From: Candidatus Magasanikbacteria bacterium GW2011_GWA2_37_8
GTDB taxonomy: Bacteria > Patescibacteriota > Patescibacteriia > Magasanikbacterales > GWA2-37-8
Assembly: GCA_000992085.1 (NCBI GenBank)
Contig: LBTN01000004.1
Span: 1 to 36,331 of the forward strand
Direction of reading: 5' to 3'
DNA: 36,331 nucleotides
Position 1 is the first letter of the stretch. Each line of letters opens with the position of its first letter. Under the pieces are notes generated by a model, which ran no database searches, was not told where the DNA came from, and saw nothing but the letters and a program-made list of their open reading frames with translations. The position numbers were made by a program, and so were the translations under genes. Positions 1 through 36,331 of the stretch are shown here, one piece after another.

Positions 1-637
1 ACAAGAAGATATGGTGGAAATCATGTTAAATTTAAAGCAATTAGCTGTACGTGTTTATTCCGAAGAACCAGTAACTTTAACTCTTACAAAAAAAGGCCCA
101 GGTGTTGTTACCGCAGCTGATTTTGCCAAGAATGCTGATGTAGATGTAATTAATAAAGATTTGGTAATTGCCACTTTAACTAATAACAAACCTTTTGAAA
201 TGGAAGTAACCGTGGCTCAAGGTCGTGGTTATAGACCGGTAGAAGAAAAAGATAAAAAAAGTTATGACTTGGGCACGATCGTAATTGACTCTGTGTATAC
301 CCCAGTTAAAGATGTTGGTTACAAAGTAGAAAACACTCGTGTTGGTGATATTACTAACTTCGAGAAATTAACTTTATCAATCGAAACTAATGGTGCTATC
401 AGTCCAGAAGAGGCTGTAAAACAAGCTACCCAAATTTTAATGGATCATTTTTCCATTATCTTAGATAGTATGGGTACAGTTGGCGCTTCCGCTCCGGCAG
501 TTGTTGACACTGCTGCCGAAGTTTCCGAAGAAGCCACCGAAGAAGTTGGCACAGAAGTAGAGACTGATTTAGACAAACCAGCTAAAAAAGCTGTCAAAAA
601 AGTAGCTGCTAAGAAAAAAGAAACTAAGAAGAAGTAA
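1..637 (+). CDS. rpoA: DNA-directed RNA polymerase subunit alpha, 5' end outside window
   Basis: Reading frame open to the window start (..QEDMVEIMLNLKQLAVRVYSEEPVTL); RpoA NTD motifs through ISPEEAVKQATQILMDHF; followed by rplQ as in the conserved operon. C-terminus is a K/A/E-rich tail. Confidence 0.93.
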   Translation, partial: QEDMVEIMLNLKQLAVRVYSEEPVTLTLTKKGPGVVTAADFAKNADVDVINKDLVIATLTNNKPFEMEVTVAQGRGYRPVEEKDKKSYDLGTIVIDSVYTPVKDVGYKVENTRVGDITNFEKLTLSIETNGAISPEEAVKQATQILMDHFSIILDSMGTVGASAPAVVDTAAEVSEEATEEVGTEVETDLDKPAKKAVKKVAAKKKETKKK

Positions 638-647
638 TTAATTTTAT

Positions 648-998
648 ATGCGACACCAAAAGAACAAAGTTACACTAGACCGAAAAACTGGTCCACGTCG
701 CGCCTTAATGGCAAATTTGGCCGAGAGTTTAATTTTGTATGAAAAAATTAAAACTACCACTGCCAAAGCCAAGGCTCTACGTCCTTTGATTGAGAAATTG
801 ATCACCACCTCCAAAGCCAACACATTGGCCGCCCGACGTTTGCTTATGAAAACGCTATACACTCAAAATGCCATCAAAAAAATGATGGAAGTGATTGGAC
901 CGCGTTATGTAGAACGTAAAGGGGGATATACCCGCATTATTAAGTTGTCTAATCGTAAAGGCGACGGCGGCGAAGAATCTATTATTGAATTAGTCTAA
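648..998 (+). CDS. rplQ: 50S ribosomal protein L17
   Basis: MRHQ..KVTLDRKTGPRRALMANLAESLI..; directly after rpoA. Confidence 0.97.
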   Translation: MRHQKNKVTLDRKTGPRRALMANLAESLILYEKIKTTTAKAKALRPLIEKLITTSKANTLAARRLLMKTLYTQNAIKKMMEVIGPRYVERKGGYTRIIKLSNRKGDGGEESIIELV

Positions 999-1007
999 TT
1001 ATTTTGT

Positions 1008-1358
1008 ATGGCTAGAAGAAAAACAATTGAAATCGACGCTACTGGGCAAGCCCCAGGTCGATTGGCCACCAAAATCGCCATGATTTTAATGGGAAAAAAT
1101 AGTCCAACCTACGAACCCCATTTAGATTTAGGCGACAAAGTGCGAATTTTAAACGCTAAAGACGTTTTCTTTACTGGTAAAAAGTTAGAACAAAAACTTT
1201 ATCGTCATCATACTAATCATCCAGGTGGTTTAAAAGAAATTCCTGCTAAGAAAATGATGCAAGATAAACCGGAAGAAATTATCCGTCATGCAGTTAATTT
1301 TATGTTACCAAAGAATAAACTGCGCACTCCGCGTATGAAAAGATTGACTTTTAAGTAA
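1008..1358 (+). CDS. rplM: 50S ribosomal protein L13
   Basis: DATGQAPGRLATKIAMILMGK..YRHHTNHPGGLKE..AVNFMLPKNKL; precedes rpsI. Confidence 0.96.
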   Translation: MARRKTIEIDATGQAPGRLATKIAMILMGKNSPTYEPHLDLGDKVRILNAKDVFFTGKKLEQKLYRHHTNHPGGLKEIPAKKMMQDKPEEIIRHAVNFMLPKNKLRTPRMKRLTFK

Positions 1359-1365
1359 TTTTATT

Positions 1366-1770
1366 ATGACACAGATAACCAAAGAAACTATTAATCGTGC
1401 CGTCGGCCGTCGCAAATGCGCTGCTGCCCGGGTACGATTAACCAAGGGTGAAGGTAAAATTGTTATTAATGGCAAACCTTTATCCGAATATTTTCCTTAC
1501 TTTGAGGAACAACAAATGGTAATGTCTCCACTTGTGGCTGTTGACAAAGCAAAAGAGTATGATTTTTCGATCAAAGTAGCTGGTGGCGGCAAAAAAGGCC
1601 AAGCTATTGCTGTTCGTCATGGTATTGCTCGTGCTTTATTACGTTGGAACGAAGACTTCAAAAAAGCTTTAAAAACCCTAGGGTTATTAACTCGCGATTC
1701 CCGAGTAAAAGAACGCAAGAAATTCGGTCTCAAAAAAGCCCGCAAAGCCCCACAGTGGAGCAAACGTTAA
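1366..1770 (+). CDS. rpsI: 30S ribosomal protein S9
   Basis: AVGRRKCAAARVRL..GGGKKGQAIAVRHGIARAL..RDSRVKERKKFGLKKARKAPQWSKR. Confidence 0.97.
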   Translation: MTQITKETINRAVGRRKCAAARVRLTKGEGKIVINGKPLSEYFPYFEEQQMVMSPLVAVDKAKEYDFSIKVAGGGKKGQAIAVRHGIARALLRWNEDFKKALKTLGLLTRDSRVKERKKFGLKKARKAPQWSKR

Positions 1771-1782
1771 ACAAACACTTAC

Positions 1783-1809
1783 AAAACCGCCTTCATCTGG
1801 CGGTTTTTT
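1783..1809 (+). terminator. Rho-independent terminator after rpsI
   Basis: Perfect 9-bp stem AAAACCGCC / GGCGGTTTT, 7-nt loop, T-run. Confidence 0.88.
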
Positions 1810-1837
1810 GGTATTTGTGATAAAATTTAACCACAAT

Positions 1838-3277
1838 ATGTCTTATACTGTCGCTCAAAATACCTCATTTTTAACTGTAGCTTCGGTTTTGCAGAGGGCA
1901 ATTTCGTTTGTCTATTTTATTGTAATTGCGCGCATTATTGGGGTAGAGAATACCGGGGTTTATTTTTTTGCTATTACTTTTACCACTATTTTTACAGTGG
2001 TGGCTGATTTTGGGTTAAATCCGGTATTAACGCGTGAAGCAGCTAGATACCCTGAAAAATCTGAAGAGTTTTTTAGTACCGTATTTTTAACCAAGATAGT
2101 GTTTGGCGTGGTGGCGTATGGTTTGGTGGTATTTTTTATTAATCTGTTTAATTATCCAACCTTAACCAAAGAACTAGTTTATTTGTCGGGCCTAACCATG
2201 TTTTTTGATAATTTGCATTCCTCTTTCTATAGTTTGTTTCGTGCCCGCAAGAATCTTATTTATGAATCTATTGGTATTACTGGCTCGCAGTTTTTAACTG
2301 CTATTATTGGTACAATTGCACTGCTTAACCACTGGCCGCTACTCTGGCTAATTTTGGCCTATACTATTCCAAGCGGATTGAATGTTTTGTATTCTGGTTG
2401 GTTTGCTCATAAAATATATAATCTAAAACATTTTTGGTTGTGGCGTAAAGAATTATTTGTTGCCTTTGTGGTTTTTTCTTGGCCCTTTGCTTTGGCGGGA
2501 ATTATTAGCCGTTTTTATTCTTACAGTGATTCGCTGCTTATGTCCAAAATGTTATCACCTCAAGAATTGGGGTGGTGGAGTGTACCTTACAAAATTACTT
2601 TTGCTTTTCAATTTATTCCAGTGGCGCTGGTAGCTAGTGTATATCCGGCCATGAGCAGTTTTTATTTAGAAGAAAAAGAAAAAATCGGTGAGCTGTTTGA
2701 AAAATCTTGGCGATATTTGTTAACGATTGTTTTGCCCCTATCTTTTGGTTTGATGGTGTTGGCTTATCCGGTTATTACCAAAATATACAAACCCGAATAT
2801 GCGCCAGCTGTGCCAGTATTACAAATTTTATTAATCAGTTTAATTTTTGGATTTTTGGCGTTTACGACTGGCGCACTACTTAATGCTACCAATCATCAAA
2901 AAATACAAACCAGTTTACTTGGAGTTTCGCTGGTGATTAGTGTAGTACTTAATTTAATTTTATTACCACGATTAGGAATAATTGGAGCAGCCGTTTCGGC
3001 TACCATTAGTAATTTTGTATTACTTTTGGGTGGGTTTGTTTTTTCGCGTCGGTATGTAGTAATTTCGGGACGTAATTTATGGAAATATTTTAATCAAGCA
3101 TTTTGGCCAGCGGTTGTAATGGCGGTGGTTGTTTATTTGTTGGTGCAAAAAATTAATTTTCTTATCACTATTCCAATTGGTGTTTTGGTATATTTTATTC
3201 TGTTGTGGTTAACTGGTGGTATTGATCGAGAATTAATTAATAATATTAAAGCTAAAATTAAATTTACTAAAAATTGA
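1838..3277 (+). CDS. Polysaccharide/oligosaccharide flippase (Wzx/MATE-like)
   Basis: Polytopic membrane protein starting MSYTVAQNTSFLTVASVLQRAISFVYFIVIARIIG; the 1808 start overlaps the terminator, so 1838 is preferred. Confidence 0.85.
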   Translation: MSYTVAQNTSFLTVASVLQRAISFVYFIVIARIIGVENTGVYFFAITFTTIFTVVADFGLNPVLTREAARYPEKSEEFFSTVFLTKIVFGVVAYGLVVFFINLFNYPTLTKELVYLSGLTMFFDNLHSSFYSLFRARKNLIYESIGITGSQFLTAIIGTIALLNHWPLLWLILAYTIPSGLNVLYSGWFAHKIYNLKHFWLWRKELFVAFVVFSWPFALAGIISRFYSYSDSLLMSKMLSPQELGWWSVPYKITFAFQFIPVALVASVYPAMSSFYLEEKEKIGELFEKSWRYLLTIVLPLSFGLMVLAYPVITKIYKPEYAPAVPVLQILLISLIFGFLAFTTGALLNATNHQKIQTSLLGVSLVISVVLNLILLPRLGIIGAAVSATISNFVLLLGGFVFSRRYVVISGRNLWKYFNQAFWPAVVMAVVVYLLVQKINFLITIPIGVLVYFILLWLTGGIDRELINNIKAKIKFTKN

Positions 3278-3291
3278 TAACAATTCTTTTT

Positions 3292-3341
3292 TGTCATCCC
3301 GACTGTAACGGAGGGATCCCTCGGCTTCGCTCGGGATGACA
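3292..3341. repeat. REP/MITE-like palindromic intergenic element
   Basis: TGTCATCCCGA...TCGGGATGACA 11-bp perfect terminal inverted repeats enclosing palindrome GAGGGATCCCTC. Confidence 0.75.
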
Positions 3342-3370
3342 GTGTATGGAATTAAAAATAAAAAAATAGT

Positions 3371-4489
3371 ATGCAAAAAACTTTACTTATTACTCTTGAA
3401 TATCCGCCAATTGTTGGCGGGATTGCTTCTTATACATATAACCTAGCCAAACACCTACCCGCCGAGCGCGTGGTAGTGTATGCGCCCAAAGTGTTGGGTG
3501 GAAGCGAATTTGACCAAATTAACCCTTGGAAAACTTATCGCTACAAACCGTACTGGTCTTTTTTATGGCCCCAGTGGTTACGGTTGTTTTGGCAGGTACG
3601 TAAAATTGTTAAACAAGAAAAAATTGAACAGATTTATGTAAATCATGTGTTACCGGTTGGTTATGTAGCATATTTAATTAAAAAATTTTGGCGCGTACCA
3701 TATACTTTGTTTTTACATGGTACAGATATTAATTTGGCCACCGCCACTTCGGGAAAAAGAAAAAAATTTATTCGTTTATGTCGGTCGGCTTTTTTGGTAG
3801 TGGCCAATAGCCAATTTATGAAAGATAAATTAAGTAGTTTGGTAGAAAATTTGCCCAATATTCAGGTGGTTTATCCTTGCCCCGGAGATGAGTTTTTTAA
3901 TCCACCCGTACCAGCCGAAATCGAGCATTTACGTTCGCAGCTGGCCTTGAATGGTAAAAAAGTAATTCTTACGGTGGCTCGTTTGGCCGAAGGCAAAGGT
4001 TATCCGCATTTAATTCGATTGTTACCACAAATTTTAAATAAGGTACCAAATTTGGTTTGGTTGATTATTGGCGATGGGTCAAAGAAAAAAGTAATAATGG
4101 AAATGGTGCAAAAAAATAATCTACAAAATGTGGTACGATGGTTGGGACAGATGCCATATAACGAATTACCTAAATATTATCATCTAGCAGATTTGTTTGT
4201 ATTATTAACTCACAAAGATGAAACCGCCGAAGAAGGTTGGGGTACCGTATTTCTGGAAGCTGGGGCAACTGGTTTGCCAGTGGTTGCTGGGCGAGTGGGT
4301 GGTGTAGAAGAAGTAGTGGAGAATTTAAAAAATGGATTATTAGTAGATATTTATCAAGATATGAGTGTGGTTTCGGCGGTGGCAGATTTGTTGCGTGAAA
4401 AAGAATATGCTTTAACAATGGGTGAAACTGGTAGAGCAAGAGCAACAGATGAGTTTAGGTGGGAAAAACAAGTAAAAAAATTAGTTTAA
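3371..4489 (+). CDS. Glycosyltransferase family 4
   Basis: EYPPIVGGIASYTYNLAKHL..LHGTDIN..VARLAEGKGYPHLIRLLP..EEGWGTVFLEAGATGLPVVAGRVGGVEEVV. Confidence 0.9.
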   Translation: MQKTLLITLEYPPIVGGIASYTYNLAKHLPAERVVVYAPKVLGGSEFDQINPWKTYRYKPYWSFLWPQWLRLFWQVRKIVKQEKIEQIYVNHVLPVGYVAYLIKKFWRVPYTLFLHGTDINLATATSGKRKKFIRLCRSAFLVVANSQFMKDKLSSLVENLPNIQVVYPCPGDEFFNPPVPAEIEHLRSQLALNGKKVILTVARLAEGKGYPHLIRLLPQILNKVPNLVWLIIGDGSKKKVIMEMVQKNNLQNVVRWLGQMPYNELPKYYHLADLFVLLTHKDETAEEGWGTVFLEAGATGLPVVAGRVGGVEEVVENLKNGLLVDIYQDMSVVSAVADLLREKEYALTMGETGRARATDEFRWEKQVKKLV

Positions 4490-4511
4490 CTATTAACCCA
4501 AGTCAAAAAAT

Positions 4512-5369
4512 ATGCCAGATAAATATACTGCGGTATGGGTTTCACATTCTTCAATTAGTGATTGGTTGCGTTGTCCGCAAGCATATTTTTTACAAAACGT
4601 TTATCGTGATCCAAAAAATAATCACAAAATAAGAATTACCAAACCCAGTTTGGCTTTGGGTAGTGCGGTGCATGAAGTGTTAGAAGGAATTTCGCTTTTA
4701 CCCAAAGAAACCCGTTTTAATGAGTCGTTAGTAGATAAATTTGAAAACGCTTGGAATAAAGTAAGTGGCAAAAGGGGAGGGTTTGCTGATTCGGAAAGTG
4801 AATATCGATATAAATTACGCGGTCAAGAAATGTTGCGACGAGTAATGAATCATAAGGATATTTTAAGTGGACCAGCCGTAAAAATTAAAGAAGATTTGCC
4901 GCATTTTTGGTTATCGGAAGAAGATAATATAATTTTATGTGGCAAGATTGATTGGTTAGAATATTTACCCGAAATTGATAGTGTACATATCATTGATTTT
5001 AAAACCGGTAAAAGCGAAGAAGACCCAGATTCGTTGCAGTTGCCAATTTATCACCTGCTGGTTCATAATTGCCAAAAACGTAAAGCTGTTAAAGCCAGTT
5101 ATTGGTATGTAGAGTCTAGTGATAGTTTGGCCGAAAAAGTTTTACCAGATTTAGAAACTTCCAAAGAAAAAGTATTGGCTATTGCCCGCGATATTAAAAT
5201 GGCACGACAATTAAAACGTTTTAAATGTCCGGAAGGGGATAGTTGTAAATTTTGTCAGCCATTATTAAATATTACCAAAGGTTTTGGTGAATTGGTTGGT
5301 GTGGACGATTATGGTAGTGATATTTATATATTACCTCAAGCCGAAGATAAGGAAAGTGTGATACTTTAA
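4512..5369 (+). CDS. RecB-like PD-(D/E)XK nuclease domain protein
   Basis: SHSSISDWLRCPQAYFL..LALGSAVHEVLEG..VHIIDFKTGK..LPIYHLL..CPEGDSCKFC. Confidence 0.85.
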   Translation: MPDKYTAVWVSHSSISDWLRCPQAYFLQNVYRDPKNNHKIRITKPSLALGSAVHEVLEGISLLPKETRFNESLVDKFENAWNKVSGKRGGFADSESEYRYKLRGQEMLRRVMNHKDILSGPAVKIKEDLPHFWLSEEDNIILCGKIDWLEYLPEIDSVHIIDFKTGKSEEDPDSLQLPIYHLLVHNCQKRKAVKASYWYVESSDSLAEKVLPDLETSKEKVLAIARDIKMARQLKRFKCPEGDSCKFCQPLLNITKGFGELVGVDDYGSDIYILPQAEDKESVIL

Positions 5370-5371
5370 TT

Positions 5372-6079
5372 ATGGATTTGATTTCTGTTATTATTCCGAT
5401 TTACAATCAAGCGTGCGTATTGCGCCGATCTTTGGTATCACTCGTTAATCAATCGTATCGGCCGATAGAAATAATTATAGTTAACGATGGTAGTACAGAT
5501 AATTTTTCTGAGGTGATAAAAAATATTTTAGCCGAAGAGATTTTTAAAGAATTAAAAATTAAAGTAATTAACCAACCTAATCAAGGTGCGCCGGCGGCGC
5601 GGAATCATGGGTTTAGTGAGTCTACTGGCAGCTATGTTATTTTTTGGGACGCAGACACAATTGCTAAACCAGAAATGTTAGCTGTAATGCATCAAACACT
5701 TTTAAGCAGTGCCAACGCCAGTTGGGCGTATTCGCAATTTTGTTTTGGTTGGAAAAAAATGCGCGGAAGAGAATTTGATGTTGAATTGCTAAAGAAAAAT
5801 AATTACATTGATGTTACCAGTTTGATTCGTAGTGATGCCTTTTTGCCCTTTGATGAAAATTTAAAACGTTTTCAAGATTGGGATTTGTGGTTGACTTTGA
5901 TAGAGCAAGGAAAAAGCGGAAAATTTATTAATAAAGTATTATATAAAAAAATAACTAATCCCATCGGGATTAGTTCGTGGTTTCCTAGTTTCTTTTTTAA
6001 ATTACCTTGGCAAACAAATAAAGTAAAAAAATACGAAGTGGCCAAAGCAATTGTATTACAAAAACATCATTTAATTTAA
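5372..6079 (+). CDS. Glycosyltransferase family 2
   Basis: ISVIIPIYNQACVLRRSLVSLVNQSYRPIEIIIVNDGSTD..GAPAARNHG..FWDADT. Confidence 0.93.
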   Translation: MDLISVIIPIYNQACVLRRSLVSLVNQSYRPIEIIIVNDGSTDNFSEVIKNILAEEIFKELKIKVINQPNQGAPAARNHGFSESTGSYVIFWDADTIAKPEMLAVMHQTLLSSANASWAYSQFCFGWKKMRGREFDVELLKKNNYIDVTSLIRSDAFLPFDENLKRFQDWDLWLTLIEQGKSGKFINKVLYKKITNPIGISSWFPSFFFKLPWQTNKVKKYEVAKAIVLQKHHLI

Positions 6080-7056
6080 TTTTGTCGTTCGGAAAAAATA
6101 TTTCGGATAACGTCTTCCACTGGAATTTCGTTGATCAAAATATCATCAACCGGCAGCTGGTTTAAAATTTCACCAGCTGCTTTTTTTGTTTCACTTTTTT
6201 CAATTGCTAAAACAGCATGCCAGCCATCAAAATCTTTTACTTCACCATATTGGGTTAGCTGTTTTTTATCTACCTTACTAGTAAAGGTTAAATCAATAAT
6301 TTTTTGATGAACATATTTATTCATCAAATCAGATAATTGGCCGTCATAAATAATCACCCCAAAATTTATAATAATCACTCGTTGACATAAAGCCTCGATA
6401 TCTTCCATGTAATGGGAGGTTAATAAAATAGTGGTATTTTTTTCTCGGTTATATTTTTTTAAGAATTCTCGAATATTGTTTTGAGAAACTACATCCAAAC
6501 CAATCGTTGGTTCGTCTAATAATAATACTTTTGGTTGGTGAAGAAGCGCTGCTACTAATTCGCATTTCATACGTTGGCCTAAAGATAATTTACGCACTTG
6601 AACATTTAAAATGTCTTTAATATTTAAAAGTTCGGTTAATTCTTCAAGTGAATTATCAAATTTTTTCTTATCTAACTCGTAAATTTCTTTGTTTAATAAA
6701 AAAGTTTCCATGGCCGGTAAATCCCACCATAGTTGATTTTTTTGTCCCATTACTAAAGCAAATTGTTTTTGATAAGTAGCTTCACGTAACCACGGCGTAC
6801 TGCCTAGTACAGTGGCTGATCCAGAGGTAGGATAAAGAATGCCCGATAACATTTTTAAAGTGGTAGTTTTGCCTGCGCCATTTGGTCCTAAAAACCCCAC
6901 CATTTCTCCGGGTTGAATAGTAAAACTAATATCTTTTACTGCTTCAGCAAATAACTTTTCTCGTTTAACTAAAGTTTTTAAAGAGCCAAAAAATCCTGGT
7001 TCTTTTTTATAATAATCATAAGTTTTGCTGAGGTTTTTGATGTTGATAATATTCAT
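6076..7056 (-). CDS. ABC transporter ATP-binding protein, ABC-2 exporter type
   Basis: Walker A GPNGAGKTTT, signature LSLGQRMKCEL, Walker B VLLLDEPTIGLD, H-loop TSH. Confidence 0.93.
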   Translation of the reverse strand: MNIINIKNLSKTYDYYKKEPGFFGSLKTLVKREKLFAEAVKDISFTIQPGEMVGFLGPNGAGKTTTLKMLSGILYPTSGSATVLGSTPWLREATYQKQFALVMGQKNQLWWDLPAMETFLLNKEIYELDKKKFDNSLEELTELLNIKDILNVQVRKLSLGQRMKCELVAALLHQPKVLLLDEPTIGLDVVSQNNIREFLKKYNREKNTTILLTSHYMEDIEALCQRVIIINFGVIIYDGQLSDLMNKYVHQKIIDLTFTSKVDKKQLTQYGEVKDFDGWHAVLAIEKSETKKAAGEILNQLPVDDILINEIPVEDVIRNIFSERQN

Positions 7057-7062
7057 ATAAAT

Positions 7063-7857
7063 TTAACTAGAGGCGCTTGAATAACGTTTAAGAGCATAAC
7101 GCCAGAATAAAATTGCTAAAGAAAAAATAGTTAAAGAGAAAACTGTCATAATGGCCGCCCAATATATTGGTAATCGTTTTAGTAGAATAGCAACCGGAAT
7201 ATATGAAGTAAAGGCCAGTGGAAAAAAACTGTAAAAAAACCAGCGAGTTTTAGTAGAAAATATTTCTAAAGGATAACGAGCGAAAGAAAAGTAATTCCGA
7301 ATAGTGTCATTAATATTATCAATTCGTTGAAACCAGAAGGCTAGGGTATTGGCAATAAGAAATATAGAATATAATACTAGAATAGAAAAAGGTAAAAGAA
7401 TAAAAAATATTAGGTAATTTAACCAGTAAAATTCGAGGTGAAAATAGCTAATAACTACAAAGAATAAAACAACATCAATTAAAATTCTTAAAACCGCCCG
7501 CCATAAAAAGTATTTTAGACTAATTAAAAACAACGCACTTACTGGTTTGGTAATATAAAAATCTACCGATCCATCATTAATTATTTCTGGTAAGAAAAAT
7601 AAATAGTTGAAAAAAACACTTACCAATTCGTCCAATATTGTCCACACCATAAGAAGCAGATATACTTCACCGGCTGTCCAACCGCCGATACTGTTAGTTT
7701 GTGAAAAAATTACTTGTACAATAACAAAAGTGGTAAGCAAGCTAACGGTGTTCATAACCAACATTAGCCAAGCATCGTTACGATAGTTGGCAATGTAAGA
7801 AAAACTATTACTAAGTAAAACACGATAAATTTTCCAGTATTTTTTTATTGTTTTCAT
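7063..7857 (-). CDS. ABC-2 family transporter permease
   Basis: Six-TM-like hydrophobic protein adjacent to the ATPase; 4-nt overlap with the upstream permease. Confidence 0.85.
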   Translation of the reverse strand: MKTIKKYWKIYRVLLSNSFSYIANYRNDAWLMLVMNTVSLLTTFVIVQVIFSQTNSIGGWTAGEVYLLLMVWTILDELVSVFFNYLFFLPEIINDGSVDFYITKPVSALFLISLKYFLWRAVLRILIDVVLFFVVISYFHLEFYWLNYLIFFILLPFSILVLYSIFLIANTLAFWFQRIDNINDTIRNYFSFARYPLEIFSTKTRWFFYSFFPLAFTSYIPVAILLKRLPIYWAAIMTVFSLTIFSLAILFWRYALKRYSSASS

Positions 7858-8651
7858 ATACCTGAACCATCATACTGGCGCAAACCTCTACGCCATAAAA
7901 AACTAACAATTAAAGCAAGTATTAATAGCCATACTATCATAAGGGTTAATCCGTAAAATAATTCATAGCCATGAATTTGTTCTAGAAAAATTTGAGCTGG
8001 GAAATAGGCTAGATATTTAAAAGGTAAACAATTGGCAATATTTTGTAAAACAATTGGGAAAAAAGCTAAAGGAGCGAATGCTCCGGAAAAAACTTTGTAA
8101 AAGAAATAAATAAAATTATCTAAGGCTTTGTTTTCACCAAACCAAAATGATGTTAGTCCAGAAATCATTTCTAATAAATGCGACATAGTAAGTACGATTA
8201 AGCAAACCAAAGCAAATAGTATCCAAGTAAATGGTGATGAAGGCAGGCGGAAATAATCAGGGAAAAAGATGTAAATAATTATTGCTAAAACTGTAACCGG
8301 AAAAAAAGAAATTAAACGATAAGAAAATTCATGGATAAAAGCAAAACTAATGAAACTTAGTGGACGAACCAAGTGAATATTTAATTTACCCTGGACAATA
8401 TTGCGTTGGAAAATGCCACCAACATGAGAAGTACAGGTTTGGACAATAAAGGCCGTGATTAAGTAGTAGGTAATAATTGCAGTTCGGTCAAAACCAGCGA
8501 TAGAAGTGTTTTGTTTATAAATACTTAACCAAATAATTGGGAATATAATAAAAGGTGATAAATCGGCGATAAACCAAATTAACATTCTCATTCGATAGGC
8601 GAGATGTTGTTGAATATAAGTTTTAGTTAGTTGTCGGAATGCTTTTATCAC
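7854..8651 (-). CDS. ABC-2 family transporter permease
   Basis: Polytopic membrane protein paired with the second permease and ATPase. Confidence 0.85.
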   Translation of the reverse strand: MIKAFRQLTKTYIQQHLAYRMRMLIWFIADLSPFIIFPIIWLSIYKQNTSIAGFDRTAIITYYLITAFIVQTCTSHVGGIFQRNIVQGKLNIHLVRPLSFISFAFIHEFSYRLISFFPVTVLAIIIYIFFPDYFRLPSSPFTWILFALVCLIVLTMSHLLEMISGLTSFWFGENKALDNFIYFFYKVFSGAFAPLAFFPIVLQNIANCLPFKYLAYFPAQIFLEQIHGYELFYGLTLMIVWLLILALIVSFLWRRGLRQYDGSGI

Positions 8652-10017
8652 AAGAAAGTTTTGCTAAAAAATAGATAAGTAAAATTATTCCAAACACATG
8701 AAAGAAAGCGGGGGAGGTGAGGTTGATAATTAACAATGCGCCAAGCATGGCTAGTAGCAAAGTTTGAGGCTTTGCTTTTTTTATTATTTTAATAATTAAT
8801 GTTAACCATAGTATCAAACCAATTAATCCCATTTCTGCCCAAATTTCTAAATAGCCCCAATCAAAGTGGGGGGTGGTGATGGTTTGTTTAAATACGGGGC
8901 TATACACAGTTACCGTGTCGCCCAAACCAAGGCCTGCAATTGGGGAATTGATAATTTTTTCTTTAATCTTTGGTAAAAGTAACATTCGACTAAGCGAGCT
9001 ATCTTCGATTGATGGGCTGGCAATACTTTGTAAACGCAGGCCAAATATTTCCCAACCCAAACTCTGGCCACGACTGGCAGTAAAATGAATAGTGGTAAAA
9101 CCAATTATTAAAATAAAAGCAAAGACAATACTGTATTTTAAACAACTTAACCAGTAATCTTTTTTAAAAAGTAGTAATGTGCCAACAAACAAAGCCACAT
9201 AATATATACGAGTTAGATTAATTACTAAAACCAAAATAGTAATTATTCCTACGATCCAATTAAGTTTGGTATTTTTTTGTTTAATTAATTCGAATATTAT
9301 CCAAAGTATTATTGGTACAATTAGCAGATGTTCGTTTAAAACCAAACGAAAAAAATAAAAAGGCAAGGCGGTAATTTTGCCGCCAGCAACATCGCGATAC
9401 CAGTGATAGTAACTATCTTGTAAAGAAAATAGGCCACTAGAAAAACCAAAAAAAGTACCGGTGATAATAATAAAATTGCCAACTAAAGTGGCAATTAAAA
9501 TATTTTTGGTTACATTTAAAAATTTCGGATTATTGGTAATAATTTCTTTAAGTGGGAAATAATAACCCAAAAATAAATAGGGGATTAGGTCGGAGATAAC
9601 GGCGTTTAGATTATGTCCATTTTTAAAACCAATTATGGCAGAGATAATTGCCCAAATTCCAATACCCAAAATAATAAAAAAGAATTTATCGTTAGTAATA
9701 TCTTTGGTTTTCTTTTCTTTAATTTTTTGTGCTAAAAAAATAGTTAAAGAAAAAATTAGAAGTAGGGTGCGTAGAGTTACACTGCCAACACCTAAATAAC
9801 TGCCCGACCCGCCTAAAATTATTTCTCCGGCAATTATATACCATCCCCAGTTGTTGTTTTTGATTAATAAATAACTGGTGGCACAAGCAACAATAATTGA
9901 TAATAAAGTATTAACAATACTAGCGCCAAGCAGCGGAGTTTCGGGTGTAAAAATAAAAGAAAATATTCTTAATAAAAAGAATATAGCCAGAGATAACCAA
10001 AAAATCTTTTTTGACAT
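8623..10017 (-). CDS. O-antigen ligase/polymerase-like membrane protein
   Basis: Multi-TM protein with late periplasmic loop and ..SPIAGLGLGDTVTVYSP..TPHFDWGYLEIWAEMGLIGLILWLTLI (Wzy/WaaL-type). Confidence 0.8.
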   Translation of the reverse strand: MSKKIFWLSLAIFFLLRIFSFIFTPETPLLGASIVNTLLSIIVACATSYLLIKNNNWGWYIIAGEIILGGSGSYLGVGSVTLRTLLLIFSLTIFLAQKIKEKKTKDITNDKFFFIILGIGIWAIISAIIGFKNGHNLNAVISDLIPYLFLGYYFPLKEIITNNPKFLNVTKNILIATLVGNFIIITGTFFGFSSGLFSLQDSYYHWYRDVAGGKITALPFYFFRLVLNEHLLIVPIILWIIFELIKQKNTKLNWIVGIITILVLVINLTRIYYVALFVGTLLLFKKDYWLSCLKYSIVFAFILIIGFTTIHFTASRGQSLGWEIFGLRLQSIASPSIEDSSLSRMLLLPKIKEKIINSPIAGLGLGDTVTVYSPVFKQTITTPHFDWGYLEIWAEMGLIGLILWLTLIIKIIKKAKPQTLLLAMLGALLIINLTSPAFFHVFGIILLIYFLAKLSCDKSIPTTN

Positions 10018-10020
10018 AGT

Positions 10021-10944
10021 TTAAACCATTTTAGCAGTGTCTAAATCACGAATGCCATTTACCCATGCCAAGGCAGTCATAATATTTTTTCCTTCCGGTT
10101 GTAGAGTAATAATTTCTAAAGCACCTTGCCCGCACCCAATCAATATTTTATATTTTTCTAAAATAATTTTCCCCGTAGGTATTTTTTCGGTTGTGGGTTT
10201 GATGTTTATTAGTTTGATTCGTTTATCTTTAAAAGTAGTCCAAACCCCTGGCCATATTTCTAAACCACGCCCTAGATTATAAATTTCTGTAGCGGTTTTG
10301 TTCCAATCTATCCGCCCGCTTTCTTTGGTGAACATAGTACAAAAAGTAACTTTTGTTTCATCCTGAATTTGAGGTTTGATTGTGCCTTTTAAGTACTTCG
10401 GGGTAGCCTCTAAAAGCCCTAAAATTGCCATTTTTAGAAGCTTGGCGGATAAAGTAGTGTAAGTGTCGGTTGGATCGATTTTTAAGGTGTTTTGAAGCAA
10501 AATTGGCCCGTGATCCATTTTTTCGTCCATAACCATAATGGATACCCCGGTTTCGGATTCGCCGTTAATTAAAACCGATTGAATAGGGGAGGCGCCACGA
10601 TATTTTGGCAAAAGCGAAGGGTGGACGTTGATTGATCCAAATTTGGGTGTTTCTACAATTTGTTTGGGGATAATTAGCCCATATTCGCAAACAATATTTA
10701 AATCAATATTGGTTGGCAATTTGTATTCTTTTAATTTTTCTGGTTGATCAATTTTTAAATTATATTTTTCGGCCACAATTTTTACTGGTGATTTTTGTAA
10801 TTCTTGTTTACGACCTACTGGGCGATCAGGTTGGGTAATTACTAGTTCAATATCAAAATCAGCGCTATCAATCAGCGCTTCCAAAATTCCAGCAGCAAAA
10901 TTTTCTGTGCCAAAAAAAATAATTTTTGGTTTTTCATTTTCCAT
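10021..10944 (-). CDS. fmt: Methionyl-tRNA formyltransferase
   Basis: KIIFFGTENFAAGILEAL..QPDRPVGRKQ..SINVHPSLLPKYRGASPIQ..MDEKMDHGPIL; start reassigned to MENEKPK. Confidence 0.95.
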   Translation of the reverse strand: MENEKPKIIFFGTENFAAGILEALIDSADFDIELVITQPDRPVGRKQELQKSPVKIVAEKYNLKIDQPEKLKEYKLPTNIDLNIVCEYGLIIPKQIVETPKFGSINVHPSLLPKYRGASPIQSVLINGESETGVSIMVMDEKMDHGPILLQNTLKIDPTDTYTTLSAKLLKMAILGLLEATPKYLKGTIKPQIQDETKVTFCTMFTKESGRIDWNKTATEIYNLGRGLEIWPGVWTTFKDKRIKLINIKPTTEKIPTGKIILEKYKILIGCGQGALEIITLQPEGKNIMTALAWVNGIRDLDTAKMV

Positions 10945-10951
10945 AATTTTT

Positions 10952-11434
10952 CTATTCTTGTTTAGCTTCAAAAATGTCTTTAGCTTTATCAATAAACAAA
11001 ATTCCGTTTAAATGATCAACCTCATGCTGAATAACACGCGCGAAAAAATCTTGAGCAACAAAATTTAATGTTTTACCACTTTCATCCAGTGCCTGTACTT
11101 TTATTTTGGTGTAGCGTTTTACTTTGCCAAATAGTTTTGGTACCGACAAACAACCTTCTGTATCCCAAGCGGTTTTTCGGCTAAGTTTTTCCCATTCTGG
11201 ATTAACTAAAATTAAATCCTGTTTTTTATTTGGTGTAGCCTCTTTGCCGATTACACATAAGCGAATATTGTGGTTTACTTGTGGCGCGGCCAAACCAATG
11301 CCGTCGGCAGCATACATTATAGGTACCATTTCTTTAATTAATTTTTTAGCTGTGGCTGTTTTTAAAAAACTCACCTCAATTTCTTTAGAGCGTTCTCGTA
11401 AACTTTTTGTTGGTAGAGTAATAATTTTTAACAT
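10952..11434 (-). CDS. def: Peptide deformylase
   Basis: DGIGLAAPQVN, EGCLSVP, QHEVDHLNGILF. Confidence 0.97.
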   Translation of the reverse strand: MLKIITLPTKSLRERSKEIEVSFLKTATAKKLIKEMVPIMYAADGIGLAAPQVNHNIRLCVIGKEATPNKKQDLILVNPEWEKLSRKTAWDTEGCLSVPKLFGKVKRYTKIKVQALDESGKTLNFVAQDFFARVIQHEVDHLNGILFIDKAKDIFEAKQE

Positions 11435-11441
11435 ATTTATT

Positions 11442-11542
11442 AAGGAAAAAGGAGTAAGGAATAATGTGAAAATAATAAGGAATAAAACGGATATATTTAA
11501 AATTTATTTATTCCTTATTCTTTACTTCTTTATCTTTATTGT
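11442..11542. repeat. Two inverted arms of a 7-bp-periodic repeat (consensus about RRARTAA)
   Basis: Left AAGGAAA-AAGGAGT-AAGGAAT-AATGTGA-AAATAAT-AAGGAAT (11442-11483); right TTATTCC-TTATTCT-TTACTTC-TTTATCT-TTATTGT (11508-11542). Confidence 0.7.
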
Positions 11543-11789
11543 TCACCTGTTTGGCTTTCCAAAAAAATAATTTGCCTGGGCTAGAAACGTTACTGTCTTT
11601 AATTTCAGCAAATATTTGCCGGGCCTGACTTACGCCAATTTTTTTTATTATACCTAAATACATGGCAAATTTTTTTCTTTCGCCAAAAGCACTAGAAATC
11701 ACATCGGTCCAGTAATGTACTTCGGAGTGGATGTTTTTGTTTTTTTTAACGTCAATTTTATTTTTTATCAGACTCGATAGGTTGTCCAT
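11508..11789 (-). CDS. Small conserved-looking hypothetical protein
   Basis: 93-aa ORF in the operon between memo/ligB-like and def; C-terminus VNNKDKEVKNKE is encoded by the heptamer repeat arm. Confidence 0.6.
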   Translation of the reverse strand: MDNLSSLIKNKIDVKKNKNIHSEVHYWTDVISSAFGERKKFAMYLGIIKKIGVSQARQIFAEIKDSNVSSPGKLFFWKAKQVNNKDKEVKNKE

Positions 11790-11793
11790 ATTA

Positions 11794-12585
11794 TTAAATT
11801 ACGAAATTGGCTGTGAGGTAGCCTACGCCAAATGGCCCCTCGTAATTATATATTTTGTAGGTGTATTTCATATTAGATAAAATACCCATCAAAATCAAGA
11901 AAGATCGGAAACCGCATTCGGCAGCATTTTCTACAAATTTTGGATCTAGCTTTAGCATACCAGCAATATTATTGGTTGCTAATAATTCTTGAATTTTTTG
12001 ATCAAATTCGGCTCCGGCAGGATTGAATCCGGCGGGTGCATCGGTAGTTAGGGCATGCGACAAGTCTCCAGAAGCAATTACTGCTATTCGTTTGGTGGTA
12101 TTAGTAATAAATTCTTTTAGTAAATAGCCAAAATCAAAATGGGTTTTCCAACTTAGTTGGCTAAATCCTATTGGTAACAAACGAACGTTTGGCAAATGAC
12201 GAGTGAGATAAAATAGTGGCACAGCTGCGCCGGGGTCAAGTTTTTCTTCGCTAACCATAGCAATTGGCACCCCTTTTTCTTTGCCGCTTTCTCTAAGTAT
12301 GGCAGATAGGTGTAATTCGCCTTTGAATTTTAATTTGGTGGTTAGGTCTCCAAATTGGCGCAAATCGGTTTCATATTCGGGGTGAACGTTTAAAGTAAAA
12401 GCGTCATCGAAGTAGCTGCCATGAGGGGAAATTAACAAAATGACGTCTGGTTTGGTTGAATATAAATCTTCCTCTAGTTTTTCTAGAGCTTGTTTGGTTT
12501 TTTCTACTTTTTTTATTGCCTCTTGACCGATAGCTGGGATAAGTAGTGGGGGGTGAGGAGTGATAGCTGCAAAAACTAAAGGCAT
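11794..12585 (-). CDS. LigB-superfamily (class III extradiol dioxygenase / MEMO-like) protein
   Basis: AAITPHPPLLIPAIG..ISPHGSYF..DPGAAVPLFYL..VIASGDLSHAL..GPFGVGYLTA. Confidence 0.85.
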   Translation of the reverse strand: MPLVFAAITPHPPLLIPAIGQEAIKKVEKTKQALEKLEEDLYSTKPDVILLISPHGSYFDDAFTLNVHPEYETDLRQFGDLTTKLKFKGELHLSAILRESGKEKGVPIAMVSEEKLDPGAAVPLFYLTRHLPNVRLLPIGFSQLSWKTHFDFGYLLKEFITNTTKRIAVIASGDLSHALTTDAPAGFNPAGAEFDQKIQELLATNNIAGMLKLDPKFVENAAECGFRSFLILMGILSNMKYTYKIYNYEGPFGVGYLTANFVI

Positions 12586-12605
12586 AAAATATTATTTAAA
12601 TTTAA

Positions 12606-14807
12606 TTATTCTTTAGCAATAGTAACTTTTTCTGTTACCGCCCATTCGGCTAATTTATTTGGTTCTATAAAACGATTATTATAATCGGGATTACCCATTG
12701 TTAGAATAATGTATTGTTTTTTATCTTTTCTGTCTTGTATTAACATAATCAAAATTGAACCTGCTTCTCCAGTATAGCCGGTTTTACTGGCTAAAATTTG
12801 ATAGTTACGTCCGGTAGTAGAAATTAGTTGATTGGTATTTATTAAATTATGTGTGGCCACCTTGTTTTTATTTAATGTTTCTTTAAAAGTATATTTGGTT
12901 TGCGATAGAATGTTTTTTATAGTGCTATTACTTAGTATTTTGGTAAATATTTTTAGTAGATCACGAGCGGTAGATTTATTTCCATCATCTAAACCAGTAA
13001 CATCGGTTATAATACTATTATCTGCGCCCCATTCGGCCAACTGGTCATTAGCAGATTTGATAAATTCTTTTTCGGTTAAGCCGGTTGCCTGAGCAACCAT
13101 ACGGGCGGTGTTATTTACAGAAGCAATCAGCATGGTATTTAGCAGGTCTTTGTTTTTAATTTTTTCGCCATCAATTAAGTTTAATAAATTACCGTATGCC
13201 TCATATTTACTTTTGGTGTATGTAGTTATTTTATTTTGATCAAAATTATTACTCAAAGCTTCGTAAGCGGTAATTAATTTAGTAAGAGAGGCGATCGAAC
13301 GAACCGTATCGATATTTTTTCCAGCCAAAATTCTACCACTTGGATATTCGGCAACTAAATAAGTAGGTACGTTAGTTTTGAACAAATCTTCTGGTGGGGC
13401 AGTAGAATCACCCAAGAATTTATTTTTGGCTGATAATAAACTAGCATTTAAAAATAGTGGTTCGCCTTCGGGGATTCCCATAGCAGTGGTGGCAGAAATA
13501 CTAACGATATTGTTGTTTTTGTAACCCAGTGCTATAAAAGTTTCTTCATCTGTGATTTTGCGTTTTAATCCTTTGTCGATTACATAAACATTTTTACTGC
13601 CTATTGCTTTAATCAAAACTCCATCTTGTAGATTGATGGGCAGATCGGCTACTGGGTATTTTTTTAATTCGGCTAGTTTATGTTTTTCAATTTTTAAATT
13701 TTTGAAATTAATTTCGACGACCCGTTTATCGGTTACTGGAAAAAGGGTTCCATCTTTTAATAAGTAATAATTATTATTCAAATCTGTAATTTGATAAATA
13801 ACACCCTGGGGCGCAATAGTAGAAGCAGTGATTACAGAACCAATAGTATAGCCGTTTAGATCGGGCGCGGCAACTTCGATGATTTCGTCTGGGTTATAAC
13901 CCATTTTCCGTACTACTTCTTCTGAAGCGAATGGACGTAATACATCGTAATCTAACAAATATATACCGTTTGGCGATCTTAAAATAGAATAATTAGGAAA
14001 AGAAATTGGAGCACCAGTAGGATAGTTGCTTAATTCTGTATCTGGTACAAGCATCGCCATTTTGGGGTCAATGCGTGTAACCAAAGCAGTTAGGCTAGCA
14101 AATTTTCTTTTTTTACCATCTTGCAACAACCACATTTCGCTACTGCTGGCAGATTTTAGCAGCGAACCGTTAGGATAAACTTGGCCAAACCAAGTTTCCC
14201 AAATTCTCCAAAAGTTTTTATTACCGTTTAAGTGTGGAGTGTAGGTATAAAGAAAAGCGGTTGCCCAACTTTGGGGAACAATTTCGGTATTATCTATTAC
14301 TGTTAAAGATCCTTGTTTTTTGATATAAGATTTGTCGCTGTTGTTGTAATACCACCGCATAATAGCTGCCGCATTTTCTACCTGATTAGCAAATCCTTTT
14401 TTAGTTTGGATGCGCAAATCATCCATACTACAACTATCGCAAACAGCATAACCGGTTGCCCAATCTAATTGCTTGGTAGTAGGGGAGTCGTCGGTAATTA
14501 AGCTTTGTTCTTTTTGTAAAGTAACTAATAAAAATTTAGGATTGATTTGATAGGTCTTGGCAGAATCGTAAATAATGTCGGCTGCTGTTTTAGTTGTACC
14601 AGTAGAATCGGTTGCCTTATAGTTACGCAAATAACTACCTCGGTCGTCTAGAAATTGTTGAACGTCGGTTCTAGTCCAGCTACAGTCTTGTAATTCTGCA
14701 TCGGAAATAATAAATTGAGGATTAAATTCGGTTTGAGCAAAAACAAAAAGGGGCTCTGATAGTATAATAACAGATAAAACAAAAATGCTAATTTTTTTCA
14801 GTAACAT
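12606..14807 (-). CDS. Multidomain secreted protein: N-terminal lysozyme-like domain plus C-terminal S11 D-Ala-D-Ala carboxypeptidase
   Basis: Signal-like N-terminus; INPKFLLVTLQKEQSLITDDSPTTKQLDWATGYAVCD; SxxK in SIASLTKL, SxN in ASVNNTARM, KTG in ASKTGYTGEAG. Confidence 0.88.
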   Translation of the reverse strand: MLLKKISIFVLSVIILSEPLFVFAQTEFNPQFIISDAELQDCSWTRTDVQQFLDDRGSYLRNYKATDSTGTTKTAADIIYDSAKTYQINPKFLLVTLQKEQSLITDDSPTTKQLDWATGYAVCDSCSMDDLRIQTKKGFANQVENAAAIMRWYYNNSDKSYIKKQGSLTVIDNTEIVPQSWATAFLYTYTPHLNGNKNFWRIWETWFGQVYPNGSLLKSASSSEMWLLQDGKKRKFASLTALVTRIDPKMAMLVPDTELSNYPTGAPISFPNYSILRSPNGIYLLDYDVLRPFASEEVVRKMGYNPDEIIEVAAPDLNGYTIGSVITASTIAPQGVIYQITDLNNNYYLLKDGTLFPVTDKRVVEINFKNLKIEKHKLAELKKYPVADLPINLQDGVLIKAIGSKNVYVIDKGLKRKITDEETFIALGYKNNNIVSISATTAMGIPEGEPLFLNASLLSAKNKFLGDSTAPPEDLFKTNVPTYLVAEYPSGRILAGKNIDTVRSIASLTKLITAYEALSNNFDQNKITTYTKSKYEAYGNLLNLIDGEKIKNKDLLNTMLIASVNNTARMVAQATGLTEKEFIKSANDQLAEWGADNSIITDVTGLDDGNKSTARDLLKIFTKILSNSTIKNILSQTKYTFKETLNKNKVATHNLINTNQLISTTGRNYQILASKTGYTGEAGSILIMLIQDRKDKKQYIILTMGNPDYNNRFIEPNKLAEWAVTEKVTIAKE

Positions 14808-14857
14808 AAGATAAGCTAATTATTTACAACTAATATTATACCACATTTTATCATAAC

Positions 14858-14885
14858 AAAACAACCCCATAAAAGAGGTTGTTTT
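14858..14885 (-). terminator. Rho-independent terminator downstream of clpB
   Basis: 9-bp perfect stem AAAACAACC / GGTTGTTTT with U-run on minus strand. Confidence 0.8.
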
Positions 14886-14893
14886 AGCCAAAA

Positions 14894-17530
14894 TTACTTT
14901 ATGGAAATTTTGCCTTTTTCCGTTGTAACTTTTACAGTTTTTCCTTCTTTTATTTTACCTTCGATAATACGTAGAGCAAGTTCGTCTAGTAATTCATGTT
15001 GAATAAGGCGTTTTAATGGCCGAGCGCCATAATCGGGGTTGTAACCTTCTTTTGCCAATAATTTTTTGGCGGATTCGTCTACTATTAGGGTAATTTTCTT
15101 TTCTTTTAAACGTTTATCCACTTCTTCTAATTGTAGCTCAACGATTTTTTCTATTTCTTTTTCTGCTAAAGATTGGAACACTACAATTTCATCAATACGG
15201 TTCAAAAATTCCGGTTTAAAATAATCACGTAAAGATTCCATTATTTTGTCTTTAACACCCTTGTCTTTTGTTGTTTTAGGAGTGGTGTGACCATCTTCAA
15301 AACCAAATTCACCACGTTTATTCATATCGAGTATCATTTGGCTGCCAATATTGCTGGTTAATATTAAAACAGTATTTTTGAAGTTTACTTTGCGTCCTTT
15401 AGCATCGGTAACTTGGCCTTCATCTAAAATTTGTAACAAGATGTTAAAAACATCAGGGTGGGCTTTTTCAATTTCATCAAATAAGACCACAGCATAAGGG
15501 CGACGACGGATAATTTCGGTTAATTGTCCGCCTTCATCATAACCAACATAACCAGGAGGTGATCCAACAATTTTGGAAACCGCGTGTTTTTCCATATATT
15601 CACTCATATCTACTCGAACAAGTGATTCTTCGGTATCGAATAGATACTCTGCCAAAGCTTTGGCGAGTTCGGTTTTACCTACACCGGTTGGTCCAAGGAA
15701 AATAAATGATCCAATTGGGCGATTTGGTTCTGAGATACCAGCACGTGAACGACGAATAGCGTTTGATACGGCGCTAATTGCTTCTTCTTGCCCGATAACT
15801 CTACTACCCAAAACAGTTTCTAATTTAGTTAATTTTTTAGTTTCACTTTCTAACATTTTAGTTACTGGTACGCCGGTCCAACGAGCAACAACGGCTGCGA
15901 TATCTTCTTCGGTTACTTCTTCTTTTAAAATACCATGTTCGCGTTGTTGTTCTATTAATTTTTTTTCAGCTTGGCGAATTTCGCCTTCAAGTAGCGGGAT
16001 GCGACCATAACGAATCTCAGCTACTTTTTGTAAATCACCTTTACGTTCTTCAATTTCGGCTTGTTGTTTTAGGTGGTCAATTTCTTTTTTGTGACCATGA
16101 ATACGCATGATTAATTCTTTTTCATTTTTCCATTTGGCTTCTAATTCTAAACTTTGTTCTTTTAAATCAGCCAAATCTTTTTCGGCTTTTTTAAGACGTT
16201 CTTTAGAATCTTTATCCTTTTCTTTTTTTAAGGCGCGTTTTTCAATTTCTAATTTAATCATCGTGCGTTTCATTTTGTCCAATTCTTCGGGCATAGAGTT
16301 TATTTCTAATCGTAATGCCGAAGCGGCTTCATCCATCAGGTCGATGGCTTTATCTGGCAAAAAGCGATCAGATAAATAGCGGCTGGATAATTTTACTGCA
16401 GCAATAAGAGCAGCATCGGTTATGCGTACACCGTGGTGCACTTCGTATTTTTCTTTAATACCACGCATAATGGCTATGGCGTCGTCGAACGATGGCTCGT
16501 TTACCATCACTGGTTGAAAGCGACGTTCTAGAGCTGCGTCTTTTTCAATATGTTTTTGGTATTCTTTTAAAGTGGTTGCACCGATGGCGTGTAATTCGCC
16601 ACGAGCTAGCATCGGCTTTAACATATTAGAGGCGTCCATTGATCCTTCGGATGCGCCAGCGCCAACAATGGTGTGTAATTCGTCGATAAATAAAATAAAC
16701 TTACCAGCGGCAGCGTTGATTTCTTTAAGAACTGCTTTTAAACGTTCTTCAAATTCGCCGCGAAATTTTGTGCCAGCCAAAAGTGATCCAATGTCTAAAG
16801 CGATAATTTCTTTGTCTTTAAGTGACTCTGGCACATCGCCATTAACAATACGTTGGGCTAAGCCTTCAACAATGGCGGTTTTACCAGTGCCCGGTTCGCC
16901 AATTAATACTGGATTGTTTTTTGTACGACGTGATAAAATTTGCATTACTCGGCGAACCTCATCATCGCGGCCAATTACTGGGTCGATTTTTTCTTTGCGA
17001 GCTAAATCAGTTAAATTTTTACCATATTTTTCGAGAGCGTTGTACTTGCTTTCTGGTTCCGGTGAATCTACTTTTTGATTACCGCGAATTCCTGCTAAAA
17101 CTTTTAGAGCGTCATCATAGGTCATACCATGTTTAGTGAGCAAATCACTAATAGGATTTTTGTTAACTAAAAAAGCAAGTAGTAAATGTTCGACACTAAT
17201 AAATTCATCACCCATTTTTTGGGCTTCAGCACCAGCAGTTTGGAATATATATATCATAGCCTGCCCAAGCATAATCTGGCCAATACCACCAGCAGGTATA
17301 GCGTCTTTTTGTTTGGGTAGATGGTCGATTAGCGACTGTATGCCAGCCTTTAGTGCAATTAAGTTAACATTGTTTTTGAGCAACATAGATACTACAACAC
17401 CTTCTTCGTCTTCAAGAAAAGCAAAAAAGAGATGAGGTGGTTCTACCTGAGATTGTTTATTCTCCATGGCGATTTGGGCAGCCATTTGAATAGTTTCTTG
17501 AGATTTGTTGGTAAAATTTTGTGGGTTCAT
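14894..17530 (-). CDS. clpB: ATP-dependent chaperone ClpB
   Basis: Clp N domain, two AAA+ modules ([31 protein letters not shown]), coiled-coil middle domain; start reassigned to [12 protein letters not shown] so the operator lies upstream. Confidence 0.95.
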
Positions 17531-17547
17531 ATTAGGATAGTTATTTG

Positions 17548-17574
17548 TTATCACTCTAGTATAGAGAGTGATAA
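17548..17574. promoter_or_regulatory. CIRCE-variant operator (putative HrcA site)
   Basis: TTATCACTC-N9-GAGTGATAA, perfect 9-bp inverted repeat; canonical CIRCE is TTAGCACTC-N9-GAGTGCTAA. Confidence 0.85.
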
Positions 17575-17575
17575 T

Positions 17576-17603
17576 ATTATACAATATTGTAAAAATTTGT
17601 CAA
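17576..17603 (-). promoter_or_regulatory. Sigma70-type promoter of clpB
   Basis: On minus strand TTGACA (17603-17598), 16-nt spacer, TATAAT (17581-17576). Confidence 0.85.
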
Positions 17604-17720
17604 ATGTTGACAAAATGGGGTAAGAAACTTTCCACACCAGATCTAAGTTTTTAATTATTTACAGGTTTGGGGGGTGAGTTTTGTGGATGGTTTTTGTTTA
17701 AAAAAGTGTTACAAAAACTG

Positions 17721-17749
17721 TTGTCAATTTTATTGAATTATGTTAAAGT
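17721..17749 (+). promoter_or_regulatory. Putative promoter for the 17774 operon
   Basis: TTGTCA - 17 nt - TAAAGT with TGn extended -10. Confidence 0.55.
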
Positions 17750-17773
17750 ATAACCGTTTTTAACCATCACAAA

Positions 17774-18334
17774 ATGATAGGAATTATTGATTGTGGTACA
17801 AGTTTTTTAAACCAACTTCAGGGCAGTCTGGAGGATTTGGGTTATACTAGTGATACAATTAACGTAAAGGATGTTAAGAATGAAGATCTTCAACGTTTTT
17901 CTGGTATTATTATTTCTGGCGCACCGATACTTTTAACCTCTGTGGACAAACAAAAATATTTGGATATTTTTGAATTTATAAAAACCATCGGCATCCCTGT
18001 GTTAGGGATTTGTTTTGGCCATCAAGTTATTGGATTGTTGTACGATGCAGAAATTAGTATTATTGATATGGTTAGTAAAAGGTTACCAATAGAAATTGTT
18101 AAGCCGGATGTTTTGTTTTCCGGAGCTAAAAATCATGCTTTATTAAAAGAGGAGCATTCGGAATGCATAACCTTACCAAAAGATTTTGATTTGTTAGCCC
18201 AGTCTAATACTTGTCCTAACGAAGCCATGAAACATAAAGAAAAAAATATTTTTGGTGTTCAGTTCCACCCCGAAATGTCTGGTGCTAACGGGCGAGTGAT
18301 TTTGCAGAATTTTTTGGAGTTGTGTGAGGAGTAA
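17774..18334 (+). CDS. Class I glutamine amidotransferase (GMP synthase GATase-domain-like, standalone)
   Basis: IIISGAP, nucleophile motif GICFGHQ, FGVQFHPE; no ATP-PPase domain attached. Confidence 0.88.
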   Translation: MIGIIDCGTSFLNQLQGSLEDLGYTSDTINVKDVKNEDLQRFSGIIISGAPILLTSVDKQKYLDIFEFIKTIGIPVLGICFGHQVIGLLYDAEISIIDMVSKRLPIEIVKPDVLFSGAKNHALLKEEHSECITLPKDFDLLAQSNTCPNEAMKHKEKNIFGVQFHPEMSGANGRVILQNFLELCEE

Positions 18335-18337
18335 AAT

Positions 18338-18613
18338 ATGTTAATCCGTGTTCATATATTTGTCTCTGGTTTAGTACAAGGTGTAACTTTTCGAGCATTT
18401 GCTAAACAACAAGCAAATTATTTAAAAATAAAAGGTTGGGTAACAAATTTGGATGATGGGCGAGTGGAAATAGTTTTAGAGGGTGAAGAAAAACTAGTAG
18501 AAATTTTAATTAATCAATTAAAGTCTGGCCCGCATTTTGCAAAAATAGAAAATTTTTCTGTTGATTATGAATCGTATAGTGGTGAATTTAAAAATTTTAG
18601 TATAAAGTATTAA
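18338..18613 (+). CDS. Acylphosphatase
   Basis: VHIFVSGLVQGVTFRAFAKQQANYLKIKGWVTNLDDGRVEIVLEG. Confidence 0.95.
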   Translation: MLIRVHIFVSGLVQGVTFRAFAKQQANYLKIKGWVTNLDDGRVEIVLEGEEKLVEILINQLKSGPHFAKIENFSVDYESYSGEFKNFSIKY

Positions 18614-18615
18614 CT

Positions 18616-19350
18616 GTGAAAATTTTAGGAATACGAGTAGACAATTATTCAAAATTAGAAACATTACAAAAGGTTGATGAATTTTTTGGTTCTAGTAAAC
18701 AAAATAAAATTTTTACTCCTAATCCAGAAATGTTGGTGGACGCACAAAAAGATGAATATTTTAAAAAGGTTTTAAATAGTGGAGAATTAAATGTTTGCGA
18801 TGGGTTTGGTTTGGCGTTGGTGGGAAAGTTGCATCGTTATGCCGGTGTAGATTTGCTGTTAGATATTTGTAAATTAGCCGAAGCTAAAAATAAAAGCGTT
18901 TTTTTGCTTGGTTCGGGAAGTGATGAAGTGTTGGAAAAAACAAAAGAAAATTTGTTAAAACAATTTCCTAAGTTACAAACCGTTGGTTGGGATAAAGGTG
19001 GTAAATTGCAGATTGTTGATTTTAGATTACAGGTTGATAATAATGAAAACGAGAAGATTGTAAGTGATATAAACAGTTTAACGCCTGATATTTTGTTTGT
19101 CGCTTTTGGGCACAGTAAACAAGAAAAATGGATACATGAGAATTTGGCCAAAATGCCCAGTGTAAAAATTGCTATGGGTGTGGGTGGATCTTTTGATTAT
19201 ATTTCTGGTAAAATTAAAAGAGCACCTAGACTTATGCGTAAATTTGGGTTAGAATGGATATATAGACTTATTAAAGAACCAAAAAGAATTGGCAGAATAT
19301 TTAAGGCTACTTTTGTTTTTTTATGGTTATATTTAACTAAATATGATTAG
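18616..19350 (+). CDS. WecG/TagA/CpsF family glycosyltransferase (GTG start)
   Basis: TPNPEMLVDAQKD..DGFGLAL..VFLLGS..PDILFVAFGHSKQEKWI..GVGGSFDYISGKIKRAPRLMRKFGLEWIYRLIKEPKR. Confidence 0.95.
   Translation: MKILGIRVDNYSKLETLQKVDEFFGSSKQNKIFTPNPEMLVDAQKDEYFKKVLNSGELNVCDGFGLALVGKLHRYAGVDLLLDICKLAEAKNKSVFLLGSGSDEVLEKTKENLLKQFPKLQTVGWDKGGKLQIVDFRLQVDNNENEKIVSDINSLTPDILFVAFGHSKQEKWIHENLAKMPSVKIAMGVGGSFDYISGKIKRAPRLMRKFGLEWIYRLIKEPKRIGRIFKATFVFLWLYLTKYD
19006..19040. repeat. 7-bp-periodic repeat inside WecG-family CDS
   Basis: TTGCAGA TTGTTGA TTTTAGA TTACAGG TTGATAA, encoding LQIVDFRLQVD. Confidence 0.7.
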
Positions 19351-20815
19351 AACACGTTTTGCTCCGTCACCAACTGGCTTTATGCATGTTGGTAATCTAA
19401 AAATGGCTATTACTGATTATTTGATTTCTAAACAAAGCGGTGGTCAATTTTTGTTACGAGTGGAAGATACTGATAGAACAAGGATGGTTGAAGGGGCAGT
19501 AGAAAATTTACTTCACACCTTAAACTGGGTAGGGATTATTCCGGATGAAGGAGTAAAGCTTGGCCAAGATGGTAAAGTTGTACAAGTTGGCGATAAAGGT
19601 CCATATATTCAGTCGGAACGTTTAGAAATTTATCATAAATATGTCGACGAACTTTTAGGAAAAGGCCATGCTTATTATTGTTTTTGTTCCAAAGAACGGT
19701 TGGAAGAAGTAAGAAAAAAACAAGAAGAAAACAAACAAGCTACCGGTTATGATGGACATTGCCGTGACATCATTTTGGCTGACGCAAAAAAGCGTATCGA
19801 GGCAGGTGAAGGTGCTGTAGTAAGAATGAGAACGCCAAAAGAAGGTGTAACAAAATTTAACGATTTAATTAGGGGTGAGGTAGTATTTGAAAATAAACTA
19901 GTTGATGATCAAGTAATATTAAAATCCGATGGTTTTCCTACCTATCATTTAGCGGTAGTAGTAGACGATCATTTAATGGAGATTACCCATGTAATAAGAG
20001 GTGATGAATGGATGTCTTCTACACCAAAACATCTAGTGTTGTACGAGATGTTTGGTTGGCAACCGCCGCTTTTTGCGCACTTACCATTACTGCTCAATCC
20101 AGATAAAAGTAAACTTAGTAAACGTCAGGGTGATGTAGCAGTAGAAGATTATATCAAAAAAGGATATTTGCCAGAAGCGATTATTAATTTTATTGCCTTT
20201 CTTGGTTGGAATCCCGGAGATGAAAGAGAATTGTTTAGTTTGGAAGAATTAATTAAAGAATTTAGTTTAGAAAAAGTTACAAAATCCGGTGCGGTATTTA
20301 ATTTAGAAAAACTAGATTGGTATAATAAAGAATATTTGAAGAGAATGGATAACGAGGAGTTGGCTGGAATTTGTCGATCATTGATGATGGAAAAATATGG
20401 AATTACGAATTATGAATTAGGAATTATGGGTAAAATATTGGCACTGGAAAAAGAGAGGGCTACAACGTTGATTGAGTTAGTTGAAAATGTTAAATTTGTT
20501 TTTGAGTTGCCTAATTATGACTCTAGTATTTTAATATGGAAAAAAAGTAATCTTGAAGAAGCAAAAAATATTTTGCAAGGATTAATAAATAGCTTGGATA
20601 CTTTTAGTGTTCAAGACTGGGACAAAACAACTCTTGAACAAAAAGTAGGGGAGTGGATTAAGGAAAAAGGTTTTGGTAACGGAAATGTGTTGAGTCCATT
20701 GCGCGTGGCTTTGTCGGGTCAACAAAATTCTCCTGGGCCATTTGAAATTGCAGAAGTATTAGGAAAAGAAGAAACAATTAATCGTCTTCAAACTGCTATT
20801 AAAAAAATTACATGA
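19343..20815 (+). CDS. gltX: Glutamyl-tRNA synthetase
   Basis: RFAPSPTGFMHVGNLKMAI; KLSKRQGD (KMSKS-type); RVEDTDRTR. Confidence 0.96.
   Translation: MIRTRFAPSPTGFMHVGNLKMAITDYLISKQSGGQFLLRVEDTDRTRMVEGAVENLLHTLNWVGIIPDEGVKLGQDGKVVQVGDKGPYIQSERLEIYHKYVDELLGKGHAYYCFCSKERLEEVRKKQEENKQATGYDGHCRDIILADAKKRIEAGEGAVVRMRTPKEGVTKFNDLIRGEVVFENKLVDDQVILKSDGFPTYHLAVVVDDHLMEITHVIRGDEWMSSTPKHLVLYEMFGWQPPLFAHLPLLLNPDKSKLSKRQGDVAVEDYIKKGYLPEAIINFIAFLGWNPGDERELFSLEELIKEFSLEKVTKSGAVFNLEKLDWYNKEYLKRMDNEELAGICRSLMMEKYGITNYELGIMGKILALEKERATTLIELVENVKFVFELPNYDSSILIWKKSNLEEAKNILQGLINSLDTFSVQDWDKTTLEQKVGEWIKEKGFGNGNVLSPLRVALSGQQNSPGPFEIAEVLGKEETINRLQTAIKKIT
20399..20426. repeat. Heptanucleotide tandem repeat (NGAATTA)x4 inside gltX
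   Basis: GGAATTA CGAATTA TGAATTA GGAATTA, encoding ITNYELGIM. Confidence 0.85.
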
Positions 20816-22029
20816 AAACAAAATATCTAATAATAGTGGGGTTATTAGTTATTAGTCTAATTCTAGGGGCTAGCTTTGCATTTGCCGAAAATTCCACAAT
20901 AGAAGATGTTACCACTTTAAATAAAGAAATTGCTGCGCGTAAAGAGAAGATTAAACAGTTAGAAGAGAATATTGCTAAATTTCAAAAGACAGTAGATCAA
21001 AAACGATTGGAAGCAGTTTCTTTAAAAAATCAGATGAGTATTTTAGATAATTATGTTGCTAAAGCAGAAACCGACGTTCAGCTAACAACTGAAAAAGTAA
21101 AAGAAATCGAGTTAGAAATCGAGGCTTTGAATTTATCTATTAAAGATAAAACCACTATTATCGAAAAGCAAAAAATAATCATCAGCAAGATTGTTCAGAA
21201 CTTACATGCAAATGATCAAAAAAATTATTTGGAAATAATGCTTACTAATGATAGTTTTGCTGATTTTTATAATCAAGCAAAATATTTAGAAAATGTTTAT
21301 ACTGATTTGGGCAGATCGGTAAAAAGTGTACGTTTGGCAAAAGAGGATTTGGACAATAAAAAAGTTCAAGCAGAAAGCCGTCGTAAAACTTATAACGACT
21401 TGTTAACCCAGTTAGAAAATAAAAAACAAGATTTGACGGATCAACAGGGAATAAAACAGAATTTGCTGGTACAAACACAATCAGAAGAATTACGTTATCG
21501 AACTTTATTGGCTACTCAAAAACAACAATACCAGGCAATAGAAGGGGAGTTACGTGCTTACGAAGATAAAGTGCGAAAAAAATTAGAGCAACAAGACAAG
21601 ATTTCTAGTGGTGATATTTCTTTAAGTTGGCCAACCCCCAGCCACTATATTACTGCTTCTTTTAATGATAAAGATTACCCTTTTCGCAATATATTTGAAC
21701 ACAACGCTATTGATATTAGGGCTGGGCAAGGTACACCTATTAAAGCGGCCGGAGCTGGTTATGTAGCTCGCGCTAAACGCTGTTCGCTTGCTTCTTGTTA
21801 CAGTTATGTATTAATTGTTCATACTGATAATTTATCTACCGTCTATGGCCATTTAAGCAGTATTAATGTTACCGAAGATCAATTTGTTAATAGGGGAGAT
21901 GTAATTGGTTATTCTGGCGGTACACCAGGTACAGTTGGCGCTGGGCCATTTGTTACTGGTGCCCACCTGCATTTTGAAGTGCGTAAAAATGGTATTCCAG
22001 TTGATCCAATGGGTTATTTAATAAATTAA
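20812..22029 (+). CDS. Murein hydrolase activator (EnvC-like): signal peptide, coiled coil, M23 peptidase/LytM
   Basis: Long coiled coil then HNAIDIRAGQGTPIKAAGAGYVARA..VIGYSGGTPGTVGAGPFVTGAHLHFEVRKNG; 4-nt ATGA overlap with gltX. Confidence 0.93.
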   Translation: MKTKYLIIVGLLVISLILGASFAFAENSTIEDVTTLNKEIAARKEKIKQLEENIAKFQKTVDQKRLEAVSLKNQMSILDNYVAKAETDVQLTTEKVKEIELEIEALNLSIKDKTTIIEKQKIIISKIVQNLHANDQKNYLEIMLTNDSFADFYNQAKYLENVYTDLGRSVKSVRLAKEDLDNKKVQAESRRKTYNDLLTQLENKKQDLTDQQGIKQNLLVQTQSEELRYRTLLATQKQQYQAIEGELRAYEDKVRKKLEQQDKISSGDISLSWPTPSHYITASFNDKDYPFRNIFEHNAIDIRAGQGTPIKAAGAGYVARAKRCSLASCYSYVLIVHTDNLSTVYGHLSSINVTEDQFVNRGDVIGYSGGTPGTVGAGPFVTGAHLHFEVRKNGIPVDPMGYLIN

Positions 22030-22042
22030 TAAGGAAGATTCC

Positions 22043-22137
22043 TAATACATTCAATAATTCTCAAGCTTTTTTCGCCCGCGAGGGCGAAAGGGTACGCTTT
22101 GGGCGTACAACCCGCTTGAAAATTATTGAACGTATTA
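22043..22137. repeat. Inverted-repeat element with predicted three-way-junction fold
   Basis: 24-nt outer arms (22/24 complementary) enclosing two hairpins: TTCGCCC-GCGA-GGGCGAA and GTACGC-TTTGG-GCGTAC. Confidence 0.8.
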
Positions 22138-22156
22138 TGAATAATAAAATAAATTT

Positions 22157-23124
22157 ATGATTAAAAATAAAAAAATTAAAGTTGCAGTTTTGATGGGTGG
22201 GCCATCTAGTGAAAGAGAAGTTTCTTTAATTACCGGTAAAGCGGTTTTTGATAATTTGGATAGAAAAAAATATCAAGTAAGTTTGATAGAAATGGATAAG
22301 CAAAGTAAGTTTTGGTTAAAAGAAAAAGAGGGGAGACGTTTAGTTGATTTTGTGAACAAAGATCGTAACAAGTTTGATGTAGTGTTTATCGCCTTGCACG
22401 GCGCACCTGGTGAAGATGGTTCAATACAAGGTATGTTTGATACTTTGGGAATAAAATATACTGGTTGCGGAGTATTATCGAGTGCTTTATCAATGAATAA
22501 GGTTTATGCCGGACAAATATATTTTATTAACGGCTTGCAATTAAACCAGTAGACCAGGGTTCGGCGGTGGGTGTTTCGATTGTTAAATCAGAAAAAGAAT
22601 TAACCACAACAATAGATAAAACAATAAAACTATTTCCTTGGCTGATGGTACAAAAATTTATTAAAGGACAAGAAGCTACTTGTGGCGTGCTTGAAAAAAA
22701 TGGTGATATTTTTGCTTTACCGCCAACTCGCATAATAGCCAATGCTGGTAAATTTTATGATTACAAATCAAAATATTCTAAAGGCGGTTCTACTCACATT
22801 TGTCCGGCAGATTTTTCTCCAGAAATTAACGAACAATTACAACATTTAGCATTGTTAGCACATAAAGCGCTGGGTTGTTCTGGAATGTCGCGTACCGATA
22901 TTTTTGTAGCAGACGAAGAAAATGAAAGTTGTGGTTGTGATGATGGTTGTAACGAAACTAGTTGTCATCAAACTTCAAAATCATGCCATAGTAATAAATT
23001 ATATATCATTGAAACCAATACTATACCTGGTATGACTTCTACTAGTTTGTTGCCAGAAGCGGCTAGTAAAATGGGTATTAAATTTAGTGAGATGTTGGAT
23101 TTGATTGTTAAAGCAAGTTTGTAA
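22157..23124 (+). pseudogene. ddl: D-alanine--D-alanine ligase, interrupted by frameshift/deletion (ORFs 22157-22552 and 22567-23124)
   Basis: MGGPSSEREVSLITGKAV..FIALHGAPGEDGSIQGMFDTLGIKYTGCGVLSSALSMNKVYAGQIYF; second frame RLAIKPVDQGSAVGVSIVKS..IIETNTIPGMTSTSLLPEAA. Confidence 0.9.
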
Positions 23125-23137
23125 AATACAAAAAATT

Positions 23138-23169
23138 ACCATGCACCGTTCTTGGTGCATGGTTTTTTT
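23138..23169 (+). terminator. Rho-independent terminator between convergent ddl and xer
   Basis: ACCATGCACC-gttctt-GGTGCATGGT followed by T-run. Confidence 0.92.
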
Positions 23170-23180
23170 ATTAGCGAGGC

Positions 23181-24143
23181 TTATTTACCGCCACTATGAA
23201 ATTTTTTATGAACGTCTTTTAGATGTTGATTGGTAACGTGAGTATAAATTTGAGTAGTCATAATATTTTTATGACCCAGCAGTTCTTGAACCGAACGCAT
23301 ATCAGCCCCATGAGATAATAAATCGGTGGCAAAACTATGGCGTAATGTATGCGGTGTCGCATCTACCGGTAATCCAGCCATTGCTGTGTATTTACGTACC
23401 AATCGTTCAATAGAACGCGTTGTTAGCCGGTGTTCGTTATCATCTTTATCACGTTTATAGTTGATAAAGAGGGGAGTAAACATATCTTTGCGCGTTTGTA
23501 GATAACCCGCAAGCCACTTTAGAGCTCGTTCTGAAAAATAAATTGTTCTAGTGCTACCACCTTTACCACTAATACTAATTTCTTGTTCAGAGAATTTATT
23601 TTTTTGTAAATCAGTAATATTGAGCTGTCTTATATTAAGCGACGTTAATTCTGAGACCCGAATACCAGTAGAGAAGAGGACTTCTAAAATAGAGCGATCT
23701 CTTTTACCCTCAGCAGTCGTTAAGTCTGGCATGGCTAAAAGTTTTTCTACTTGTTCAAAACGTAGAAATTTTATTGCTTTATCTTTATCAGTTAATTTTG
23801 GCAATTTAATTTTATTAGCCGGTAGTGAAACGATGTCACGTTCAGTAAAATAATTGAGAAGATTGCGTAAAGCAATTAAGTAGTAGTTTTGTGTAGTTTT
23901 TTTGATATAAACACCTCGCTCATCTTTTTTACGTGATAAGTATAGTCGGTAATTCCAGATATGTTCAGGAGTTAAGTCGTGTGGTTTTAAACCTTCTAAT
24001 TTGTTAGCTTTTAACCAATCTACAAACATTTTTAGAAAATTGAAATAATTTTTAGAAGTAACTGGGCTCAAACCCTTTTCTACTTCACAATAATCCAAGA
24101 AGTTTGTTATCTGGGACGTTATAGGTTGGTTAGATTTATGCAT
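23181..24143 (-). CDS. Tyrosine recombinase, XerC/XerD type
   Basis: N-terminal SAM-like core-binding domain; catalytic STGIRVSEL, TPHTLRHSFATDLLSHGADMRSVQELLGHKNIMTTQIYTH. Confidence 0.94.
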   Translation of the reverse strand: MHKSNQPITSQITNFLDYCEVEKGLSPVTSKNYFNFLKMFVDWLKANKLEGLKPHDLTPEHIWNYRLYLSRKKDERGVYIKKTTQNYYLIALRNLLNYFTERDIVSLPANKIKLPKLTDKDKAIKFLRFEQVEKLLAMPDLTTAEGKRDRSILEVLFSTGIRVSELTSLNIRQLNITDLQKNKFSEQEISISGKGGSTRTIYFSERALKWLAGYLQTRKDMFTPLFINYKRDKDDNEHRLTTRSIERLVRKYTAMAGLPVDATPHTLRHSFATDLLSHGADMRSVQELLGHKNIMTTQIYTHVTNQHLKDVHKKFHSGGK

Positions 24144-24235
24144 ATAAAAGGCTTATTTAGCTATATTACACGGCGATTAATCGATGTTATACGACATTGT
24201 ATATTATAATATGATAAGAAAAAATATTCAACCCC

Positions 24236-25255
24236 CTACTTCCAATACACTCTTTCACCATAACGAACGTCAATGTATTCTTTTGGCTGGTTGGTTATTG
24301 TTATTAGCTTTAAGTTATCTATCTGTCCGTTTACTGGTTTATAAATATTTATATATACAACCCATGGTTTATAGGTATAAACCGTTAAACCAGCAGCTGG
24401 ATTATCTAAAACAAAGTATTTTACCCTACCTATCCCCTGTTTTTCTGTTTCTCGTTGCCAATCAAGTGCGGTTTGGATGATCTCTGGCTCTATCACTAAA
24501 ATATTTTCTGAAATATTTATTTTTCGTTTATCAAAAATAATTGGAAAATCACCAAAATCTTTGACTAATCGAGAAAAATTAGGTAAATGAATTTTTTCGG
24601 TGGTAGTTGTATTTGAAAATGTAGATGAAACGACGTTTTTAGTTTTAGTAGTAGATGATACTGTGGTTGTATTGATTGGTATCGTTTTAAATTCATCGTC
24701 ACCAACAACGCCCAGATATTTAATAGAATATCCATTATTATCTAATAGATAATAATTTTGACCATTATCATAAATCACGCTTGATATTTTTTCTTTTATA
24801 ACAATTTTTAATTCATGAGGAAATATTTTTCTAATTTCTATTGCTTCTAATCCAAAATGAGAGATAGCTTTATTAGTTAAATTATTGGTTGATACTAAAA
24901 AATAATTATTCCACGGAATTATTTTTCCAGAAAATAGCTTATCATTAAACCAGATATCTAATTCGGCCTGTTTAATTATTTTTAATCCGTCATAATTTAT
25001 TTTTTGAATACGAAAATATGGTAAAAATAATATTAGTATTATCCAACCAATAAAAAGTGCTGTTAAAACAATGGTGGTAATTATTTTTCTGATACTAGCA
25101 ACCTCTGTTTTATATGGGTGTCGACTGTTTTTCCATTTAATCCCTTGACGTTTAAACATTTTTTTTCTTTCGCGGTATTTTAACCATCGCCGCCAGAGGT
25201 TTTCTTTCGGTTTGTAGTGTTGGAAGTTTGTGTGAGAATAGAAGAAACGCGGCAT
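24236..25255 (-). CDS. ftsQ: FtsQ-type POTRA-domain cell division protein
   Basis: Cytoplasmic basic N-terminus, one TM, YFRIQKINYDGLKIIKQAELDIWF POTRA-like, IFPHELKIVIKEK. Confidence 0.8.
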   Translation of the reverse strand: MPRFFYSHTNFQHYKPKENLWRRWLKYRERKKMFKRQGIKWKNSRHPYKTEVASIRKIITTIVLTALFIGWIILILFLPYFRIQKINYDGLKIIKQAELDIWFNDKLFSGKIIPWNNYFLVSTNNLTNKAISHFGLEAIEIRKIFPHELKIVIKEKISSVIYDNGQNYYLLDNNGYSIKYLGVVGDDEFKTIPINTTTVSSTTKTKNVVSSTFSNTTTTEKIHLPNFSRLVKDFGDFPIIFDKRKINISENILVIEPEIIQTALDWQRETEKQGIGRVKYFVLDNPAAGLTVYTYKPWVVYINIYKPVNGQIDNLKLITITNQPKEYIDVRYGERVYWK

Positions 25256-25264
25256 AATTCTTCT

Positions 25265-26407
25265 TTAATCTACCATTAGACGTGGTAGTAATGGATTGAT
25301 TCGGCAAACAATTTCATAGTTAACCGTTCCTATCCATTTTGAAAAATCGTCAGCAGTTACAGTAATTTTTTTATGTTTACCAATTAAAGTAACTATATCA
25401 TTTTCCTCTACCCGACCAGTATTAGTTATATCAACCATACTTAAATTCATGCAGATTCTACCAATAATGGGACACAGTTTGTTATTTATAATAACAGATG
25501 ATTTGTTGGACAGTTTGCGATCGTATCCGTCCCAATACCCTACTGGGATAATTGCAATTTTTGTTAAACGTTTGGTAGTAAAAGTGCCACCATAGCCAAC
25601 TTTAGTTCCAGTAGGCACCATTTTTATTTGTATTATTTTGGTATACCAAGATAAAGCTGGTTTTAATTTTATTTTATTTTCTGTAAGAGGGCTAGGGTGA
25701 AGTCCATAAAAAGCATTGCCGTCTCTAAAACCATTAAAATAGTCGGTTGGATAAAGAATAGTAGCTGCCGAACAAGACATGTGTTTTATAGGTGGGTTAA
25801 TGCCAATGGTTTCTAAATCGGTTACTGCTTTTTTAAAAGCAGTATGCTGTTTGACAGTGTATTCCCTATTGTCTTCGCTTGAAGCAAAATGACTCCACAC
25901 CCCTTCGATGTTAATAAATTTTAGTTTTTTAATTTCTTGAGCGAATTTTATAATATCTTTTGGTAGTATTCCTACACGAGTAGTTCCTGTATCTATCTTT
26001 AGGTGCACTTTAATTTTTTTGTTAAGCCTCTCCCCTGCTATATTTAATATTTTGGCTTGTTTTAGCGAAAATAACGGGAAAATGATGTTGTTTTTGGCTA
26101 AAATTAGCACTTTTTTAACATCTAACTCATAAAAACTAAGAATCAGTATTGGTTTTTTAGTTAATTTATTCTCGATTAATCGTAAAGCCTCATCATTATT
26201 AACTACACAAATTCGGTTTGTTTCTTTGTTGTTTTGTAACATTTTAGCCACCTCTAAAAAACCATGCCCGTAGGCATTGGCTTTTATTACTGGCATTAAC
26301 AATTTATTTGGTCCAATTAATTTTCGAAATTGTTTTAAATTGTATTCCAGCGCACTTTTACTTACTTCCACCCAAGTGAACCCTTGCACCGATTTTTTAT
26401 TAGGCAT
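25265..26407 (-). CDS. alr: Alanine racemase
   Basis: MPVIKANAYGHGFLEVAK, IDTGTTRVGI, VGYGGTF, PVGYWDGYDR, GRICMNLSMVDIT. Confidence 0.96.
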   Translation of the reverse strand: MPNKKSVQGFTWVEVSKSALEYNLKQFRKLIGPNKLLMPVIKANAYGHGFLEVAKMLQNNKETNRICVVNNDEALRLIENKLTKKPILILSFYELDVKKVLILAKNNIIFPLFSLKQAKILNIAGERLNKKIKVHLKIDTGTTRVGILPKDIIKFAQEIKKLKFINIEGVWSHFASSEDNREYTVKQHTAFKKAVTDLETIGINPPIKHMSCSAATILYPTDYFNGFRDGNAFYGLHPSPLTENKIKLKPALSWYTKIIQIKMVPTGTKVGYGGTFTTKRLTKIAIIPVGYWDGYDRKLSNKSSVIINNKLCPIIGRICMNLSMVDITNTGRVEENDIVTLIGKHKKITVTADDFSKWIGTVNYEIVCRINPLLPRLMVD

Positions 26408-26484
26408 ATCAAATTAAGCATTGTTTGTTTTATTAATAAGTTTATCTATTCATTACAAAGCATTCTGGTGCAGGGTGAACATGA

Positions 26485-27738
26485 TTAAAACTTTTTAAGC
26501 CCGCAATATTTTTTTAGTACCTTTGGTACTTTAATTGTGCCATCTTCTTGTTGATATTGTTCGGCAATAGCTAGTGGGAATCTGCTTAAAACTACAGCTG
26601 TGCCATTTAAAGTATGAACAAAATCAGTTGTGCCGTCTTCTTTTCGATATTTAATATTTAACCGTCGTGCTTGGTAGTCGGTGCAATTAGAACAACTAGT
26701 AATTTCACCAAAATCTCCCTGTTCGCCATTTTCGCCTTTCATGGTCATCCAAGCCTCACCATCAAATTTGCGATAGGCTGGGCCACCTAAATCCCCTGTT
26801 GGAATATCTATAAAGCGATAAGTCAAATCTAACCCACTTAAAATCTTTTTTTCAATTTCCATTATTTCCATGTGTAATTTTTCGCTTTCTTCTGGTTTGC
26901 AATACACGAACATTTCTAATTTTGTAAATTGATGTACGCGATACAAGCCTTTGCTAGTTTTGCCGTAGGCACCAGCTTCGGTGCGGAAACAATGTGATAA
27001 AGCAATATATTTTTTTGGACCCTTACTTAAATCTAAAATTTCGTTGGCGTGATATCCGCCCATAGTTATTTCGGCAGTGCCAACTAAGCTTAAATCGGAG
27101 TCTTTAACTGAATATACCTGTGTTTCGTTACCGCGTGGATTAAAACCAATACCGAGTAAAATATCATCTTTGGCAAGATCAGGAGTTTCTACAGCGGTAT
27201 AGCCATATTTGGCAACTACATCTAAACCGTAATTAATTAATGCTTGGTTAACACGCACCTGGTTATTTTTAAAGAAATAAAATTTTGAGCCAGATACTTT
27301 TGTGGCTCGCTCGAAATCTATTAAATCATTTTGTATCATTAATTCCTCATGATCTTTGGGGGTAAATTTAAATGGTTTTGGTTCACGATTTTGATAAACC
27401 ACTCTGTAATCTGTTTCACCACCAACTGGGCTGCTGGGATGAGTTAGATTTGGAATTTGCATTAATAAATTTTTAAAATCTGCCTCAACCTGTGTTTGTT
27501 TAGTTTCTAATTCTTTTATTTTTTCTCCCAATTCGCGCATTTTTGTTATTTCTTCTGGAGCTGGTTTGCCTTTAGAACCTTTGTTTCTTTCGGCGCGTAA
27601 ATTTTCTATAGCCATTTGCATTGCGCGTTTTTCGTCGTCTAATACTAAAAGTTGGTCCACATCCGCCACCATATTTCTTTTTTGACAGTTATCTTTTATT
27701 AGTTCTTGGTTTTCACGAATAAATTTAATATCTAACAT
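26485..27738 (-). CDS. serS: Seryl-tRNA synthetase
   Basis: MLDIKFIRENQELI, VGTAEI, FRTEAGAYGKTSKGLYRVHQF, SCSNCTDYQARRLNI, LNGTA. Confidence 0.96.
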   Translation of the reverse strand: MLDIKFIRENQELIKDNCQKRNMVADVDQLLVLDDEKRAMQMAIENLRAERNKGSKGKPAPEEITKMRELGEKIKELETKQTQVEADFKNLLMQIPNLTHPSSPVGGETDYRVVYQNREPKPFKFTPKDHEELMIQNDLIDFERATKVSGSKFYFFKNNQVRVNQALINYGLDVVAKYGYTAVETPDLAKDDILLGIGFNPRGNETQVYSVKDSDLSLVGTAEITMGGYHANEILDLSKGPKKYIALSHCFRTEAGAYGKTSKGLYRVHQFTKLEMFVYCKPEESEKLHMEIMEIEKKILSGLDLTYRFIDIPTGDLGGPAYRKFDGEAWMTMKGENGEQGDFGEITSCSNCTDYQARRLNIKYRKEDGTTDFVHTLNGTAVVLSRFPLAIAEQYQQEDGTIKVPKVLKKYCGLKKF

Positions 27739-27742
27739 ATTA

Positions 27743-28174
27743 TTAATCAATATATTTTTTAAAAAGTTTAATATTTTCTTTAAAAATTATTTTATTTAAA
27801 TCCATTATTAGTTTCATTTTTTTAAGATCTTTTATATTACACCAAGCATACTCTTTAGATTCGGCATCTTCTAATTTTATTTTTCCACTTATAATCCGAC
27901 AAAAATAAAATACTAAAAATACTTGATAGTCACCTTCTCTTTTGCCTCTTGTAGCGGAATATATTTTTGGCAACATTTCTATCGGTTCTATTTTAAAATT
28001 TGTTTCTTCTTTTACTTCTCTTTTTAAAGCAGTAATTACATCTTCTCCGTCTTCAACTCCTCCGCCAGGAAATTCCCAAACGTTATTAAATTTAGGACGC
28101 GGGTCAATTCGTTTGGTTAATAATACTTTTCTATCTTTTATTAATGCTCCGACGGCAACTATTATTTGTTTCAT
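27743..28174 (-). CDS. NUDIX hydrolase (MutT-like)
   Basis: Nudix box GGGVEDGEDVITALKREVKEETNFKI. Confidence 0.92.
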   Translation of the reverse strand: MKQIIVAVGALIKDRKVLLTKRIDPRPKFNNVWEFPGGGVEDGEDVITALKREVKEETNFKIEPIEMLPKIYSATRGKREGDYQVFLVFYFCRIISGKIKLEDAESKEYAWCNIKDLKKMKLIMDLNKIIFKENIKLFKKYID

Positions 28175-28176
28175 AT

Positions 28177-28572
28177 TTAGTCGGTTCGTAGTTTAGAGCT
28201 TTTATAAACCTCTGGCATATAAGGAGACAAGCGCACTATTTGTACATAATCTTCAACAGCGTTTTCTAAATTATCAACAAACTCTTTTTGGTCATAACCC
28301 AAAGCAACTACATCTGGTTTTTCATCGGCGATTACTTGATATTTATCATCAATACAGCCCAGACGTACCTCATCAGCAATATTTAGTTGTTTTAGCTGGT
28401 TTAATCGGAATTGCTCATCGTTTTTTGGAGCCCGCCCCTTTACTTGACAGACAGTAGCGTCTCTTCCGATAACTGCTATCAAAAAGTCGCCATATTCTTT
28501 TGCTTCTTTTAGAAGATGAATATGGCCAGGATGGATAATATCAAATGTACCAAAAACCATTACTTTTTTCAT
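28177..28572 (-). CDS. Cytidylyltransferase-family nucleotidyltransferase
   Basis: VFGTFDIIHPGHIHLLKEAKEYGDFLIAVIGRD, ALGYDQ. Confidence 0.9.
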   Translation of the reverse strand: MKKVMVFGTFDIIHPGHIHLLKEAKEYGDFLIAVIGRDATVCQVKGRAPKNDEQFRLNQLKQLNIADEVRLGCIDDKYQVIADEKPDVVALGYDQKEFVDNLENAVEDYVQIVRLSPYMPEVYKSSKLRTD

Positions 28573-28584
28573 TTATAATTGTGG

Positions 28585-30048
28585 TTATTTTTGTTCTGGT
28601 TTTAAAGTGGGAAATAAAATTACTTCTTTTAAATTATCTGCATTTACAAGCAATTTTACTAAACGATCGATACCCATTCCCAAGCCTCCGGTTGGAGGCA
28701 TTCCATGTTTTAATGCCTCGACAAAGTCTTCGTCATACGGCATGCTTTCATCGTCTCCGCTCTCACCCAAGCGTACTTGTTCTCGGAGACGTGCTTCTTG
28801 ATCAATTGGATCATTTAATTCTGAAAAAGAATTGCATAATTCGTTGCCACCAACGCACAATAATTGAAATCTTTCTACATAACGCGGATCCCCTGGTTTA
28901 GATTTAGCTAGGGGCGATAACTCAATTGGATGATCAGTCATGAATATTGGATTTTTTATATGTGGACGCGCATAAGCTTTATAGATTTCATCAATTAATT
29001 TTCCTCGGCCATCGTTCTTTTCGATCCCATCAACTTTTAGTTTTTTGGCAACGTCGTACATGGATATTTGATCAGGGTAATCTTCCATATCGATTTTAGC
29101 ATAATCCAAAACCAATTGTCGCATAGTTTTGCGTGGGTATGGCGGAGTAAAGTCTGCTTCTCCATCGGCGGTTTGAAATTTTAGTGGCAAACCAACAGCA
29201 GTAATTAATTTTGGCAGTAAGTCTTCTATTACATCCATTAATTTATTGTAATCAACGTAGGCCCAATAAAATTCGATTTGAGTAAATTCTGGATTATGAT
29301 TATTGTCGATACCTTCATTGCGAAAGCAGCGAGCAATTTCATAAACTTTTTCAAATCCACCAACAATTAATCTTTTTAAATATAATTCTGGCGCAATGCG
29401 TAGATACAAAGGAATATCTAGGGCATTGTGATGAGTAACAAATGGGCGTGCTAGTGCGCCCCCATATAGGGTTTGTAGAATGGGAGTTTCAACTTCATAA
29501 AAACCAAGTGCATCAAAATAATTACGAATTTCTTTTACCAAAACAGATCTTATTTTAGCAATACGCATCGATTCTTCATTTGCTAATAAATCTAGATAAC
29601 GTTTGCGATAACGAATTTCTACATCATTTAGCCCGTGAAATTTTTCTGGGAGTGGTAGTAATGCTTTGCATAGTACTTTAAACGATTGCACTAAAACCGA
29701 GGTTTCGCCAGCGTGAGTATTAAAAATTATTCCAGTCACTTCAATAAAATCACCCATTTCTAGATTTTTGGTAAATAGTTTAAACAGATCTTTGCCTAAT
29801 TCTTTTTCTGAAATAGCTACCTGAAGTCGACCGCTTTCATCTTTGAGGTGGCAAAAACATAGCCTACCCATTACTCTCATGCCTACGATACGCCCTAAAA
29901 CAGTTACTTTGCTATCTAAAGGCTCTTTTTTGGCCTCTAAAAGCGTGTGTGAGCGTTCTACGCGTGGCGGGTAGGGATCTAAGCCAGCTTGGCGTAAATT
30001 AGCTAAATGCTCTAGTCTGATATCCTCTTCATTTTTTGCTTTTTCCAT
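28585..30048 (-). CDS. lysS: Lysyl-tRNA synthetase (class II)
   Basis: OB-fold N-terminus, RYRKRYLDLLANEE, YEIARCFRNEGIDNNHNPEFTQIEFYWAY, GGLGMGIDRLVKLL. Confidence 0.96.
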   Translation of the reverse strand: MEKAKNEEDIRLEHLANLRQAGLDPYPPRVERSHTLLEAKKEPLDSKVTVLGRIVGMRVMGRLCFCHLKDESGRLQVAISEKELGKDLFKLFTKNLEMGDFIEVTGIIFNTHAGETSVLVQSFKVLCKALLPLPEKFHGLNDVEIRYRKRYLDLLANEESMRIAKIRSVLVKEIRNYFDALGFYEVETPILQTLYGGALARPFVTHHNALDIPLYLRIAPELYLKRLIVGGFEKVYEIARCFRNEGIDNNHNPEFTQIEFYWAYVDYNKLMDVIEDLLPKLITAVGLPLKFQTADGEADFTPPYPRKTMRQLVLDYAKIDMEDYPDQISMYDVAKKLKVDGIEKNDGRGKLIDEIYKAYARPHIKNPIFMTDHPIELSPLAKSKPGDPRYVERFQLLCVGGNELCNSFSELNDPIDQEARLREQVRLGESGDDESMPYDEDFVEALKHGMPPTGGLGMGIDRLVKLLVNADNLKEVILFPTLKPEQK

Positions 30049-30105
30049 ATAAAAAAATAGTAATAATAATAGGTTTAATTATACCAAATTTGCTAGTGGT
30101 AGTCA

Positions 30106-30141
30106 AAAAAACCGCCTAGTACTATTTTAGAGCGGTTTTTT
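30106..30141 (-). terminator. Rho-independent terminator downstream of greA
   Basis: AAAAAACCGC ... GCGGTTTTTT 10-bp inverted repeat, U-run on minus strand. Confidence 0.8.
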
Positions 30142-30161
30142 GTTTAAATATTTTGGTAAAA

Positions 30162-30629
30162 TTATTTTATTTCGATTATTTCATATATTAATTTTCCAGC
30201 CGGCGTACTTACTTCAACCTTGTCTTTTTTTCTTGCTCCAATTAATGCTGTGCCAATTGGCGATTCATTAGAAATATATCCTTTAGCCGGATCAATTTCT
30301 TGTGGACCAACAATAGTGTATTCTTTTGTGGTACCATTTACTTTTACTACTGCCGTACTTCCTACTGAAACCACACCAACATTATCTGTTTTGGTAATTA
30401 ACTGGTAATTTTCTAATATTTGTTCTAGTTCTCTTAATTTTCCTTGTGCCCAAGACATATCTTCTCTGGCTTGATGGTATTCGGCATTTTCGGATAAATC
30501 GCCTTGTTGTTTCGCTTCATCGATACGTTTGGCAATATCGGGGATAGTTTTATTTTTTAAAGTGTTAACATCTGATTGTAATGTTTCTAAACTTTCTGCA
30601 GTTAGGTACTGAATATTGTTATCGGTCAT
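30162..30629 (-). CDS. greA: Transcription elongation factor GreA
   Basis: DIAKRIDEAKQQGDLSENAEYHQAREDMSWAQGKLRELEQIL; YTIVGPQEIDPAKGYISNESPIGTALIGARKKD. Confidence 0.95.
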   Translation of the reverse strand: MTDNNIQYLTAESLETLQSDVNTLKNKTIPDIAKRIDEAKQQGDLSENAEYHQAREDMSWAQGKLRELEQILENYQLITKTDNVGVVSVGSTAVVKVNGTTKEYTIVGPQEIDPAKGYISNESPIGTALIGARKKDKVEVSTPAGKLIYEIIEIK

Positions 30630-30680
30630 AAAATATTAATGATAATTTTTAATGTAATTAATATTGTATATTATTAACTG

Positions 30681-32552
30681 TTATTGTGTCAAATATTTTT
30701 TTCCCCACCACATAAGCCAATCACGAGCAATCGGAATAGAAACTATACCGCCTTCGCCACCTTCTTCGATTAAGACAGTAATAACAATTTTTGGATTTTC
30801 GTAGGGTGCGAAAGCTGTAAACCAGGCGTGGGTGTCTTTGGTGCTGCTCCATTGTGCTGTTCCTGTTTTTCCACCAGAAGTAAATGGTAAGGTTGTAAGA
30901 AGGCGACAACTGCCGTTAGTTACACAAGACTGGGCTGCTTTGCGTATAGTGTTAGCTGTTTCTGCCGATACAATGCCAGTTTTTTTAAATGGTAAATTAA
31001 CAGTAGTATTTATATTTTTTATTGGATCTTCTATCTGATAATTAAGATGGGGTGTAACTAAATTACCATCATTAGCAATTGCCGCAGTCCATTCGGCTAC
31101 TTGAAGTGGTGTAACTAATAGATCGCCTTGACCAATAGATAAATTGTAAGTATCGCCGATATACCAAATTTCATTTTTAGTCTGTTTTTTCCAATCTGGA
31201 CTTGGAACAAAACCAGTATCTTCTCCGGGTAAATCAATACCCGTTTTTTCGCCTAAATTAAAAATCCGCATGTACTTGGTTAGTCTTTCGATGCCGAGAC
31301 CTTCAAAATCTTTATATCCACCCCCAATATAATAAAAAAATGTATTGACGGATGATGCGATTGCACTAAAAACATTGGTGCGGCCATGTCCGCCCACCTT
31401 CCAGTCTTTAAAAAACCATTTACCTACATAAATACCACCCACACTTAAGACGCTAGTTTCGGCCGTAATAATCCCCTCTTGCAAAGCTGCGGCCGCTACT
31501 ACAAATTTTGCTACGGAACCAGATGGGTAAGTGCCGCCAATAACGCGGTTAAATAATGGTTTGTCTGGATTATTAATTAGTTTTTGATATTCGTCTGTTT
31601 TAATTCCTCCAGAAAATAAGTTGTTATCAAATGATGGCCAACTAACCATAGCTAATATTTCTCCATTTTGCGGATTCATGGCCACTGCTGCAATTCGTTT
31701 TTTTCCAATCTGTTCGGATTTCTTTTTTATTAAATTTTCAAGCTCTCGTTGAGCTTCTAGGTCGATAGTTAAAAATAAATTTTTACCTGGCAGGGGTGGT
31801 TCTTCTGCAATAACATTTTGTTCTTTTCCTAAAGCGTTAACCTCAATTTTTTTCTTACCGTATTGGCCGCGTAAATCAGTTTCATAAACTTAAACCGTAC
31901 TGGTCGAATTATCGCTATGAGTATAAATATAATCACGCTTGTTTCCGCTTTCAACTAAAACACCTGGTAAATCGGCGTTTTGAATATATAACTTTAGTGC
32001 CGTTTCATAATCAAGGTTTTCTTTGATTACAATTGATTCATAGCTATAATTATGATATTTTTCTAATATTTTTTTAATATCTTCTTCCGGCACCGAGCTA
32101 ATAGCGGCAATTTTACTAATAATTATTTGACGTTTTTCTGTATCGTTAGGAAAGTCTTGCGGAATAATAGCTAGCGAAAAACTTGGTATATTCTGCACTA
32201 ATTGTTTGCCATTACGGTCAAAAATAATACCACGTTCCGACGGGATCGGGCGTAGGCGAATACGGTTGCCTTCTGCTAAAACACGATATTCGGCACCGTT
32301 AATAACTTGAATATAAAATATTTTTCCTAAAATAATTATTAAACCCAATACGATAATTATTATTAGCCATCGTAGTTTATCTTCATTAATACTTTTTCCT
32401 AGATAGTTGCGTGTACTTGTTGATGCGGTTTGTTTGCCGATATTTTTTTCAAACACAAAAGATTCTTCCACCCATTTATTTTTAAATTTTCCTGTCAGAT
32501 TATTATGAGGGACACTGTCTTCCGAAATATCGAATATTTGTTTCTCGACCAT
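30681..32552 (-). pseudogene. mrdA: Penicillin-binding protein 2 (transpeptidase) split by an in-frame TAA at about 31890 with apparent loss of an internal segment
   Basis: N-part IRLRPIPSERGIIFDRNGKQLVQNIPSFSLAIIP; same frame after TAA reads VYETDLRGQYGKKKIEVNALGKEQNVIAEEPPLPGKNLFLTIDLEAQRELE..MNPQNGEILAMVSWPSFD..SGGKTGTAQ. Confidence 0.88.
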
Positions 32553-32554
32553 AA

Positions 32555-33100
32555 TTAAAAAATATTTTTACGATTCAAAATTACATATGACGGATTGAAG
32601 CGTTTTGTAAATAATGTAGTGATTAGATAAAATAATACTAAAATACCAATAGTTAAAACACATTCCCATAACCAACTAATTATTATTTCCGACCAGAGCA
32701 AATCGATGCTACTACCAAATAATTGACCGCCTATCAAAAATAAATAAAATAATAAACGATATAAAATAAAGCTAAAGATACCGGCGAAAAGAACAATTAA
32801 AATCGAACGATTGGTAATGATGTTCAAAAGCAGCCAATTAGTAATTAGAAAACTTATAAATAATGAGATAGCACTAACGCCAAATGGAACCACTGAAAAT
32901 AATTCTGATATTAGTACTGTAGGTAAAACTAGCCAAAGGTTGTTGTTTTGTGGCCAAATAATAATTGCGGCTCCTAAAAATAAAAAAATTAAATTAAAAC
33001 AATTAAATGGAAAATCAAACCAATCTCGTAAAGCTAGGTGTAAAAATATTACAGTAATAATAAGTGTTAGCCACATTATTTTTTTTAATAACCAGGCCAT
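32555..33100 (-). CDS. mreD: MreD-like rod-shape-determining membrane protein
   Basis: Small polytopic protein between mreC and mrdA. Confidence 0.7.
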   Translation of the reverse strand: MAWLLKKIMWLTLIITVIFLHLALRDWFDFPFNCFNLIFLFLGAAIIIWPQNNNLWLVLPTVLISELFSVVPFGVSAISLFISFLITNWLLLNIITNRSILIVLFAGIFSFILYRLLFYLFLIGGQLFGSSIDLLWSEIIISWLWECVLTIGILVLFYLITTLFTKRFNPSYVILNRKNIF

Positions 33101-33103
33101 AAA

Positions 33104-33815
33104 TTAATTAGTTAGAAGCACGCTTACTACTGTTAGTTTGGATAGATCGATCGCTGGAGCTAGTATTGCTTGCTGAAATGGTTGGTAAGCCTCATTTTCG
33201 ATTGCGGCAATTGTACCAATCAATAAACCGCGCGGTACATTTAATTCTAAACCGGAAGTAATTACTTGATCGTTATTTAGTACTATCTCATTGCGAGGAA
33301 TAAAATTCATTTTTACGCTTAATCCATAGCCTCCTTCAACAATTCCTAAACTTTGCTTTCGGTTTAAAATAGTTGCTGCTATCTTGCTATTATTATCGTT
33401 AATAAGCCGTACAAAAGATATGTCATTTTCTACTTGAATGATCTTGCCTACTAAAATTCCTTCGCCTACTATTACTGGTTGTTCTATTTTTATTCCAGCT
33501 AGTTCGCCCGCGTTAATAATAATTGCTCTATCAGAATCTTCGCTGTCTTTTCCTATTACTCTGGCTGTTACCGAAGGAATTGATTTGCGTTCGCGAAAAT
33601 TTAGTTGGCTTTTTAATTCTTTATTTTCTTCTGTTAAGATTTTATATTGCGCTAATAACACAGCCTGCTCCTGTCGTTCGCTTTGGCAGCTGGTCCAGTT
33701 TGTCTGCCAATCTGTCTGCTGTTTATTAATTTCATCGGTGGTGATATTCTCTGCTTTAATAAGATGTAGTTTGGTTAGTGCTGGGTTAAAAATTTGTCTG
33801 GTTAGATTTTCTATT
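33104..33815 (-). CDS. mreC: MreC, C-terminal part only (N-terminal TM region replaced)
   Basis: Coiled coil ILTEENKELKSQLNF then beta domain SVTARVIGKDSEDSDRAIIINAGELAGIKIEQPVIVGEGILVGKIIQV; syntenic mreC-mreD-mrdA order. Confidence 0.85.
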
Positions 33816-34141
33816 GGTCTCCATCCGGTGACAGTAAGCAGCGGATGTTCCGGGGTGGCTATCAGCCTGCCTTTAGTGGTCCGTATGACCATGAGGCGGC
33901 TTTTCTTCGCGTAAGTCTTTACTACCGACGCCCGCACCAGCCGCTCGCCGGTGTAGGCCAGCACCTTGTCGCCGGGGCGGATCTCCTCTATAGGCCTGTC
34001 GCCCTCGATCGTGGAGATCTGCGTCCCGGCAGGGAAGCAGCCGCCCCCGAAGTCGCCACCCCCGCCATCACCGCCGCCTGCCCTTGGCCAGGCGGAGGAG
34101 AGAGGGGCCGCAAGTAAAAATGCCAGCAGCAGGTGTCTCAT
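33816..34141 (-). CDS. Secreted Hint-domain protein, N-terminal part, fused in frame to MreC
   Basis: Signal peptide MRHLLLAFLLAAPLSSA, Gly-rich linker, CFPAGTQISTIEGDRPIEEIRPGDKVLAY..ATPEHPLLTVTGW; GC-rich. Confidence 0.8.
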
Positions 34142-34338
34142 TAGTGAAGGGCGGCTATCAGGCCGGCTAGTACGGCCGCGGCTATTATTATGCTGACGCC
34201 CAGTATGGCGGCGGACACGATGCGCCCGAAATAGTCGGCCACGGCGCGGTTGCCGCGTATTATTTCCTTGCCCTCGTCCAGGTCGGGGGTTATTTTATCG
34301 AATACCGCGGGGATGCGGGAAGAGAACCAGACCAGCAT
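34141..34338 (-). CDS. Small DUF350-like membrane protein
   Basis: DEGKEIIRGNRAVADYFGRIVSAAILGVSIIIAAAVLAGLIA; stop overlaps next start as TAATG. Confidence 0.6.
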   Translation of the reverse strand: MLVWFSSRIPAVFDKITPDLDEGKEIIRGNRAVADYFGRIVSAAILGVSIIIAAAVLAGLIAALH

Positions 34339-34474
34339 GAACGACCCCCCTTTTTTGCGGGCTCCGAAAATGCTAAAATAAAAACGTAGGCAGTCCGGTC
34401 GGCCTGATTCCAGAAGTCCTGTCAGTTCCCGGTAAATTTCACTGCTGACGCGCTACGCGGCGCGGCTTTCTTCT

Positions 34475-36202
34475 ATGATAACGATCAGGAATATATACAA
34501 ATCCTTCTCTTCCCAGTCCCTTTTTGAGGGCGCCTCCCTGCAGATAAACGAGGGCGAGCGCTTCGCGCTGGTCGGCCCCAACGGCTCCGGCAAGTCCACC
34601 CTTTTTAAAATGATGCTCCGCGAAGAGGAAGTGGACGACGGCGAGATACAGTTCAAGAAAGGCGTGGTGGTGGGATCCCTGCCGCAGGAAAACGCGCCCA
34701 CCTCCGAACGCACCGTGGTCGATGAAACCCTGGACGGGGTGGAGGACTACGACGGCCGCATAGAGTCGGAGGCCAAGGCCATCCTGATGGGCCTGGGCTT
34801 CAAGGTCACCGATTTTACCCGCAAGGTGAACACGCTGAGCGGCGGCTGGTCCATGCGCGTGGCCATGGCGAAGCTCCTGGTCAAAAAGCCGGACCTGCTG
34901 CTGCTGGACGAGCCCACCAACCACCTGGACCTGGACTCGCTGCTCTGGCTGCAGGAATACCTGGAGAGCTACCAGGGCGCTATTTTTGTGATGAATTTCC
35001 TGGCCCAGCGCCAGTCGGAAAAAGACAAGGTCTACTCGGCGTGGCGCCAGCAGCAGGACGACATCGCGCAGATGGAGGACTTTATCGCCCGCAACCGGGC
35101 GCGCGTCTCCACCGCCTCCCGCGTGCAGAGCATGATCAAGCGCCTGGACAAACTGGAGCGCATAGAGCTGATAGCGGAAACCAAGGCCGTGAAGATCCGC
35201 TTCCCGCAGCCCAGCCGCACCGGCACCAAAGTGCTGGAGCTCAGGAATATCAGCAAGGTTTACAATGTCCCCGGCCACGAACCGATAAAGGTTTACGAGG
35301 GGTTCGACTTCGAACTCCTGCGCGGCCAGAAGATGGCCTTCGTCGGGCATAACGGCGCGGGCAAGTCCACCCTTTTGAAACTGCTGGCCGGCGTTATCGA
35401 GCCGGACTCGGGCGAGCGCGTGCTGGGCCTGAACGTGAAGACCGGCTATTTCTCCCAGCACCGCGAGGGGATACTGGACCCGCGCAAGACCGTGCTGCAG
35501 GAAGCCATGGACAACGACAGGATGAACCCGGAACTGGTGGTGAGGACCGTGCTAGGGTCCTTCCTGTTCCCCGGCGACAACGTGCATAAAAAGACCTCAG
35601 TGCTTTCCGGCGGTGAAAAAAGCCGCCTGATGCTGGTAAAGCTGCTGATGGACCCGCCCAACGTGATACTGATGGACGAGCCCACCACCCACCTCGATAT
35701 GGCCAGTGTTGACGCCCTGGTAGCGGCCCTCAAGGAGTTCGAGGGGACGCTCTGCTTCATCAGCCACGACATCTATTTTATAAACGCCCTGGCCGATTCA
35801 GTGGTGCACATAGAGCAGGGCAAGACCACCGTCTACCCCGGCAACTACGATTACTTCCGGTACCGCCAGGACCAGATCCAGGCCGAGAACGCGGGCGCGA
35901 AAAAGAAAGCCGCGCCCGCCCCCGCGCCTAAGGCCGACAGCGCCGACTATGAAGAGAAAAAGCGCCAGGAAGCCGAGGCCCGCAAAAAGACCCGCCGCGC
36001 CGAGACCCTGAAAAAAGATATAGCCTACGCCCGTAAAACGGTGGAAACCCTCGCCGCCAAAATGTCGGCCCCCGAAATTCACGCGGATTACAGCCAGGTA
36101 AAAGAGCTGGGCGATAAAATAACGGCCCTGGAAGCAAAAATTGCCGCCCACACGGAAGAGCTAAAGGCGCTGGAAGCCGGCGAAGGCGCGGTTAGTCAGT
36201 AA
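34475..36202 (+). CDS. ABC-F family ATPase with truncated first nucleotide-binding domain
   Basis: Two Walker A (GPNGSGKST, GHNGAGKST), two signatures (LSGGWSMRVAMA, LSGGEKSRLMLVK), DEPTNHLD / DEPTTHLD; NBD1 lacks the segment after GAIFV. Confidence 0.92.
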   Translation: MITIRNIYKSFSSQSLFEGASLQINEGERFALVGPNGSGKSTLFKMMLREEEVDDGEIQFKKGVVVGSLPQENAPTSERTVVDETLDGVEDYDGRIESEAKAILMGLGFKVTDFTRKVNTLSGGWSMRVAMAKLLVKKPDLLLLDEPTNHLDLDSLLWLQEYLESYQGAIFVMNFLAQRQSEKDKVYSAWRQQQDDIAQMEDFIARNRARVSTASRVQSMIKRLDKLERIELIAETKAVKIRFPQPSRTGTKVLELRNISKVYNVPGHEPIKVYEGFDFELLRGQKMAFVGHNGAGKSTLLKLLAGVIEPDSGERVLGLNVKTGYFSQHREGILDPRKTVLQEAMDNDRMNPELVVRTVLGSFLFPGDNVHKKTSVLSGGEKSRLMLVKLLMDPPNVILMDEPTTHLDMASVDALVAALKEFEGTLCFISHDIYFINALADSVVHIEQGKTTVYPGNYDYFRYRQDQIQAENAGAKKKAAPAPAPKADSADYEEKKRQEAEARKKTRRAETLKKDIAYARKTVETLAAKMSAPEIHADYSQVKELGDKITALEAKIAAHTEELKALEAGEGAVSQ

Positions 36203-36331
36203 TTTTCCAGTGTGTCGAAGGTGGAGGGCCTGGCGAGGGTATGGGCCCGGCGGGCGCGCTATCGGCCACACCGTGGCCGCGCTCACCGCTCGGCCTCGGC
36301 GCTACGCAAGCCTCGGCCTCCGCGAAGGCCC

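What the first reader, a model, noticed from the sequence alone, without database searches (positions are those of the whole stretch)
33800..33840. Abrupt genome switch inside one ORF: Hint-domain N-terminus fused to MreC C-terminus
To about 33.81 kb the sequence is AT-rich with AT-ending codons. Beyond it the sequence is strongly GC-rich on both strands. The switch falls inside ORF 33104-34141, where a signal peptide/Hint start (CFPAGTQIS..TPEHPLLTVTGW) runs into RPIENLTRQIFNPALTKLH.. and an MreC coiled coil and beta domain. MreC should instead begin with a TM helix. The joint may sit in microhomology, since GW+P and PIENL suit both families. A chimeric assembly or amplification product is the simplest explanation; a real fusion or HGT would be remarkable.
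Basis: partly seen in the sequence, partly recalled or inferred. Interest (0 to 1): 0.7.

Follow-up and report, generated by a model that had tools for sequence, protein, structure and literature searches.

The report
Assembly chimera joining two bacteria
The odd 'fusion gene' is not a real gene: a contig of one small-genome bacterium has had a 2.5-kb piece of an unrelated Elusimicrobia genome glued to its end by the metagenome assembly, so this is an ordinary sequencing artefact.

Summary
At about 33,818 the contig switches from about 35% to 60% GC inside ORF 33104-34141(-). The AT-rich side is the native genome: a 5'-truncated mreC followed by mreD and mrdA. All 18 relatives whose fetched locus reaches upstream have mreB directly before mreC; here the matching mreB lies stranded 62 bp from the end of another contig of the bin (C37), as expected if mreC's start was lost there. 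The GC-rich side is Elusimicrobia: an ABC-F gene 83-88% identical to several Elusimicrobia MAGs, beside the first 107 codons of a secreted Hint protein that lies divergent to ABC-F in 17 Elusimicrobia loci. The rest of the Hint gene is absent from the bin. The contig ends in a dispersed repeat with dozens of copies per Elusimicrobia genome. The same contig has three further local losses of about 90-110 nt (ddl, mrdA, ABC-F), all inside conserved genes, which points to poor assembly rather than biology. No genome examined carries a Hint-MreC fusion. Verdict: not a real feature; low interest.

The parts
33104..33818 (-). Native mreC, 5'-truncated (lacks start and TM helix), last about 238 codons
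   Evidence: Pfam MreC E=5e-35; 34-61% identity to MreC of relatives, with mreB-mreC-mreD order there; only mreC in the bin
33803..33840 (.). Chimeric joint (most likely 33818)
   Evidence: change point of Markov models and end of homology on both sides
33819..34141 (-). 5' part (about 107 codons) of an Elusimicrobia secreted Hint protein gene
   Evidence: up to 71% identity to Elusimicrobia Hint ORFs lying divergent to ABC-F; two intact versions scanned are Hint + Tim44
34141..34338 (-). Small membrane-protein ORF (65 aa) overlapping the Hint start codon, Elusimicrobia
   Evidence: read from sequence; DNA match of query 85-598 (window 33834-34347) in several Elusimicrobia genomes
34475..36202 (+). 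Elusimicrobia ABC-F ATPase gene, lacking 90 nt after about 34992
   Evidence: 83-88% aa identity to several Elusimicrobia MAGs; 90-nt gap against every relative aligned
36225..36331 (.). Elusimicrobia dispersed repeat at the contig end
   Evidence: dozens of copies per Elusimicrobia genome; no second copy found in the bin
32555..33100 (-). Native mreD
   Evidence: 27-38% identity to ORFs directly after mreC in relatives
30681..32552 (-). Native mrdA (PBP2), broken by a local loss of about 100-110 nt near 31890-31928
   Evidence: TIGR03423 match; 30-37 aa missing against relatives and an in-frame TAA

Best explanation
An artefact: the joint does not exist in any cell. A 2.5-kb fragment of an Elusimicrobia genome was joined there and runs to a dispersed Elusimicrobia repeat, where the contig ends. 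The Hint-MreC ORF is open only because the joint happened to fall in frame; it has no function of its own. Shown: two source organisms, broken synteny on both sides, absence of the fusion in relatives, and other assembly-like lesions in the same contig. Inferred: that the fault arose in assembly or scaffolding software rather than in a chimeric library or amplified molecule (that variant is listed as a rival but is part of the same verdict 'artefact').
For: GC and oligonucleotide break at 33818. ABC-F is 83-88% identical to several Elusimicrobia MAGs. A Hint gene is divergent to ABC-F in 17 Elusimicrobia loci, full-length versions mostly about 590-640 aa. The remainder of the Hint gene is absent from the bin. 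mreB lies directly before mreC in all 18 relatives whose locus reaches upstream, while the bin's matching mreB sits 62 bp from the end of contig C37. The contig end is a dispersed Elusimicrobia repeat. Local losses of 97 nt in ddl, about 100-110 nt in mrdA and 90 nt in ABC-F fall in the same contig. MAGs are known to suffer local assembly errors, chimeras and contaminating fragments (PMC7111523).
Against: No reads were available, so there is no direct evidence on spanning coverage. A de Bruijn assembler normally needs a shared k-mer to join two sequences, and no long shared word is evident at the joint; a scaffolding or gap-closure error, or a chimeric molecule, would be needed. The bin contains another GC-rich stretch (contig C40, about 450-2350) bounded by AT-rich DNA on both sides, so composition alone would not prove contamination.
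Confidence: 0.97

Rival explanations
1. Sub-variant of the artefact: a chimeric DNA molecule made in the laboratory (multiple displacement amplification, PCR or ligation) was sequenced and assembled faithfully.
For: The joint and the 90-nt ABC-F loss look blunt, without a long shared word, as such chimeras can be.
Against: Three other local losses lie in the same contig, in genes of both organisms, which fits repeated assembler faults better. The method used for the bin is unknown.
Confidence: 0.2
2. Real horizontal transfer: the small-genome bacterium acquired an Elusimicrobia segment that fused the Hint start to its mreC.
For: The ORF is open through the joint and the DNA is contiguous in the contig.
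Against: It would have removed the start and membrane anchor of the only mreC and separated it from mreB. The imported DNA stops at a contig end inside an Elusimicrobia repeat, ABC-F carries an internal loss, and no relative has the fusion.
Confidence: 0.01
3. A genuine conserved Hint-MreC protein, for example one in which Hint chemistry releases or splices MreC.
For: Both domains score above the Pfam cut-offs in one ORF.
Against: 55 of 57 genomes searched (the bin included) have a matching MreC; the relatives' MreC proteins inspected start with a TM helix and no Hint. Elusimicrobia Hint ORFs run into their own C-terminal Hint block and beyond, never into MreC. The Hint domain here is cut before its C-terminal block, so it is not expected to process anything.
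Confidence: 0.003

Closest known systems
MreC (PF04085) of the mreB-mreC-mreD-mrdA rod-shape operon
   Same: C-terminal about 238 codons and downstream gene order
   Different: start codon and membrane anchor replaced by foreign sequence
Elusimicrobia secreted Hint-Tim44 protein next to an ABC-F gene
   Same: signal peptide, Gly-rich stretch, CFPAGT Hint start, divergent ABC-F
   Different: cut after about 107 of about 590-640 residues
Chimeric or contaminated contigs in metagenome-assembled genomes (PMC7111523)
   Same: foreign fragment at a contig end, taxonomic and GC switch, further local assembly errors
   Different: happens to leave an open reading frame across the joint

Membership tests
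MreC (PF04085) | C-terminal beta-barrel core domain | tested here: met
   E=5e-35 over the whole model
MreC (PF04085) | N-terminal TM helix before the coiled coil | tested here: not met
   present in 16 of 16 relatives, absent at that place in the window ORF
MreC (PF04085) | lies directly downstream of mreB | tested here: not met
   all 18 relatives with the upstream region fetched have it; here mreB is on contig C37
Hint / intein-like self-processing domain | N-terminal block with catalytic Cys | tested here: met
   CFPAGT...TPEHPLLT, TIGR01445 above cut-off
Hint / intein-like self-processing domain | C-terminal block (PPHTFIADGFIVHN in relatives) | tested here: not met
   present in the intact Elusimicrobia ORFs, missing in the window
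Chimeric metagenome contig | two parts with different taxonomic origin | tested here: met
Chimeric metagenome contig | native partner sequence found on another contig edge | tested here: met
   mreB at C37:63-1040(-)
Chimeric metagenome contig | no reads or pairs spanning the joint | not testable with these tools
   raw reads are not available

The most novel reading that the evidence does not exclude
A real, recent transfer of Elusimicrobia DNA into a small-genome bacterium that fused a secreted Hint start to its only mreC.
Probability: 0.01. Interest if true: 0.6.

Novelty: not a real feature. Interest (0 to 1): 0.04.

Why it matters
It shows that contig C4 of this bin is unsafe from about 33.8 kb on. 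The 'Hint-MreC' protein and the Elusimicrobia ABC-F and repeat should be removed before anyone infers domain fusions or gene transfer from this genome. The bin's ddl and mrdA should also not be called pseudogenes without checking the reads.

Tried and rejected
Searched the bin for the rest of the Hint gene (none) and for a second mreC (none). Looked for Hint-MreC fusions in 57 genomes (the bin plus 56 relatives) and in 13 Elusimicrobia Hint ORFs (none). Looked for a shared word at the joint and at the 90-nt ABC-F loss: nothing convincing, but the exact parents are not held. Considered whether GC-rich stretches are normal in this genome: one exists in C40, so composition was not used alone. A literature search for MreC with Hint domain found no paper. 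A family-wide Elusimicrobia search failed on a handle rule and was replaced by a search of ten of the Elusimicrobia genomes.

Full report
What was checked. The window is the whole of contig C4 (36,331 bp) of an 864,631-bp bin of 44 contigs. ORF 33104-34141(-) is real as an open frame and holds a Hint start and an MreC end. GC content is 0.346 +/- 0.025 per kb before the joint and 0.60 after it, with third-position GC 0.27 in the MreC part and 0.75 in the Hint part of the same ORF. Fourth-order Markov models of the two kinds of DNA place the change after position 33818, with an 8-bit support interval of 33803-33931. Homology on both sides ends in the same place: the Elusimicrobia Hint proteins align up to 'TPEHPLLTVTGW' and the relatives' MreC proteins align from about 'RPIENL' on. 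'GWRPIENL' can be laid against either family, so the homology alone leaves an uncertainty of a few codons.

The AT-rich side. MreC homologues occur in 55 of 57 genomes searched, the bin included. In all 18 relatives whose fetched stretch reaches upstream, mreB lies directly before mreC, and mreD follows in 16 of them; the other two have mreC within 45 bp of a contig end. Sixteen relatives examined have an N-terminal hydrophobic helix in MreC; the window ORF has none there. The bin has a single mreC. Its closest match to the relatives' mreB is on contig C37 at 63-1040 on the minus strand, so only 62 bp are left before the contig stops; they hold the mreB end and an ATG six bases after the mreB stop codon. 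Relatives place the mreC start 1-14 bases after the mreB stop in most cases. The native order was therefore most likely mreB (C37) - mreC start (lost) - mreC rest - mreD - mrdA (window). The lost piece is roughly 25-45 codons (inferred).

The GC-rich side. The ABC-F protein at 34475-36202 has its close relatives almost only in Elusimicrobia MAGs, several at 83-88% identity. In 17 of those loci a Hint ORF lies divergent to ABC-F, in most of them a few hundred bases away as here, and DNA similarity covers window 33834-34347 in several of the ten genomes tested. Most full-length versions are about 590-640 aa, and the two scanned carry a Tim44 domain after the Hint domain. The window has only the first 107 codons, and the rest is nowhere in the bin. 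The last 107 bp of the contig are a GC-rich, partly self-complementary repeat with dozens of copies in each of several Elusimicrobia genomes, but with no second copy found in the bin. A contig that stops in a dispersed repeat is typical of short-read assembly.

Other damage in the same contig. ABC-F lacks exactly 90 nt at about position 34,993 compared with the Elusimicrobia relatives aligned, removing the conserved SHDR (H-loop) region of its first ATPase domain. mrdA lacks 30-37 residues near 31,890-31,928 and has an in-frame stop codon. ddl has a net loss of 97 nt near 22,537 that shifts the frame. In a screen of some of the bin's other contigs, with sparser coverage, only 13-17 residue gaps were seen, which may be natural. 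Three losses of about 90-110 nt in conserved genes of two organisms on one contig point to local assembly errors. Such errors, chimeras and contaminating fragments are well described for metagenome-assembled genomes (PMC7111523).

Conclusion. The Hint-MreC ORF is a chance in-frame joint between a small-genome bacterium and an Elusimicrobia fragment. There is no mechanism to explain: the Hint part lacks its C-terminal block and the MreC part lacks its anchor. Whether the fault arose in software or in a chimeric molecule cannot be decided without reads; the repeated local losses favour software.

Noticed in passing
window 36225-36331: About 107-bp GC-rich, partly self-complementary dispersed repeat, with dozens of copies in each of several Elusimicrobia genomes; possibly a REP/MITE-like element.
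   Followed up: partly
window 22140-23124: ddl (D-Ala-D-Ala ligase) is split by a net 97-nt loss near 22,537 compared with three relatives.
   Followed up: partly
window 31890-31928: mrdA (PBP2) lacks 30-37 residues and has an in-frame TAA compared with relatives.
   Followed up: partly
L030:406-2310 (bin contig C40): GC-rich (about 0.6) 634-aa ORF with a prepilin-like start (FDLIELMVV) flanked on both sides by AT-rich DNA near a restriction-modification-like cluster; a possible transfer or another mis-join.
   Followed up: no
L032:3765-5522 (-): Elusimicrobia carry a secreted Gly-rich Hint + Tim44 protein divergent to an ABC-F gene in at least 17 loci; its role is unknown.
   Followed up: partly
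window 34141-34338 (-): A 65-aa membrane-protein ORF whose stop overlaps the Hint start (TAATG), which suggests translational coupling in Elusimicrobia.
   Followed up: no
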